This document shows, piece by piece, positions 1 to 64,000 of a stretch of 64,000 nucleotides of DNA. Within the stretch, counting starts at the first letter, position 1. Every line of letters starts with the position of its first letter. The stretch is from Sphingopyxis sp. (lineage in GTDB: Bacteria > Pseudomonadota > Alphaproteobacteria > Sphingomonadales > Sphingomonadaceae). The stretch lies in the NCBI RefSeq assembly GCF_025869345.1, contig NZ_JAOZVW010000023.1, positions 1 to 64,000 of the forward strand. The letters run 5' to 3'. The position numbers and the translations under genes were made by a program. The notes below the pieces were generated by a model. The model ran no database searches, had not been told where the DNA came from, and saw only the letters and a program-made list of their open reading frames with translations.

Positions 1-77
1 CGTCATTGCGAGCGAAGCGAAGCAATCCAGGGCGGTTTACGCGCGCTCTGGATTGCTTCGCTTCGCTCGCAATGACG
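1..77. repeat. Palindromic intergenic repeat, family A, copy 1
   Basis: Two long inverted arms (CGTCATTGCGAGCG... and ...CGCTCGCAATGACG) flank a short central spacer (GGCGGTTTACGCGCG). The transcript would fold into one long hairpin. Near-identical copies are seen at 7446-7523 and 32750-32832. The element starts at the first base of the window, so more may lie to the left. No transposase is adjacent; it resembles REP/BIME-type intergenic palindromes. Confidence 0.85.
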
Positions 78-94
78 ATGCTGGCGATGCCAGG

Positions 95-127
95 AAAAAG
101 CCCGGCCGCCTGACAGACGACCGGGCC
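95..127 (-). terminator. Rho-independent terminator of the DUF1328 gene
   Basis: On the minus strand a GGCCCGG...CCGGGC stem is followed at once by TTTTT, 26 bases after the stop codon of the small membrane protein gene at 154-327. Stem plus T-run fits a classic intrinsic terminator. Confidence 0.7.
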
Positions 128-153
128 AAACAATTCGCTTTGCAAACGCCCCG

Positions 154-327
154 TCAGGGCAGCGTGGTCCGTCCGCCGCGTCCGAAGAGGAAGGCGACGA
201 CGAACAGCACGACGCCGATGATCAACAGGATTTTCGCGAACTCGGCGGAAATGCCCGCAATGCCGCCGAAGCCGAGCAGCGCGGCAATGAGCGCGACGAC
301 CGCGAAAATGATGGCCCATCTGAACAT
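154..327 (-). CDS. DUF1328 small membrane protein (YtjA-like)
   Basis: This 57-residue ORF is too short for the supplied track. It begins [19 protein letters not shown], has two hydrophobic segments (about residues 4-20 and 32-48) around a glycine-rich turn (GFGGIAGIS), and ends in the basic tail [10 protein letters not shown]. That is the layout of the DUF1328/YtjA family of tiny inner-membrane proteins, often stress-induced but of unknown function. The start is supported by an AGGGAG ribosome-binding site a few bases upstream, and the gene ends in its own terminator at 95-127. It appears to be monocistronic. Confidence 0.8.
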
Positions 328-457
328 GCCTATTCTCCCTACTGGCGCGCGACCTCACCCTCGCCCGCGCGTCGGGCGAATTGGCCATCGCATCATCCTG
401 TTTAGATGATCGAGAAACGCGCCCCGGTGCCGGAAGTTCCGCTGCTCCGGTGGCCGG

Positions 458-1798
458 TCAGCGCAGCCGCCACTTGGCGCCGAGTTGCTCCGCCGGGCAC
501 CAGCGCATCGGCGGGCCGGTGTCCTGAATGGTGAGCTGGATGCGCGTCGGCGTCAGGATTTTCACCTCCATCTCCCATTCGGGAAGAAAGAAGGAACCGC
601 GCGATTTTTCGACCTTGCCGAGCGGGCCGACGAAATTCTCATCGAGGCTGCCCGGCGCGCCGCCGCCGCGCATCAGGCCGAGCCGCTTGCCGTCATAGTA
701 GAGCGCCTCGAAGCCAGGGTTCGCGCAAGGCTCGGTCTCGTTCACATAATAGCCCGCAACGATGCCGAGCGGCGCGACGGGCTTTTGCCCCGCCGCCTGC
801 GCGCCCGATGCCGCCCCCGCCGCCGAGGCGCATTGCGGAACGAGCGCGCGGATCGCCGCAGTCGAACCGCCGAGCGATACATAGCTCAGATCCCTCCATT
901 CATCGCCGCCGTCGCTGCTCGCGATCAGCGACAGGTCGGTGTCGCGGCCGCTGAGCAGGCTTTCGACGACCGGGTCGATCGTGCCGCTGAAATCGCCCTT
1001 CCCCGGCTCCTGCACGAGCGCCTGCGTTCCTTCGCGATCCTCCATCGAGCTTCGGAACGAGAGGAGCAGCGGTCGCCCGGCCGCCGGCAGCGGGACGCCG
1101 GCCTTCGGCACGACGGTCATATAGAGACCGCCGCCGGGCTGGCAGCGGATGCCGATCGCCGCGAACTCGGGGTGGCCGGTCACCGCCGCGATGGCGCCCG
1201 ATCCCGTCCCCGCGAACTGCCAGCGTGCCGTATGCTGCGGCGGAGGCGCGGCATCCGCATCGTCGGTCGGGCCGTCGCCGCCCTTCATCTTCGACGGATC
1301 GACGTTCCGCTGCATTCCGGTCTGCACCCATTTCTGGCCGTTCCACACCAAAGTCTGCCCGCAAACCTCCGCGCCATATCCGCCGCAGACGCTGCCGTGG
1401 GTCAGCAGCATCAGCCCCTTGCGCTTCGCGTCGACGGATATGATGTCCCAGCCGCGGACATTGTCGTTGAAGATTTCGCGCAGGCCGTTCCTGGTCGACC
1501 CGAGTATGCCGATCACGCAGCCCGCGGTTCCGCACCACGCCGAATAGCCCGACGTCGTGCAGCGGGTCGCGGCATATTCGATCACCCAGTCGGGCTTGCC
1601 GTCGTTCGTCACCTCGACCTGGGTCGCGAAACCCGCGCGGTCGGGAACGAACTTGCCGCCCTCGGCGCGGCAATCCTGCTTGAGCTGGTCATAGACCGCC
1701 TGCACCTCGCGCGGCCAGGCTTTGGGCGCGGTCTGGGCATGGACGGTGGCCTGCGTCGAGCAGGCGGCAAGCGATATCAGGGCAAGGACAAAACGCAT
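458..1798 (-). CDS. Exported protein of unknown function
   Basis: A 446-residue protein starting MRFVLALISLAACSTQ, a hydrophobic signal sequence with possible cleavage after VHA or a lipobox-like LAAC. The track's longer ORF adds 19 residues before this signal and is less likely. The mature part contains several cysteines (for example CRAEGG, CGTAGC and CGGYGAEVCG) suggesting disulfides in the periplasm, and a C-terminal section around YYVNETEPCANPGFEALYYDG. I do not recognise a catalytic motif. The gene is divergent from the winged-helix kinase gene at 1991, with which it shares a 192-base intergenic region. Function unknown. Confidence 0.6.
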   Translation of the reverse strand: MRFVLALISLAACSTQATVHAQTAPKAWPREVQAVYDQLKQDCRAEGGKFVPDRAGFATQVEVTNDGKPDWVIEYAATRCTTSGYSAWCGTAGCVIGILGSTRNGLREIFNDNVRGWDIISVDAKRKGLMLLTHGSVCGGYGAEVCGQTLVWNGQKWVQTGMQRNVDPSKMKGGDGPTDDADAAPPPQHTARWQFAGTGSGAIAAVTGHPEFAAIGIRCQPGGGLYMTVVPKAGVPLPAAGRPLLLSFRSSMEDREGTQALVQEPGKGDFSGTIDPVVESLLSGRDTDLSLIASSDGGDEWRDLSYVSLGGSTAAIRALVPQCASAAGAASGAQAAGQKPVAPLGIVAGYYVNETEPCANPGFEALYYDGKRLGLMRGGGAPGSLDENFVGPLGKVEKSRGSFFLPEWEMEVKILTPTRIQLTIQDTGPPMRWCPAEQLGAKWRLR

Positions 1799-1923
1799 GA
1801 TGTTCCCCCAATTCAAAAGAGATGGATCGCGACGGCCCACCCGATCACGGCGCACGGTGCATCCGCTGCCCGGCCTTCCGCAGCCCGACCTTCCGGCTAC
1901 CTATATCCGCGGCAACGGCAAAG

Positions 1924-1943
1924 TCTTGATGCCACTATCAAGA
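1924..1943. promoter_or_regulatory. Candidate operator: perfect inverted repeat
   Basis: TCTTGAT-gccact-ATCAAGA is a perfect 7-base inverted repeat with a 6-base spacer. It lies about 48 bases before the start of the winged-helix kinase gene, in the intergenic region shared with the divergent exported-protein gene. Its size and symmetry fit a dimeric regulator site; which protein binds is unknown. Confidence 0.35.
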
Positions 1944-1990
1944 ATTTCTAAAGCTTGGGAAAAGCGGGCGTAGCAGGGGGTCGCAAAATC

Positions 1991-4705
1991 ATGTCATCTA
2001 CTCATTCGTCGCGGCGGCGGCGGCGGTTGTGGCGCTTTGTGAACGCTGAGTTCGACGAAGCGAGCTGGACGCTGCGCATCGGCGGCGCCCCCGTCGCGCT
2101 CGAGGGGAAGCCGCTCGAGGTGTTGCACGAACTGCTGCTGCGCGCGGGCGAAGTCGTCACCAAGGACGAAATTCTCGATGCGGTGTGGCCCGGCGTGACC
2201 GTGGTCGAAGGCTCGCTCGCGACCGCCATCTCGAAGCTGCGCAAGGCGCTCGGCGCGTCGGGTTCGGACATCGTCGCCACCGTGCCGCGCGTCGGCTATC
2301 GCCTGACCGCGCCGGTCGAGGTCGAGAGCGTCGATACGCCGCTCGCGCCGCGTTTCGCCTTCGCCGCCGGGGACAGCGTTCCGGGGCGCAAGGCCTGGCA
2401 ACTCGAACAGCCGCTGGGCGATACCGGCGCCGCGGACGTCTGGCTCGCGCGCCAGGCCAAGACGGGCGAGCAGCGGGTGTTCAAATTCGCCGACGCCCCC
2501 GACCGGCTGCGCGCGCTGAAACGCGAAGCCGCATTGTCACGCCTGGTGTCGGCCGGGCTCGGCAAGACATCGCCGCTTCCCGCGCTGCACGAATGGAATT
2601 TCGACGCAGCGCCCTTCTTCCTCGAATATGCATGGGGCGGGCGCGATCTGCTCGCCTGGGCCGAGGGCGGCCTGTCCGCGATCCCGCTCGCCGAGCGGCT
2701 GGCGGTCGCGGCGATGGCGGCGCGCGCGGTGGCGGGCATCCACAGCGTCGGCGTCCTCCACAAGGATCTGAAGCCCGCCAACATGCTGATCGACGACGGC
2801 GAGAGCGGCCGGGTGCTGCGCCTCGTCGATTTCGGCAGCGGACGGCTGATCGACGACGCGCTGCTCGCCAGCTTCCAGATCACCAATCCGGGCTCGCTCG
2901 ACACCGATCTCGGCAAGGACGAGCCGCGGTCGGGCACCCTCGCCTATCGCGCCCCCGAATTGATCGGCGACGCGGTGCCGACGGTGAAGAGCGACATTTA
3001 TGCATTGGGACTGATCCTCTATCAGCTCGTCGTCGGCGATTTCACCGCGGCGCTCGCGCCGGGCTGGGAGGAGCGGGTCGCCGATCCGCTGTTGCGCGAG
3101 GACATCGCGCGCGCCGCCGCGCTGACGCCGGGCGACCGGCTGGACAGCGCCGCCGATCTCGCGGACCGGATCGAGCGGCTGGACGACCGCCGCGCCCAGG
3201 CCGCCGACGCCGCCGAGCGCGCCGCTTTCCTCGCCGATCAGAAACGCCGCGAGGAGCGCCGCGCGGCGCAGCGGCCGTGGGTCCGCGCCGCCTTCGCAAG
3301 CCTAACCGCCGGGCTGCTCGCGACCTCGGCGCTTGCGGCCTATGCGTGGCACCAGCGGAGCGCCGCAATCGCCGCACGCGACCTGACCGAGACCAGCTAC
3401 GCCTTCATCGCCGAGGATGTGCTGGGCAGCCCCGACCCCGCCAAATCGAGCGCCGACGAGACCGTCGTCGAGGCGATCAAGCGCGCGAGCGGGCAGATCG
3501 ACCAGCGTTTCGCGGCCAATCCGGGGATCGCCGCGCGGCTCCACCTCGCCATCGCGCGCGCCTTTCACCAGCGCTCCGACCCCGACACCGCGCGCGCCGA
3601 ATATGCGCGCGCCGACGCGCTGTTCGCGAAGGCCGGCGAGACCGAAAGCGACGACGCCATCACCGGCCGCCTCGACCGCATCAATATGGAGGCGACCTCG
3701 GGTCAGCCCGACCGGCTCGAGGAGGCCGGCCGCCTGCTGGAAAAGGAACGCGCGCGGCTGGGCAAGCGCGGCGAGACCGGCCGCATGGGCTTCGCGCTCG
3801 CACGCGCCGAAGGGTCCTATGATTATTTCGCCGACATCGAACGCGCCGAGCCCGCGTTCCGCCGCGCGGTGGCGATCGGCGAGGCGAGCGGAAGCGATAT
3901 CCCGCCGGGGCAATTGCTGAAGGCGCGATCGTCGCTGGTGCTGACGCTGATGCGGCTCGGGCAGGCCGACAAGGCCGAGCCGATCGCGCGCGCGATCGTC
4001 GCCGATTCGACCCGCATCCGCGGCGCCGATCATCCCGACACGCTCGTCACCCGCCAGCACTGGCTGAACAGTCTGTCGATGACCGGACGCTACAAGGAAG
4101 CGCTGGAAGGCAGCACGCCGCTGCTCGCGGCGATGGAGAAAAGATTCGGCCCCGACCATCGCTTCACTCTGGGCCTGCGTTCGACCCGTTTCGAGAGCTT
4201 CGCCGCGCTCGGCCGCTATGCCGAGGCGGCGGCCGAAGCCGAAAAGGTCTGGAAGGGTGCCGCCGCGCAGGCCGGGGCGCATTCGCACCAGGCACTGGTC
4301 GGGCAGATCGACTATGCCTCGGCGCTCTGCCAGACGCCGCAGCGGGCGAAAGCGCTCGGCGTTGCGCGCGAAGCGCTCGACGCCAGCCTATCGGCGTTCG
4401 GCGCCGATTTTCCGCTCACGCATTCGATCCGCTATTTCACCGCCGAATGCCTGATCGCCAACCAGCGCTTCACCGAAGCCGGGCAGATGCTCGCCGCGGT
4501 CGATCGCGAAAAGACCGCGCAGCTTCTCGGCAATCCCGATTTCGACGCCACCGTCGACGTCGCGCTGGCCGAGGCCGCGATCGGCAATCACGACAAGGCC
4601 GGGGCGCGGCGGCTGCTCGACAAGGCGGCCCCAGCGCTTGCGAAGACGAAGGACGAGATTTTGCGCGCGCGGGCGGAAAAGCTGAGCCGGTCGCTGACCT
4701 CCTGA
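1991..4705 (+). CDS. Winged-helix DNA-binding / Ser-Thr protein kinase / TPR fusion protein
   Basis: A 904-residue protein. Residues ~10-105 form an OmpR/CadC-type winged helix (GKPLEVLHELLLRAGEVV, then a recognition-helix region ending VPRVGYRLTAP). Residues ~135-410 are a Hanks-type kinase with the catalytic loop HKDLKPAN, DFG and the YRAPEL/SDIYALG segments, so the core catalytic residues appear intact. A single transmembrane helix follows (~435-457, LTAGLLATSALAAYAW), then a long TPR-like helical region to the C-terminus. The DNA-binding and kinase domains would be cytoplasmic and the TPR part periplasmic. The start at ATG 1991 follows AGGGGG and excludes an N-terminal run in the longer track ORF. 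It may act as a membrane-bound, one-protein signal transducer; its target genes and phosphorylation substrate are unknown. Confidence 0.85.
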   Translation: MSSTHSSRRRRRLWRFVNAEFDEASWTLRIGGAPVALEGKPLEVLHELLLRAGEVVTKDEILDAVWPGVTVVEGSLATAISKLRKALGASGSDIVATVPRVGYRLTAPVEVESVDTPLAPRFAFAAGDSVPGRKAWQLEQPLGDTGAADVWLARQAKTGEQRVFKFADAPDRLRALKREAALSRLVSAGLGKTSPLPALHEWNFDAAPFFLEYAWGGRDLLAWAEGGLSAIPLAERLAVAAMAARAVAGIHSVGVLHKDLKPANMLIDDGESGRVLRLVDFGSGRLIDDALLASFQITNPGSLDTDLGKDEPRSGTLAYRAPELIGDAVPTVKSDIYALGLILYQLVVGDFTAALAPGWEERVADPLLREDIARAAALTPGDRLDSAADLADRIERLDDRRAQAADAAERAAFLADQKRREERRAAQRPWVRAAFASLTAGLLATSALAAYAWHQRSAAIAARDLTETSYAFIAEDVLGSPDPAKSSADETVVEAIKRASGQIDQRFAANPGIAARLHLAIARAFHQRSDPDTARAEYARADALFAKAGETESDDAITGRLDRINMEATSGQPDRLEEAGRLLEKERARLGKRGETGRMGFALARAEGSYDYFADIERAEPAFRRAVAIGEASGSDIPPGQLLKARSSLVLTLMRLGQADKAEPIARAIVADSTRIRGADHPDTLVTRQHWLNSLSMTGRYKEALEGSTPLLAAMEKRFGPDHRFTLGLRSTRFESFAALGRYAEAAAEAEKVWKGAAAQAGAHSHQALVGQIDYASALCQTPQRAKALGVAREALDASLSAFGADFPLTHSIRYFTAECLIANQRFTEAGQMLAAVDREKTAQLLGNPDFDATVDVALAEAAIGNHDKAGARRLLDKAAPALAKTKDEILRARAEKLSRSLTS

Positions 4706-4802
4706 GACACCGCCGGGTCCCGATCCAAAGCGTTTGCCGATTGCAGGCGGCGGCATCTGCGCTATGGGCAACAGGTATCAGATCGAAACCGGAAAGCCAG
4801 CG

Positions 4803-5978
4803 ATGCCCGAGCCCTCCCATCCCGAAATCCGCGAATCCGTCCGCCGGCTGTGCGCCGATTTCCCTGGCTCCTATTGGCAGGCGCTCGACCGCGACCGCAT
4901 CTATCCGACCGAATTCGTTCGCACGCTGACCCAATCGGGCTTTCTCTCGGTCCTCGTGCCCGAGGAGTTTGGCGGGGCCGGGCTCGGCCTGTCGGCGGCG
5001 ACCGCGATCCTGGAGGAAATCCACCGTTCGGGCTGCAACGGCGGCGCCTGCCACGCGCAGATGTATACGATGGGCACGATCCTGAAGCATGGATCGGCCG
5101 AGCAGAAACAGCGCTACCTGCCCGGCATTGCCAGCGGCGAGTTGCGCCTCCAGGCCTTCGGGGTCACCGAGCCGACCAGCGGCACCGACACGACGCGGAT
5201 CAAGACCTTCGCGCGCCGCGAGCCTGCCCTCGCGAAGGCGGGGGGTGATGACTATGTTGTTTCGGGGCAGAAAATCTGGATCAGCCGCGCCGAGCACAGC
5301 GATCTGATGGTGCTGCTCGTCCGCACCACGCCGCGCGACCAGGTCGCCAAATCGTCTGACGGGATGAGCGTGCTGCTCGTCGACATGCGCGAAGCGGTCG
5401 GCAATGGCCTGACGATCCGCCCGGTGCGCACGATGCTCAACCATGCGACGACCGAGCTGTTCTTCGACGACCTCCGCGTCCCCGCTGCGAACCTGATCGG
5501 CGAGGAAGGCAAGGGCTTCAAATATATCCTCGACGGCATGAACGCCGAGCGCATCCTGATCGCCAGCGAATGCATCGGCGACGGGCGTTTCTTCATCGAC
5601 CGCGCGTCGGCCTATGCTTCGGGGCGCGAGGTGTTCGGGCGGCCGATCGGCGAAAATCAGGGAATCCAGTTCCCGATCGCGCGCGCCTATGTCCAGCTAT
5701 CGGCGGCAGCGGCGATGGTCGATCAGGCGGCGGCGATGTTCGAGGCGGGGGAGCCGTGCGGCACCGAAGCGAACATGGCGAAGATGCTGGCGTCGGAGGC
5801 GAGCTGGTATGCCGCCGACATGTGCATCCAGACCCACGGCGGCTTCGGCTTCGCCGAGGAATATGACATCGAACGCAAGTTCCGCGAAACGCGGCTGTAT
5901 CAGGTCGCGCCGATCAGCACGAACCTGATCTTGAGCCACGTCGCGACGCATGTGCTGAAATTGCCGAAGAGTTTTTGA
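4803..5978 (+). CDS. Acyl-CoA dehydrogenase family protein
   Basis: A 391-residue flavoprotein of normal family length that should introduce a 2,3-double bond into an acyl-CoA thioester using FAD. Visible family features are the FAD/substrate region FGVTEPTSGTDTTRIKT, the middle beta-domain KIWISRAEHSD, the FFDDLRVP segment, and the C-terminal THGGFGFAEEYDIER and QVAPISTNLI. The start at 4803 (MPEPSHPEIRES) is preferred to the track start at 4734 because family homology begins there. It lies 97 bases after the kinase gene and ends just before a family B palindromic repeat. Substrate cannot be told from the sequence. Confidence 0.85.
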   Translation: MPEPSHPEIRESVRRLCADFPGSYWQALDRDRIYPTEFVRTLTQSGFLSVLVPEEFGGAGLGLSAATAILEEIHRSGCNGGACHAQMYTMGTILKHGSAEQKQRYLPGIASGELRLQAFGVTEPTSGTDTTRIKTFARREPALAKAGGDDYVVSGQKIWISRAEHSDLMVLLVRTTPRDQVAKSSDGMSVLLVDMREAVGNGLTIRPVRTMLNHATTELFFDDLRVPAANLIGEEGKGFKYILDGMNAERILIASECIGDGRFFIDRASAYASGREVFGRPIGENQGIQFPIARAYVQLSAAAAMVDQAAAMFEAGEPCGTEANMAKMLASEASWYAADMCIQTHGGFGFAEEYDIERKFRETRLYQVAPISTNLILSHVATHVLKLPKSF

Positions 5979-5997
5979 TTACCGCCTACAAGCATGC

Positions 5998-6077
5998 GTC
6001 CCCGCGAAGGCGGGGCCCCAGAGCTTCATAACGCTTCCGCCAGTCGTACAACTCTGGGTCCCCGCCTTCGCGGGGAC
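5998..6077. repeat. Palindromic intergenic repeat, family B, copy 1
   Basis: Inverted arms GTCCCCGCGAAGGCGGGG...CCCCGCCTTCGCGGGGAC with a central insert of about 30 bases. It lies between the convergent 3' ends of two acyl-CoA dehydrogenase genes. Related copies are at 15193-15278 and 26431-26504. Mobilising genes are not present. Confidence 0.85.
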
Positions 6078-6106
6078 ACACCGGAGTTTGCGGGTGAACC
6101 GGGGCC

Positions 6107-7351
6107 TTAGTGCCGCCCCAATTCCTCGCGGCCCACCACCATATAATGAACCTCGTCGGGGCCATCGGCGAAGCGCAGATGACGGACGTCGGCATAGAGT
6201 TCCGCCAGCGGCGTCCAGTGCGAGATGCCGGTGGCGCCGTGGATCTGGATCGCCTGATCGATGATCTGGCACACGCGTTCGGGCACCATCGCCTTGGCCA
6301 TGCTGACCCAGACGCGCGCCTGTCGATTGCCGAGCAGATCCATCGCCTTCGCCGCCTTGAGCACGATCAGCCGCAGCGCCTCGATATCGCAGCGCGCCCG
6401 CGCGATGACCTCGAGGTTCTTGCCGAGCTGCGATAGCGGCCGCCCGAAGGCGGTGCGCGAATTGCCGCGCTTGACCATCAGGTCGAGCGCGAGTTCGGCC
6501 TTGCCGATCGTGCGCATACAGTGATGGATGCGGCCCGGGCCGAGGCGCATCTGCGAAATCTCGAACCCCCGGCCCTCGCCGAGCAGGATATTCTCGCGCG
6601 GCACGCGGACATTGTCGAAGCGCATGTGCATATGGCCCTGCGGCGCATGATCGGCGCCGAACACGCGCATCGGGCCGAGCACCTGCACCCCCGGCGTGTC
6701 CATCGGCACGAGGATCTGCGAATGCTGCCCCTTGCGCGCGGCTTCGGGGTTGGTCCTCAGCATACAGATCAGGATCTTGCAGCGCGGATCGCCGGCGCCG
6801 CTGATGAAATATTTCTCGCCGTTGATCACCCACTCGTCGCCGTCGAGCACCGCACTGGTTTCGAGGTTGCTCGCGTCCGAGGAAGCAACGCCGGGTTCGG
6901 TCATCACATAGGCCGAGCGGATTTCGCCGTTCAAGAGCGGCTTCAGCCATTGCTCCTTCTGCGCGGGCGTGCCGACCATTTCGAGCACTTCCATATTGCC
7001 GGTGTCGGGCGCCGAGCAGTTCAGCGATTCCGACGCAAGCGGCGACTTGCCGAGTTCGGCGGCGATATAGGCATAATCGAGATTGGTGAGCGGCGTCCCC
7101 GTGTCGCCGTGCGGCAGGAAGAAGTTCCACAGGCCCGCGGCCTTCGCCTTGTTCTTCGCGCCTTCGAGCAGTTCGAGCTGACCCGGCGCCCAACTCCAGC
7201 GGTCGGCGCGACCCTCGCCGAGCCGGAAGAATTCTTCGGTGATCGGCGCGACATTCTCGGCGATATGGCGCTTCACCGCGTCGAAGAGCGGCTGCGCTTC
7301 CTTCGACATGCGCAGGTCGTTGAGTTCGGCTTCGAGTTCGATCTCGGTCAT
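6107..7351 (-). CDS. Acyl-CoA dehydrogenase, ACAD10/11-like
   Basis: A 414-residue acyl-CoA dehydrogenase. It shows the motifs AYVMTEPGVASSDASN, KYFISGAGDPRCK, FDNVRVPRENILLGEGRGFEI and QIIDQAIQIHGATGIS, with the C-terminal ADGPDEVHYMVVGREE that resembles the ACAD10/11 branch. The start MTEIELEAELNDL at 7351 has GGAGAC upstream; the track's longer N-terminus is unlikely. It converges on the other dehydrogenase gene, with a family B repeat between them. Upstream a family A repeat separates it from the lysR gene. The reaction is alpha,beta-dehydrogenation of an acyl-CoA; the chain type is unknown. Confidence 0.85.
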   Translation of the reverse strand: MTEIELEAELNDLRMSKEAQPLFDAVKRHIAENVAPITEEFFRLGEGRADRWSWAPGQLELLEGAKNKAKAAGLWNFFLPHGDTGTPLTNLDYAYIAAELGKSPLASESLNCSAPDTGNMEVLEMVGTPAQKEQWLKPLLNGEIRSAYVMTEPGVASSDASNLETSAVLDGDEWVINGEKYFISGAGDPRCKILICMLRTNPEAARKGQHSQILVPMDTPGVQVLGPMRVFGADHAPQGHMHMRFDNVRVPRENILLGEGRGFEISQMRLGPGRIHHCMRTIGKAELALDLMVKRGNSRTAFGRPLSQLGKNLEVIARARCDIEALRLIVLKAAKAMDLLGNRQARVWVSMAKAMVPERVCQIIDQAIQIHGATGISHWTPLAELYADVRHLRFADGPDEVHYMVVGREELGRH

Positions 7352-7445
7352 AGGGGTCTCCGCTGTGATTTGCGGCGACGCTAGCGGCAAACATCCATCG
7401 ATAGAAATGATAGGTTCGAATAGCTGATATTCGTCCATAGAATGT

Positions 7446-7523
7446 CGTCATTGCGAGCGACGCGAAGCAATCCAGGGGCGGTTTACGTCTGCTCTGGATT
7501 GCTTCGCTTCGCTCGCAATGACG
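7446..7523. repeat. Palindromic intergenic repeat, family A, copy 2
   Basis: Arms CGTCATTGCGAGCGACG... and ...CGCTCGCAATGACG surround GGGGCGGTTTACGTCTG, matching copy 1 almost base for base. It begins ten bases after the 3' end of the cyo-regBA-lysR operon and so may also act as its terminator or mRNA-stabilising hairpin, though no T-run follows. Confidence 0.85.
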
Positions 7524-7532
7524 GCGGTGGAG

Positions 7533-8447
7533 TCAGTCTACTCTGCCCAACTCATCCGCGATAATCCCGCGCAGCCAGCGCAGGCCAGGGTCGGCGTCGG
7601 CCGCCTGGTGCCAATAGAGATAGCTGCCCCCCTGCTCGACCGGCAGCGGCATGTCGACAAGCTGCATCGGCCACATCGCGTCGAGCACTTCGGCGTGCGA
7701 GCGCGGCAGCGAAAAGAGCATGTCCGACGCGGCGACGATCTGCCAAGCGGTGATCGCGTGCTGGCACCGCACCGCGACGCGGCGGGCGAGCCCCAGGCGG
7801 TCGAGCGCCATATCCTCCATCCCCGGCCCGTGCGGCCGCGCGGTAGCGACGATATGGTCGAGGGCGAGATAGGTATCGAGGTCGATCGCGCCATCGACGC
7901 GCGGGTGCCCCTTGCGCGCCACGATGACGGGCGGCTCGGTGCCGAGATAATGGCGGCAAAGCCGGTCGTCGGCGGGCAAGGCGACATCGAGCGCGAGATC
8001 GAGGTCGCCGTTCGCGAGCGCTACCACCAGGTCGCGGCGGCGAAAGGTCACGCTCGCCAGCATCGCCCGCGGCGCCTCGCTCCGCACCCGCAGCGCAAGC
8101 GCGGAGAAACGCGGCATCTCGCCCGACAGGCGCACCCCGATGCGAAATTCGCGCGCCGTCTCGGCCGGGTCGAAGGCGGTCGCGGCGTCGAGCGCGGCGT
8201 CGAGCCCGCGCAGCGCCTCGCGCACCGGCCCGGCGATCGCGCGCGCGGCCGAGGTCGGCACCAGCCGGTTGCCCTGCCGCACGAACAGCGGATCGCCGAA
8301 CGCATCGCGCAGCTTCGCGAGCGCATGGCTGATCGCGGGCTGCGACAGGTTGAGGTGGCGCGCCGCCGCCGACACGCCGCCCTTGGCGTGGATCGCATCG
8401 AACACCTGAAGCAGGTTGAGGTCGAAGCGCGCCAATCGCCGCATCAT
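7533..8447 (-). CDS. LysR-family transcriptional regulator
   Basis: A 304-residue protein with an N-terminal LysR helix-turn-helix (FDLNLLQVFDAIHAKGG, AAARHLNLSQPAISHALAKLR, FGDPLFVRQGNRLVPT) and a C-terminal effector-binding domain of normal length. Its ATGATG start overlaps the TGA of the regA-like gene by four bases, so it is translationally coupled to the cyo-regBA operon and is its last gene. Because such a regulator is usually transcribed divergently from its targets, this terminal position is less common. The inducer and target promoter are not visible. Confidence 0.9.
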   Translation of the reverse strand: MMRRLARFDLNLLQVFDAIHAKGGVSAAARHLNLSQPAISHALAKLRDAFGDPLFVRQGNRLVPTSAARAIAGPVREALRGLDAALDAATAFDPAETAREFRIGVRLSGEMPRFSALALRVRSEAPRAMLASVTFRRRDLVVALANGDLDLALDVALPADDRLCRHYLGTEPPVIVARKGHPRVDGAIDLDTYLALDHIVATARPHGPGMEDMALDRLGLARRVAVRCQHAITAWQIVAASDMLFSLPRSHAEVLDAMWPMQLVDMPLPVEQGGSYLYWHQAADADPGLRWLRGIIADELGRVD

Positions 8448-8977
8448 TTCACCTGCCGCTTTTCGAGCTTCCGCGCGAGCGTCCGCCGATGCATCCCCAG
8501 CCGCCGCGCGGCCTCCGAAATGTTGAAATTGGTCTCGACGAGCGTCTGGTGGATATGCTCCCACTCGACGGTCTTGATCGACGAGGGCCGCGCGTCGAGC
8601 GGGGCATCGACATTCCCCTCCGACCGATCGAACGCCGCCTCGATATCGTCGGTGTTCGACGGTTTGGCGAGATAATAAGACGCGCCCAATTTGATCGCCT
8701 CGACCGCCGTCGCGATGCTCGCGAAGCCGGTGAGCACGACGATCCGCATCGCCGGATCGGCGGCGCGCAACATCTGGACCGCGACAAGCCCCGACGCATT
8801 GCCGAGTTTCAGATCGACCACCGCAAAGCCCGGCCGCCACCCGGCCAGCAGCGCTTCGGCTTCGTCGGGGCTTGCCGCCACGCGCACCGCATAGTCGCGG
8901 CGTTCGAACGACCGTTTGAGCGTGCGCGCGAAGACGTCGTCGTCCTCGACGATCAGCAATTGCCGCCGGTCGCTCAT
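8444..8977 (-). CDS. regA: Redox response regulator, RegA/PrrA/ActR type
   Basis: A 177-residue regulator: receiver domain (residues ~7-120) with acidic pocket VEDDD, phospho-acceptor Asp in VVDLKLGN, Thr in LTGF and Lys in AKPSN, followed by a short linker and a Fis-type helix-turn-helix ending in GMHRRTLARKLEKR. That C-terminal sequence is highly typical of RegA/PrrA/ActR, the global regulators of respiration and energy metabolism in alphaproteobacteria. Its start overlaps the end of the regB gene by four bases (ATGA), as expected for a coupled two-component pair. Phosphorylated RegA usually controls terminal oxidase genes, which fits its place in the cyo operon. Confidence 0.93.
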   Translation of the reverse strand: MSDRRQLLIVEDDDVFARTLKRSFERRDYAVRVAASPDEAEALLAGWRPGFAVVDLKLGNASGLVAVQMLRAADPAMRIVVLTGFASIATAVEAIKLGASYYLAKPSNTDDIEAAFDRSEGNVDAPLDARPSSIKTVEWEHIHQTLVETNFNISEAARRLGMHRRTLARKLEKRQVK

Positions 8978-10281
8978 GCACCCTCGCTTTCGCGGGCCGC
9001 GACCGCCGCGAGCGGCAGCATGATCCGCACCACCGCACCGCCGGCATCGCGATTCTCGGCGCTCGCCCAGCCGCCGAGCTTGCGCAGCACGTTGACGAGC
9101 AGGAACAGCCCCAGCCCGCCGCCGGGCCGCCCCTTGGTCGAACGATAGGGCTGGCCGAATCCGTCGAGCATCGCTTCGGCGAAACCCGGACCATGGTCGG
9201 CGATCTCGATCACTGCGGTCTCGCCATCGCGCGAGGCGGTGATGCCGATCCAGCCGGGCGACACCTCGGCGGCATTGTCGATGACATTGCCGATCACCTG
9301 CCGCAGCGCCGGGTCGGACACGATTGCAACATCGGCGCCGAAACGGTCGCTGAGGTCGATGCGCCCGGCGAAGCGGGCCGCGTGGTCGGCGACGATATCG
9401 CCGAGGAAGCTCCGCATCGTCGTCATTTCGGGCGCGATCCCGCGCGCCTCGCCCGCCGACATCAGGATGCCGCTGACGATCGCCTTGCAGCGCCGCACCG
9501 CCGCGTCCATGTCCGCCAGGTCGTCCTGAAGCTCGCTTTGCGTTGCCAGTTCCGCCGCCCCCTTCCAGTCGCCGATCAGCACCGAGAGGGTCGATAGCGG
9601 CGTCCCGAGTTCGTGCGCCGCGCCCGAGGCGAGCAGCCCCATGCGGACGATATGATCCTCCTCCGCCGCACGCTGGCGGCTCGCGGCGAGCGCGGCGTCG
9701 CGGTCGCGCAGATTGCGGCTGATCCGCGTGACAAAGGCGACGAGCAACACCGCGATCAGCAGGAAGCAGACGAGGCTGCCCTTGAGATAGAGCGCCATCG
9801 GATCGGCGGCATAGGGCGGCGGCAGGATCAGCGGGGTCGGTTCGACCGCGAGCACGCCGATCGCCGCGAGCGCCGCGACGACGATCGCCCACGACGAGGC
9901 GGGCGTCAGCAGGATCGCGCCGATCACGACCTGAAGCAGGAACAGCGAGGCGAAGGGATTGGCGAGCCCGCCGCTGTGGTGAAGCTGCCAGCCGAGCGCG
10001 GCGACGTCGAACAGCAACGCCGCGGTCAGCTCGGCATTGGTCACCGCGCGCCCGCGCCGCAGCAGCGCGAGACTGGCGAAGTTGATCGCGATCAGCACCG
10101 CGATCGCCGCCACCAGCGGCGCAAGCGGCAGGTGGATGTGCATCGGGCCGGTGACGATGGCGATCGTCGCAAGCTGCCCCCCGACCGCAAGCCAGCGCAG
10201 CTGGATCAGCAGCGCCATGTTCCGCCGTCCGGCATTCGCCTCGGCGGGCGCATCGACTGGCGGGATCGCGGGCTCGGTCAT
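8974..10281 (-). CDS. regB: Redox sensor histidine kinase, RegB/PrrB/ActS type
   Basis: A 435-residue membrane kinase starting MTEPAIPPVD at the ATG that overlaps the SURF1 stop. The N-terminal half has about six transmembrane helices and the quinone-sensing motif GGLANPF. The H-box is GLLASGAAHELGTPLS, typical of RegB. A cysteine at RRCKAIVSGIL corresponds by position to the redox-active cysteine of RegB, and the ATP-binding end shows DNAAEV, DHGPGF and GGGLGLFL. It should sense ubiquinone pool or redox state and phosphorylate the adjacent RegA. The long N-terminus of the track ORF is not conserved and is left out. Confidence 0.93.
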   Translation of the reverse strand: MTEPAIPPVDAPAEANAGRRNMALLIQLRWLAVGGQLATIAIVTGPMHIHLPLAPLVAAIAVLIAINFASLALLRRGRAVTNAELTAALLFDVAALGWQLHHSGGLANPFASLFLLQVVIGAILLTPASSWAIVVAALAAIGVLAVEPTPLILPPPYAADPMALYLKGSLVCFLLIAVLLVAFVTRISRNLRDRDAALAASRQRAAEEDHIVRMGLLASGAAHELGTPLSTLSVLIGDWKGAAELATQSELQDDLADMDAAVRRCKAIVSGILMSAGEARGIAPEMTTMRSFLGDIVADHAARFAGRIDLSDRFGADVAIVSDPALRQVIGNVIDNAAEVSPGWIGITASRDGETAVIEIADHGPGFAEAMLDGFGQPYRSTKGRPGGGLGLFLLVNVLRKLGGWASAENRDAGGAVVRIMLPLAAVAARESEGA

Positions 10282-10973
10282 CAATCCCGGATACGCCACA
10301 GCCGTCCCGCGAAAAAGAGGCTCAATGCACAAAGCGCGAACCAGGTCAGCGCATAGACCATATGATTGTCGGGAAAACGCACGATGGTCAGCCCGCCGAC
10401 CGGATAGCCGCCGGGGTTGGGCGTGGCGTCGGCATCGATGAAATAGGGCGCCGTCCGGCCCAGCCCCCTTGCCTTCGCGATCGCCGCGACATCGCGCGAA
10501 TACCAGCGGTTCGCCGCCGGATCGTTCGACCGCAAAAACGCTCCCTTGGGCTCAGTCACACGCAGCAAACCGGCCACCGTCACGTCACTGGCGCTATTCC
10601 CCGCTGCGCGCGTGCCGGGATCGCGTCGCTCCTTGGGCACGAAGCCGCGATTGACGAGCAGCGTGAAGCGCGAGGTTTCGAGCGGCGTCAGCACCCAATA
10701 GCCCGCGCCGCGCGCGGTCACCGCCTGCACCAGCGTCTCGCGGTCGTGGCGGAAATGCCCGCGCGCGGTCACGCGGCGATAGGCGTCGTCCTTCGCATCG
10801 ATCCGTGGCCACGCATCGGGACCCGGTGCCGCCATCGGCGCCGCATGGATGCGCGCATCGACCGCGGCGACCAGTTCATGCTTCCAGACGCGCCGTTCGA
10901 GCTGCCAGACGCCGAGCGCGGCGAAACCCGCCGCCACGGCGATCAGCGCCGCGACGACGAAGCCGCGCCTCAA
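10281..10973 (-). CDS. SURF1-family oxidase assembly protein
   Basis: About 230 residues. There is a transmembrane helix at each end (FVVAALIAVAAGFAALGVW near the N-terminus and MVYALTWFALCALSLFFAGRLW at the C-terminus) with a periplasmic domain between. Family signatures are GVWQLERRVWK, VLTPLE, LVNRGFVPKERRDP and NPGGYPVGG. SURF1 proteins help insert heme a/o into terminal oxidases. I place the start at TTG 10973, which overlaps the cyoD stop as TTGA, matching the four-base overlaps elsewhere in this operon; the track ATG-frame start at 11036 would overlap cyoD by 67 bases. The exact start is uncertain, the identity is not. Confidence 0.85.
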   Translation of the reverse strand: MRRGFVVAALIAVAAGFAALGVWQLERRVWKHELVAAVDARIHAAPMAAPGPDAWPRIDAKDDAYRRVTARGHFRHDRETLVQAVTARGAGYWVLTPLETSRFTLLVNRGFVPKERRDPGTRAAGNSASDVTVAGLLRVTEPKGAFLRSNDPAANRWYSRDVAAIAKARGLGRTAPYFIDADATPNPGGYPVGGLTIVRFPDNHMVYALTWFALCALSLFFAGRLWRIRD

Positions 10974-11350
10974 GGAAGCTGGCTCATGTCGTGCGGCGAC
11001 GGCATCATATTGGTATTGAGATGGTGCATCACCCACAGCGATCCCGCGAGCATGATCACGACGATGATGATCGTGAAGGTCAGCGAGGTGATCGACCAGC
11101 CGCCCTCGGCCTTTGGCGACATATGGAGGAAGAAGACCATGTGGACGACGATCTGCACAGCGGCGAAGACCATGATCACCGCCGCGGTCGCGCCGTCGGA
11201 CAGCGGCCGTTCCATCACCAGCCAGAAAGGGATGGCGGTCAGGATCACCGACAGGATGAAGCCGATGAGATAATCGCGCATCGATGCGTGCGGCATCTCA
11301 ATCTCGTGAGGGCCATCGCCCGCGTGGGCGTGGTGCGGGTCGGCGCTCAT
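10970..11350 (-). CDS. cyoD: Cytochrome o ubiquinol oxidase subunit IV
   Basis: A 126-residue protein: a histidine-rich cytoplasmic N-terminus ([12 protein letters not shown]) followed by three transmembrane helices, including the CyoD signature [17 protein letters not shown] and LWVMHHLN. It is the small accessory subunit of bo-type quinol oxidase. The start at 11350 overlaps the cyoC stop by four bases and avoids 27 extra residues in the track ORF. It is followed by SURF1. Confidence 0.9.
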
Positions 11351-11994
11351 CGCAGCACTCCCATCAGATAGACAATGGTGAAAACGCCGATCCAGACGAC
11401 GTCGAGGAAGTGCCAGAACATCGACAGGCACATGACGCGGCGCTTGTTCGCGGCGATCAGCCCATGCTTGCCGAGCTGGACCATCAGCACGACCAGCCAG
11501 AGCGTGCCGAAGGTGACGTGCAGCCCGTGCGTGCCGACGAGCGTGAAAAAGCTCGACAGGAAGGCGCTGCGCTGCGGCGTGGCGCCGATCTCGATCAGAT
11601 GGTGAAATTCGTAGAGCTCGATCCCCAGGAAGGCGAGCCCGAACAGGCCGGTGACCGCGAGCCAGAGCTGCGTTCCCTTCACCTTGCCCTGCTGCATCTG
11701 GAGCACCGCGAAGCCGTAAGTGATCGACGAGAAGAGCAGCATCGCGGTGTTGAGCGCGACGAGCGGCAGCTCGAACAGATCCTTCGGCGCCGGTCCCGCG
11801 GCATAGCTGTCGCCGAGCACCGCAAAGCAGGCGAACAGGATCGCGAAGATGAGGCAGTCGCTCATCAGATAGATCCAGAAGCCCAGCATCGTGCTGTGCC
11901 CCTCGGGATGCGCATGCTCGTCGAGGTCGTAGAACTGGACGGGCTCGTCTGCGACTGCGGTGATGGAGTCCGCGGTTATTGTGGGGGCGCTCAT
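11347..11994 (-). CDS. cyoC: Cytochrome o ubiquinol oxidase subunit III
   Basis: A 215-residue heme-copper oxidase subunit III with five predicted transmembrane helices, the quinol-oxidase arrangement. Landmarks are [53 protein letters not shown] and [14 protein letters not shown]. The start [10 protein letters not shown] at 11994 lies four bases after the cyoB stop; the track ORF extends into cyoB and is too long. Part of the cyoABCD complex in the inner membrane. Confidence 0.93.
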
Positions 11995-11998
11995 CGCA

Positions 11999-14008
11999 TC
12001 AGGCTCCGGCCGCGAGGTGACGGGTCCGCACGTCCTCGACCGCCGCGACGGTGGCCGCCGGAATGTCGAAGTCGCGCTTGTAGTTAAAGGTGTGGAAGAT
12101 CGCATAGGCGATCGTCGCGACGAAGCTGGCGATCACCAGCCACCAGATATGCCAGACCAGCGCGAACCCCATCACCAGGCAAAAGGCCGCGAGGATGAAG
12201 CCGGTGCCCGTATTGCTCGGCATGTGGATGTCGCGAAAGTCCGCGACCGGGCGCTGGTGCCCGCGCTTCTTCATGTCGTGCCACGCGTCGAGCGAATGGA
12301 TCACCGGGGTGAAGGCGAAATTATAGTCGGGCGGCGGCGAACTGGTCGCCCATTCGAGCGTGCGGCCGCCCCACGGATCGCCGCTTTCGTCGGCGAGTTC
12401 CTTGCGCCGCCAGATGCTGACGCCGAACTGGATCAGCATCGCCGCGATACCCACCGCGATCACCGCGGCGCCGATGGCGGCGATCACGAACCAGATTTGC
12501 AGGCTCGGGTCGTCGAACACGCGCATCCGCCGCGTCACCCCCATCAGGCCGAGGATATAAAGCGGCATGAAGGCCATCCAGAAACCAACCACCCAGCACC
12601 AGAAGCTGATCTTGCCCCAGAAGACGTCGAGCTTGAACCCGAACGCCTTGGGCCACCAGTAGTTGATCGCCGCGAACAGGCCGAACAACACGCCGCCGAT
12701 GATCACGTTGTGGAAGTGCGCGATCAGGAACAGCGAGTTGTGCAGCACGAAGTCGGCGGGCGGCACCGCGAGCAGCACCCCGGTCATCCCGCCGATGACG
12801 AAGGTCAGCATGAAGGCGACCGTCCACATCATCGGCAGTTCGAAGCGGATGCGGCCGCGATACATGGTGAAAAGCCAGTTGAAGAGCTTTGCCCCCGTCG
12901 GGATCGAGATCACCATCGTCGTGATGCCGAAGAAGCTGTTGACGCTGGCCCCCGACCCCATGGTGAAGAAATGGTGCAGCCACACGATATACGACAGGAT
13001 GGTGATGCAGATCGTCGCATAGACCATCGAGGTATAGCCGAAGAGCTTTTTGCCCGAAAAGGTCGAGGTGACTTCCGAATAGACGCCGAACAGCGGCAGC
13101 ACGAGGATATAGACCTCCGGGTGCCCCCAGATCCAGATCAGGTTCACATACATCATCGGCGAACCGCCGAGGTCGTTGGTGAAGAAATTGGTGCCCGCAT
13201 AGCGATCGAGCGCCAGCAGGGTCAGCGTCGCGGTCAGGATCGGGAAGCTGGCGACGATCAGGATGTTCGCGCACAGCGACGTCCAGGTGAAAACCGGCAT
13301 CTTCATCAGGCCCATGCCCGGCGCGCGGAGTTTCAGGATCGTCACGATCAGGTTGATCCCCGACAGGGTCGTGCCGACGCCGGCTATCTGAAGCCCCCAG
13401 ATATAATAGTCGACGCCGACATTGGGGCTGTAGGCGATTCCCGACAAAGGCGGATAGGCGAGCCAGCCGGTCTGGGCATATTCGCCGACGAACAGCGAGA
13501 TCATCGTCAGCGCCGCGCCCGACACCGTCATCCAGAAGCTGAAATTGTTGAGGAACGGAAAGCTGACGTCGCGCGCGCCGATCTGGAGCGGCACGATATA
13601 GTTCATCAGGCCGGTGATGAACGGCATCGCGACGAAGAAGATCATGATCACGCCGTGCGCGGTGAAGATCTGGTCGTAGTGGTGCGGCGGCAGATAGCCT
13701 TCGGACCCGCCGAACGCCATCGCCTGCTGTAACCGCATCATGATCGCGTCGGCAAAGCCGCGCAGGAACATGATGAGGCCGAGGATCATGTACATGATCC
13801 CGATCCGCTTGTGATCGACGGTGGTCAGCCAGTCGCGCCACAGCCAGCCCCACAGGCGATATTTGGTGATCGCGGCCAGCACCGCGATGCCGCCGATCGC
13901 GACGGCGATGAAGGTGACGACCAGGATCGGCTCGTGCAGCGGCAGCGCGTCGAGCGACAGCTTGCCGAGGAAGGGGCCGGTTGCGGGAGCGGGTTGCGGG
14001 GTGATCAC
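11999..14008 (-). CDS. cyoB: Cytochrome o ubiquinol oxidase subunit I
   Basis: A 669-residue catalytic subunit with about fifteen transmembrane helices, as in Escherichia coli CyoB. It carries the hallmark sequences [39 protein letters not shown] (CuB histidine and the cross-linked Tyr), HHFFTMG and HFHNVIIGG (heme and CuB ligands). It oxidises ubiquinol, reduces oxygen to water and pumps protons. It starts 15 bases downstream of the cyoA stop and is followed four bases later by cyoC. Confidence 0.97.
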
Positions 14009-14023
14009 GGGTCTCAGCTGCCT

Positions 14024-15310
14024 TCAGCTTGTCTGGCGGGGGACGGCGTTCAGCGCGGTGCGCTCGGGCGCCTGATTGGGATGGGGCAGGCCTTCGCCCT
14101 TCAGCGGCGCCGGGTTCACCGGCCTGGCGTCGGGACGGTCGGCCGAGTGCATCTGCTGGCTGCACAGCGCCGCGACATAGCGGACGCTCCAGTTCGCGAG
14201 GCTGCCGGTTCCGCGCGCGGCGAATTTGTCATAGGTGACCGAACGGACGTTCTGGATGCCGGCGATCCCCGCGCCGCCCTTCGCATCGATCGCCATCATG
14301 TCGTGCATGCACATCTTGCCGGGCTCGACGCACATGTTGACCACCGCGTCGAAAAGCTGGGGATCGACCGCCGCGAAATGACGCACCGGCTCCTTCTGGC
14401 TCGGCTTTTCGAGCTTCAGATAGGCGGCGCGGCTCAGGTCGCCCTCGCCCGACGCCTTCGCTGCGGCGACCCATTGGTCGAACGCAGGCGCAGGCAGGCT
14501 CTTCACCTTGAAGCGCATGTCGGAAAAGCCCCAGCCCGAATAATTGGCCGAAAAGCCGTCGAAAGTGCCGGTCTTGTCGAACACGCCGTGGAGCTTGGTC
14601 TCCATCCCCGGCATCGCGTAGATCTGGCCCGCGAGCGCCGGGACGTAGAAGCTGTTCATCACCGACGAGGCCGAAATGCGAAAGCGGATCGGCCGGTTCA
14701 CCGGCACCGCGAGTTCGTTCACCGTCGCGATACCCTGTTCGGGATAGATGAACAGCCATTTCCAATCGAGCGCGACGACATTGACGTCGAGCGGCTTCAC
14801 ATGAGCCGCAATCGCCTGTCCCGGCCCGGTGCGCGCGAGCGGGCGATAGGGGTCGAGCATATGCGTCGCGACCCACGTCACCGCGCCGAGGCAGATGATG
14901 ATCAGCAGCGGCGCCGACCAGATCACGAGTTCGAGCTGGGTCGAATGATCCCAGTCGGGCTTGTAGGTCGCCTGCTTGTTCGCGGCGCGATATTTCCACG
15001 CAAAAAAGACCGTCAGCGCCATCACCGGAACGATGATCAGCAGCATCAGCACGGTCGAGATGATGATCAGATGACCCTGCTGGCGCGCGACGTCGCCCGC
15101 GGGATCGAGCACGACCAGTCCGCAACCCGACAGCAAAGGCAGCGCGGCGAGCAGCGGCAGCTTCCAAGCCCATCCAGTCTTCGAAGAACCGCGTGTCCCT
15201 GCGAAGGCGGGGCCCCATCTCCTGCCGGATCGAAATAGCACCGGCCGGTGATGGACCCCCGCCTTCGCGGGGGAACACGGCCTCATTGAAGGGGAGAGCT
15301 TTGTTGGCAT
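14024..15310 (-). CDS. cyoA: Cytochrome o ubiquinol oxidase subunit II, with a repeat-derived N-terminal extension
   Basis: A 428-residue subunit II. A lipoprotein-type segment (LLAALPLLSGCGLVVLDP) precedes two transmembrane helices and a periplasmic cupredoxin domain. The CuA ligands are absent: the segment SANYSGWGFSDM stands where a cytochrome c oxidase has its Cys-His cluster, so this is a quinol oxidase. The first ~50 residues are unusual. They contain SPAKAG...GPAFAGT, the translation of the family B palindromic repeat at 15193-15278. No in-frame ATG, GTG or TTG lies between the repeat and the lipobox, while ATG 15310 has a strong AAAGGAGG 14 bases upstream. The repeat therefore seems to be translated. 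First gene of the cyo operon. Confidence 0.88.
   Translation of the reverse strand: MPTKLSPSMRPCSPAKAGVHHRPVLFRSGRRWGPAFAGTRGSSKTGWAWKLPLLAALPLLSGCGLVVLDPAGDVARQQGHLIIISTVLMLLIIVPVMALTVFFAWKYRAANKQATYKPDWDHSTQLELVIWSAPLLIIICLGAVTWVATHMLDPYRPLARTGPGQAIAAHVKPLDVNVVALDWKWLFIYPEQGIATVNELAVPVNRPIRFRISASSVMNSFYVPALAGQIYAMPGMETKLHGVFDKTGTFDGFSANYSGWGFSDMRFKVKSLPAPAFDQWVAAAKASGEGDLSRAAYLKLEKPSQKEPVRHFAAVDPQLFDAVVNMCVEPGKMCMHDMMAIDAKGGAGIAGIQNVRSVTYDKFAARGTGSLANWSVRYVAALCSQQMHSADRPDARPVNPAPLKGEGLPHPNQAPERTALNAVPRQTS
15193..15278. repeat. Palindromic repeat, family B, copy 2, inside the 5' end of cyoA
   Basis: Arms GTGTCCCTGCGAAGGCGGGG and CCCCGCCTTCGCGGGGGAACAC, with a spacer of roughly 45 bases carrying a second small palindrome (CACCGGCCGGTG). 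It lies wholly within the cyoA reading frame and does not interrupt it, unlike the other two family B copies, which are intergenic. Confidence 0.85.
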
Positions 15311-15478
15311 GATGCGCGCCTAGGCCTCCTTTGCTGCACTGCACATAGGACATTTTGTCCAATCCCGCGATCGCCGCGGATCGCGCAGGGGCAATTTCAT
15401 AAGGGGCGCTTTTGCCCTATGATCGACTCGCGCTACCGGATGTCCCTTTTCGGGAGCGCCAGCAGCAGGACGCATCTT

Positions 15479-16807
15479 ATGTCTGCCGAAACCGCGCCGT
15501 CCACCACCCAGGCCGAACGCGACGCCCGCGCACTTTATGAAGACGATCATCGCATTTCTCCCGCCGAGATCGCGATCGGGGTCATCATAGGGCGCACCTC
15601 CGAATTTTTCGACTTTTTCGTGTTCGCCATCGCCTCGGTGCTGGTGTTCCCGAAGCTCGTCTTTTCGCAGCTCGATCCGCTCACCGGCACGCTGTGGTCG
15701 TTCGCGATCTTCGCGCTCGCCTTTCTCGCGCGCCCCGTCGGCACGATGGTCTTTTCATGGATCGACCGCGTCTATGGCCGCGGCGCCAAACTGACGATCG
15801 CGCTGTTCCTGCTCGGCGGCTCGACCGCGGCGATCGCCTTCGTGCCGAGCTATGAAACCGCCGGGATCGGCGCGGCGCTGCTTCTGGCCCTCTTCCGCAT
15901 GGGACAGGGCGTCGCGCTCGGCGGCTCGTGGGACGGGCTCGCCTCGCTGCTCGCGATCAACGCGCCGGAGGGCAAGCGCGGCTGGTATGCGATGATCCCG
16001 CAGCTTGGCGCGCCGCTCGGGCTGATCGTCGCCAGCCTGCTCTTCATGTTCCTGATCGCCGCGCTGCCGGCGCAGGATTTTCTCGACTGGGGCTGGCGCT
16101 ATCCCTTCTTCGTCGCCTTCGCGATCAATGTCGTCGCGCTCTTCGCGCGGCTGCGCATCGTCGTGACCCCCGAATATGCCGCGCTGTTCGAGGATCGCGA
16201 CCTCGAACCCGCGAAGCTGACCGAGACGCTGCGCTCCGAATGGCGGATCATCGCGATGGGCGCCTTCGCCCCGCTCGCGAGCTTTGCTCTTTTCCACATG
16301 GTGACGGTGTTCCCGCTGTCGTGGGTGTTCCTGTTCACCGAGGAAACGCCGGTGCGCTTCCTGATGATCGAGGCGGTCGCGGCCGCGATCGGCGTGTTCG
16401 CGATCATCGCCTCGGGCTATCTCGCCGACCGCGTCGGGCGCCGCACGTTGCTGGGCGTCACCGCCGCCGCGATCGCCGCCTTCAGCGGCTTCGCGCCGCA
16501 GCTTCTCGGCGCGGGCGAGGCCGGCGAAGCGGCCTTCATGATCCTCGGCTTCATCCTGCTCGGATTCTCCTTCGGCCAGTCGTCGGGGGCGCTGTCGTCG
16601 AACTTCGACCCGCGCCATCGCTATACCGGATCGGCGCTTACCTCCGATCTCGCCTGGTTGTTCGGCGCGGGCTTCGCGCCGATGGTCGCGCTGTGGCTGT
16701 CGAGTCAGTTCGGGCTGATCGCGGCGGGCGCCTATCTGCTGTCGGGCGCGATCGGGACGCTCGTCGCGCTGTGGCTCAACCACGAACTGGCGCGGACGAT
16801 CGATTGA
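15479..16807 (+). CDS. MFS transporter, metabolite:H+ symporter type
   Basis: A 442-residue major facilitator with twelve predicted membrane helices. It shows the motif GRTSEFFDFFVF in helix 1, FLARPVGTMVFSWIDRVYGRGAKLT between helices 2 and 3, the helix-5 motif RMGQGVALGGSWDG, and LADRVGRRTLLG in the second half. These are features of the ProP/KgtP-like metabolite:H+ symporter family. The start MSAETAPSTT at 15479 is chosen over the track start at 15419. It is divergent from cyoA and translationally coupled to the next gene. Substrate unknown. Confidence 0.85.
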   Translation: MSAETAPSTTQAERDARALYEDDHRISPAEIAIGVIIGRTSEFFDFFVFAIASVLVFPKLVFSQLDPLTGTLWSFAIFALAFLARPVGTMVFSWIDRVYGRGAKLTIALFLLGGSTAAIAFVPSYETAGIGAALLLALFRMGQGVALGGSWDGLASLLAINAPEGKRGWYAMIPQLGAPLGLIVASLLFMFLIAALPAQDFLDWGWRYPFFVAFAINVVALFARLRIVVTPEYAALFEDRDLEPAKLTETLRSEWRIIAMGAFAPLASFALFHMVTVFPLSWVFLFTEETPVRFLMIEAVAAAIGVFAIIASGYLADRVGRRTLLGVTAAAIAAFSGFAPQLLGAGEAGEAAFMILGFILLGFSFGQSSGALSSNFDPRHRYTGSALTSDLAWLFGAGFAPMVALWLSSQFGLIAAGAYLLSGAIGTLVALWLNHELARTID

Positions 16808-17337
16808 CCGACGCCGCCTCCATCGCCGGCGTCGTCCTGGCCGGCGGCGCCTCGTCGCGCTTCGGCCGCGACAAGGCGGAGGAAATATATGCGGGGCGCA
16901 AGCTGATCGACTGGTCGATCGCGGCGCTTACCCCCTTTTGCGGCGCCGTCTTCGTTTCGGGTCACGCCCATGCGACCCGCGAGAGCGTGCCCGATCTCCC
17001 GCGCGCGGGGCTGGGCCCGCTCGGCGGGCTGGCGGGCGCGCTGACGGCGGCGCGCGACGCCGGATATGAGCGTCTGCTGTCGCTGCCCTGCGATACGCCG
17101 CTGCTTCCCGAGGGATTGCTCGACCGGCTCTGCCGGGCGGGCGGCGCGGCGTTCGCCCTTTCGTGCCCGGTGATCGGCATCTGGCCGAGCATCGATGCTG
17201 ATCGCCTTGCGACGTGGCTGGAAGAGGACCGGCCACGCGCGGTGCGTGCCTGGGCCGAAACGATCGGGGCGCAGGCGATCGAGACCGCTGCGATCATCAA
17301 CATCAATCGAGTCGCGGATTTCGTGCGACTGGGATAA
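16804..17337 (+). CDS. mobA: MobA-like molybdenum cofactor nucleotidyltransferase
   Basis: A 177-residue Rossmann-type nucleotidyltransferase with the MobA signature VVLAGGASSRFGRDKAEE at the N-terminus, LGPLGGLAGALTAA, the metal-binding LPCDTPLLP and NINRVADF near the end. MobA attaches GMP to molybdopterin. The start is a TTG whose last two bases are the first two of the transporter stop codon (TTGA), so translation is probably coupled. The track shows this frame only as part of a longer shadow ORF. It could be a divergent NTP transferase with another cofactor role, since it is somewhat short and no other moa/moe genes are nearby. Confidence 0.78.
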   Translation: MTDAASIAGVVLAGGASSRFGRDKAEEIYAGRKLIDWSIAALTPFCGAVFVSGHAHATRESVPDLPRAGLGPLGGLAGALTAARDAGYERLLSLPCDTPLLPEGLLDRLCRAGGAAFALSCPVIGIWPSIDADRLATWLEEDRPRAVRAWAETIGAQAIETAAIININRVADFVRLG

Positions 17338-17464
17338 AAATCAGGAACTCGTCGGCTAAACATCGGCACCGCATCACTTCCTCAGCCTCCCGATCCGGCG
17401 ACTGTCCGGCCATCTCCTGATCCCACCGGCGCGTCCCGCCGGCCGGGAACGGGAGAAACATCGG

Positions 17465-20400
17465 ATGCGTATCGCTACCGCCTTGATGACCGCCGCCGCG
17501 CCGCTCGCGCTCGCCGCCGCGCTGACCTTCGCCACGCCCGCCTGGGCCGATCCGACCGTGGACTGCAACGTCAACGCCGGCCCGGATGGGATTCCCGGTA
17601 ATGCGGACGATCCGATCGACACGCTGGAATGCGGGGTCGATGCGACGTCCTCCGCCACGCAAAGCACCGCCATCGGCAACGGGAGCACCGCCACCGGCTC
17701 CGCGAGCACTGCCGTCGGCAAGGCCAGCGAAGCCACCGGCGATTTCAGTACCGCAACCGGCAGCTTCAGCAACGCCACTGGCAACGGGAGCACCGCCACC
17801 GGGAATGGCAGCTTCGCCACGGGCACCGGAAGCACCGCTACCGGGAACGGCAGCGTCGCCAGCAAAAGCGGCAGCACCGCTACTGGCCAAATCAGCCTCG
17901 CCAGCGGCACTTTGGCCACCGCCACCGGCACGCAAAGCGCTGCTACCGCCCAGGACAGCACCGCCACCGGTGCCTATAGCCAGGCAAACGGAGAAGAGAG
18001 CACCGCCACCGGCCAAGGCAGTCTGGCCGACAAAGACTACAGCACCGCCACGGGTGCGCTCAGCATAGCCAGCGGCCTGAGCAGCACCGCCACCGGGGCG
18101 CTCAGCACCGCGAGCGGCCAGAACAGCACCGCCACAGGGATGTTTAGCATCGCCACAGGCCTGAGCAGCACGGCGCTCGGTCAAGCCGCCAAAGCCTCCG
18201 CCGATAACGCGGTCGCGTTGGGAGCATCCTCACTCGCCGATCAGGTAAACACCGTGTCGGTCGGCAGCGACGATCCCACGACCGGCTTCACCCGCCGCAT
18301 CGTCAACGTCGCCACCGGCACCGGAGCGACCGATGCCGTCAACGTCGCCCAGCTCGAGACCGCGATCGCGATGGTTGCGGGTGGGGCAAATCCCTTCATC
18401 GCCTTCTCCGCGGTCCCCACCGCGCCAGCTATCGCGAGTGGCAGCGAAACCGTAGCGATCGGTCAGAGCGCAGCCGCCACCGGCAATGAAAGCACCGCCA
18501 TCGGCACCTACAGCAGCGCCGGCGAGGTCGGAACCACGGCACTCGGGCACGCCAGCAACGCAAGCAGCCGAGGCAGCACTGCCGTCGGCGCTTCCAGCAC
18601 CGCCACCGGAACCAGCAGTACCGCCGCAGGGACGCTGAGCACCGCCAGCGGCGAGTATAGCACCGCTACCGGCGCGCTGAGCAGCGCCAGCGGTGAGTTC
18701 AGCACCGCCACCGGGGTGAGCAGCCTGGCGGACGGCGCCGAAAGCACCGCCACGGGCGAAGGGAGCCATGCCAGCGACTATAGCACCGCCACCGGCCGAC
18801 TGAGCGCTGCCACGGGCCTGTCCAGCACCGCCACCGGCCACAACAGCGTCGCGAGCGGAATAGCGAGCACCGCCACGGGTGCGGGCAGTCAAGCCGGCGG
18901 CGATTCTAGCACCGCCACGGGCGACCTCAGCATGGCCAGCGGCGACCAAAGCACCGCTGCCGGACAGAGCGCCACCGCCATCGGCTTCGCCAGTACGGCG
19001 CTCGGCCAAGGAGCCAATGCCTCAGGCATCAATGCCATTGCGCTCGGGGCTGGATCGGTCGCAGATCAGAAAGATACGGTATCGGTCGGCGCGTCGGGCG
19101 CAGAGCGCCGCGTCGTCAACGTGGCCACGGCCACGGCGGGGACCGACGCCGTCAACCTCGCCCAGCTCAACGCGGCGATCGCGATGGTTTCGGGCGGAAC
19201 CAACCCCTATTTCGCATATTCCTTTACCGGCGCGCCGGCTTCGGCGAGCGGCGTCTCGGCGATGGCGCTGGGTCAGGACGCGACTGCCGATGGCGACCAG
19301 GCAACGGCGATCGGGCCGGGAAGCGGCGCGAGCGGCGATTATAGCGTCGGCCTCGGTGCCCTCAGCAGCGCCGGGGGAGCGAGTTCCGTCGCGATCGGCG
19401 GCGCTGTCGATATTGGCGGCGGGGTCCTGGCAACCGCCAGCGCCGGCGGCCGGAACAGCACCGCTCTGGGTGCCGGCGCGGTCGCGTCGGCCGACGGCAG
19501 CGTCGCGCTCGGCGCGCAATCTGCTGCGGACCGGGCGGGCACCGTCTCGGTCGGCAGCGCCGGCACCGAACGGCAGATCGTCAACGTCGCCGCCGGCTCG
19601 CAGGCCACGGACGCGGTGAACCTCGGCCAGCTCGACGATGTAGCGACGACCGCCAGCACGGCCCTGGCGAATGCGACGGCAGCGCAGACCACAGCCGGTA
19701 CTGCGCTCACCAATGCGGCAACGGCGCAGGGTGCGGCGAACATGGCCCAAGACACCGCGGATACCGCGCTCACCAACGCGGCAACGGCGCAGGGTGCGGC
19801 GAACATAGCCCAAAGCACCGCGGATACCGCGCTTGCCAATGCGGCAACGGCGCAGGGTGCTGCGAACATAGCCCAAGGCACCGCGGACACCGCGCTTGCC
19901 AACGCGGCAACGGCGCAGGGTGCGGCGAACATGGCCCAAGGCACCGCGGATACCGCGCTTGCCAACGCGGCAACGGCGCAGGGTGCGGCGGACATGGCCC
20001 AAGGCACCGCGGATACCGCTCTTGCCAATGCCGCCGCGGCTCAGAGTACGGCGGACAGTGCGCTGACCGATGCAGCGACCGCGCAAGCGACCGCCGATCA
20101 GGCTTTCGCTGCCGGCCAAACCAACGCGGCAGCGATCCAGACCGTGCAGTCCACCGCCGATACCGCGCTCGCCAATGCCGCCGCGGCCCAATCCACCGCC
20201 GATACGGCGCTCGGCCGTGCGGACACCGCCCAGGCAGCGGCCGACACGGCACTTGCCGATGCAGCCACCGCGCAGAGCACGGCGAACATAGCGCGCATCG
20301 AAGCCGGGACCGCGCAAACGACCGCCGATACCGCCCTCGCCAACGCCGCTACCGCGCAGACCGCGGCCGACACCGCTCAGGCAACGGCCGACACGGCACT

Positions 20401-21655
20401 CACCGATGCAGCCACCGCGCAGGCCGCAGCCGGCGCCGCCCAGACAACGGCCGACACGGCGCTCGCCGATGCAGCGACCGCGCAGGGCACGGCCGATGTC
20501 GCACGCGAAGAGGCCGGAACCGCGCAGGCGACCGCGAATCAGGCGCTCGCCACCGGCCAGACCAACGCTGCGGCGATCCTGACCGTGCAAGCCACCGCCG
20601 ACACTGCGCTTACCAAGGCAGACACGGCGCTCGGCCATGCCGGTATGGCCCAGACGACGGCCGACACCGCGTCTACCAAGGCGGCGGCGGCGCAGACGAC
20701 GGCGAACGCCGCGCTCGCCGATGCAGCCTCCGCACGGGGCGCCGCCGACGCGGCCCTTACCCAGGCCGGGGCCGCACAGGTAACCGCCGATCTGGCGCTG
20801 ACGCGGACCGGCTATATCGCGGTGAACGGCAGCGGATCTGCCCCCGCCGCCGTCGGCGTCAACGCAATCGCGATCGGCGGGGCGGCCAGCGCGGCCAGTG
20901 ACGATGCCGTCGCGATCGGCACGGGCGCGAGCGCGTCCGACGGCCGGGCGGTGTCGATCGGCTATGGCAATCTCGCCTCGGGCAATGGCGCGGTCGCGAT
21001 CGGCGATCCCAATAGCGCCGCCGGGACCGGCGCAGTCGCTATCGGCGAGAACAACAGCGCCACCGGCATCGGCGCGGTCGCTCTCGGCAATGGCAACAGC
21101 GCCATGGGCGACGGTGCGATCGCGCTGGGCAACGGCGCGATGGCGAACGCGGCGGGCGCCGTCGCGATCGGCCCCGATGCCGAGGCGACACGGATCGGCC
21201 AGGTCGCGCTGGGCTCTGCGCACTCCACCTATACACTGTCCGGGATCGCCTCCGATGCCAGCCGGGCGGCGCAACAGGGCGCGGTCAACCTCGTCACCAC
21301 CGACCTCGCGGGCAATCTCGCGACGCTCGACCTCGACGTGGGCATGCTCACCAATGTCGGCGGCCGGATCGGCGCGCTGGAGGAGCATGTCGCCACGCTC
21401 GACACCGAGATCGGGCGGGGCTTCCGGCGCGCCAATGGCGGGATCGCGGCGGCAATGGCGATGGGCGGTACGGTGATGCCGCCGGACACCCGTTTGGCCA
21501 TCTCCTTCAACCTCGCCACCTATCGCGGCCAGCAGGGGTTTTCCGGCGCCGTGGTGGCGCGGATCACCGATCATGTCTGGGTCTCGGGCGGTTTCGCCGG
21601 TTCCACCGTGCGCGGCTCCACGGGCGGCCGCGCCGGCATCACCTTCGGCTGGTGA
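17465..21655 (+). CDS. Trimeric autotransporter adhesin (YadA-like)
   Basis: A 1396-residue surface protein. A signal peptide (MRIATALM...ATPAWA) is followed by a Cys-containing segment and three blocks of YadA-type head repeats (STATG/SxASG/AIG). Each block ends in a neck of the form VNVA...DAVNxxQL (near residues 290, 560 and 716). Next comes an alanine/threonine-rich coiled-coil stalk (~723-1116) with 21-residue tandem repeats, a further AIG-type head (~1117-1260), a neck (GAVNLVT), a short coiled coil (ALEEHVATLDTEI) and the C-terminal YadA anchor, which ends in ITFGW as expected for an outer-membrane barrel strand. Three chains should form one barrel and display the stalk for attachment or autoaggregation. 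The start has GGGAGA upstream. The ORF is intact despite its repeats. Confidence 0.93.
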   Translation: MRIATALMTAAAPLALAAALTFATPAWADPTVDCNVNAGPDGIPGNADDPIDTLECGVDATSSATQSTAIGNGSTATGSASTAVGKASEATGDFSTATGSFSNATGNGSTATGNGSFATGTGSTATGNGSVASKSGSTATGQISLASGTLATATGTQSAATAQDSTATGAYSQANGEESTATGQGSLADKDYSTATGALSIASGLSSTATGALSTASGQNSTATGMFSIATGLSSTALGQAAKASADNAVALGASSLADQVNTVSVGSDDPTTGFTRRIVNVATGTGATDAVNVAQLETAIAMVAGGANPFIAFSAVPTAPAIASGSETVAIGQSAAATGNESTAIGTYSSAGEVGTTALGHASNASSRGSTAVGASSTATGTSSTAAGTLSTASGEYSTATGALSSASGEFSTATGVSSLADGAESTATGEGSHASDYSTATGRLSAATGLSSTATGHNSVASGIASTATGAGSQAGGDSSTATGDLSMASGDQSTAAGQSATAIGFASTALGQGANASGINAIALGAGSVADQKDTVSVGASGAERRVVNVATATAGTDAVNLAQLNAAIAMVSGGTNPYFAYSFTGAPASASGVSAMALGQDATADGDQATAIGPGSGASGDYSVGLGALSSAGGASSVAIGGAVDIGGGVLATASAGGRNSTALGAGAVASADGSVALGAQSAADRAGTVSVGSAGTERQIVNVAAGSQATDAVNLGQLDDVATTASTALANATAAQTTAGTALTNAATAQGAANMAQDTADTALTNAATAQGAANIAQSTADTALANAATAQGAANIAQGTADTALANAATAQGAANMAQGTADTALANAATAQGAADMAQGTADTALANAAAAQSTADSALTDAATAQATADQAFAAGQTNAAAIQTVQSTADTALANAAAAQSTADTALGRADTAQAAADTALADAATAQSTANIARIEAGTAQTTADTALANAATAQTAADTAQATADTALTDAATAQAAAGAAQTTADTALADAATAQGTADVAREEAGTAQATANQALATGQTNAAAILTVQATADTALTKADTALGHAGMAQTTADTASTKAAAAQTTANAALADAASARGAADAALTQAGAAQVTADLALTRTGYIAVNGSGSAPAAVGVNAIAIGGAASAASDDAVAIGTGASASDGRAVSIGYGNLASGNGAVAIGDPNSAAGTGAVAIGENNSATGIGAVALGNGNSAMGDGAIALGNGAMANAAGAVAIGPDAEATRIGQVALGSAHSTYTLSGIASDASRAAQQGAVNLVTTDLAGNLATLDLDVGMLTNVGGRIGALEEHVATLDTEIGRGFRRANGGIAAAMAMGGTVMPPDTRLAISFNLATYRGQQGFSGAVVARITDHVWVSGGFAGSTVRGSTGGRAGITFGW
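19712..20026 (+). repeat. Five tandem 63-bp units in the adhesin stalk
   Basis: Units begin at 19712, 19775, 19838, 19901 and 19964 and encode NAATAQGAANMAQGTADTAL-type 21-mers (three heptads), differing at only a few bases. Degenerate copies continue to about 20800. Such near-identity suggests recent duplication and possible copy-number change by slippage or recombination, always in frame. Confidence 0.9.
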
Positions 21656-21686
21656 CGACGGCCGCATCCGCAAAGGAAAGCGAACG

Positions 21687-22028
21687 ATGGCGAAAAAGAT
21701 CGATCTTCATCCCGGCGAAACCGAGATCGGCGTCTGGACCCTGTTCTATCTGCCTCCCTATGGCGGCAAGTTCAACGGCACGCTCACCGTCACCGACCGC
21801 CGGCTGATCTACGACGCCTCCGATGACGCCAGCTTCAGCGGCGTGCTCGCCAACAAGACGGCGAGCGGCCGGCTGGAGATCGCCAAGACCGAGATCCGCG
21901 ACATCGAGGTCACGCGCAGCCTGTTCCACAAACGCGCGCTGCTGACGCTCGCCGATGGCAGTTTCCACATGTTCGACCGCGGCGCGATGAGCATCGACAA
22001 GGTCGCCGCAGCGATGGAGGCGCATTGA
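21687..22028 (+). CDS. Small PH/GRAM-like domain protein
   Basis: A 113-residue soluble protein starting MAKKIDLHPGE, with AAGGAAAG as ribosome-binding site. It has no signal peptide or membrane segment. The pattern GETEIGVWTLFYLPP...GTLTVTDRRLIYDA...IEVTRSLFHKRALLTLADGSFHMFD resembles bacterial PH/GRAM folds, where a first strand, a TDRRLIY strand and a final helix recur. It starts 31 bases after the adhesin gene and is probably co-transcribed with it. A role in adhesin expression or membrane-lipid binding is only a guess. Confidence 0.6.
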   Translation: MAKKIDLHPGETEIGVWTLFYLPPYGGKFNGTLTVTDRRLIYDASDDASFSGVLANKTASGRLEIAKTEIRDIEVTRSLFHKRALLTLADGSFHMFDRGAMSIDKVAAAMEAH

Positions 22029-22077
22029 TATGCCGGTTCGCGGCGGCCTTTCCGTCGTGCTCGTTCGGACGCCCCCC

Positions 22078-23634
22078 TCAGGTGCGCCGGTAATCGGGCT
22101 GCACGCCCGTCTCGCGCCAATAGCGTTCGAGGCCCAGCTCCTCGGTCAGGCGACGAAAGCGCCGATCCGTGCGCATAGCCCGGGTGGAAGGAAGGAACAA
22201 TATGCCTGTTTCGCGATCCTCGAGCGCGGAATAATAGTTCGAGCCTGGGCCATTTCGTTCCGGTATCGTGAAACCGCGCCCGAAGAAAAAGGCATCCGCC
22301 AGCACAAAGGCCTCGTCGACCAGGCCGAGCGCGGCGAAACATTCGACCATCTTGCCTGCGTAGCCCCAGCTCGAACGCGCCAGCTCCATCCCTTCCGCCG
22401 CAAAACGGGCTATGTCGTTCGGCGGGCGGTTCTCGAACAGATACGCGATCCGGCCGAGGCGGTCCCAATCCCCCTGGACCGGACGACCCGAGCGGTCGGC
22501 GATCAGCGCGGCGGCGGCACCCGCCCGGCCGCTGAACAAATAGATATTGTAGCGCAGGAAAAAGATGTTGGAATGCGTCGGATAGAGGGCGACCGCCTCC
22601 GCGATACGCCGATCCGCTTCCTCCAGACGGCCGGCCGCCCACAAGGCTTCGATCAGATAATAATATTCGCCGGGTTCCAGCGTCCGCCGACGGTTGCCGC
22701 CGCCCATGCGGCCCAATATGTCCGCAGCCTCCGCGAACCGGCCGACCATACCCAATATGTAGCCGAGCGTGACGCGGAACAGATCCTCCTCCGGACGAGC
22801 GCGCCCCGCGCCTCGCAGCGCGCGCTCGATTTCCAGCCAGTGGCCGCGCCACGGCCGGGCAAAGGCCAGCGCGACCCGGGCCATGCCGTTGCCGGGGTCG
22901 ATGGCGAACGCGCGCGCCGCGGCGGCGCGGGCGCGGTCGCGGCGCGCCTCTCGCTCCCCGGCGGGATAGTAATGCGACGAATAGGCATAGACGAAGCCCA
23001 GCGCGCCCCAGCCGTCGGCATAATCGGGCGCCAGCTCCACCACATGCCGGAACAGGCCCGCGGCCTCGATCTGCGCATCGCGGTTGCCTTGGAACATCAT
23101 CGTCCAGCCCCGCCCCATCAGCCCCTGGACCTCGGGCGAAACGGCGGGGGGCGCGGCACGCCGGTACAGCCAGGCGCCGCCGGCCAAAGCGGCGATACCC
23201 AGCGCCGCCCCGCCCAATGCGAAACCGCGCCGCGTCGGACGCGCAGCCGGCGATGGCGCGCGCCCCGGCGGCAAGACAGACGAAGCCGCCTCGCGCCCTT
23301 CTTCGACAAGCCGGTAACCGATCTTGGTGATCGTCTCGATCACAAAGCTGCCCGCACCGATGCCGTCCGCTGCCTTGCGAAGACGGGAGATGACGCGATT
23401 GATCGCATCGTCGCCGACGATCCGGCCGTCCCAGCAGGAGCGGGTCAACTCGTCGCGCGTCACGATACCGCCATCGGTCCGGTGGAGCGCGATCAATACC
23501 TGCATCACCCGATGTTCCAGCACCTCGCGCTGCCCGTCTTCGCGCCTGAGCTCGCGCCGCGCCGGCGACACCGACAGCCTGCCGATAACGAGGTCGGCTT
23601 CGTGCGCCAGATCTATCCGCTCCGCAGACCCCAT
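22078..23634 (-). CDS. CadC-like winged-helix regulator with membrane helix and TPR-like C-terminus
   Basis: A 518-residue protein. Residues ~15-112 form an OmpR-type winged helix (LEHRVMQVLIALHRTDGGIVTRDEL, then GDDAINRVISRLRKAADG and TKIGYRL). A proline-rich linker leads to one transmembrane helix (FALGGAALGIAALAGGAWLY) preceded by TRRGF, which mimics a twin-arginine motif. The rest is alpha-helical with TPR-like repeats (GWGALGFVYAY, ARAAAARAFAIDPGN). The layout is that of ToxR/CadC-type membrane one-component regulators. It converges on the adhesin/PH operon, so it may sense envelope state and control it; that is inference. Confidence 0.8.
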   Translation of the reverse strand: MGSAERIDLAHEADLVIGRLSVSPARRELRREDGQREVLEHRVMQVLIALHRTDGGIVTRDELTRSCWDGRIVGDDAINRVISRLRKAADGIGAGSFVIETITKIGYRLVEEGREAASSVLPPGRAPSPAARPTRRGFALGGAALGIAALAGGAWLYRRAAPPAVSPEVQGLMGRGWTMMFQGNRDAQIEAAGLFRHVVELAPDYADGWGALGFVYAYSSHYYPAGEREARRDRARAAAARAFAIDPGNGMARVALAFARPWRGHWLEIERALRGAGRARPEEDLFRVTLGYILGMVGRFAEAADILGRMGGGNRRRTLEPGEYYYLIEALWAAGRLEEADRRIAEAVALYPTHSNIFFLRYNIYLFSGRAGAAAALIADRSGRPVQGDWDRLGRIAYLFENRPPNDIARFAAEGMELARSSWGYAGKMVECFAALGLVDEAFVLADAFFFGRGFTIPERNGPGSNYYSALEDRETGILFLPSTRAMRTDRRFRRLTEELGLERYWRETGVQPDYRRT

Positions 23635-23742
23635 GCTCCCTCCCGGTCCCTGCCCGGCGCGAATCTATCGAACCTCGGCCCAAGCGTCGAGTCCGCGTTG
23701 CCGATGCCAGCCCGTGACGCAGTCAAATGAAATGGATTGAGT

Positions 23743-24339
23743 ATGCGCCATATATCGCCCGATAATCAGTCGATGCGGCTGCTGAAATCCTATCTTGCCG
23801 CTTATCGCACGCTTCACGACGCCGGTCCCACCGCCGAACTCGCGCACCGCGTCGCGATCCATGTCGCCGATCTGGTCGCACTGGCGGCGGGAACGAACAG
23901 CGATGCGACCGGGACCGCATCGGGGCGCGAACTGCACGCCGCGCGACTGGATGCGATCAAGCATTGGACGCTCGCCCGCCTCACTTCGCCCAGTCTCAAC
24001 ATCGCCGCGGCTGCCGCGGCAGCCGGATTGAGTACGCGGTCGGTTCAATTGCTATTCAAGGCCGACGGCGCGACCTTTACCGGGTTCGTTCTGCGCGAGC
24101 GGCTGACGCTGGCGCACCGCCGCCTGTCGATGCCCCGGCTTCAGAAAGGGACGATTACCGAGATCGCCTATGATTGCGGCTTCGGCGATTTGAGCTATTT
24201 CACGAACAGCTTTCGCAAGGCCTATGGCGAAACGCCGTCCGAAGTGCGGCACGGGGCCTTTGCCGCCCCCGGCGCTCCTTCGCGGCCTGCCGACAGGATG
24301 GTCATTCCCCCTTCAACAGACTCGCGCCGTCTTCGATGA
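23743..24339 (+). CDS. AraC-family regulator, C-terminal half only
   Basis: About 198 residues holding a complete AraC double helix-turn-helix: LNIAAAAAAAGLSTRSVQLLFKADGATFTGFVLRERL, then TEIAYDCGFGDLSYFTNSFRKAYGETPSEVR. The family it resembles is normally over 300 residues, with an N-terminal AraC-binding domain. Here the match begins at once with SMRLLKSYLAAYRT and an in-frame stop lies just upstream, so the sensing domain is missing. It is either a remnant or a constitutive DNA-binding fragment. The 3' end overlaps the convergent DUF3828 gene by 38 bases. Confidence 0.7.
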   Translation: MRHISPDNQSMRLLKSYLAAYRTLHDAGPTAELAHRVAIHVADLVALAAGTNSDATGTASGRELHAARLDAIKHWTLARLTSPSLNIAAAAAAAGLSTRSVQLLFKADGATFTGFVLRERLTLAHRRLSMPRLQKGTITEIAYDCGFGDLSYFTNSFRKAYGETPSEVRHGAFAAPGAPSRPADRMVIPPSTDSRRLR

Positions 24340-24733
24340 TATCGCCGACGAACCAGCGGCCGCCGCGACGGACGAGCAGCAGCGTCACGCTGTGATGCTC
24401 GCCGAAATTGTCGAAATCGACCTGCGCCGCAGCCCCGCCTTTGCGTTCGACGAGCGACGCGATGCGATAGGTGAAGTCGCCGGTGTCCTGACAGCTGCAT
24501 AAGGGATCGTAACCGAGGCCGAGGTCGCCATCGCTCTGCCGGCGGATCGACCGCCGTAATTCGGGGGTATAAAGTCTATCCAGGTCGGGAACATCATCAT
24601 GGACATAAGCGGTATAGATCCTGCCGATCAGCGCCTGCGCGCCCGCCAAATCCGATCCCGGCTGCGCCGCCGCGGCCACGGCGAGAGAGCCGCCGGACAC
24701 GAGGGCCAGCAAGAGCATTTCGACGTTTCGCAT
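24302..24733 (-). CDS. DUF3828-type exported protein
   Basis: A 143-residue protein starting MRNVEMLLLALVSGG with a cleavable signal peptide (cut after AAA) and a good AAGGGAAG ribosome-binding site. The mature part has YTPELRRSIRR, DPLCSCQDTGDFTY and a final RRGGRWFVGDIIEDGASLL, the pattern of DUF3828 lumicin-like periplasmic proteins. Function unknown. It is divergent from the HerA-like ATPase gene and overlaps the truncated araC gene tail to tail. Confidence 0.7.
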   Translation of the reverse strand: MRNVEMLLLALVSGGSLAVAAAAQPGSDLAGAQALIGRIYTAYVHDDVPDLDRLYTPELRRSIRRQSDGDLGLGYDPLCSCQDTGDFTYRIASLVERKGGAAAQVDFDNFGEHHSVTLLLVRRGGRWFVGDIIEDGASLLKGE

Positions 24734-24952
24734 GACTTCCCTTTCATCGCATGACCGCAAGACCATCTGTTCTGGCCGGTGATTTGTCTTGGGCCGCGGC
24801 GAAGGCCGCCTTTCTCTCATGCGAAAGAATCCCGGATGATGACGCCTCGGTCCGCGCGATCCGGTCCGTTCCCCCCTTTGCTCCCCTACATTTCCAGCCT
24901 TCGGGCGGCTGGCCTGTTGTCAAGCCGGTGGCCGCCCGATAGGGCTCGCGCC

Positions 24953-26413
24953 GTGAACAGCAGCATCGAAATCGGAACCGACGACCGGGGCAGCGCCGTT
25001 CACGTCAATGTGCAGGAATTGCTCGCGACGCGCCTGCTCGTCCAGGGCAATTCGGGGTCGGGCAAGTCGCACCTGCTGCGCCGCCTGCTCGAAGAGAGCG
25101 CGGGACTCGTCCAGCAGGTGGTGATCGATCCCGAGGGCGATTTCGTCACGCTGGCAGACCGCTACAACCACATCGTCGTCAACGCGGGCGACTATAGCGA
25201 GCGCGAGATCGCCGCGATGGGCGCGCGCATCCGCGAGCATCGCGCCTCGGTGATCGTGGCGCTCGACACGCTCGACATCGAGGCGCAGATGAGCTGCGCT
25301 GCGGTGTTTCTCAATGCCCTGTTCGATGCGCCGCGCGAGCACTGGTTTCCCGCGCTCGTCGTCGTCGACGAAGCGCAGATGTTCGCGCCGAGCGCGTCGG
25401 GCGACGTCTCCGACACCGTCCGCCGCGCGAGCCTGTCGGCGATGACGAACCTGATGTGCCGCGGCCGCAAGCGCGGCCTCGCGGGCGCGATCGCGACGCA
25501 GCGACTTGCCAAGCTCGCCAAGAATGTCGCGGCCGAGGCGAGCAATTTCCTGATGGGCCGCACCTTCCTCGACATCGACATGGCGCGCGCCGCCGACCTG
25601 CTCGGCATGGAGCGGCGGCAAGCCGAGGCGATCCGCGACCTCGAACGCGGGCATTTCCTGGGGCTCGGCCCGGCGATCTCGCGGCGCCCGGTCGCGGTGA
25701 AGATCGGCTCGACCGAAACCGCGACGCGCGCCGGGACGCACGGCCTGCTGCCGCTGCCGAGCGCCGAGCCGCAGGACATGCGGACGATGCTGTTCGCCGA
25801 ACTCGAAACGCAGCCGCTCCCGACGCCGGCGCCCGCGCCGAAGCCGGTCGCGGCGCAGGAGTTGATCCAGCGCTTCGCCGAGCAGGATGCGGATGACGAA
25901 GCCCCCGTAGCGGCGCCGACTTTATTCCCCAAAGCCGACGTGCCCGATGCCGAGCCGGCGATCGTCGCCGCGCTCGAAGACATGCTCGCCGACCCCGATT
26001 GTGCCTTTCACCCCGAATCCTTTCTCTATCAGGATTTCTCGGTGCGCTGCCGGATGCAAAAGCTGGGGCGGGTGCCGCTCGATCTCGCGCAGTTTCGCAA
26101 ACGGTTCGCGCTGGCGAAGGGCGGCATCTTCGACCCCGCCGACGACAAATGGCGCGAGCTTCTGGCCGCCGCGAACCGGCTCCCCGACGACATGCTCGCG
26201 CCATTCGTGCAGATCGCGCGCGCCGCGATCGAAGGCAGCCCTTGCCCCGACGACGACGCGCTCGGCCGCGCCTATGGCACGCGCTCGCCGGGCCGCATCC
26301 GGCGGCTCGTCGACTATATGGAAAAGCAGGGCGCGATCGTCGTGCGCTCCGATTTCGGCGGTCGGCGCTCGATCGGCATCCCCGAATTGGGGCTCAGCAC
26401 CGAGGCGGAATAG
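24953..26413 (+). CDS. HerA-like ATPase (DUF87)
   Basis: A 486-residue ATPase with Walker A GNSGSGKSHLL near residue 30, Walker B ALVVVDEAQMF, and a sensor region AIATQRLAKLAKNVAAEASNFLMGR typical of the HerA/VirB4-like DUF87 group. A low-complexity proline/alanine linker (~290) leads to a C-terminal domain of about 170 residues that I do not recognise. I choose a GTG start (VNSSIEIGTDD) because the 58 residues before it in the track ORF look non-coding. HerA-like proteins translocate DNA or act in defence and repair, but no NurA nuclease or other defence gene is adjacent, so the role is open. Confidence 0.75.
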   Translation: MNSSIEIGTDDRGSAVHVNVQELLATRLLVQGNSGSGKSHLLRRLLEESAGLVQQVVIDPEGDFVTLADRYNHIVVNAGDYSEREIAAMGARIREHRASVIVALDTLDIEAQMSCAAVFLNALFDAPREHWFPALVVVDEAQMFAPSASGDVSDTVRRASLSAMTNLMCRGRKRGLAGAIATQRLAKLAKNVAAEASNFLMGRTFLDIDMARAADLLGMERRQAEAIRDLERGHFLGLGPAISRRPVAVKIGSTETATRAGTHGLLPLPSAEPQDMRTMLFAELETQPLPTPAPAPKPVAAQELIQRFAEQDADDEAPVAAPTLFPKADVPDAEPAIVAALEDMLADPDCAFHPESFLYQDFSVRCRMQKLGRVPLDLAQFRKRFALAKGGIFDPADDKWRELLAAANRLPDDMLAPFVQIARAAIEGSPCPDDDALGRAYGTRSPGRIRRLVDYMEKQGAIVVRSDFGGRRSIGIPELGLSTEAE

Positions 26414-26430
26414 GCTGGCCGTCTTACTTG

Positions 26431-26504
26431 CTCCCCCCGCGAAGGCGGGGGTCCAGCGTCGCCTGGCGCCATCTCGCTCTGGATCCCCGCCTTCGCGGGG
26501 AAAC
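26431..26504. repeat. Palindromic intergenic repeat, family B, copy 3
   Basis: Arms CCCCCGCGAAGGCGGGGGTCCAG and CTGGATCCCCGCCTTCGCGGGG. It lies between the convergent ends of the ATPase and DUF2236 genes, two bases from the DUF2236 stop codon, and may terminate both. Confidence 0.85.
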
Positions 26505-26505
26505 A

Positions 26506-27411
26506 TCATGCAAAGGATCGCTGAAGAGAGGGGTTCGCCAGCAACCGCTGCTGCTCAGCCTGCGAGCGGTATAGAAAATCAGCAGGAAGCCCGAGGCGCA
26601 GGCTCGCCTGACACGGCGCCGACGTCCGACTGGCGAAACGGTCGGCCAATTTGCCCGCCCCGCGCAAGAGCAGCCGGTCGGCTCGCGTCAGGTCATATTT
26701 TGGCCCAAGGTCGAGCCGGCGGCGGATATGCGCGGGGAGCAGCGACACCGATGCCCGCGCGATCGCGCGATGCAGGAAACGCGGCGTCCCGGGCGCGGCG
26801 CGGCCCGACTGGATGATATCGAGAAACTCGAAGATGATCGGATGCGCCTCGAACCGCGATTCGAGCGTCGCCATCATTGCCATGAACCCATCGACCGATG
26901 CCGGCGTGTGCCGCGCGCCGAACTCGCGCCCGATCGCATCGCCATCGCGCATGAAGCGATCCTTGTCGGCCTCGCCGAGCGGATGGACGAAACGGTCATA
27001 GGCCATCAGAAAGCCATAGGAGGCCGTCGCCGCGACCCAATCGAGCAGCACCGGGTCGAGCGCCCGATAGGGTTCGCCCGCGGGGGTCTTGCCCTTCACC
27101 GGCCCGTGCAGGCGATTGACCTTGCCGATCACCTCCTTCGCGACGCTTGCCGGGCCGTAGCAGGCGAGCATCGCAACGAGCCCGGTGCGGCGTGAGCGGC
27201 CGATCGGATCGACTTTGTAGGTCGAATGATCCCACACCCCCGAGCGGATGCGCGGTTCGGCAAATTCGAGCAGCACCGCTGCGATGCCGCCGATGCCGAG
27301 CGCGATCGGATTCTTGTAGACGCGCCACTGGACGCTGTCGGGCGCAAGCAGGGCCGGTTCCCCGGCGGGAGAGGCAAAATCGATTATCGTGCCCAGATAA
27401 TTGCCCTGCAT
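26506..27411 (-). CDS. DUF2236 oxygenase (MpaB/latex-clearing-protein family)
   Basis: A 301-residue helical protein. It shows the DUF2236 landmarks GVWDHSTYKVDPIGRSRRT, VNRLHGPVKGKTPAGEPYRALDPVLLDWV and DRFVHPLGEADKDRFM; the His in HSTY and RLHG are candidate heme ligands in this family. Members act as heme oxygenases or dehydrogenases on hydrophobic substrates such as rubber or tropolone precursors. The start ATG 27411 has a GGGCGCAGG-like site. It follows 28 bases after the TonB receptor gene on the same strand, suggesting co-transcription and a shared hydrophobic substrate. Confidence 0.8.
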   Translation of the reverse strand: MQGNYLGTIIDFASPAGEPALLAPDSVQWRVYKNPIALGIGGIAAVLLEFAEPRIRSGVWDHSTYKVDPIGRSRRTGLVAMLACYGPASVAKEVIGKVNRLHGPVKGKTPAGEPYRALDPVLLDWVAATASYGFLMAYDRFVHPLGEADKDRFMRDGDAIGREFGARHTPASVDGFMAMMATLESRFEAHPIIFEFLDIIQSGRAAPGTPRFLHRAIARASVSLLPAHIRRRLDLGPKYDLTRADRLLLRGAGKLADRFASRTSAPCQASLRLGLPADFLYRSQAEQQRLLANPSLQRSFA

Positions 27412-27439
27412 ATCTGCCTGCGCCCTTCGCGTATCGGTC

Positions 27440-29911
27440 TTAGAAATCGTAACCCAGCGTCAGGCCAAAGGTTCGCGGCTGGTTGGCGAAGCGAACCACG
27501 ACGTTGGCGTTGCTGGCGACCGACGACCAATAATATTTGTTGAACAGATTCTTCGACCACAGCGACAGCGACCACCCCGCCTCCGACTTGAGGCCCAGGC
27601 TGGCGTTCACGACGGCGAAGGAGTCGATCTTGTAGAGCGGATCATCCTCGAAGATCGTGTTCGACTTGCTCTGATAGCGCAGGCTGACCGCGCCATTGAC
27701 GTTCAGCGTGTCGCTCACCGGCGTGTCATAGGCGGCAACGATGCTGCCCTGGAAGTGCGGGCTGTAGATGAACTCCGCGCCGTCGAAATTCTGCGGCTGA
27801 CCGGCGGCATTGGTGCCGACATAGTCGATCACGCGCGTCTTCAGCCACAGACCGTTGGCGGAAATCGTCACGCCCTGAGCCGGACGCAGCGTCAATTCGC
27901 CTTCGACGCCATAGGCCTTCGACTTCGGCACATTGTCGAGCCGCGCCAGCGCCGTATAGATCGGATCGGCGAAATAGGTGCTGATCTGCTTGTCCTTATA
28001 ATCGTAATAGAAGGCAGCCAGATTCGCCTGAAGCAGGCGGTCGGCCAGCGTCGCCTTCAGGCCGACTTCATAGGCGGTCAGCTTTTCCTGCGTGACCGGC
28101 GCGTTCTGGCGCGCCTTGCTCGCCGCGTTGACCGGCGAGGTGCCCGATTTATAGCCGCGGGACACCGATGCATAGACGAGCGTATCGTCGTTCGGCGACC
28201 AGTCGAGCACCACCCGCCAGGCGAGGTTGTTCTCGTCGAGCGTCGAGACCACCGGACCGAAGCTGTTCGTCACATCGTCATAGGTGTTGCACTGTCCCTC
28301 GACGATCGGTGCCGGGATCGGCAGCGTGCCGCCGGCCGAGAAGAGGAAGCGATTCACGACGTTGACGTTCGGCAACATGCTGCCCTTATAGTCGCGCGAG
28401 CAGCCGACATAGTCCTGCTTGTCCTCGGTATAGCGAAGGCCGACGGTCAGTTTGAGCTGCTCGGTCAGTTCGGCGTCGGCGTTTCCGAAGAGGCTCCACG
28501 TCTTCGTGTTCATCGTGCCGATGTCTTCATAGGTGCGGAATGCCGTCGCCATGTCGGCGGCCGTGTAACCGCCGGAATTGAAGGGCGTTTCGAGCAGATT
28601 GACGCCGGGCACGACGAGATAGGGCGCCGCGCGGATGAAGCGCGCGTTCGCATTTTCGCCGAGCATCGTGCGGTTGCTGTCGACGATCTTGTCATGGCCA
28701 TAATAGCCGCCGACCAGCCAGTTGACGACGCCGCTCTCGCCCTCGAAATGAATCTCCTGCGCGAAGCTCTTGATGCGGCCGTCGGCTTTCTGCAGCAGAA
28801 TCTCGAACGGCGCGCCGCTCCAGTCGGACAGCGCCTTGCGCCGAAAATCATTGTAGCTGGTCAGGCTGACGAACTTCACCGTGTCGGTGACGTCCTGATC
28901 GAGGCGCAGCTTCAGGCCCCAGAAGCGATTATTCTCTGCCAGGTCGCCGGGCAATCCGGCCCCACGTCCGATATCGGCCGAACGAGCGGCTTCGGGCGCC
29001 CAGTCGGCCTGGCTGGCCTTGGTCGGGAAATTATCGGCGATATAGTCGGCAAGCCCCGGGACGTTGAAGAAGTGCGAGGCGCTGGTGCCGGTCACGGGAT
29101 TGGTCGCCGGCGTGAAGCCGATCCCCTGCCCGGCGACGGTGTCCGACTTGTTTTGCCACCAGGTCACCGACAGGTCGATGTGGGTGCCGGTGCCGGGTTC
29201 GACGGCGAGCGAGCCGCGGATGCCGAGCTTGTCGACCTTGCCGAGGCGTTCGTCGGGGCGCGAATTGCTCACCTGCCACCCCTTGTCGCTGTTCTCGCTG
29301 CGGATCGCGAGGCGCGCGGAAACCCCCTCGCCGAGCGGACCGGAAATGTGACCGGCGAAATTATAGGTCTGGTAATTGCCCAGTTCGGCGCTGACCCCGG
29401 CGTCGAAATGATCGGTCGGCTTGGCGGTGATGAAGTTGATGAGCCCCGCCGTCGTATTGCGGCCATAGAGGGTGCCCTGCGGCCCCTTCAGCACCTCGAC
29501 GCGTTCCAGATCCATGATCGGGCCGGTGTTCATGATCGGATAGGCATAGGCGACCTCGTCGACATAGGTGCCGACGGTCGAGGTTGCGGACAGGTTGATC
29601 GTATTGAAGCCGATACCACGCAACGTATAGGTCGGCACACCCTGATAGCTTTGCGACACGGTGAAGCTCGGCGCCACGGCGGTCAGGTCGCGCACATCGG
29701 TGACGCGCAGATTTTCCAGCGTTTCGCTGTCGACGGCCTGAATTGCCATGCCGACATCGTTGATCGATTCGGCGCGGCGCTGCGCGGTGACGATAATGTC
29801 CCCCTCGACCGGAGCCGTCGCCTGGTCGGCTTCGACGGCAAAGGCCGGCACCGTCCCGGCCAGACCTGCCGCGGTTCCCGCGAGCAGAAAAATACGCATT
29901 GCCTTCATCAT
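27440..29911 (-). CDS. TonB-dependent receptor
   Basis: About 823 residues: signal peptide (MRIFLLAGTAAGLAGTVPAFA), a TonB-box-like DIIVTAQRR, the plug domain (RVTDVRDLTAVAPSF, TLRGIGFNT, LERVEVLKGPQGTLYGRNTTAG) and a 22-strand barrel ending FGLTLGYDF. The plug sequence is that of the sphingomonad receptors used for large or hydrophobic nutrients. A GGAGG run overlaps the tandem ATG starts (29911, 29908) with a third ATG at 29899, so the exact start is uncertain by four residues. It is divergent from a LuxR-type regulator and precedes the DUF2236 gene. Confidence 0.92.
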   Translation of the reverse strand: MMKAMRIFLLAGTAAGLAGTVPAFAVEADQATAPVEGDIIVTAQRRAESINDVGMAIQAVDSETLENLRVTDVRDLTAVAPSFTVSQSYQGVPTYTLRGIGFNTINLSATSTVGTYVDEVAYAYPIMNTGPIMDLERVEVLKGPQGTLYGRNTTAGLINFITAKPTDHFDAGVSAELGNYQTYNFAGHISGPLGEGVSARLAIRSENSDKGWQVSNSRPDERLGKVDKLGIRGSLAVEPGTGTHIDLSVTWWQNKSDTVAGQGIGFTPATNPVTGTSASHFFNVPGLADYIADNFPTKASQADWAPEAARSADIGRGAGLPGDLAENNRFWGLKLRLDQDVTDTVKFVSLTSYNDFRRKALSDWSGAPFEILLQKADGRIKSFAQEIHFEGESGVVNWLVGGYYGHDKIVDSNRTMLGENANARFIRAAPYLVVPGVNLLETPFNSGGYTAADMATAFRTYEDIGTMNTKTWSLFGNADAELTEQLKLTVGLRYTEDKQDYVGCSRDYKGSMLPNVNVVNRFLFSAGGTLPIPAPIVEGQCNTYDDVTNSFGPVVSTLDENNLAWRVVLDWSPNDDTLVYASVSRGYKSGTSPVNAASKARQNAPVTQEKLTAYEVGLKATLADRLLQANLAAFYYDYKDKQISTYFADPIYTALARLDNVPKSKAYGVEGELTLRPAQGVTISANGLWLKTRVIDYVGTNAAGQPQNFDGAEFIYSPHFQGSIVAAYDTPVSDTLNVNGAVSLRYQSKSNTIFEDDPLYKIDSFAVVNASLGLKSEAGWSLSLWSKNLFNKYYWSSVASNANVVVRFANQPRTFGLTLGYDF

Positions 29912-30047
29912 CCATCCTCCCTCAAACAGCTTGTCGCGGAGCTCGTCTATGTGCGAGCGTCGCGCGAAGCCGGATAGTGACAGAGGACCGGATTGCGGGC
30001 CGGCAAACAAGCTGGCACCTGTGTCAGGATAAGGATGGAATGGACGC

Positions 30048-30797
30048 GTGACCGACAGCCAGACGCTTTGCTGGAAGGAGATGCCTACCCTGATCGCCGA
30101 AATTCAGGTGGCGGGCGATGCGATCGGCCTTCCCTTCATTGCGGCGCAGGCCGATCTCGGCGATCCCGAACCGATGGCCGATGCCGAAGGCCGCCCCTAT
30201 GCGGAGACGAGCTTTCGCTGGATCGATCCGGCGCACGCCTATTGGCGCGACCGCAAGCTCGCGCTCCACATCGCGTTCCTGACCGCGGCGCGGCTCGTCG
30301 CCGAACCTTTTTATTATAGCGACGGCAGCCTCCACACCTGGCGCCCGACCGGGCTGCTCGACGCGGTCGATTGCGAGCAGGCGAAAAGCACGCCCAATTT
30401 CGGCGAAGCGATCATCGCGCCGGTGCATCTGCCGCGCGGGCTCGTCGGCGCGGTCTTCTGGTGCTCGCGCGAGCCCGTCGGGGTCGAGGCGCTGTTCGAA
30501 GGCCATGCAGGCCGCCTCCACAACCTAGCGGTCAAGCTGGTCGCGACGCACAACGAGGCGCGCGGGCGGCCGCGCAACGCGACGGTGCCGCAGACGCTGA
30601 CACGGCGCGAGGTCCAGTGCCTGCGCTGGGCCGCGTCAGGCAAGACCGACGGCGAGATCGGGATCATATTGACATTATCGGTCTCGACAGTGCGTTTCCA
30701 TCTCCGCAACGCCGCGGCGAAGCTCGGCGCGACCGGGCGGGCGCAGTCGATCCAGATCGCCGCGGGCCTCGGCTTCGTCGGCGCGCGCGCCGCGTAG
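30048..30797 (+). CDS. LuxR-type transcriptional regulator
   Basis: A 249-residue regulator with a C-terminal LuxR/NarL helix-turn-helix: LTRREVQCLRWAASGKTDGEIGIILTLSVSTVRFHLRNAAAKLGA. The N-terminal 160 residues may be an autoinducer-binding-like domain (FRWIDPAHAYWRDRKLALHIAFL, FYYSDGSLHTW), but no LuxI synthase is in the window. The annotated start is a GTG; an ATG twelve codons on is possible. Divergent from the TonB receptor with a 136-base shared promoter region, so it probably controls it. Confidence 0.8.
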   Translation: MTDSQTLCWKEMPTLIAEIQVAGDAIGLPFIAAQADLGDPEPMADAEGRPYAETSFRWIDPAHAYWRDRKLALHIAFLTAARLVAEPFYYSDGSLHTWRPTGLLDAVDCEQAKSTPNFGEAIIAPVHLPRGLVGAVFWCSREPVGVEALFEGHAGRLHNLAVKLVATHNEARGRPRNATVPQTLTRREVQCLRWAASGKTDGEIGIILTLSVSTVRFHLRNAAAKLGATGRAQSIQIAAGLGFVGARAA

Positions 30798-30807
30798 AAT
30801 CCCGCCG

Positions 30808-31194
30808 TCAGGCCGCTTCGATGTCGGTCAGCGCGAAATCATTGCCTTTGAACAACAGCGGCTCGCCGGTCGCCTTCGCAAGGGCATAAGCGAAACAGTC
30901 GCCGAAGTTCAGTCCGGCTTTATGACGTCCCTTGCCGAAGTCGAGAAACGCCTGCCTGGCCAATTCACCCTGCTCGATCGTTACCGGCTCGATCGTAATT
31001 CCAGCGCGCCGAAAAAAGGCTTCCGCCTGGCGCGTCCCCTCGGGTCCGAGTTGGCTTTCGACGACCATCGACAGCTCGACGTGATTGGCGACACTGATCC
31101 GGCAGTTGTCGGCATCATGGATGCGTTGGGCAAAGGAAGGTGCCTCGGGTTCGCGATAGAGAATCGCGACGAGGGCGGAGGTGTCGAGGATCAT
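30808..31194 (-). CDS. vapC: VapC toxin, PIN-domain ribonuclease
   Basis: A 128-residue PIN domain with the acidic metal-binding set: MILDTSALVAIL (first Asp), ANHVELSMV (Glu) and LNFGDCFAYALAK (Asp). It should be a Mg-dependent RNase that stops translation by cutting tRNA or rRNA when freed from its antitoxin. Its ATG overlaps the end of the antitoxin gene by four bases. Its 3' end lies ten bases from that of the LuxR regulator (convergent). Confidence 0.92.
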   Translation of the reverse strand: MILDTSALVAILYREPEAPSFAQRIHDADNCRISVANHVELSMVVESQLGPEGTRQAEAFFRRAGITIEPVTIEQGELARQAFLDFGKGRHKAGLNFGDCFAYALAKATGEPLLFKGNDFALTDIEAA

Positions 31195-31439
31195 CCGGGC
31201 AGGCCGTTATCGTCGTAGAGCATCTCGGCATGATCGGCATAAGCGCCTTTGAGATGGACGGCAGCACGGTCGGCGATCGCGAGCAGCTCCTCCACGCTTG
31301 CCTTGGCATTGCGGCGCTGAATCTTCGCCAGCCGGTCGCGCAAGGCATCCGTCACCACGCGGGTCATGCTCTGGCCGGTCGCCCGCGAAATCGCCTGTGC
31401 GAGACGGTGCGCTTCGGGATCCTTGACGTTCAAGCTCAT
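31191..31439 (-). CDS. vapB: VapB antitoxin
   Basis: An 82-residue protein starting MSLNVKDPEAHRLAQAISRATGQSMTRVV, the ribbon-helix-helix-like N-terminus of the Rv0623/PSK-type VapB group, with a C-terminal segment (AVHLKGAYADHAEMLYDDNG) that would wrap around the toxin. The start at 31439 has AAAGG upstream; the track ORF begins 19 codons earlier and is less likely. A TTCTAGAA palindrome just upstream could be the autoregulatory site. It forms an operon with vapC. Confidence 0.88.
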   Translation of the reverse strand: MSLNVKDPEAHRLAQAISRATGQSMTRVVTDALRDRLAKIQRRNAKASVEELLAIADRAAVHLKGAYADHAEMLYDDNGLPG

Positions 31440-31590
31440 ATCACGCCTTTCTAGAATTTTTTCTTTCTTTCTACCATAGGGCTTCACGTTCAACAAGCGC
31501 GGTCATCTCTCGATGCAGATGCGTCCCGAAACCGCCCCTGATGCAGATACCAGCTTGGCCCACCGAGCCGCGCCGCTGTAAGCCGGGCGT

Positions 31591-32733
31591 ATGGACATGC
31601 TGACCGACGCCCTGACCGAACCGGGACTCGCCGATTTCCGCGCCAAGGTGCGTGTTTTTCTCACCGGGAACCTGCCCGACGATCTTCGCCGCGCCGCAAG
31701 CCGCGCGACGAGCGTCTTCATCGACCCTGCCGTCACGCTGCCGTGGCAACGCATCCTGAATGCGCGCGGCTGGGCGGCGCCCGACTGGCCGGCCGAGTTC
31801 GGTGGCCCCGGCTGGAGCGAAATCGAGCGCTATATCTTCGCCGCCGAGTGCGCCGCGGCCGGCGCGCCGGGCCTCGCGCCGATGGGGCTCAAGATGGTCG
31901 CGCCGGTGATCATGCATTATGGCACGCCCGAACAGCGCGCGCACTATCTGCCGCGCATCCTGTCGGGCGAGGATTATTGGTGCCAGGGTTTCTCCGAACC
32001 CGGCGCGGGCTCCGACCTCGCCTCGCTTCAGCTTCGCGCCGTGCCCGACGGCGACGATTATGTGCTGAACGGGTCCAAGATCTGGACCACCCACGCGCAT
32101 TTCGCGAACCGCATGTTCGCGCTCGTCCGCACCTCGACCGAGGGCAAGCCGCAGGCGGGGATCAGCTTCCTGTTGCTCGACATGAAGGCGCCCGGCATCA
32201 CGGTCGAGCCGATCCGCACCCTCGCGGGCGACCATGAGTTCAACCAGGTTTTCTTCGACGATGTCCGCGTGCCGCAGGCGAACCGGCTCGGCGGCGAGAA
32301 TGAGGGCTGGTCGGTCGCCAAACATCTGCTGACCTTCGAGCGCGGCGGCAAATATGCTCCGGGACTGATCGGGCGGCTCGAACGGCTGCGCGGCGAGGAT
32401 GGTATCGGTCCGGTGCTCCGCGCCGAACTCGACCGCGAAGCGATCGGGCTCGCGGCGTTGCAGGCGCTCGAAATCAAGGCGATGCGCGGGCTCGGCGGAA
32501 GCCCGGCGCTCTATGCCTCGGTGCTCAAGATATTGGGGACCGAAGCCGCGCAGCGGATCGACACGCTCGCCTGCGAGATTGCAGGCCCCGCCGCATGGGC
32601 CGACGCCGACGGCCAGACCCCCGCCGAGCTTGCCGTCGCGGTGCCGCGCTACCTCAACGACCGCGCGGCGAGCATCTATGCGGGCTCGAACGAAATCCAG
32701 CGCGACCTGATCGCGCGGCTGATGCTGGGCTGA
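31591..32733 (+). CDS. Acyl-CoA dehydrogenase, large FadE-type subunit
   Basis: A 380-residue acyl-CoA dehydrogenase with WAAPDWPAEFGGPGWS, CQGFSEPGAGSDLASL, SKIWTTHAHFANRMF, FFDDVRVPQANRLGGENEGW and the C-terminal YLNDRAASIYAGSNEIQRDLIARLMLG. This resembles the FadE subset seen in steroid, terpenoid or bile-acid side-chain degradation. It faces a second, more divergent family member (32858-33880) across a family A repeat, and the two may form a heteromeric enzyme. Confidence 0.88.
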   Translation: MDMLTDALTEPGLADFRAKVRVFLTGNLPDDLRRAASRATSVFIDPAVTLPWQRILNARGWAAPDWPAEFGGPGWSEIERYIFAAECAAAGAPGLAPMGLKMVAPVIMHYGTPEQRAHYLPRILSGEDYWCQGFSEPGAGSDLASLQLRAVPDGDDYVLNGSKIWTTHAHFANRMFALVRTSTEGKPQAGISFLLLDMKAPGITVEPIRTLAGDHEFNQVFFDDVRVPQANRLGGENEGWSVAKHLLTFERGGKYAPGLIGRLERLRGEDGIGPVLRAELDREAIGLAALQALEIKAMRGLGGSPALYASVLKILGTEAAQRIDTLACEIAGPAAWADADGQTPAELAVAVPRYLNDRAASIYAGSNEIQRDLIARLMLG

Positions 32734-32749
32734 CCGCCTCCTTTGGGAT

Positions 32750-32832
32750 CGTCATTGCGAGCGGCGAAGCCGCGCGGCAATCCAGAGCCTGCGTAAACAG
32801 CCCTGGATTGCTTTGCTTCGCTCGCAATGGCG
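32750..32832. repeat. Palindromic intergenic repeat, family A, copy 3 (diverged)
   Basis: Arms CGTCATTGCGAGCGGCGAAGC and GCTTTGCTTCGCTCGCAATGGCG with a GCGTAAACAG centre. Compared with copies 1 and 2 the left arm carries changes (GGCGAAGCCGCGCGG) that weaken the pairing. It lies between two convergent dehydrogenase genes. Confidence 0.8.
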
Positions 32833-32857
32833 AAAGATGCAAACGGGCTACCGGATA

Positions 32858-33880
32858 CTAGGCCGCCGCTTCGGCATAGCGCGCCAGATGATCGGCACGC
32901 GAACCGAATGCCGCCGCGATCGATAGCGCGCGCTTGAAACAGGCGCCGAGGCTCAGTTCCTCGGTCAGCCCCATTGCGCCGTGAATCTGCACCGCGCCTT
33001 CACCGACGATGCGGACCGCATCGGCGACCTCGACGCAGGCGGCGCTGACCGCGCGCGCGCGATCGGCGCCATCGCGGTCGACGGCAAGCACCGCGATCTC
33101 GGCGAGCGCGGCCGCCTTCATCTGCGCGAGCTGCATGTCGGCGACCCGGTGGCGCAGCGCCTGGAACGACCCGATCGCCGCCCCGAACTGCCGCCGCTGG
33201 CCCATATAATCGGCGCTGGCGGCGACCATGCGCTGCATCAGCCCCACCGCTTCGGCGCAGCGGGCCGCGAGCATCAGGTCGGATATCCATTCGGCAAGGC
33301 CGGCTGCCTCCGGCCCCGCCGCCAGCAACGCGCCATCGGCGGCGGGCGCGGTGAAGCCGAGGTCGGCGGTGACGCTGCCGTCGTGCATGATCCGGTGGCG
33401 CTGCTCGACCTTGCCCTGGTCGGCCGCAAGCAGGACGATGCCGCCGCGGTCGGCAACAAGGAACAGGTCGGCCTCGGCCGCCCCGGCAACGAGCCGCGCG
33501 ACCCCATGCACCGCGCCGAGCGCAACATCGGGTATGGCGGCGCTCGATGCGGCGCAGATGATGGCCGCGCGCCGCGACCCCGCCGCAAGATCGGGCAACG
33601 CCTCATGACCGGGATCGGCCCGCGCGATCAGCATCACGGCGGCGGCGTGCGACAGCCAGTCGGCGCCCGCGAGCGCGGGACCAAGCTCGGTCATGGCAAC
33701 CGCGACCTCGATGACGCCGCCGCCGAAACCGCCGGCCGCCTCGGGCACCGTCAGCCCGGCGAGCCCGATCGTATCGACCAGATCGCGCCAGCCCGGACGC
33801 GGATTACCGGCAAGCAGGCGCTGGATGCTCGCCGCGAGCATGTCGCGCTCGACGCTGTGCGGCAGATCGAGCCCGTTCAT
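32858..33880 (-). CDS. Acyl-CoA dehydrogenase family protein, short/divergent subunit
   Basis: A 340-residue protein with the acyl-CoA dehydrogenase fold: LAGLTVPEAAGGFGGGVIEVAV near the N-terminus, YMGQRRQFGAAIGSFQALRHRVADM, and GEGAVQIHGAMGLTEELSLGACFKRAL. The middle FAD-domain motifs are weakly conserved (no clear TEPxxGSD), and it is shorter than usual, as in the small subunits of heteromeric FadE enzymes. Likely partner is the convergent gene at 31591. It ends in AEAAA just before the repeat. Confidence 0.82.
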   Translation of the reverse strand: MNGLDLPHSVERDMLAASIQRLLAGNPRPGWRDLVDTIGLAGLTVPEAAGGFGGGVIEVAVAMTELGPALAGADWLSHAAAVMLIARADPGHEALPDLAAGSRRAAIICAASSAAIPDVALGAVHGVARLVAGAAEADLFLVADRGGIVLLAADQGKVEQRHRIMHDGSVTADLGFTAPAADGALLAAGPEAAGLAEWISDLMLAARCAEAVGLMQRMVAASADYMGQRRQFGAAIGSFQALRHRVADMQLAQMKAAALAEIAVLAVDRDGADRARAVSAACVEVADAVRIVGEGAVQIHGAMGLTEELSLGACFKRALSIAAAFGSRADHLARYAEAAA

Positions 33881-33984
33881 TTCAGCCGTGTCCCGTCATC
33901 GCGCATCTCGCTCTCCCTGCCCCCGCCTATGCGGCGGGCGACGGGAAGGAGCTAGCTGTCGGGCGTGACAGGTGGCAAGCCCGA

Positions 33985-34557
33985 TCAAGCGAACAGGCCG
34001 GCCGCCTGCGCAAGCACCCACAGGCCGATGACGAGGAACAGCGCCGCCGCGACCATCCGCACCTTTTTGAGATCGACGCGCTTCAGCAACTCGTTGCCGA
34101 GGAAGATCGCGGGCACGTTGGCGATCATCATCCCCAGCGTGGTGCCGGTCGTGACCGCAAGGACATTATGATATTGCGCGCCGAGCGCGATCGTCGCGAC
34201 CTGCGTCTTGTCGCCCATCTCGACGAGGAAGAAGGCGATCAGCGTCGTCACGAACGCCCCGAAGCGCGGCTTCGGCGCCTCGTCATCCTCGAACTTGTCG
34301 GGGATCAGCGTCCACGCCGCCATCGCGACGAACGAGATGCCGATCGCATAACGGAAGACCGGACTGTCGAGAAAGGCGGCCGCCGACGCGCCGAGCAGCG
34401 CCGCGAGCGCATGATTGGCGATCGTCGCCGCCAATATGCCGAGGATGATGGGAACGGGCCGGTTGAAGCGCGTCGCGAGCAGGATCGCGAGCAACTGTGT
34501 CTTGTCGCCGATCTCGGCGAGCGCGACGACCGCGGTCGAGGTAAGGATGGCTTCCAT
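33985..34557 (-). CDS. TMEM165/GDT1 (UPF0016) family cation transporter, probable Mn exporter
   Basis: A 190-residue membrane protein with six predicted helices and the two signature motifs EIGDKTQ (residue ~15) and EMGDKTQ (~113) in inverted-repeat halves. Bacterial members export Mn2+ (MneA type) or exchange Ca2+/Mn2+ for protons. Its mRNA leader carries a yybP-ykoY riboswitch (34636-34752) and a strong hairpin beside the start codon, both fitting manganese-induced expression. It follows tamA-tamB-lipoprotein on the same strand. Confidence 0.92.
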   Translation of the reverse strand: MEAILTSTAVVALAEIGDKTQLLAILLATRFNRPVPIILGILAATIANHALAALLGASAAAFLDSPVFRYAIGISFVAMAAWTLIPDKFEDDEAPKPRFGAFVTTLIAFFLVEMGDKTQVATIALGAQYHNVLAVTTGTTLGMMIANVPAIFLGNELLKRVDLKKVRMVAAALFLVIGLWVLAQAAGLFA

Positions 34558-34569
34558 GGCAAAACTCCG

Positions 34570-34621
34570 GGGCCGGGCGGCAGGCGAATTCCAACGGACA
34601 TCGCACCCTGCCGCCCGGCCC
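34570..34621 (-). terminator. Riboswitch expression platform: long GC hairpin at the transporter start
   Basis: On the minus strand GGGCCGGGCGGCAGG pairs perfectly (15 bp) with CCTGCCGCCCGGCCC, followed by CGGAGTTTTG and the ATG. It sits between the riboswitch aptamer and the start codon of the transporter. The short T-run suggests an intrinsic terminator, and the stem also abuts the CGGAG ribosome-binding site, so control could be transcriptional or translational. Confidence 0.7.
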
Positions 34622-34635
34622 GGACGGAAGGTTCG

Positions 34636-34752
34636 ATGCCATTGGTCTCGCCCGAACGATGTCCCGTTCCCACCGCACCACGGCCTCTCGACCGAGTATG
34701 TTGACGCGGCGGCCCGTCCGGATCGGACGGCTGGCTACTCCCCAGATGACGT
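34636..34752 (-). promoter_or_regulatory. yybP-ykoY (manganese) riboswitch
   Basis: Read on the minus strand the leader contains CTGGGGAGTAGCC, then GTCAACATACTCGG, then GGGCGAGACCAATGG. The GGGGAGUAG and GAGACC elements, with a purine/pyrimidine-rich CATACTCGG loop between, are the conserved parts of the yybP-ykoY aptamer. Flanking CAT-C-TGG and CCAATG can pair to close helix P1. Known members bind Mn2+ and switch on exporters, which fits the downstream UPF0016 gene. The 5' motif overlaps the last codons of the lipoprotein gene. Confidence 0.85.
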
Positions 34753-34956
34753 GGGCGCGTTAGACGGCTTCGCGGATGCTGGCAAGGCTTTTGGCTGCGT
34801 CGCGGCCGCGGCCTTCTCCGTCTCGGCGATGTCGGCGTCCATCGCCTTGGCGCGCGCCTCGATCTCCTTCGCCGCCATGTCGTAGCGGTCGTCGAAATCG
34901 GGCTCCTGGTGACAGGCGGCAAGCAGCAGCGGCAGCAGGAGAGCGGCGCGGCGCAT
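34735..34956 (-). CDS. Small lipoprotein of unknown function
   Basis: A 73-residue protein with a lipoprotein signal (MRRAALLLPLLLAAC) followed by an acidic/alanine-rich helical region (DMAAKEIEARAKAMDADIAETEK) and a Pro/Ser tail. The ATG overlaps the tamB stop as TGATG, so it is translationally coupled to tamB. Its last codons, TCT GGG GAG TAG, are also the conserved 5' motif of the manganese riboswitch, so the protein's C-terminus is constrained by RNA structure. A role with TamAB in the envelope is likely from position only. Confidence 0.75.
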   Translation of the reverse strand: MRRAALLLPLLLAACHQEPDFDDRYDMAAKEIEARAKAMDADIAETEKAAAATQPKALPASAKPSNAPTSSGE

Positions 34957-37900
34957 CAATAATCCTTGCGATAGCGGATGCTGACATTGGTCTGGCCCGA
35001 TCCGCCCGCCTGGCTGAGCAGCGACAGCGCGCGCGTCAGACTGATCTCAAGCTGGGTCGCGGTATAGCCGCGCGCGTCGGTGATCACCTCCAGATAGATA
35101 TCCTTGGTGATATATTGCCCCGCCGCGAGCGCGGTGCCGCGCCCCGTCGTATCGTCGGGGCCGAGGACGCGCAGCCGGTCGATCCCCGCCGCCGACTGCA
35201 GCGCGCCGAGCGGGTTCAGGCCCCCGCCCCCGCTGCTCAGCGTGTTGAGCGAAGCGGCAAGCTGCACCGCCTGGAGCGGCGACAGCGAGGTGATCGAATC
35301 GCCGAACAGGATGCGCGAGACGATCTCGTCCTGCGGCAGGCCGGGAACGCTGGAAAAACTCACCTGCGGATTGCTCGCGCGGCCCGACACGTTCACCGAC
35401 ACCGTCACATTGTCGAAGGTATCGCTCGCGACGAGTTGCAGCGCCGGATCATAGGCGTCGCCGGTCGGGAACGTCACTTTCCCTTCCTCCAGCTCGAACG
35501 ACCGTCCCGCAAAGCCCAGCGTTCCGCGCACCAGCTCGACCTGGCCGGTCACGCGCGGATCGAGGGTCGTGCCCTTAAGCTGAATGTCGGCCTGCCATTC
35601 GGACTCGAGTCCCATGCCGGTGACGTAGATTTCGTCGCCCGCGCGCAAACGAATGTCGAGCCGGATGAGGTCGAACAGGCTCCCGCCGACCGCCGCGAGC
35701 CCGTCGCCACTGATCCGCCGCCGTCCTGTCGGCGGCTTGCGCCGCACACCCGTGAGAACCGGCACGGCAGCTGCCCCCTCGCGCACGATGCGATACCGCG
35801 TCTCGGGCAGGCGAAGGTCGCCCGACAAAAGCGCGGTCTGCCCCGCGACCTTTTCGAGCGTCAGCGTGCCCGTCGCGCGCGCCGCGATATTCTCGCTCCG
35901 CGCAAGCCGCGCATTGTCGAGCGTCGCGCTGAGATTCATCGGATAACCATCGGCCTGCGACAGGCTGACATAGCCCTTCGCATCGATGCTGCCGTCGCCC
36001 GCTGTCGCGGTGAGCTTTTCGATCTCCAGCCGGTTGCCGGTGAAGCGCCCGTCCACGACCATGTTGGTCAGCCGCGTGCCATAGGCCTGATTCTCATAGG
36101 TCATGCCGTTGCCCCGGATCACGCCATTGAGGCACGGATCATCGACCCGGCAGCTGAAATCGGCGGCGACCGCGATCGGTCCCGAAACCCCCTGCCCGGC
36201 AGGCCCAGCGAAGGAATAGAGCGTGTCGGCGGGGCCGTTGTAGCGCAGCCCGCCGCTCAGCGGCGCGGCGCGCAGCCGCGTCGTCCAGTCGCCCGCGCCG
36301 GGACCGAGCGGGCGGAGCGAGGCCTGCAGCCGCCCGATCACGCTGCCGCGCTTGCGGATCACCGCCCGCGCCTCGCCGCCGTCGCTGAGCAGCTTGCCCG
36401 CGAAATTGATGTCGACCGGCTGGCTGACTGTCGCCGCGGTGGTGCGCGTGAAGTCGCTGATCGTCAGCCGCGCATCAGCGCGCGGAAAGGCGTCGGCGTT
36501 CGTCTGCGCGAAATCGATGCTGCCCGTCGCGCGCCCGCCGAGCCCAAGCCCCGGATAGACGGCGTTGACGACCGCCATGTTCGCGCGATCGAGCCGGCTC
36601 TGGAGCATGATGCCCTCGCCGAAACGTCCCGCGACGCGCGCGCTGCTGCCGCGCCCGAGGTCGATCGTCGTCGGGAGCAGTTCGTAATCCTCCTTGTGCG
36701 GGATGATCCTGGCGGGAGAAACGGTGCGGAAATTGACCCCGGTCGCGCGGCCCTGCACCGACGCGCGCCAGAGGTCAGGCTGCAGGTCAGCGTTGGCGGC
36801 GATGCGGAAAGGCACACCGCTCGTCCCCTCGACGAGCGCCTGCGCCTGGCCACGCCCGTCGCGATAATCGATCTTCACCCGCCCGACCGCGATGTCATAA
36901 GTGCGAATCTGCGTATCGGCGATCTGGATATCGGCGACAATGCGCGGCTTGTCATAGAGAACGACGTCGGCATCGACGATCGCCGACCCGACCGCGAGCT
37001 TCGCGGCGCCGGGCAGCACGACATTGTTCGCGCGCACGTTGATCGCCGCTGCCTGATACTGGCCTTCGCCGCTCAGCCGGACGAGACCGCCAAGACCCTG
37101 TCCCGATGCGTCGAGCCGACCCTCGAACGGACCCGCAGCGCTTTTCACCAGCCGTCCGTGGAAGCCGATTCCCGACAGGTCGCCGCGCTCGATGTCGATC
37201 GTCATCGGCCCCGCCGCGGTCAGCAGCACGACGTCGGCCGACAGTGGGCCATAGTCGGTGTCGCCGGTCGCCGCGAGGCGGTAGCCGTTCGGCGCGCCAT
37301 TGATCTTCGCGACCAGATTGGCGAGCCCGATGCCGAGCCCCGGCCGGTCCGCCGTCACCACCGCGCGCGGATCGCTGATCGTTCCGGCAAGCTGGACGCC
37401 GACCGGGCCGTAATCGGTCGAATGCGCGCGCGCCGCGAGCTGAATCTGTCCATTGGGCGAATAGCTGCCCTGCCCGCCCGTCACCCGCAGGCGCGGCGCG
37501 GCGAGCCGCAGATTGGCGAAACGAACGATGCCGTCGGTGCCATAGCGCACGTCGCCGCTCGCCACCGCATTGCCGCCGAGGAAATCGCGAACCCCCGAAT
37601 TGAACAGCCGCGTCGAGCGCGCGCGCACCTTGCCGACGATCTCGAACCCGCCGCGCGGCGCAGTCTTCAGATCGGCGTTGGTGTCGATGTCGAACAGGCC
37701 GACGCTCTCGATGCGATAGTCGTTGACCCGTCCGTCGATCGCGCCGGTGTAGAAACCCTTGTTGAGATCGGCGATCACGATCGCCTTGGCATCGATCCGC
37801 GGCGAGCGGAGGCGCAGATTGTCGCTGAGGATGCGCCCATCCTTATAGGCGAGATCACCGTCGAGCCGCACCTGCACCAACGTCCCGCCCAGGGCGGTGT

Positions 37901-39185
37901 CGAGCCCGCGAATGCGCGCCGCGCGCCCGGCGACGGGCACGTAAATCTGATCGGCATCGACTCGCGCCTTGCCCGCGAGGCTCAGCGTCTCGACAATGAC
38001 GTCGTTGAAAGCGAGGGCATTGGCGTTCGCCTGATATTCCACCGTTGGCAGGTTGAACGCACCGTCGAGCTTTGCGGTCGCGCGCAAACCGTTGCCGCGC
38101 AGATTCGGCGCGAGCGCATCCGGGCGTAGCAGCACGAAGGCGAGGCTCAGCGCATCGTAACGGCTCTCGCCGAGATCGACCCCGCCGCTGATGCCAAGAC
38201 GGAAGGCGTCCGACGATAGCCGGCCGTCGAGATCGGCCTTGCGCTTGTCGAGCCGCGCGGTGACGTCGACCGCGGTCTCGCGGCTCAGCAGCGAAGCGAC
38301 GGGTCCCTCGGCGAGCAGCCGCGACGCCTGTGTCGTGCCCTTGACCGCGAACGTGCCGTCTCGCGCCGTCAGCGCGAGCCGCGCGAGCGGGTCGGTGCCG
38401 AGGTTGGCGATCAGCGAACCGTCCCATTTCGTCCAGTCGCCGCGCCCGCCGAGCTTCGCGGTCAGCGGCGCGGTGAACCCGCCCATCGCCGCGAGCACCC
38501 CGCCCTGCGGCGCGTTGAGGTCGAGCGTCGCGGCGAGGCGGTTCTTGTCGGGCACCGCATCGAGGACGAGCGCGAGCCTGTCGCCCCTGGCCTTCTCGCC
38601 GATCGTCTCCGCATTCGCGGTGACCTGCGCGCGGCGGTCGGCGATCGCGATCTTGCCGCTTAGCGTCGCGACCTGCCGCTCGCCAGTGATCGCGGGCTCG
38701 AAGATCAGCCGGTCGACGCGCAGGGTCCGCACGTCGATGTCGATGTCGGGGAGCAGCGGCTCGCCGGTGTCGGGCACCGGCTTGAAGGTCGGCAATTTCT
38801 CGACGACCAATGTTTTCGCGGTCGCCGAACGGACGTCGACATGATTCGACAGAAAGGCGAACGGCCGCCAGTCGATCCGGAGCTCGGGCGAACGCACGAA
38901 CACGCCCTTGGGATCGGACAACGAAAAATCGCGCACCACCATCTCACCGAACAGCGATCCGTCGAGCCGGCCGATGCCGATCTTCATCCCGTTCTCGAAC
39001 TCATATTTCTCGATCTGCGTCGCAACGAAGCGCCGTCCGGCGTCGCTGTTCAGCCCGATCAGGAACAGCGCGACCAGCGCGATCAGGCCGAGCAGCGCGA
39101 TTCCGGCGCCCTTGGCGATCCGGAACCCCAGCGACGGCCCCGCCGGCTTGTCGCCTTCGGTCGCGATGGCCGCGTCCTCCGCCAT
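34956..39185 (-). CDS. tamB: Translocation and assembly module inner-membrane component TamB
   Basis: A 1409-residue protein with one N-terminal membrane helix (GAGIALLGLIALVALFLIGL, residues ~27-46) and a very long periplasmic beta-rich part (AsmA/DUF490 type) with repeated segments such as GGRGDWTKWDG, DARLTISDF and GRASNPQVSFSSVPGLPQDEIVSRILFG. The last ~350 residues are the conserved TamB domain, ending SGQTNVSIRYRKDY. TamB bridges the inner and outer membranes and, with TamA, moves outer-membrane proteins or phospholipids. Its start overlaps the tamA stop by one base. Confidence 0.95.
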   Translation of the reverse strand: MAEDAAIATEGDKPAGPSLGFRIAKGAGIALLGLIALVALFLIGLNSDAGRRFVATQIEKYEFENGMKIGIGRLDGSLFGEMVVRDFSLSDPKGVFVRSPELRIDWRPFAFLSNHVDVRSATAKTLVVEKLPTFKPVPDTGEPLLPDIDIDVRTLRVDRLIFEPAITGERQVATLSGKIAIADRRAQVTANAETIGEKARGDRLALVLDAVPDKNRLAATLDLNAPQGGVLAAMGGFTAPLTAKLGGRGDWTKWDGSLIANLGTDPLARLALTARDGTFAVKGTTQASRLLAEGPVASLLSRETAVDVTARLDKRKADLDGRLSSDAFRLGISGGVDLGESRYDALSLAFVLLRPDALAPNLRGNGLRATAKLDGAFNLPTVEYQANANALAFNDVIVETLSLAGKARVDADQIYVPVAGRAARIRGLDTALGGTLVQVRLDGDLAYKDGRILSDNLRLRSPRIDAKAIVIADLNKGFYTGAIDGRVNDYRIESVGLFDIDTNADLKTAPRGGFEIVGKVRARSTRLFNSGVRDFLGGNAVASGDVRYGTDGIVRFANLRLAAPRLRVTGGQGSYSPNGQIQLAARAHSTDYGPVGVQLAGTISDPRAVVTADRPGLGIGLANLVAKINGAPNGYRLAATGDTDYGPLSADVVLLTAAGPMTIDIERGDLSGIGFHGRLVKSAAGPFEGRLDASGQGLGGLVRLSGEGQYQAAAINVRANNVVLPGAAKLAVGSAIVDADVVLYDKPRIVADIQIADTQIRTYDIAVGRVKIDYRDGRGQAQALVEGTSGVPFRIAANADLQPDLWRASVQGRATGVNFRTVSPARIIPHKEDYELLPTTIDLGRGSSARVAGRFGEGIMLQSRLDRANMAVVNAVYPGLGLGGRATGSIDFAQTNADAFPRADARLTISDFTRTTAATVSQPVDINFAGKLLSDGGEARAVIRKRGSVIGRLQASLRPLGPGAGDWTTRLRAAPLSGGLRYNGPADTLYSFAGPAGQGVSGPIAVAADFSCRVDDPCLNGVIRGNGMTYENQAYGTRLTNMVVDGRFTGNRLEIEKLTATAGDGSIDAKGYVSLSQADGYPMNLSATLDNARLARSENIAARATGTLTLEKVAGQTALLSGDLRLPETRYRIVREGAAAVPVLTGVRRKPPTGRRRISGDGLAAVGGSLFDLIRLDIRLRAGDEIYVTGMGLESEWQADIQLKGTTLDPRVTGQVELVRGTLGFAGRSFELEEGKVTFPTGDAYDPALQLVASDTFDNVTVSVNVSGRASNPQVSFSSVPGLPQDEIVSRILFGDSITSLSPLQAVQLAASLNTLSSGGGGLNPLGALQSAAGIDRLRVLGPDDTTGRGTALAAGQYITKDIYLEVITDARGYTATQLEISLTRALSLLSQAGGSGQTNVSIRYRKDY

Positions 39186-41539
39186 CAGAAGGCCTGGCCG
39201 ATCGAGACATAGACGGTGACGCGCGCCTCGCCCGGGCGCCTGCCGAGCGGCGTCGCGATGTCGAGCCGCATCGGCCCGAAATTGGTATAGAAGCGCCCAC
39301 CGATCCCCGCGCCGAAGCGCAGGTTCGAGAAATCGGGGGTCGATCCGCGATAGACCTGCCCGGCATCGAGGAAACCGACGATGCCGTAATTGCCGAAGCG
39401 ATAGCGCGCCTCGACCGCGGCCTCGTTGAGACTGCGCCCGCCGATCGGATCGTCGTTCGGGTCCTTGGGACCAAGCTCCTGATAGCCGAAGCCGCGCACT
39501 GACCCGCCGCCACCGGCATAGAAACGCCGCGATGGCGCCAGCCGTTCGCGTGCCGCGCCGACGATCGAGCCGACGCGCACCCGTCCCGCGAGCACGATAT
39601 TGTCGGTAACCGGATAATAGCCGCTCGCATCGACCTGCGTCCGTGCATAGGGCGAGAAATGGCCGGCGAGCGAGCCTTCGGGTTCGACCCGCGCGGTCAG
39701 CCGGAATCCCTTGGTCGGATCGAGCAAATTGTCGGTGCGGTCGATCCCGACCTGCCCGTTCAGCCCGACGATCGTGTAAAAGTCATTGACGCGCTGGCCG
39801 AGCGCAAAATCATAGTCGTCCTCGCGCGTCGCGATCAGTTCGGCGCCGAAAGCATAGGTCAGCTTCTTCTGCCAGATCGGCGTCGAGTCATAGCTGATGC
39901 GCGCCGCAACGCGGCCGGTGATCGCGTTGAACGCATTATAGCGGCTCCGCGTCGCCTCGGTGATCAGTTCGAACGTCCGGTCGCGGCGCCCGGCATTGGA
40001 ACGGCGCATCGTCACGCCCAGCGACTGCTCCTTCGTCCCGGCCACGGCCCGGCCGATCAGCGCGCCTTCGGGCGGGAAGAAGTTGCGGTGCGTCCAGCTC
40101 CCCTCGATGCGGATGCCCTGCCCCGTGCCATAGCCCGCATTCGCCGCGATCGTACGCGGCGGACCCGCCTGCTGGGTGACGAGCATGGTCACATATTCGC
40201 TGTCGTCGTCCGCGCTCTCACCCGTCGGCTGCGGCTCGACCGCGACGGTCGCGAACAGGCCGGTCGCGACGAGCGCCTGCCGCAGATCGTCGACCTTGCG
40301 GCTGTCATAGAGGTCGCCGCGCTTGAAGCGCGCGAGAACATCGACATGCTCGGCATCGAAAGCCAGCTTGCCGGTCGTCTCGATCCCACCGAAGCGCCCG
40401 CGCGCGCCGATGTCGACGGGGAGCGTATAAAGCCCCTTCCCCGTATCGCCGTCGAGCAGGATATCGCGCTGCCCGATCTTGGCGAAAGGATAGCCTTCCT
40501 GCGGCAGCTTGAGCGCGATCGCCGCTTCGGCACCCTGCACGCGCTGCGCAACGATCGGCTCGCCGACCACGAGCGGGAAATTGTCGTGGATCAACCCCGT
40601 CGGAATCGTCGGCTTCGCGTCGATGACGATGTCGGAGAACGTATAGCGCACGCCGGGCTTCACATCGATGACCGCGGTGATCGACCGATTGCGGGCCGCC
40701 GCGCCATTGGCTCCCGCCTCGGCTTCGCCGCGATCGATGCGCGTTTCGACGACGGCGTCATAATAGCCTTCGGAGGCGAGGATGCGCGACATCAACTCGG
40801 AATCGGCGCTGAGGCGCGCGCGGAGCATCGCGAAATTGTCGGCCTTGCCATCGCCGTCGTGGAGCGCCGACAGATCGTCGAACAGGTCGGCGAGATCGGC
40901 ATCGGTGCCATCGTCGGCTGCGGCGAGGCCGTTGACCTTTACCGCATAGTGGATCGTTCGCGTCTCGTTCTTGTCCTCGGGCTCGGCGAACTCGACCGGC
41001 GTGACATCGAAACTGTCGAGCGGCGGCAGCGGCGCGGCGAGTTCGGCATCGCTGATCGGTGCATCGCCGATGGCTTCGACGCTGTCGCCGTCCGCCAGCG
41101 CCGGCACCGGCGTGCCGTCCACCTGCGGCACATCGCCAGCGGCGGTTTCGGCCGGTGTTCCGGCCGCCTTCGCTTTCGCCGCCTCGGCCTGCCGGCGCTC
41201 GAACTCCGCGATCGATTCGAGCGGCCTGTCGAGTTCGGGGTCGTCCTCGGCGCTGATCGGCGGAATCGCGGACTTGAACTCCTCGTCGGGGATGATCGGC
41301 GCGACTTCGGGCAATTGCGCCTCGGGCGGCGGCGGGGTCGGCGCGGCGATATTTTGGGTTTCGGTCGCCTGCGGCTCCACCGTCGGCACGACCGCAGGCG
41401 GCGCCACATCGGTCTGCTGCGCGGCGGCGGCTCCGGTCCACGCAAGCCCGAACAGCGACGCGGACAGGATCAATCGCTGCCGACGCCGCATTTGCGGCGA
41501 AGGATCAAATTCGCGAGATTTATCAATATGACGCATCAT
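39185..41539 (-). CDS. tamA: Outer-membrane Omp85 protein TamA
   Basis: About 784 residues. A signal sequence (RRRQRLILSASLFGLAWTGAAAAQ) leads to an unusual Pro/Ala/Glu-rich stretch (~residues 45-150, for example TPPPPEAQLPEV), then POTRA domains (IHYAVKVNGL, ASEGYYDAVVETRID, GVRYTFSDIVID) and a 16-strand barrel with RRFYAGGGGSVRGFGYQELGP and the closing VTVYVSIGQAF. It partners TamB. The exact start is uncertain (ATG 41539, 41536 or 41491); the longer track ORF is unlikely. It overlaps tamB by one base. Confidence 0.92.
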   Translation of the reverse strand: MMRHIDKSREFDPSPQMRRRQRLILSASLFGLAWTGAAAAQQTDVAPPAVVPTVEPQATETQNIAAPTPPPPEAQLPEVAPIIPDEEFKSAIPPISAEDDPELDRPLESIAEFERRQAEAAKAKAAGTPAETAAGDVPQVDGTPVPALADGDSVEAIGDAPISDAELAAPLPPLDSFDVTPVEFAEPEDKNETRTIHYAVKVNGLAAADDGTDADLADLFDDLSALHDGDGKADNFAMLRARLSADSELMSRILASEGYYDAVVETRIDRGEAEAGANGAAARNRSITAVIDVKPGVRYTFSDIVIDAKPTIPTGLIHDNFPLVVGEPIVAQRVQGAEAAIALKLPQEGYPFAKIGQRDILLDGDTGKGLYTLPVDIGARGRFGGIETTGKLAFDAEHVDVLARFKRGDLYDSRKVDDLRQALVATGLFATVAVEPQPTGESADDDSEYVTMLVTQQAGPPRTIAANAGYGTGQGIRIEGSWTHRNFFPPEGALIGRAVAGTKEQSLGVTMRRSNAGRRDRTFELITEATRSRYNAFNAITGRVAARISYDSTPIWQKKLTYAFGAELIATREDDYDFALGQRVNDFYTIVGLNGQVGIDRTDNLLDPTKGFRLTARVEPEGSLAGHFSPYARTQVDASGYYPVTDNIVLAGRVRVGSIVGAARERLAPSRRFYAGGGGSVRGFGYQELGPKDPNDDPIGGRSLNEAAVEARYRFGNYGIVGFLDAGQVYRGSTPDFSNLRFGAGIGGRFYTNFGPMRLDIATPLGRRPGEARVTVYVSIGQAF

Positions 41540-41664
41540 GTCCCGGCCGATGCGCGTTTTTGGCTCGCGAGGCGTGGCTGTGCAACCCGAATCTCCCCTG
41601 TTTCCAAGCCAACTCTCCGGCAATGGGACAGTTCCCGGCGTTGCGGTGGTTCGAGGGAGCGGTG

Positions 41665-42834
41665 TCAGCTGTCGGCGCCGAACAGGTCGCGGCTGTAAAC
41701 CTTGCTCGCGACATCGGAGAGCTCGTCGGTCACCCGATTGGCGATGATGATGTCGGCCTCTGCCTTGAAGGCGGTCAGGTCGCGAACGACGCGCGAGTTG
41801 AACAGCCGATCCTCTTCGATGAGCGGCTCATAGACGACGACCTCGATCCCCTTGGCCTTGACCCGCTTCATCACTCCCAAAATGCTGCTGGCGCGGAAAT
41901 TATCCGATCCCGCCTTCATCGCCAGCCGGTGGATGCCGACGACGCGCGGGTTCCGCTTGATGATCTCCGCCGCGATGAAATCCTTGCGCGTCGTGTTCGA
42001 GGCGACGATCGCGGCGATCAGATTCTGCGGCACCTCCCTGTAATTCGCCAGCATCTGCTTGGTGTCCTTGGGCAGGCAATAGCCGCCATAGCCGAAGGAC
42101 GGATTGTTGTAGAAGCTGCCGATCCGGGGATCGAGGCACACCCCCTCGATCACCTGCCGCGAATCGACGCCGTGGGTTGCGGCATAGGTATCGAGTTCGT
42201 TGAAGAAGGCGACGCGCATCGCGAGATAGGTGTTGGCGAACAGCTTGATCGCCTCGGCCTCGGTATTGCCGGTGTGAAGGATCGCCGCATCAGGCTTGAG
42301 CGAAGCCTCCAGTAGCAGCCGGGCGAAATCCTCCGCGCGTGGGTGGGTATCGCCGACGATGATCCGCGACGGGTGGAGATTGTCGTAAAGCGCGCGCCCT
42401 TCGCGCAGGAATTCCGGCGAAAAGACGATGTTGTCCGACCCAGTTTCGGCGCGCATCCGGTCGGTAAAGCCGACCGGCACCGTCGACTTGACAATGACCA
42501 GCGCGTTCGGCGCCTGCTTCAGCGCATCGGCGATTACGGCCTCGACCGTGCTCGTGTTGAAATAATTGGTGTCGGGATCGTAATCAGTCGGCGTGGCGAT
42601 GACGACGAAATCGGCGCCGTCATAGGCAAGCGCCCGGTCGGTCGTCGCGAGGAGGTCGAGCGGCCGGCTCGCCAGATACTCCTCGATCTCGGGATCGGCG
42701 ATCGGCGAGGTCTTCGCGTTGATCATCTCGACCTTGCGCGCGTCGATATCGAGCGCGACGACGCGGTTGCGCTGGGCGAGCAAAACCGCATTCGATATGC
42801 CGACATAACCCGTGCCGACGACCGTGATCTTCAC
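41665..42834 (-). CDS. ugd: UDP-glucose 6-dehydrogenase
   Basis: A 389-residue enzyme, the usual length, that oxidises UDP-glucose to UDP-glucuronate with NAD+. It has the N-terminal Rossmann motif [29 protein letters not shown], and the catalytic cysteine in [14 protein letters not shown] choose the GTG (VKITVVGTG) as start, where family homology begins; the track start 29 codons earlier is also GTG. It probably supplies UDP-GlcA for the polysaccharide made by the genes to the right, and for the epimerase at 62410. Confidence 0.93.
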
Positions 42835-42937
42835 AGGCGTCGCCTGCTGCGCTTCTGCTTCGGGCAATGAACGATCCTCTGCTGGATATGGCGCGGTCCC
42901 TAGCAATTGCCGCGCAGCCACTCAACCCGCGTGCCCG

Positions 42938-44401
42938 TCAGGTGCCGCAGAAGGTTTTATAGGGACCGAATTCGGCAGGCGCCGGCCCCTCGAACAGCGC
43001 GCATTCGGGGCGCCGGGCATAGGGATTGCGCACGACTTCAAGCAATTCGAGCCACGCTGCAAGATCGCCTGCCTCGGCCGCACCCAGCGCCGCCTCGACC
43101 AGATGGTTGCGCGGGATATAGAGCGGATTCACCGCATCCATCGCCTCGGCGCGATTCAGCGGCGCGTCGGTCTCACGCGCCAGCCGCGCCCACCAGTCCG
43201 CGATCCACGGCACCATCGCGTCGGCGTCGGGCAATTGCGCCTCGAGCTCCGATCCGTCGCCGCGCAGCATCATCGCGAGACCGCGAAAGAACAGGGTGAA
43301 ATCGACCCGGTGGCGCTCGAGTTCGGCGAAGAGCGTGTCAAACAGTACAGTATCGCCCTCCTGCGCCTCGGTCAGCCCCAGTTTCCTGCGCAACCGCCCA
43401 TGCCAGACCGCGGCAAAGCGGCCCGGAACCTCGGCCACCAGCGCCTTCGCCGCCTCGACATCGGCGGCATCGACCGAGTGGATCGCGGGAAGCAGCGCTT
43501 CGGCAAAGCGCGCCATATTCCAGTGCATGATCTGCGGCTGGCGGCCATAGGCATAGCGGCCATGGGCGTCGATCGAGCTGAACACGGTGTTGGCGGCAAA
43601 GCGGTCCATGAAGGCGCACGGACCATAGTCGATCGTCTCGCCCGAAATCGCGACATTGTCGGTGTTCATGACGCCGTGAATGAAACCGACGCCCAGCCAG
43701 TGCGCGACAAGATCGCATTGCAGCCCGATCACCCGGTCGAGCAAGGCGAGGTGCGGATTGGGCGCCTCGACAAGATCGGGGAAATGGCGGCGGATGCTGT
43801 AGTCCGATAGCTGGACGACGTGATCGGCGCCGAAATGCGCCGCGAAGAACTGGAAGGTGCCGACGCGGATATGGCTGCTCGCGACGCGGGTCAGCACCGC
43901 GCCGGGATGCGCGCGTTCGCGCTGGACCCGATCGCCGGTCGCGACCGCGGCCAGCGCACGCGTCGTCGGCACGCCCATCGCCGCCATCGCTTCGGAGACG
44001 AGATATTCGCGCAGCACCGGCCCGATCGCGGCCTTGCCGTCGCCATTGCGCGAGAAAGGCGTCGGTCCCGACCCCTTGAGCTGCACGTCGAAGCGTGCGC
44101 CGTCGGGCGCGACGATTTCGCCAAGCAGCAGCGCGCGTCCGTCACCGAGCTGCGGCGAGAAATGCCCGAACTGATGCCCGGCATAGGCCAGCGCAAGCGG
44201 GTTCGCCCCACCGGGCAGGTCCTGCCCCGAAAAGAGACGCGCGATCACCTCGTCGCCCGCGTCGGCGCCATCGATCCCGAGCCGGCTCGCAAGCGCATGA
44301 TTGAAGGCAAGCAGCTTCGGCGCCGCGGGCTTCGCAGCTTCGGCGGGGGCGTAGAAGCCTGCCATGGCGTCATGAAAACTATTGTCGAACGCGAGATCCA
44401 T
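42938..44401 (-). CDS. selO: Protein adenylyltransferase SelO (YdiU)
   Basis: A 487-residue pseudokinase-fold protein. SelO features are LALAYAGHQFGHFSPQLGDGRALLLGE, DVQLKGSGPTPFSR, SEAMAAMGVPTTRAL, and HGVMNTDNVAISGETIDYGPCAFMD. SelO transfers AMP to hydroxyl side chains of proteins under oxidative stress. The start MDLAFDNSFHDAM is preferred to the track's earlier Met. It is transcribed on the minus strand upstream of ugd and divergent from galE; it seems unrelated to the sugar genes. Confidence 0.93.
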   Translation of the reverse strand: MDLAFDNSFHDAMAGFYAPAEAAKPAAPKLLAFNHALASRLGIDGADAGDEVIARLFSGQDLPGGANPLALAYAGHQFGHFSPQLGDGRALLLGEIVAPDGARFDVQLKGSGPTPFSRNGDGKAAIGPVLREYLVSEAMAAMGVPTTRALAAVATGDRVQRERAHPGAVLTRVASSHIRVGTFQFFAAHFGADHVVQLSDYSIRRHFPDLVEAPNPHLALLDRVIGLQCDLVAHWLGVGFIHGVMNTDNVAISGETIDYGPCAFMDRFAANTVFSSIDAHGRYAYGRQPQIMHWNMARFAEALLPAIHSVDAADVEAAKALVAEVPGRFAAVWHGRLRRKLGLTEAQEGDTVLFDTLFAELERHRVDFTLFFRGLAMMLRGDGSELEAQLPDADAMVPWIADWWARLARETDAPLNRAEAMDAVNPLYIPRNHLVEAALGAAEAGDLAAWLELLEVVRNPYARRPECALFEGPAPAEFGPYKTFCGT

Positions 44402-44520
44402 CGTCCCTATGTCGAGCGCGACCGCTGCGATTGCAAGCATCGATGCGGTCCCTGCACACCTTAGCTGACGATCGATGAAGGCGATTGATCTTCCGCCAAT
44501 AGGCCGTCACAGGAGCGGAT

Positions 44521-45531
44521 ATGAAAGTCTTCGTAACCGGCGGAGCGGGCTATATCGGCAGCCATACGCTCGTCCAGCTTCTGACCGCGGGCCACGAAGT
44601 CTGCGTCTTCGACAATTATTGCAACAGCTCGCCGGTGGCGCTCGCACGGGTTCGCCAACTGACCAATCGCGACATGCGCGTGGTCGAGGCCGACATCTGC
44701 GAGGCCGACGCGCTGACGCGCGCGGTCACGGACTTCGCACCCGATGCGGTGGTTCATTTCGCGGGGTTGAAGGCCGTCGGGGAATCGAACGATATTCCGC
44801 TGCGTTATTATCAGACCAACGTCAGCGGAACGATGAACCTGCTCGGCGCGATGGACGCCGCGGGATGCCGGCGCATCGTCTTTTCCTCCTCCGCCACGGT
44901 ATATGGCGAGGCGCATTATCTGCCGTTCGACGAAAAGCATCCGATCGCGCCGACCAACCCTTATGGCCGCACCAAGGCGATGGCCGAGGGGGTGATCGCC
45001 GACTGGGCGCGGGCGACGCCCAATGCTTCGGCCGTCCTGCTGCGCTATTTCAACCCAGTCGGAGCCCATGAATCGGGCCGGATCGGCGAGGACCCGCAGG
45101 GCATTCCCAACAATCTGATGCCTTTTGTCGCACAGGTCGCGATCGGACGCCGCGACAAGCTGGCGATCTTCGGCGACGACTATGACACGCGCGACGGCAC
45201 GGGCGAGCGCGACTATATTCATGTCGCCGACCTCGCCGACGCCCATCTCGCCGCGCTCGACTACAGCGGAGGGGCGCAAGGCTGCGAAGCGATCAACGTC
45301 GGCACGGGCACCGGCATTACGGTGAAGGAACTCGTCGCCGCTTACGAGCGCGCGTGCGGCCATTCGCTCGCCGTCGAAATCGCACCGCGCCGTCCGGGCG
45401 ACGTCGCGAGCAGCTATGCGGCGACCGGCAAGGCGACCGATCTGCTCGGATGGTCGGCCAGACTCGATGCCGACGCGATGTGCGCATCGTCCTGGAAATG
45501 GCAGTCGGATAATCCCGCAGGCTATGACTGA
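44521..45531 (+). CDS. galE: UDP-glucose 4-epimerase
   Basis: A 336-residue short-chain dehydrogenase. It has the NAD motif GGAGYIGSH, catalytic Ser in FSSSATVYG and the YGRTK Tyr/Lys pair, with RYFNPVGAH and GTGTGITVKEL as in GalE. It interconverts UDP-glucose and UDP-galactose. AGGAG lies six bases before the ATG. It is the only plus-strand gene in this half and is convergent with the glycosyl transferase gene. Confidence 0.95.
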   Translation: MKVFVTGGAGYIGSHTLVQLLTAGHEVCVFDNYCNSSPVALARVRQLTNRDMRVVEADICEADALTRAVTDFAPDAVVHFAGLKAVGESNDIPLRYYQTNVSGTMNLLGAMDAAGCRRIVFSSSATVYGEAHYLPFDEKHPIAPTNPYGRTKAMAEGVIADWARATPNASAVLLRYFNPVGAHESGRIGEDPQGIPNNLMPFVAQVAIGRRDKLAIFGDDYDTRDGTGERDYIHVADLADAHLAALDYSGGAQGCEAINVGTGTGITVKELVAAYERACGHSLAVEIAPRRPGDVASSYAATGKATDLLGWSARLDADAMCASSWKWQSDNPAGYD

Positions 45532-45540
45532 AGGCGGCGC

Positions 45541-46854
45541 CTATTTCGCTCCGCTGCCGCGGACCACGACGACGGCCGTCTTGAACAGGATCAGCAAGTC
45601 GATCCACATCGAGAAATTCTTGATATAGTAAAAATCGAACCGCAGCTTGTCGTGCACTTCGCGAATGCCCGCGACATGCCCCTGGTTCACCTGCGCCCAG
45701 CCCGTGATGCCGGGCCGCACGATATGGCGATACGAATAGAACGGAATCTCGCTCTCATACCATTCGGAGAGCGGCCGCGCTTCAGGGCGCGGCCCGATCC
45801 AGCTCATTTCGCCGAGCAGGATATTGTAAAGTTGCGGCAGTTCGTCGATGCGCGTCTGGCGCAGAAAGCGGCCCAGCCGCGTGATCCGATCATCGTCGTC
45901 CTTGGTGATCGCGGCGTTCCGCTGATCGTCTGCATCGATCTTCGGCGCGGCGACCCGCATCGTGCGAAACTTGAGCACGCGAAAAGACTTCCCCCGATAT
46001 CCGATCCTTTCCTGACGGAAAAAAACCGGACCGGGGGAATCGAGCCGGATCAGCAATGCGGTGACCGCCATCGGGATCAGCAGCAAGGGCAGCGCGACCA
46101 GCGTGAAGCTAATATCGATCGCCCGCTTCATCTTCGCATAGGAATTGCTCGGAATCAGCGATCCCAGGCTGTTTTCCGACAGATGCTCGATCCGGACCTT
46201 GCCAGTCTGCGCCTCCCACACCTGCTTGTAATGATAGACGCCGACGCCGTTGAGCGCGGCGACCGCAAAGGTCCGCTCCCATTCCGGGGCGTGATCGTGC
46301 CGGAGGTCGGCCACGATGATCGCGTGGGCGGTTTCGCGCGGCAGCGCGGGCGTCTGCAGCATCTGATAGGGAACGCCGACGTCGCGGCGGATGCGGTCGA
46401 TCTCGCCGCCGGGCACGAGATAATAGAAATTGCGATCGTTCCGCCGTTCGATGGCATCGATTGAAAAACGCATTCCCAGAACGAGCAGAAAGGACAGCGA
46501 CAGGAGCGCGCCGCTATAAGGTGCACGCAGCAGCAGGGTAAGCAGCATGACGAGGCTGTACGAGCCCGCGAAGGCCGGAAAAATATAGCTTGCCGTTATC
46601 GTTCCCGGAAACTCGCCCATTTTGCGAACCGCAAGTACGCCGACGAAGGTCGCGATCGCCGCGGCGATCGACGTGTTTTTCGCGGCCTGGTTCTGCGCCG
46701 CCGCGAACAGATCGCCCGGGACATAGAGCATCGCCGGCAGGAACACCCCGACCGACAGGCAGAGCAGCAATTGTACACGAAAGGATGAAAAGAGCGCCGA
46801 CCACGATCGCCGCTCCTGCACGGGGTGATGCATCGCCTTCATCTCCACCTTCAT
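45541..46854 (-). CDS. Undecaprenyl-phosphate sugar phosphotransferase (initiating, WcaJ-type)
   Basis: A 437-residue membrane protein with about four N-terminal helices, a CoA-binding-like central part and a C-terminal bacterial sugar transferase domain: KRAIDISFTLVALPLLL (membrane anchor), FRQERIGYRGKSFRVLKFRTM, RQTRIDELPQLYNILLGEMSWIGPRPE and RPGITGWAQVN. It loads the first sugar phosphate on undecaprenyl phosphate to start the repeat unit. The start is ATG 46854 with GGGGAGA close by; ATG 46842 is possible. Last gene of the minus-strand locus. Confidence 0.92.
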   Translation of the reverse strand: MKVEMKAMHHPVQERRSWSALFSSFRVQLLLCLSVGVFLPAMLYVPGDLFAAAQNQAAKNTSIAAAIATFVGVLAVRKMGEFPGTITASYIFPAFAGSYSLVMLLTLLLRAPYSGALLSLSFLLVLGMRFSIDAIERRNDRNFYYLVPGGEIDRIRRDVGVPYQMLQTPALPRETAHAIIVADLRHDHAPEWERTFAVAALNGVGVYHYKQVWEAQTGKVRIEHLSENSLGSLIPSNSYAKMKRAIDISFTLVALPLLLIPMAVTALLIRLDSPGPVFFRQERIGYRGKSFRVLKFRTMRVAAPKIDADDQRNAAITKDDDDRITRLGRFLRQTRIDELPQLYNILLGEMSWIGPRPEARPLSEWYESEIPFYSYRHIVRPGITGWAQVNQGHVAGIREVHDKLRFDFYYIKNFSMWIDLLILFKTAVVVVRGSGAK

Positions 46855-46901
46855 TCTCCCCTATCGGATGCAGCTTGTCAAAACCCTGCCGGGAAAGGCC
46901 G

Positions 46902-47858
46902 TCAGCCTTCCCGAACCGTGTCCCGATTGTGCAGAAACCATCGATAGGTCGAAACGATCCCTTCCTCGAGACCGATTTGGGCACGCCACCCCAGGCGCGC
47001 GAGGCGCGACACGTCCATCAACTTGCGCGGCGTGCCGTCGGGCTTGGACGCATCCAGGCGGATCGCGCCCTTGAAACCCGTGGTTTTCGCGATCAGCGCC
47101 GCGAGGTCGGCGATCGAAATATCCTCCCCCGCACCGACATTGATATGACTCAGCATCGGCTGGGTTTCGGATCGATAGACGGCCGCGTCGAGGTCGAACA
47201 CGAACAGCGCGCCGTCGGCCATGTCGTCGACATGCAGGAATTCGCGGCGCGGCTTTCCGCTTCCCCATACGACGACCTCGTCCGCGTTCGCCTCCGCGGC
47301 TTCGTGGAAGCGGCGGATCAGCGCGGGCAGGACATGCGAGTTGGCGGGATGGAAATTGTCGCCGGGGCCGTAAAGATTGGTCGGCATGACCGCGCGATAA
47401 TCCGTGCCATATTGGCGGTTATAGCTTTCGCACAGCTTGATCCCCGCGATCTTGGCGATCGCATAGGGTTCGTTCGTCGCCTCCAGCGTGCCGGTCAGCA
47501 GCGCGTCCTCGCGCATCGGCTGCGGCGCGTCGCGCGGATAGATGCACGACGAGCCGAGGAACAGCATCCGCCGCACGCCGGCCGCATGGGCCTGATGGAC
47601 GACATTGCATTCCATCATCAGATTTTCATAGATGAACTCGGCCGGATAGCTGTTGTTCGCGTGGATTCCGCCGACCTTCGCTGCCGCCAATATGACCGCA
47701 TCGGGCCGCTCGGCTTCGAAAAAGCCTTTGACCGCCTGCTGGTCGGTCAAATCCAGCTCGGCGTGGGTCCGCGTCAGCAGGTCGACGCCGCGATCGCTCA
47801 ATTTCCGGGCGATGGCCGCCCCCACCATTCCGCGATGGCCGGCAAGATAGATGCGCAT
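46902..47858 (-). CDS. fcl: GDP-L-fucose synthase
   Basis: A 318-residue epimerase/reductase with [14 protein letters not shown] (NADP binding), [10 protein letters not shown], catalytic GSSCIYP and YAIAK, and NLYGPGDNF. It converts GDP-4-keto-6-deoxymannose to GDP-L-fucose. I use ATG 47858; a GTG at 47870 overlapping the gmd stop as GTGA is equally plausible and would add four residues. It lies directly after gmd and ahead of the initiating transferase gene. Confidence 0.94.
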
Positions 47859-47866
47859 AGCCTCGC

Positions 47867-48991
47867 TCACGATTCCAGCGCGACGGGCGTGTCGTAGCCG
47901 TGCGACTTGAGCAGCGCGTGCCGCCGCGCCGTCTGGAGGTCGGCCGCGACCATTTCCGCACACATCTCGCGCGTCCCGATTTCGGGCACCCAGCCCATAT
48001 TCTCGCGCGCCTTGGCGGGATCGCCGAGCAGCGTTTCGACCTCCGCCGGGCGGAAATAGCGCGGATCGATCCGCATGATCACGTCGCCCGGCTTGATCGC
48101 GGTGGTGATATTGCCCGTCACCGCCTCGACGATCGCGACCTCTTCGAGGCCCTGCCCTTCGAAGCGAAGGGTGATGCCGAGTTCCTCCGCCGCCCAGCTA
48201 ATGAACTGGCGCACCGAATATTGCTGTCCCGTCGCGATCACATAATCGTCGGGCGTGTCCTGCTGCAGCATCATCCACTGCATGCGGACATAATCCTTGG
48301 CGTGGCCCCAATCGCGCAGAGCGTCGATATTGCCCATATAGAGGCACTGTTCGAGCCCCTGGCTGATATTCGCGAGGGCGCGCGTGATCTTGCGCGTCAC
48401 GAAGGTTTCGCCGCGCCGCGGGCTCTCGTGGTTGAACAGGATGCCGTTGCACGCATAAAGACCATAGGCCTCGCGATAATTGACCGTGATCCAATAGGCA
48501 TAGAGCTTGGCGACCGCATAGGGCGAGCGCGGGTGGAAGGGCGTCGTCTCGCGCTGCGGAATTTCCTGCACCAGCCCGTAAAGCTCGGAGGTCGACGCCT
48601 GATAGAAACGCGTCTTCTTCTCGAGCCCAAGGAAGCGGATCGCCTCGAGCAGGCGCAGCGTCCCGATCGCATCGACGTCGGCGGTATATTCGGGCGCCTC
48701 GAAGCTGACCGCGACATGGCTCTGCGCGCCCAGATTATAGACCTCGTCGGGCTCGATTTCGCGCAGGATGCGCGTCAGGTTCGACGTGTCGGTCAGGTCG
48801 CCATAATGCAGATGGAGCGACGGGTTCGGGCTATGCGGGTCCTGATAGATATGGTCGATGCGCTGCGTGTTGAACGACGAGGCGCGGCGTTTCAGCCCGT
48901 GAACCTCATATCCCTTTTCCAGCAGGAATTCCGCCAGATACGAGCCGTCTTGTCCGGTCACGCCGGTGATGAATGCTTTCTTTTTCGTCAT
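47867..48991 (-). CDS. gmd: GDP-mannose 4,6-dehydratase
   Basis: A 374-residue enzyme with the GMD hallmarks [74 protein letters not shown] and [10 protein letters not shown]. It makes GDP-4-keto-6-deoxymannose, the substrate of the next gene fcl. The pair shows that L-fucose, or another 6-deoxyhexose from the same intermediate, is part of the glycan. Confidence 0.96.
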
Positions 48992-49007
48992 ATCCCGTTG
49001 CCAAAGA

Positions 49008-49748
49008 TCAAAAGAATTGCGGAATCTTGCTGATGTTCTTGCCGACCAGCGCGCGGACGGCGCCGATGCCGTTCATCGCCAGCGCGCGATAATCCTCGCG
49101 GCTCTTGCGGAGAATCCGTTCGAGCGATCGGTTGCTTTCCCCCCCGGTCCGCATCTTCACCAGCACGTCGGGCACATAGCCGACGCGAAGCTGACCCTTT
49201 CCGAACCAGCGCAAGATCGCTTCATAATCGGCCGCGATCTGAAAGCTGGTGTCATAGCCGCCCAGCCGCTCGACGACCTCACGGCGCACGAACAGCGTCG
49301 GATGCGGGGGCATCCAGCCGCGGCGCAGCTTGCGCGGATGATAATCGCCCGAGGTCCAGCGCCGGACGATCCGCGCGCTGTCCGCCGCCGAAACATAGTC
49401 GAGATCGCCATAGACGGCATCGACGTCCCCCACCGCAAAGCGCTGCGCAACGCGCGCCAGCACAGCGCCGTCCGCAAAGAAGTCGTCCGAATGCAGGATG
49501 CCGATGACATCGCCGTTACAACGCGCCATCGCGCGGTTGAGCGCGTCGTAGATGCCGGCGTCCTTTTCGCTCAACACCTTGCGCCGCGGGTCCGGCCGCG
49601 CGGCCAGCAGCGCGAGCGTCCCGTCGGTCGAGCCGCCATCCTGCACGATATGCTCCCAATCCGCGAAATCCTGTGCATCGAGGCTGTCGATCGCGTGGCC
49701 CAATGTGCCCTCGCGGTTCCAGACGGCGGTAATGATGGAGATTTTCAC
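49008..49748 (-). CDS. Glycosyltransferase family 2 (WcaE-like)
   Basis: A 246-residue GT-A enzyme starting (GTG) [16 protein letters not shown], with a donor-site DGGSTDGT, the metal-binding DSDD-like HSDDFF, and [23 protein letters not shown]. It should add one sugar to the lipid-linked repeat unit; donor and linkage are unknown. It sits upstream of gmd, with a 152-base gap to the next upstream gene that may hold an internal promoter. Confidence 0.88.
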
Positions 49749-49900
49749 GGAGAAAAATACTTCTTCGAACGCGGTCGCAGCGCCGGCCGCCGGATGGCGG
49801 GACTATTAGGGCCCGCCCGGTCGTGAGGCAACCCGAAAGGCTCCGGCGCGCGGCGCCTCGTCACGCAGCCGGCTCGTTCCGGCGCGAGCCCCTGCCCCGG

Positions 49901-51007
49901 TCAAAGACCATCGACGAGTTCGGCCCATAATTGCGGCCAGTCACGCGCGAAGGGCGGGTCGGGCAAGGCGGCGTCCTGCCCTTCGGGCGTCCAGCGTCCC
50001 TGGGCCGCTGCCGCGAACGCGCCGGCCCAGGCCGCGGCGTCGTCCGGCGGCAGAAAGCTGACATCGGCGTAGGTGCCGACCGTTTCGTGCGCATAGGGCA
50101 GGTCCGCGACCAGGAGCGGCTTGGCAAAGGATTTGGCTTCGCTGATCGGCAGTCCCCAGGTTTCGAGGCGCGAGGGGAAAAGGACCATGTCGCAGTCGCG
50201 ATATTCGCGCATCATCGCGTCGCGATCCTGCCGCCCGATGAACGAAATGCCGGGGGTGCCGCCAAAGCGTTCGACCAGTTCGCGATCATAGGCATTGGCC
50301 GTTCCGTCGAGGGTCAGGCGAAGATCGACGCCAGCCGCTACCTCCGGGGGCAGCATCGCGACCGCGGCGCACGGCGTTTCCATATTCTTGAACACGCGCG
50401 GCAGCGACGGATAAAGCAGGCGCAGCGGCCGCCCCGGCTCGGGATGCCGCAGCGGCGCCGCGGCGGCGGTCGCCGCGGGCGCCAGTCCCGGATAGGCGAC
50501 GAGGATGTTCGGATGCCCGGTGTGGCGGCGAAAGGCATCGCGAAGCCATTGCTGCTGGACGATCACCATATGGTTGCGGCGAATGAAGCTTTTGTAGAGC
50601 CGCAGATAGAACATCGTGAACAGCTTGAATTTCGGGTCGAGCCGCGCCTCGTGCCAGCTCGGGCGATAAAAGGGCGACGGATTGTGGCAATAGACCGCCT
50701 GCCGCCGCGCCGTGACGCGCGGCGTGATGTCGTGCAGCGACAGCCACAGATCGGCGTTCCATTCCTTCGACGGCCCCGAAAAGCCATGCCATTCGAGCCA
50801 GAGCCGCCGCCCCCACGAACTTTTCGCCGTCGGAAAAGGGACGATCCGCGCGCGCGGTTCATCGACGAGCGCCGCGTCGTGGACGAGCGCGGTAATATCC
50901 CATTCGGGGCCCAGGCAGCGCGCCGCCGACGCCAGGCTTTCGCGCAGGATGGTGAGCGTGCCGCCCTCCACCAGATTGACCGCCGAGATGACGAGATGCC
51001 GCCTCAC
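49901..51007 (-). CDS. Glycosyltransferase family 4
   Basis: A 368-residue GT-B enzyme. The N-terminus (NLVEGGTLTILRESLASAA) and the C-terminal GT4 donor-binding region (GISFIGRQDRDAMMREYRDCDMVLFPSRLETWGLPISEAKSF, with the EX7E-type glutamates) are visible, then PYAHETVG. Likely uses a nucleotide-linked hexose such as GDP- or UDP-sugar. Its start overlaps the stop of the capsule-type gene as ATGA, so the two are coupled. Confidence 0.88.
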   Translation of the reverse strand: MRRHLVISAVNLVEGGTLTILRESLASAARCLGPEWDITALVHDAALVDEPRARIVPFPTAKSSWGRRLWLEWHGFSGPSKEWNADLWLSLHDITPRVTARRQAVYCHNPSPFYRPSWHEARLDPKFKLFTMFYLRLYKSFIRRNHMVIVQQQWLRDAFRRHTGHPNILVAYPGLAPAATAAAAPLRHPEPGRPLRLLYPSLPRVFKNMETPCAAVAMLPPEVAAGVDLRLTLDGTANAYDRELVERFGGTPGISFIGRQDRDAMMREYRDCDMVLFPSRLETWGLPISEAKSFAKPLLVADLPYAHETVGTYADVSFLPPDDAAAWAGAFAAAAQGRWTPEGQDAALPDPPFARDWPQLWAELVDGL

Positions 51008-52464
51008 CGGCCGGCCTTCGCTTCGGCGGCCAGTTCCGCCATGCGGGGCAGGATTTGCGGCGCGACCCGTTCGGCCAGCGCCGCCGCGGCCTCGTCGCCG
51101 AGCGAGAAATTGAGCACGCCTTCAAAGGTCCCCAGATAATAGGCCGCGACGAAATCCTCGTTGAAGCGGGCGTCGGCGGCCGTCGGCGCGTCGAGGTGCC
51201 GGCGGAGAAGATCGAACAATCCGGCGGGATTGCCGATCCGCACGACGTCGGGATGCTCCTGATAGAAGACCGAGCCGAAGAGGAAGACGCGGCGGCCGAG
51301 CAGCAGCGCCTCATAGCCCACGGTGCTCGTCAGGGTGATGACCGCGCGCGCCGCGCGGATCAGCGCCTTGGTATCCGCGAAGGGCGAGATCAACCGCACA
51401 TTGGGCAAGGCCGCGAGCCGCCGGTAGAAGGCGCGCGGCGGATAGCCATAGGCGCTGACATGATCCTTGACATAAAGCATCACGCCAGGCGGCAGGCTGA
51501 ACGCGATGTTCCGGATCACCTCATATTCGTCGAGATAGGTTCCCGCGAGGATCGAGGTCGAGGATTCGGGGTGGAAATGCAGCGGATAGAGCAGAAAGCG
51601 CTCGCCCTCGACCGGATCGCGGTAATGGCGCCGGATCGCGCCGATCCGCAGCTTGCGCTCCAGATTGCGGCGGACCATGCGCCACGACAGGCGCAACGGA
51701 TTGCCCACCTGAAAGGCATGGACATGGTCGTCGCCGCGATGCCGCCAGGCCAGCCGCAGCTTGTCCCACTTCGATCGGTTCACATAGCGCCCGGCGAGGT
51801 CGAGATTGTCGAGGTTGTTGAATTTCATATAATCGGGAACGATGCGCTCCAGATTGTCCAGGTAGTCGCGGCACCAGGCGCGAACGGCGGGATCGACGGC
51901 GCGCCTTCCGGCGCGAATATCGGCCAGGATCGGCGCATAAAGCGCCTGTTCGCCGAGCGGATCGGATACGATCGCGAAGCGCCCCGGCAGCCGCGATCCG
52001 ACGAGGCCGCAATAGGCGACGCCGCGGCGCCGCGCGACGATCCACGCGAAATGGGCAAAGGCGTTCGAGACATTCTCGTACAGGACCGCGTCGATCCGCC
52101 GATCGGCGAACAGATGTTCGAAATAGCGCAGCAGCGCCGCCTGCAGGCGGCGGTAATAACCCTCCGGCCGCGCGCCGCCGATGCCATAGACCTCCGCGCG
52201 CTCGAAATCGGAGAGAAGCGCGGCGTTCAGCGGTTCGTAGGCATAGTCGGCCAGCGCCCGCGCGGGGTCCTCATCGAAACCGGCGAAGAAGGCAGCGAAG
52301 TCGTGAACCGGCGCGCCCAGCGCGTCGAGCCGGTTCGCCGCACGCGAATAGGGACAATCGACCGCAACCTCGACCCCATGCCCCTGCCCCGCCAGATGGC
52401 GGGCCATGGCATTGAAGAAGCGGTAATAGCCGGGAGCACCGTTGGAGAGGATCAGGACGTTCAT
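51004..52464 (-). CDS. Capsule-polysaccharide-biosynthesis-like protein
   Basis: A 486-residue cytoplasmic protein. The C-terminal part, LYPLHFHPESSTSIL, LYVKDHVSAYGY and AVITLTSTVGYEALLLGRRVFLFG, resembles the capsule synthesis family that includes KpsS/KpsC-like Kdo transferases and related glycan transferases. The N-terminal LILSNGAPGYYRFFNAMARHLA looks GT-B-like. It could be a glycosyltransferase for a nonulosonic acid such as pseudaminic acid, given its neighbours, but that is inference. It overlaps both neighbours by four bases. Confidence 0.72.
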   Translation of the reverse strand: MNVLILSNGAPGYYRFFNAMARHLAGQGHGVEVAVDCPYSRAANRLDALGAPVHDFAAFFAGFDEDPARALADYAYEPLNAALLSDFERAEVYGIGGARPEGYYRRLQAALLRYFEHLFADRRIDAVLYENVSNAFAHFAWIVARRRGVAYCGLVGSRLPGRFAIVSDPLGEQALYAPILADIRAGRRAVDPAVRAWCRDYLDNLERIVPDYMKFNNLDNLDLAGRYVNRSKWDKLRLAWRHRGDDHVHAFQVGNPLRLSWRMVRRNLERKLRIGAIRRHYRDPVEGERFLLYPLHFHPESSTSILAGTYLDEYEVIRNIAFSLPPGVMLYVKDHVSAYGYPPRAFYRRLAALPNVRLISPFADTKALIRAARAVITLTSTVGYEALLLGRRVFLFGSVFYQEHPDVVRIGNPAGLFDLLRRHLDAPTAADARFNEDFVAAYYLGTFEGVLNFSLGDEAAAALAERVAPQILPRMAELAAEAKAGR

Positions 52465-53828
52465 CGGACAGCGTGCTGAGGGACCTGCTGATCCGATTGC
52501 CTCATAGCTAGCCGTGAAAGCAGGAACGGAATCACATTCAAGGCTGCGTAAGCCCCTACGCCATAGGCAACTGCGGGCAGAAGCGGCCCGCGTAAAACGA
52601 AGAAAAGATAGAAGGCAAAATAAGTTGCTGAAATTCTCTCAACAATCGTTCCGTTCACAGCAAACCAATCGAGACGTTTCGAGTATAAAGCAAGAATAGC
52701 AGAATATACTGCGATTCCCAATACACCAAAATCGACATATCCTTCAGCAGGGTAAGAGAATGAAATATTGGTAAACCAAAGATTGTAATAAGAAAGAAGA
52801 TATTCCCCAAGCATTTCACCACTAGAAACAGGCTTATCGCTCCAAAAATCTCTGGGAACAAAAAATAGAATGGACCCCAAAATCTGGTGGCCCATCTGAA
52901 ATCCACCCTCCCTTACAAATGTAATCATGGCCACTATATTAGCCCAAGCGTCATAGTGAATATCATTAAAGTGTCCAGATATTTCTTTTACAACATTAGA
53001 AAATGTAAACATATATGACCATGAACTTGCTTTATTATTTATAAATATCGAAAGTATAGGAAACCCTATGATCAATCCCGGCGTAGCAATAAGAAAAACA
53101 TTTCTAGCCGACATTCTGATCCAGTAAAAATAGAAAAATACCATCGAAATATAGAGCGGTCCAAGCGCATTTCTGCGATCAAGAAATATATTTTTTGTAG
53201 CCATAACGCATAGGATAAGGCCGCCCAGGACAACGAGGCTACGCCTTTCTTTTTTAAGGAGCATGTAAAATGCTGCCGTAAAAAATGGTATCATAAACAG
53301 TGTCTTATGGCGAAGAATGAGAAATCCCGAGGCCCCCGCCTCACCAATATCACCGATGAGCAGCCGCGAGTCCCTGACGACATAGAGTCCCCAAAAAGCC
53401 ATCACCACGGTCAACATTATGAAAACGGGCAGCATCATGGAAACCTGCCCGTCAGTCGCAGAAAAGAGCGACTTTGGCCTTTTTTTCATATTCCGCATGT
53501 ACACTATTTGAAAAACAGACAGGAATATAAAAACAACTAGATTCGCCCAAACCACTCCATCGACTTCAACCGGGAAAAAGTTAACTAGATATCCGTTAGC
53601 TTCATAAAGCTGAATGATTGGGGCCACATAAAAAAACAACAAGCTGAAAACCAAAACTGTTCCGAACGCTACTCCTGCTCTATTTTTCACAATAGTGGAT
53701 CGCGCCATCGCCATCAATGGCAAAGACGTTAAATAGAATGATAAAATTATGGGATATTCCTGATCATACAGAAGATATCCCGGAAGAGATAAAATCAATA
53801 TACAGGTGATTATCCAAAGCAAAAACAC
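52461..53828 (-). CDS. Wzy-like O-antigen/capsule polymerase, AT-rich
   Basis: A 455-residue integral membrane protein with about twelve hydrophobic helices and a large periplasmic loop region around HYDAWANIVAMITFVREGGF and FVPRDFWSDKP, as in oligosaccharide repeat-unit polymerases. It would join lipid-linked repeat units. The DNA is strikingly AT-rich for this genome (21 of 60 bases at 53041-53100 are G or C) and the change begins and ends at the gene borders, a sign of transfer. The final ~40 codons shift back toward the local base use. It overlaps the next gene by four bases. Confidence 0.85.
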   Translation of the reverse strand: MFLLWIITCILILSLPGYLLYDQEYPIILSFYLTSLPLMAMARSTIVKNRAGVAFGTVLVFSLLFFYVAPIIQLYEANGYLVNFFPVEVDGVVWANLVVFIFLSVFQIVYMRNMKKRPKSLFSATDGQVSMMLPVFIMLTVVMAFWGLYVVRDSRLLIGDIGEAGASGFLILRHKTLFMIPFFTAAFYMLLKKERRSLVVLGGLILCVMATKNIFLDRRNALGPLYISMVFFYFYWIRMSARNVFLIATPGLIIGFPILSIFINNKASSWSYMFTFSNVVKEISGHFNDIHYDAWANIVAMITFVREGGFQMGHQILGSILFFVPRDFWSDKPVSSGEMLGEYLLSYYNLWFTNISFSYPAEGYVDFGVLGIAVYSAILALYSKRLDWFAVNGTIVERISATYFAFYLFFVLRGPLLPAVAYGVGAYAALNVIPFLLSRLAMRQSDQQVPQHAVR

Positions 53829-53830
53829 GA

Positions 53831-54688
53831 TCAGATAATCCTGTTCACATATTCGTTATGGTGATCGCGAGCGATGCGTCGCTTGCGCGACATGAAGATC
53901 GACGGCACCACCGAATAGCGGACCTGGAGGAGCAGGCGCCGGCGGCCAGTCGGCAATTGCCCCTTGTGCAGGCCATAGGTGTCTTCGAGGAAGGCGGTGC
54001 CCGCGGGGCCGGTAAAACGATGGACGCTTTCGGCCCCAAAGGCGGCCTCGATCTCCTCGTCCTGATAGCGCCGGCGTTCGAGGCATATGTCGCGATCGTG
54101 CGTGTGCCGGACGAAGGTGTGCGGCCCGCAATCCTCCTCGACATCGGTCAGGTAGATGAACAGTTTTAGGAAGCGGATCGAATCATTGTCGCGGTGATAA
54201 TATTGCTCGTTCTCCGCCTCGTCATGGCCCGGCAGCGACCACCAGGCCTTGATGCTGTCGATCGTCGGCATACAGCCGAAATAGCTGCTGACCGCGCCGA
54301 TCACGCGCGGATGATTGGCGATTTCCAGCACCTCGGGAATATCGATGATGTCGTCGATGTCGGCGACATGCGTCTGCGCCGGGATCGCGTTGTGGCCGAA
54401 GCGCCCCAGTTCGGGGCGCCAGCGGTCGCGGCATTGCCGCTGCTCCAGCGTCGCGCGCAATTCTTCGACCCACGCCCGGTCGACCAGGCCGTCCAGCATC
54501 GCAAAGCCATCGGCATCGAGCGCCGCGACATCACTCGCCTCGCCGTTCCGGTCGGCGCGCGGCCGCGTCGCGGCGACCCATGCCGCCAGCCGGCGGCGCC
54601 ACCGCGACGGGCGGATTCGCTGCTGCACCTCGTGAAAGGCGTGGATGTAAAGCGGCGCACGGCGGCGCATGACATAGGACGCGGTCAT
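53831..54688 (-). CDS. Phytanoyl-CoA dioxygenase (PhyH)-like protein
   Basis: A 285-residue putative Fe(II)/2-oxoglutarate oxygenase. The iron facial triad appears to be HxD in QYYHRDNDS and the distal His in TYGLHKG, with a 2-oxoglutarate-binding Arg in the following RRRLLLQVRY. The start MTASYVMRRRA has AAGGAG upstream; the track ORF extends through unrelated sequence. It lies two bases before the Wzy gene inside the polysaccharide operon, where a hydroxylase is unusual. It could hydroxylate a sugar, a lipid carrier or an acyl substituent. Confidence 0.8.
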   Translation of the reverse strand: MTASYVMRRRAPLYIHAFHEVQQRIRPSRWRRRLAAWVAATRPRADRNGEASDVAALDADGFAMLDGLVDRAWVEELRATLEQRQCRDRWRPELGRFGHNAIPAQTHVADIDDIIDIPEVLEIANHPRVIGAVSSYFGCMPTIDSIKAWWSLPGHDEAENEQYYHRDNDSIRFLKLFIYLTDVEEDCGPHTFVRHTHDRDICLERRRYQDEEIEAAFGAESVHRFTGPAGTAFLEDTYGLHKGQLPTGRRRLLLQVRYSVVPSIFMSRKRRIARDHHNEYVNRII

Positions 54689-54789
54689 CGCGGGCTCCTT
54701 TCGACTTTCCCTTCGGGCGCGGTGCATCCGGGCCGCGTTAGCACAGCCGCCGCGCATGGCACAGGGTCGCATTCGCGCCTGTCCATGGC

Positions 54790-55296
54790 TCAGCCCCCGA
54801 CGCGCCGGTCGAGCTGGCGCGGCGCCTGACCGACCAGGATCGCACCGGGGGGAACGTCGCGCGTCACGATGACGCCCGCGCCGATCACCGCATTCTCGCC
54901 GACCGTCACCCCGCCGAGCACCATCGCCCCGGCGCCGATCCAGGCGCCGCGCTTCAGCACGATCGGCCGCGAGACGTGCGGATAGGGCAGCGGCTGGTTC
55001 AGGTCGAGCCCCGCCGTCTCGATCGTCGCATATTGAGAGATGCGGACATAATCCTCCATCACCACCGGCGCATGGGCCCCGACGATCACGCCCGGCCCGA
55101 TCCGCACATGGTCGCCGATGCGGATATTCTCGCGATATTTGAACTTGGTCGACAGCGAGAAGGACAGCTCGCGCGAGCCGGGGAACCAGGCGCGTATCCG
55201 GCAATAGGTGCGCCACGCCGTCCAATAATGATCGAACAGGTCCAATCCGCCGCTGAGCCAGGAGAAGGGCGGCCCCGTGACGATCGATCTCAGCAT
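54790..55296 (-). CDS. Hexapeptide-repeat acyltransferase (WcaF-like)
   Basis: A 168-residue left-handed beta-helix protein: RENIRIGDHVRIGPGVIVGAH, APVVMEDYVRISQYATIE, RGAWIGAGAMVLGGVTVGENAVIGAGVIVTRDVPPGAILVG. Such proteins O- or N-acetylate sugars with acetyl-CoA. It could modify the repeat unit, or a nonulosonic acid precursor in place of PseH, though PseH is usually of the GNAT fold. The start overlaps the flippase gene by seven bases. The track shows it only within a longer spurious ORF. Confidence 0.85.
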   Translation of the reverse strand: MLRSIVTGPPFSWLSGGLDLFDHYWTAWRTYCRIRAWFPGSRELSFSLSTKFKYRENIRIGDHVRIGPGVIVGAHAPVVMEDYVRISQYATIETAGLDLNQPLPYPHVSRPIVLKRGAWIGAGAMVLGGVTVGENAVIGAGVIVTRDVPPGAILVGQAPRQLDRRVGG

Positions 55297-56615
55297 CGGA
55301 CTTCCTTCCCCTGCGCCATCGCCTGACGGGCGAAATAGCTTTTCAGCGCCAGTTGCACCGCCGCGGTCGCCGCGAACACCGTGACCGCTCCCGGCAGGCC
55401 GAACATCGGCACCGCGACCAGATTGGCCGCCACGGCGCACGGTGTGGTGATCACCGAAATGCGCATCAACAGGGCGTCGCGCCGTTCGGCATAAAGCTGG
55501 AAATGCGGCACCAGTCCCGCCACCATCAGCAGATTGCCGAGCAGCAGGCCATAGAAGATCGGCAGGATCGCCGCATATTCGGGCCGGTGGAGCTGATCGA
55601 GCAACAGCGGCATCAGGGCGATCAGACCGAGCGAGATCACCAGCGCCAGCCCGACCGAGCCCTGCCACATGCGGCGGCGGATAAAGGCGGCGGCCGGCGC
55701 ATCCGAATGGCGCACCGCGTGCAGCAGGCGCGGCAGCAGGATCGCGACCACCCCCGTCTGCACAAAGGTGAGCAGCGTGTTGGCGAAGCTCTGGTAAAAG
55801 GACAGCAGCCCGACCTGCGCCTCGCCCAGGTGGAACTGGACGATGAAGCGATCGGCATAGCTTTGCACCTGGGTGAGCAGCGCAACCGCGAAATAATGCC
55901 GCGCGCTGCCAAAGGCGCGCCGCCCCCAATCGGCGCTGAACGGTTGCAGCGGCCACAGCAGCGCCCGGACGTGCCACAGGCCGAAAGCGACCGCGATCGC
56001 GGTGCCGGCGGCCCAGCAAGTCAGGATCGCGTCGACCGGCGCCGACAGCGCGGCGGGGGATCGCGCGATCAGCACCACCGCGGCGGGCATCCACGCCGCG
56101 CTTCGCACCAATTGCAGGAAATTGCTCGCCACCGGCTTCGACAGGACGATCAGGTAGCGCCCGAGTTCCTGGCACAGCGCCTCGCCGAGCAGGACGAGCG
56201 CGAACAGCGCGAAGGAAAAATGCCCGGCGATGCCGGTCCAGACGAAGATGCCATAGGCGATCGGCAGCGACAGGGCATACATCAACAGGACGATGCGGAA
56301 ATGGCTTTGCAGATGGCACGCCTGTTCGCCGCGATCCTCGCACGCGACGACTTCGCGCGTGGTGTAGCTGTGGAGTTCGACCCCGATCAGATAGACGAGC
56401 ACGGTCGCGACGGTCAGCACCAGCGCATAGACGCCGACCGTCGCGGGGGCCGTCCATTTGGCGAGCGCAACCATGAACAGGAATTTGCCGGCCAGCAGCA
56501 GCGCGCGCAGCACCATGCTGACCGCGCCCGACAGGCGCAGGTTGAGCGGCTCCTCCGAGGCGCGGCCTATCGCCGGCGCATCAAGCCTGCGAAAGGACTG
56601 AAACCGCGAGGTCAT
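55290..56615 (-). CDS. Wzx-like polysaccharide flippase
   Basis: A 441-residue membrane protein with about twelve helices and the MATE/Wzx pattern, including LRALLLAGKFLFMVALAKW, TVGVYALVLTVATVLVYL and SYADRFIVQFHLGEAQVGLLSFYQSFAN. It should move lipid-linked repeat units to the periplasmic face. The annotated start overlaps the 3' end of the pseI gene by 35 bases; a later start such as MVLRALLL is possible but would trim the N-terminus. Together with the Wzy gene it shows a Wzx/Wzy-type pathway. Confidence 0.85.
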   Translation of the reverse strand: MTSRFQSFRRLDAPAIGRASEEPLNLRLSGAVSMVLRALLLAGKFLFMVALAKWTAPATVGVYALVLTVATVLVYLIGVELHSYTTREVVACEDRGEQACHLQSHFRIVLLMYALSLPIAYGIFVWTGIAGHFSFALFALVLLGEALCQELGRYLIVLSKPVASNFLQLVRSAAWMPAAVVLIARSPAALSAPVDAILTCWAAGTAIAVAFGLWHVRALLWPLQPFSADWGRRAFGSARHYFAVALLTQVQSYADRFIVQFHLGEAQVGLLSFYQSFANTLLTFVQTGVVAILLPRLLHAVRHSDAPAAAFIRRRMWQGSVGLALVISLGLIALMPLLLDQLHRPEYAAILPIFYGLLLGNLLMVAGLVPHFQLYAERRDALLMRISVITTPCAVAANLVAVPMFGLPGAVTVFAATAAVQLALKSYFARQAMAQGKEVRC

Positions 56616-57651
56616 CCATCACTACAGGCGTGCAGGCGGCGACGTCGCGTCGCAGCGTGGTTCCAATAATCTGGTCGAGATAGCGCGGCGCGATGCCATA
56701 GCCCGGGCGCACACTGCGGACGGCGTCGGCGGTGACGACGTCGCCGGCCTTCAGATCCTTTACGAAATAGAGCGAACGGCGGAATTTCACATTGCCGATC
56801 TCGCTCGACTTGCGGCCGTAATCGACCTGGCCCATCGCCTGCCACACCGTGCGGCTGTCGCGGCAGAGCGCTTCGAGCTGCGCGGGTTCGAGCGAGAAGC
56901 TGTCGTCGGGGCCGCCGCCCGAACGGTCGAGCGTGAAATGCTTTTCGATCAACGCCGCGCCGAGCGCCACGCTGGCGACCGCGGTGACATTGTCGAGCGT
57001 ATGGTCGGACAGGCCGGTGACGATGCCGAAGCGGTCGGCCATGTCGGCCAGCGTGCGCAGATTATAATCCTCGGCCGGCGCGGGATAGCCGCTGACACAG
57101 TGAAGGATGGCGAGTTCCTTGCAGCCGCCGTCGCGCGCCGCGGCGATCGCTTCGCCGATCTCGTCCAGGTCGGCCATCCCCGTCGAGATGATCATCGGCT
57201 TGCCGGTGGCGGCGGCATAGCGGATGAGCGCAAGATCGACGGCCTCGAACGACGCGATCTTGTATGCGGGGGCGTTCAGATCCTCGAGCAGGTCGACCGC
57301 GGTCGTGTCGAACGGGCTGCTGAAGATGGTGATGCCCGCCTGCCGCGCGTGATCGAACATCGGCTTGTGCCAGTCCCACGGCGTGTGGGCCCATTGGTAG
57401 AGATCATAGAGCGTCCGCCCTTCCCAGAGGCCATCGGTGATCTGGAAATCGGGCAGGTCGGATTTCAGCGTCAGCGTATCGGGGGTATAGGTCTGAATTT
57501 TGATCGCGTCGGCTCCCGCCGCTTTCGCACGATCGATGATCTCGCGCGCGGTGTCGAGGTTGCCATTATGGTTCGCCGACATTTCGGCGATGATATAGGG
57601 CGGAAAATCGGCTCCGATCTGCCGCCCGGCGATGGTGATCGCGTTGGTCAT
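56581..57651 (-). CDS. pseI: Pseudaminic acid synthase
   Basis: A 356-residue NeuB-family synthase. The barrel domain shows EMSANHNGNLDTAREIIDRAKAAGADAIKIQTY, FSSPFDTTAVDLLE, ISTGMADLDEI, HCVSGYPAP, GLSDHTL and EKHFTLDRSGGGPDD, and a C-terminal SAF domain follows (RSLYFVKDLKAGDVVTADAVRSVRPGYGIAP). It condenses 6-deoxy-AltdiNAc with phosphoenolpyruvate. Its start overlaps the formyltransferase stop as ATGA. Confidence 0.94.
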   Translation of the reverse strand: MTNAITIAGRQIGADFPPYIIAEMSANHNGNLDTAREIIDRAKAAGADAIKIQTYTPDTLTLKSDLPDFQITDGLWEGRTLYDLYQWAHTPWDWHKPMFDHARQAGITIFSSPFDTTAVDLLEDLNAPAYKIASFEAVDLALIRYAAATGKPMIISTGMADLDEIGEAIAAARDGGCKELAILHCVSGYPAPAEDYNLRTLADMADRFGIVTGLSDHTLDNVTAVASVALGAALIEKHFTLDRSGGGPDDSFSLEPAQLEALCRDSRTVWQAMGQVDYGRKSSEIGNVKFRRSLYFVKDLKAGDVVTADAVRSVRPGYGIAPRYLDQIIGTTLRRDVAACTPVVMDDLAVSVLSQA

Positions 57652-58295
57652 TGCTGCTCTACCTTTTCGATTCTGATGCGATAGCGGTGTCCGAACAGGT
57701 CGAAAAACGCCGGATAGCGATCGGGGTCGCTGACCCGGATCAGGTCGAACTGCTCGGCCAGCGTCCGATCGGGGTCGAGCGCGCCGTCGGCGGGTCCCCG
57801 GCGCGGATAATAGGTGGGAACCGCCGTATCATCCTGCTCGACCGGCCGGCAGCTTCCGAAATTCCGGACGGCAAAGTCCATGAGGCTTAACTCCGCCTCG
57901 AAGATGGCATGGTTGATCTCGTCCCACAAGGCGTGGCGTGGAATGTCGCAGACCGCCTGGTGCCAGATCGCGCCGCTGTCCACCTTGTCCTCGGCCTCCA
58001 GCAGGGTAACGGTGATCTGCTCGCGCCCCTCCAATATCTGCCAGATATGCGGGCTCCATCCGCGTCCCAGGGGCAAGGCGCTCGCATGGATCACCAGCGT
58101 CGCGGCAAAACGCGCGCGAACCGCCGCTCCGACGAGTTCGGTGCAGGAGATGAGGAAGAGAATGTCTCCGCCCTCGAGTTCCTTGACGCTGCGCGCCAGC
58201 ACGATGTCATGCGCCCGCGAATGCGCCTCGATCCACCGCGCGAGATAGGGGTTCACCGGATGATCGGACGAACTGCAGACAATGCCGATCTTCAT
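57648..58295 (-). CDS. Formyltransferase-like protein in the pseudaminic acid cluster
   Basis: A 215-residue protein related to the methionyl-tRNA formyltransferase/sugar N-formyltransferase fold. It has the active-site region HASALPLGRGWSPHIW and the downstream VDSGAIWHQ with the catalytic Asp. The Asn usually found two residues before the His is replaced (VIH instead of NxH). It lies between pseG and pseI, the slot where PseH (acetyltransferase) is commonly found; none is seen elsewhere in the window. It may formylate the 4-amino group of the PseC product, giving a 7-formamido pseudaminic acid. It starts directly after the pseG stop. Confidence 0.7.
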   Translation of the reverse strand: MKIGIVCSSSDHPVNPYLARWIEAHSRAHDIVLARSVKELEGGDILFLISCTELVGAAVRARFAATLVIHASALPLGRGWSPHIWQILEGREQITVTLLEAEDKVDSGAIWHQAVCDIPRHALWDEINHAIFEAELSLMDFAVRNFGSCRPVEQDDTAVPTYYPRRGPADGALDPDRTLAEQFDLIRVSDPDRYPAFFDLFGHRYRIRIEKVEQQ

Positions 58296-59402
58296 CTAGC
58301 GGCCCTTCCGTCCGGTCATGGCGGCGACCACCCGCGCGCATCCGTCGCCATCGACGGTCGCAGCGGCCCTGCCCGACATGGCGATGACGCGATCGGCATC
58401 GCCGGCGAGATCCGCGACCGTTCGCGCCAATATCGCGGGAAAGCCCGCCGCGAAAGGGTCGCCGAGATTAATCGCGCATCCGGCGGCGTCCAGCGCGGCG
58501 GCAATGTCGCGCTGATTGTCCGCGAGCACGAGCATCACGGTCGGCAGCCCGAGCGCGCAGCGTTCCCACGAGGTGCTGCCCGCCGCGCCGATGGCCAGGT
58601 CGGCCGCCGCCATCTCGGCCGCCATGTCGTCGATTCCCTGCACCACCTGCGCCTCGAACGGCAGGGTCGCCGCAAGCGACCGCACGCGCTCGCCCCACAG
58701 CGCGCTCGCGCCCAGGACGACGCGCACGCGGAGCGATGCGGCGCCGTTCGCGGCAGCAAGCGCCGACAGCACGGCCGATGTCGCATCGTCGCGGTCGACG
58801 CCGCCGAGGTTGACGAGGACCGTCCGCACCGCTCCGTCCTGCCGCCGGAGCAGGCTCGACGCCCGCGCCGCGGCGAACTGGTCGCGCAAAAGCGCATAGG
58901 CCGGCCCCGCGAGCACCACGGCATCGGCGCGAACGAGCGGCGCATAATCCTGCGCCGAGCGGCCGAGATTCTGGTCGAGCAGCACATCGCAATCATGCGC
59001 CCGGTCGGCCAGATCGTCGATCGCCAGGATGCGCGCGCCGGTGCGGCGCATCGCGGTTTCCCATTCGGCGTCGAGTGCGTAATGATCGACGACCACCCAG
59101 TCGGGGCGAAAGCCGCGGGCGGCCTCCAGCGCCTCGGCGAGGTCGGCCGCGATGCTGGTTCCCAGCCACACCGAATGGGCGAGACGGCCGTCCGTCGCAC
59201 CGCCCTCCCCCGCCGCCGCCGCCAGCAAGGTCACGCCATGCCCGCGCCGCGCGATCAGCGCCGCGAGATGGCCCGGATGCGCCCGGCACAGGAAATGCGC
59301 CGACGCCCCTTCGCCCGCCAGCGCATCGGCCAGCGTCAGACAGCGCATGACGTGGCCGGTGCCGATCTCGGTCGACGCATCGGTTCGGAACAGAATGTTC
59401 AT
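58296..59402 (-). CDS. pseG: UDP-2,4-diacetamido-2,4,6-trideoxy-beta-L-altropyranose hydrolase
   Basis: A 368-residue GT-B-fold hydrolase with the PseG N-terminus FRTDASTEIGTGHVMRCLTLADAL (catalytic His in GTGH), VVDHYALDAEWE, IDDLADR and GAAGSTSWERCALGLP. It removes UDP to give the free sugar for PseI. It follows pseF after 13 bases. If the 4-amino group is formylated rather than acetylated, its substrate differs accordingly. Confidence 0.93.
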   Translation of the reverse strand: MNILFRTDASTEIGTGHVMRCLTLADALAGEGASAHFLCRAHPGHLAALIARRGHGVTLLAAAAGEGGATDGRLAHSVWLGTSIAADLAEALEAARGFRPDWVVVDHYALDAEWETAMRRTGARILAIDDLADRAHDCDVLLDQNLGRSAQDYAPLVRADAVVLAGPAYALLRDQFAAARASSLLRRQDGAVRTVLVNLGGVDRDDATSAVLSALAAANGAASLRVRVVLGASALWGERVRSLAATLPFEAQVVQGIDDMAAEMAAADLAIGAAGSTSWERCALGLPTVMLVLADNQRDIAAALDAAGCAINLGDPFAAGFPAILARTVADLAGDADRVIAMSGRAAATVDGDGCARVVAAMTGRKGR

Positions 59403-59415
59403 GGCGCGGCCGCAA

Positions 59416-60111
59416 TCACCCTTCGGCCTCGTCCATCAGCAGACCGAACAGCAATTCGGCGCGGCGCCAATCCTCCGGCGTGTCGATGTCCTGCACCCGG
59501 TGGCGCGGCATCAGCACCGGCACGGTGCGTTCGCCGAAGATGGGCCGTCCTTCGCTCCATGCGTCGGCGCGGCCCCAATAAAGCTGGCCGGCGTCGTGAA
59601 ACGCCTCTTCCAGGTCCTGCGACCGGACGAGATAATTGGCCGGGTCGATCATCTCCAGCCGGCCGTCACGGATGCGGCACGCGCGCTGGATCGGAAAGGG
59701 AAAGCTCGTCGCCGAAACGACATAGTCGGCATCGGCGCCGTCGAGCCGCGCAAGCCCGTCGCGGATCAGCGCGGCGGTCACGAAGGGCGCGGTCGCGTAA
59801 AGACAGCATGCGCGCTCAACGGCCAGCCCGGCATTGCGGCACCAGCCGACGGCATGGGCCATCACTACCCCGGTCGGGGCGATGTCGTCGGCCAGGTCTG
59901 CGGGGCGGACAAAGGGGGTCTCGGCCCCGAAATCCCTTGCCACCCCGGCGATTTCCGCATCGTCGGTCGACACGATCACCCGCTCGAAACAGCCGCTTTC
60001 GCGCGCCGCCTCGATCGACCAGCCGATGATCGGCTTGCCGTGAAAGGGGCGGATATTCTTGCGCGGGATGCGCTTGCTGCCGCCGCGTGCGGGAATGATC
60101 GCGACATTCAC
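59416..60111 (-). CDS. pseF: Pseudaminic acid cytidylyltransferase
   Basis: A 231-residue CMP-sugar synthetase with the signature IIPARGGSKRIPRKNIRPFHGKPII, STDDAEIA, LYATAPF and DIDTPEDW. It activates pseudaminic acid with CTP to CMP-Pse, the donor for the transferases. Its ATG overlaps the pseC stop by four bases. Confidence 0.94.
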   Translation of the reverse strand: MNVAIIPARGGSKRIPRKNIRPFHGKPIIGWSIEAARESGCFERVIVSTDDAEIAGVARDFGAETPFVRPADLADDIAPTGVVMAHAVGWCRNAGLAVERACCLYATAPFVTAALIRDGLARLDGADADYVVSATSFPFPIQRACRIRDGRLEMIDPANYLVRSQDLEEAFHDAGQLYWGRADAWSEGRPIFGERTVPVLMPRHRVQDIDTPEDWRRAELLFGLLMDEAEG

Positions 60112-61271
60112 GCGAGCACGGCCTCGACCGCTTCGAGGACCCGCGCCTGCTCGGCATCGGTCATCGCGTGGAACATCGGAATGCTGATCGCCTCGCGATA
60201 ATAGGCCTCCGCCTCCGGGAAATCGGCGCGATCATAGCCGAAGGCCGCGTAATGGGGCTGGCGATAGATCGGGATATAGTGGAGATTGACCAATATCCCC
60301 CGCGCGCGCAGCGCATCGAACACGTCGCGATGCGAACGGCCGATCCGGTCGAGTTGCAGGCGGACGACATACAGATGCAGCCCCGAATGCCCGTCGGGAT
60401 GCTGCCACGGCAGGGTGAGCGGCAGATGTGCGAGCATCGCATCGTAGCGGCGCGCAAGCTCGTGCCGCCGCGCGATGAATCCCTCGATCCGCGCCATCTG
60501 TGAATGGCCCAGCGCGGCCTGCATGTCGGTCATGCGGTAATTATAGCCGAGCATGACCTGCTGATAATACCATCCCCCGTCGGGTTCGTGCGTCATCAGG
60601 TCGGGATCGCGCGTGATGCCGTGCGAGCGGACCAGATTCATCCGCTCCGCCAGCCGGTCGTCGTTGGTCAGCGCCATGCCGCCCTCGGCCGAGGTGATGA
60701 TCTTGACCGGGTGAAAGCTGAAGATGGTGATGTCGCTGTATCGGCCGTTGCCGATCGGTTCGCCCAGATAGGAGCCGCCGATCGCGTGCGACGCATCCTC
60801 GATCAGCGCGAAGCCATAACGGTCGGCCAGCGCCTTCAGGCGCCGCATGTCGCACGGCTGCCCGCACAGATGGACCGCGACGACGATCTTCGGCAGCCGC
60901 CCCTCGCGCTCGGCCGCCTCCAGCTTGGCGGCCAGCGCGTCGGGCGAGAGATTATAGGTCCGGGGATCGATGTCGACGAAATCGACTTCCGCCCCGCAAT
61001 AGAGCGCGCAATTGGCCGACGCGACGAAGGTGACCGGCGTCGTCCACAGCCGGTCGCCGGGACCGAGGCCGAGCGCGAGGCAGGCGGCGTGGAGCGCGGA
61101 GGTCGCGCTGTTCATCGCCAGCGCGTGGCGCGCGCCGCAATGCCCCGCCACCGCGGCCTCGAACCGCGGAACCGCGGGCCCCTGCGTCAGGAAATCGGAC
61201 CGCAGAACCTCGGCGACTGCCGCGACATCCTCGTCGTTTATATCCTGCCGGCCATAGGGGATCGGCTTCAT
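60108..61271 (-). CDS. pseC: UDP-4-amino-4,6-dideoxy-N-acetyl-beta-L-altrosamine transaminase
   Basis: A 387-residue DegT/DnrJ-type PLP aminotransferase. Visible are NSATSALHAACLALGLGPGD, TTPVTFVASANCALYCGAEV, EDASHAIGG, the PLP lysine in FSFHPVKIITSAEGG, and GYNYRMTDMQAALG. It adds the 4-amino group to the PseB product. It overlaps pseB by one base (TGATG) and pseF by four. Confidence 0.95.
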   Translation of the reverse strand: MKPIPYGRQDINDEDVAAVAEVLRSDFLTQGPAVPRFEAAVAGHCGARHALAMNSATSALHAACLALGLGPGDRLWTTPVTFVASANCALYCGAEVDFVDIDPRTYNLSPDALAAKLEAAEREGRLPKIVVAVHLCGQPCDMRRLKALADRYGFALIEDASHAIGGSYLGEPIGNGRYSDITIFSFHPVKIITSAEGGMALTNDDRLAERMNLVRSHGITRDPDLMTHEPDGGWYYQQVMLGYNYRMTDMQAALGHSQMARIEGFIARRHELARRYDAMLAHLPLTLPWQHPDGHSGLHLYVVRLQLDRIGRSHRDVFDALRARGILVNLHYIPIYRQPHYAAFGYDRADFPEAEAYYREAISIPMFHAMTDAEQARVLEAVEAVLA

Positions 61272-62269
61272 CAGATCGCGCCGATCTTCTCACGATTGAC
61301 GTCGAGCCAGTCGCGCAGCGCATCGTCGCTCATCCACTCGCTATTATTGTCGCTGGCATAGACGAAACCCTCGGGCACCTTGGTGCCGTCCTTGATCCGC
61401 TTCGGGCAGGTCGCCCAGTCGTTGATCGTCGGCAATATCTTGAAATGCTCGGGATATTCATAGGTGTAATAGGCGTCTTCGGCGCTGATCATCTGCTCGT
61501 GCAGCTTTTCGCCGGGGCGGATGCCGATGATGTCGTGCGTGGCCTCCGGCGCGACGACGCGCGCAAGGTCGGTGACCTTCATCGACGGGATCTTCTTCAC
61601 ATAGATTTCGCCGCCTTCCATGTCGGCGAAGGCGTGCCAGACGAGTTCCACACCCTGTTCGAGCGAGATCATGAAGCGCGTCATGCGCGCGTCGGTGATC
61701 GGGAGCACGCCCTTGTCGCGGATCGACAGGAAAAAGGGAATGACCGAGCCGCGCGATCCCATCACATTGCCATAGCGCACGACCGCGAAGCGCGTATCGT
61801 GCGCGCCCGAATAGCTGTTGCCCGCGACGAAGAGCTTGTCCGAGGCGAGCTTGGTGGCGCCATAGAGGTTGATCGGGCTGCTCGCCTTGTCGGTCGACAG
61901 CGCGACGACGCGCTTCACGCCGCGGTCGATGCAGGCGTCGATCAGGTTCATCGCGCCCATGACATTGGTCTTCACGCATTCGAACGGGTTATATTCGGCG
62001 GTCGGAACGATCTTCGTCGCTGCCGCATGGACGACATAATCGACTCCGTCGAGCGCGCGATAGAGCCGCTCGCGATCGCGAACGTCGCCGATGAAAAAGC
62101 GCACGCGCGGGTCGTCGGTGTATTTCTTCGCCATGTCCCACTGCTTCATCTCGTCGCGGGAAAAGACGATGATCCGGCGCGGGTTGTAGCGTTCGAGCGT
62201 CATCGGGATGAACGTGTTTCCAAACGAACCGGTCCCGCCCGTGATGAGTATGCTGCTATTCTCCAACAT
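61271..62269 (-). CDS. pseB: UDP-N-acetylglucosamine 4,6-dehydratase (inverting)
   Basis: A 332-residue enzyme of the FlaA1/PseB group: ITGGTGSFGNTF, FSRDEMKQWDMAKKY, HAAATKIVPTAEYNP, STDKASSPINLYGATKLASDK (catalytic Asp-Lys-Tyr) and RYGNVMGSRGSVIPFF. It starts pseudaminic acid synthesis by dehydrating and epimerising UDP-GlcNAc. AGGAAG lies before the start. First gene of the pse operon, with a 140-base upstream region. Confidence 0.95.
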   Translation of the reverse strand: MLENSSILITGGTGSFGNTFIPMTLERYNPRRIIVFSRDEMKQWDMAKKYTDDPRVRFFIGDVRDRERLYRALDGVDYVVHAAATKIVPTAEYNPFECVKTNVMGAMNLIDACIDRGVKRVVALSTDKASSPINLYGATKLASDKLFVAGNSYSGAHDTRFAVVRYGNVMGSRGSVIPFFLSIRDKGVLPITDARMTRFMISLEQGVELVWHAFADMEGGEIYVKKIPSMKVTDLARVVAPEATHDIIGIRPGEKLHEQMISAEDAYYTYEYPEHFKILPTINDWATCPKRIKDGTKVPEGFVYASDNNSEWMSDDALRDWLDVNREKIGAI

Positions 62270-62409
62270 CCATTCTTCCTAATTTTGCTCGCGATCTTTC
62301 CAATAGCGCGACCGTGCGACATTCCGGCGACGCGCTTGCGCGATGCCCGGGATGAAACCGGGTCGCCGCTGCAAACGCCCGATCGGCAAACTGGCTCCCT
62401 GCACCCGGG

Positions 62410-63429
62410 CTATTTTCCATAATAATCCCGATACCAGCCCACGAACCGGGCGACGCCGTCGCGAACGTCGGTATCGGGACGATAGCCGGTCAGGCGCTGC
62501 AGCAGTTCGGCATTGGCCCAGGTCGCGGGCACATCGCCCTTTTGCATCGGCAGCAGATTCTTCTGCGCGACGATGCCCGTCGCCTGCTCGACCGCCTCGA
62601 CGAACCGCGCCAGGCTGACCTTGTCGCTGTTGCCGATGTTGACCGTCCGATAGGGCGCGACCGGCGACAGGCTGTCGCCGTCGGCGATCTCCGCCGCCGA
62701 GACCGGGCGCTGCGGCGGCACGTCGATGAGCAGCCGGATTGCCCGGACAAGGTCGCCGACATAGGTGAAGTCGCGGTACATGTCGCCGCGATTATAGAGG
62801 TCGATCGGCCGATCGTTCAAAATCGCGTCGACGAATTTGAACAGGGCCATGTCGGGACGCCCCCACGGTCCATAGACGGTGAAGAAGCGGAACGCGGTCG
62901 TCGGCAGATTCCACAAATGGGCATAGGAATGCGCCAGCGATTCCATCGCCTTTTTCGTTGCGGCATAAACGGTAAGCTGCGTGTCCGCCTTGTCGGTCTC
63001 GACGAACGGCATCGTCTCGTTGGCGCCGTAGATGGAGGAGGTCGAGGCCAGCAGCAGATGCCCGGCCCCCACGCGCCGCGCCGCCTCGATCAGGTTGAAC
63101 GAACCGACGACATTCGCGTCGATATAGGATCGCGGCGCTTCGAGCGAATAGCGCACCCCCGCCTGCCCCGCCAGATGCACGATCGCATCGGGCCGGAAGC
63201 CGTCGATCGCGCGGTCGAGCGCCTCGCGGTCCTCGAGCATCGCCTCGACGGCGCGAAAATTCGAATGCTCGGCGAGCAGACGGTGCCGCTCGCGCTTGAG
63301 CGCGACGTCATAATAATCGGTCATGCCGTCGAACCCGACGACCTCGAAACCATCGTCCAGCAGCAGTTGCGCCAGATGATAGCCGATGAAGCCGGCCGTG
63401 CCGGTGACGAAGACCCGTCGCATCGTCAT
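62410..63429 (-). CDS. NAD-dependent epimerase, UDP-glucuronate 4-epimerase-like
   Basis: A 339-residue extended short-chain dehydrogenase: [15 protein letters not shown], the GAE-type [51 protein letters not shown] and [18 protein letters not shown]. These match UDP-GlcA 4-epimerases, which give UDP-galacturonate; ugd at 41665 would supply the substrate. The start [10 protein letters not shown] overlaps the end of the next upstream gene as ATGA. The track's 53 extra residues are from that gene in another frame. Confidence 0.9.
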
Positions 63430-64000
63430 GGCGCCAATATCGCCGGCCTGGGTGCCATCGAGGCCGCCACCGCCGGCGCCTCGCTGCCCGATGCCGCCGC
63501 GGCCAGCGACAGGCGGTTGACGACGATGTCCATTCCCGAACCGTCGTCGGGCACGGCGATATCGAGCGACAGCCAATACCAGCCGCAATCACCCGCCGGG
63601 ACGGTGACGCGCACATTCCCCGCTTTGTCGTCGAGGAAAACCGGATCGATCGGAGCCGCAGCGACGCCGGTTTCGGCGCAGCGAAGCCGGACTGCGACCT
63701 GATGCGCCCCCCATTTCTCGAAAGCGCTGATCGACCAGGCGAGCGAATAGGCGCCCGGCGTCAATTGGATGAGCTGCTGCGCGGCGGAGCCCGACGATCC
63801 GGTGATCGCCCCCACGGAAAGCCCCGGCTCCTTGGGATAAATCGCCGAAACGATGTCGCTGCTGCTGCTCAGCCGCCAGTCGAACGGCTCCAGCCGCGAC
63901 TGCGCGCGGAAGCGGTCGTTCCTCACCAACTGCCCCTGCGGTGCAAAGCTGCGGATATGATTGGCCGACGCCAGCGCCGACGCGAGGTCGAGCGCGGTAT
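63426..64000 (-). CDS. Unknown protein, 5' part beyond the window edge
   Basis: The reading frame stays open to base 64000, so the track start at 63929 (a TTG) is only internal and at least 190 residues are visible. The segment is rich in beta-strand-like stretches ([60 protein letters not shown]), suggesting a beta-sandwich, perhaps carbohydrate-binding, domain at the C-terminus. It is coupled to the epimerase gene by a four-base overlap, so it belongs to the polysaccharide locus. I do not recognise the family. Confidence 0.65.

Follow-up and report, generated by a model that had tools for sequence, protein, structure and literature searches.

By its sequence, the minus strand at 34635-34752 of the window (the whole 64,000-nucleotide stretch of Sphingopyxis sp. 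DNA analysed here) is a complete yybP-ykoY aptamer, for which Mn2+ is the ligand expected from the family, located upstream of a GDT1/UPF0016 transporter gene. We consider it likely, with a probability of about 0.8, that this leader constitutes a yybP-ykoY Mn2+ riboswitch of a GDT1/UPF0016 Mn exporter gene, acting at the level of translation and switching the gene on with Mn (Mn-ON). A previous sequence-only reading had pointed to GGGGAGTAGCC, then GTCAACATACTCGG, then GCGAGACC along the minus strand, together with a closing helix, and the three stretches were found there on re-reading the letters. The coordinates it gave (34636-34752) were correct for the aptamer within one base, but left out most of the switching part (34645-34558). 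The elements of the leader and its neighbours, with the evidence for each, are the following:

34635-34752, minus strand: yybP-ykoY aptamer, predicted to bind Mn2+, comprising P1, L1, P2, P3 with L3, and P4 (RF00080, clade model, covariation).
34742-34750, minus strand: 5' strand of P1, GTCATCTGG, which pairs with CCAATGGC leaving one C bulged (fold and covariation).
34735-34743, minus strand: 5' part of L1, GGGGAGTAG, a conserved core whose TAG also ends the upstream ORF (invariant in 56 relatives).
34714-34730, minus strand: P2 hairpin (fold and covariation).
34670-34712, minus strand: P3 arm with the conserved TCAACATACTCGG (L3) (conservation and covariation).
34654-34669, minus strand: P4 hairpin (fold and covariation).
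34644-34650, minus strand: 3' part of L1, CGAGACC, conserved core (conservation in relatives).
34630-34645, minus strand: strand a, the 3' strand of P1 plus an extension, used by either P1 or the anti-aptamer helix T (energy of T, covariation in 40 leaders).
34607-34621, minus strand: strand h, GGGCCGGGCGGCAGG, which forms the 5' side of hairpin H (pairing and covariation).
34591-34607, minus strand: strand a', GGTGCGATGTCCGTTGG, the anti-aptamer strand enclosed by the loop of H (pairing and covariation).
34570-34584, minus strand: strand h', CCTGCCGCCCGGCCC, which forms the 3' side of hairpin H and borders directly on the Shine-Dalgarno (pairing and covariation).
34565-34568, minus strand: Shine-Dalgarno GGAG, 7 nt before the ATG (sequence; same place in relatives).
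33985-34557, minus strand: GDT1/UPF0016 (TMEM165-like) cation transporter gene, 190 aa (PF01169, EIGDKT and EMGDKT).
34735-34956, minus strand: small lipoprotein-like ORF with its stop codon within the aptamer (ORF of the same type and with the same end in two more genomes of the genus).

The assignment to the yybP-ykoY class, already proposed in the sequence-only reading, is supported by the covariance model, the core letters, covariation and the steady placement of the element before GDT1 orthologues in relatives. The RF00080 model, whose use that reading had suggested, gave a significant match over its full length at 34756-34576 on the minus strand (44.3 bits; E 6.1e-11 with cmscan in the 64-kb window), and a scan of the whole genome returned this one match (E 1.8e-10) and no second copy. 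Since the Rfam gathering score for RF00080 is 45 and the window copy falls 0.7 bits short of it, RF00080 was not reported when the window was scanned with Rfam at curated cut-offs. This threshold is no meaningful barrier, given that the leader of Escherichia coli mntP, an accepted and validated member of the class, also scores below it (44.9 bits); the Rfam cut-off can thus hide sound riboswitch copies. A clade covariance model, with 56 relatives from the family as its training rows, gave 119.3 bits at 34635-34752 on the minus strand, its sole match in the genome; the window copy is itself one of these rows, and the independent value is therefore the Rfam E-value.

As in the RF00080 class, the window element combines a core formed by GGGGAGUAG, UCAACAUACUCGG and CGAGACC, all intact, with a four-helix layout and a position before a Mn-exporter-type gene, and the letters of the L1/L3 metal site (GGGGAGTAG, TCAACATACTCGG and CGAGACC) are present and near-invariant in the 56 relatives. 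It departs from the class in its score and in an extra bulged C in P1 (GUCAU-C-UGG), common to most GDT1-linked copies of the family. Covariation over P1-P4 in the same 56 relatives covered 40 pairs, with 84.9% of cells paired and double changes in 30 of the 40, compared with 31-42% of cells paired when partners were slid. The closing helix noted previously is borne out by P1, where 90% of cells retain the pairing and both sides show changes. The minimum free energy fold of the aptamer alone reached a z of only -1.45, with many shuffles equally good, and single-sequence energy was therefore left out as evidence.

The downstream ORF (34557-33985, minus strand, 190 aa) starts 86 nt from the CGAGACC core and matches the Pfam profile PF01169 with E 7.6e-43 (145 bits, for a cut-off of 27), which agrees with the TMEM165/UPF0016 identity assigned to it earlier; the two E-x-G-D-K-T motifs pointed out in that reading are EIGDKT (residues 15-20) and EMGDKT (residues 113-118). 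Protein relatives, with 93% identity to S. panaciterrae, put the window in or near Sphingopyxis, and no solved structure resembling the transporter in sequence was found. UPF0016 genes were found under yybP-ykoY in 328 of the 333 screened strains having one (reviewed in PMC7380456). MneA of Vibrio cholerae, a UPF0016 protein, exports Mn2+ and is Mn-induced (PMC7380456), and mneA of V. parahaemolyticus lies behind a yybP-ykoY riboswitch and is likewise Mn-induced (PMC13274385). The window gene resembles these published Mn exporters in protein family and riboswitch class, a likeness drawn from published descriptions, although they belong to another lineage. By analogy with MneA, and from the replacement of MntP under the same aptamer described below, the GDT1 protein is probably a Mn2+ exporter, which would firmly label this sphingomonad relative of human TMEM165 as Mn2+-controlled and probably Mn2+-exporting. 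The transporter gene is followed downstream by two convergent acyl-CoA-dehydrogenase-like ORFs at 31591-32733 (plus strand) and 32858-33880 (minus strand), the second identified by profile and the first judged from its sequence, and a likely VapBC-type toxin-antitoxin pair at 30808-31439 (minus strand), with an Rv0623-like antitoxin (PF07704) and a PIN-domain toxin (PF01850).

Among 151 genomes of the family, RF00080 matches at the strict filter were obtained in 57 and PF01169 matches in 93. Orthologues of the window protein, defined by an identity of at least 53%, were present in 64, 47 of them with the aptamer directly upstream, at about 70-96 nt from the start codon, and 17 without it. These 17 occupy other gene contexts, and neither inspection by eye nor the clade model revealed a diverged aptamer in their leaders; about a quarter of the family's GDT1 orthologues therefore lack the aptamer, compared with the near-complete coupling reported in the review (PMC7380456). 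A second GDT1 paralogue, distant at about 31-39% identity, was without an aptamer at every locus read. In nine genomes the aptamer precedes another gene, which encodes MntP in five and a protein of the Na/Ca-exchanger family (PF01699; profile-confirmed in one of them) in four, suggesting a role in Mn2+ for the latter. There was no overlap between the genomes with the GDT1 orthologue (64/151) and those with MntP above the cut-off (19/151), for which the chance probability is about 1e-5, uncorrected for kinship. This mutual exclusion under the same aptamer class reads as one Mn exporter replacing another, and fits GDT1 as a Mn2+ exporter. From a named genome collection, 80 GDT1 loci were gathered by protein similarity alone; the clade model matched 56 of them, which came from Alpha-, Beta- and Gammaproteobacteria, and every match preceded the gene.

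The sequence between the aptamer and the gene carries a conserved expression platform that competes with P1, formed by two alternative helices that both covary. The order of elements after the aptamer is a (the 3' strand of P1), h, a' (the anti-aptamer strand), h', Shine-Dalgarno and start codon. Helix T results from pairing of a with a', and H is a GC-rich hairpin between h and h' that holds a' in its loop and ends at the Shine-Dalgarno, so that T and H cross, and T and P1 are mutually exclusive. T often takes in CGAGACC itself, whereby the metal site would be destroyed. In the window leader T has an energy of -24.9 kcal/mol (z -3.0); over 48 leaders the mean is -27 kcal/mol, with z below -2 in 41. 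When each leader's own partner was compared with partners from other genomes, z was -12.6 for T and -7.1 for H, with kinship incompletely corrected. In 40 leaders, 89% of the cells of T were paired (29-47% with slid partners), and double-change cells numbered 66, compared with 19 in shuffles. For H, 95% of cells were paired and double-change counts exceeded those of shuffles; in both tests kinship was again incompletely corrected. The order a-h-a'-h' was also found in leaders of Caulobacter, Duganella, Zoogloea, Herminiimonas and others, and likewise in that of E. coli mntP, where T outdoes shuffles by only a small margin (21 of 500 matched it). The mntP leader thus shares with that of the window the aptamer class, the order of elements up to the Shine-Dalgarno and a score just under the Rfam cut-off, but it regulates MntP instead of GDT1 and contains an additional hairpin after the aptamer, ahead of h. 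A switching layout common to GDT1 and mntP leaders is thereby indicated.

According to the mechanism we propose, at low Mn2+ the anti-aptamer strand would capture the 3' strand of P1 to form T, a helix that would also draw in CGAGACC, one half of the metal site, and expression would be poor. With excess Mn2+, metal bound between L1 and L3 would lock P1, leaving the anti-aptamer strand free, and hairpin H could form with this strand in its loop and with its end directly ahead of the Shine-Dalgarno; translation would then rise and the exporter would lower cytosolic Mn2+. The state with P1 and H is taken as the ON state because the layout is common with E. coli mntP, a known Mn-ON switch of translation in which Mn is reported to make the ribosome binding site accessible (PMC11647493). 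Mn-ON is accordingly the best reading of the polarity, by analogy with this shared layout and by the logic of an exporter.

The translational rather than transcriptional level is, like the Mn2+ ligand (from the family), what we infer. It seems unlikely that control is transcriptional, with T or exposed C-rich RNA leading to intrinsic or Rho-dependent termination without Mn2+, and Mn2+ allowing read-through. Such a mechanism would be in keeping with the joint riboswitch and Rho control reported for E. coli mntP (PMC11647493) and with the several T residues that follow helix T in some leaders (three genomes), but that U-rich stretch is not conserved, and hairpin H adjoins the Shine-Dalgarno in most leaders. 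Neither an intrinsic terminator, with its U-tract, nor a sigma-70 promoter was found in the window leader.

With respect to polarity, folding alone does not settle between Mn-ON and Mn-OFF. The mean predicted accessibility of the Shine-Dalgarno was 0.21 for closed P1 and 0.30 when T was forced, which is no clear difference and leans slightly to Mn-OFF, being lower with P1 closed in 36 of 48 leaders. In the P1-closed fold GGAG often pairs with the CTYCG stretch, and a true Mn2+ aptamer could in principle be Mn-OFF if closure of P1 led to H and an outer stem (CTTCCG/CGGAG) hid the Shine-Dalgarno, which T would free. We regard this as quite improbable: helices hiding the Shine-Dalgarno, either with the 5' strand of P1 or with the CTTCCG (CTYCG) stretch of that outer stem, showed no covariation, and both E. 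coli mntP, with the same element order, and the UPF0016 mneA genes of V. cholerae and V. parahaemolyticus respond to Mn in the opposite sense (PMC11647493; PMC7380456; PMC13274385). Moreover, the same calculation on E. coli mntP gave 0.04 versus 0.26, which is the wrong sign, and accessibility calculated in this way is therefore no reliable guide to polarity. That the element is a degenerate, non-functional relic, as its score below the Rfam gathering cut-off might suggest, is highly improbable in view of the intact core letters, the clade model score of 119 bits, the covarying helices and the intact expression platform.

The prediction is not new, as both UPF0016 genes under yybP-ykoY and UPF0016 Mn exporters have already been published; because the pairing of riboswitch and GDT1 had been described in other bacteria, it represents a sound annotation and no surprise. 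A literature search returned no paper joining yybP-ykoY, manganese and Sphingomonas, and this lineage-specific case may be unreported. The additions made here, namely the comparison of platforms and the upstream stop codon that overlaps the aptamer, are modest.

This stop codon belongs to the lipoprotein-like ORF (MRRAALLLPLLLAACHQEPDF...SSGE*), which follows directly after tamB and has as its stop the UAG that lies within the GGGGAGUAG of the aptamer. The large TamB-family gene (PF04357) spans 34956-39185 on the minus strand, immediately upstream of the ORF and the riboswitch. Two other genomes of the genus have a comparable ORF that ends in the same way, and none was seen at the other family loci looked at. 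It is conceivable, though rather improbable, that in this genus translation of the lipoprotein gene runs across the 5' strand of P1 as far as the UAG in the metal-binding loop, so that ribosomes completing this gene would open up the aptamer and link its switching to how the tamB-lipoprotein operon is translated.
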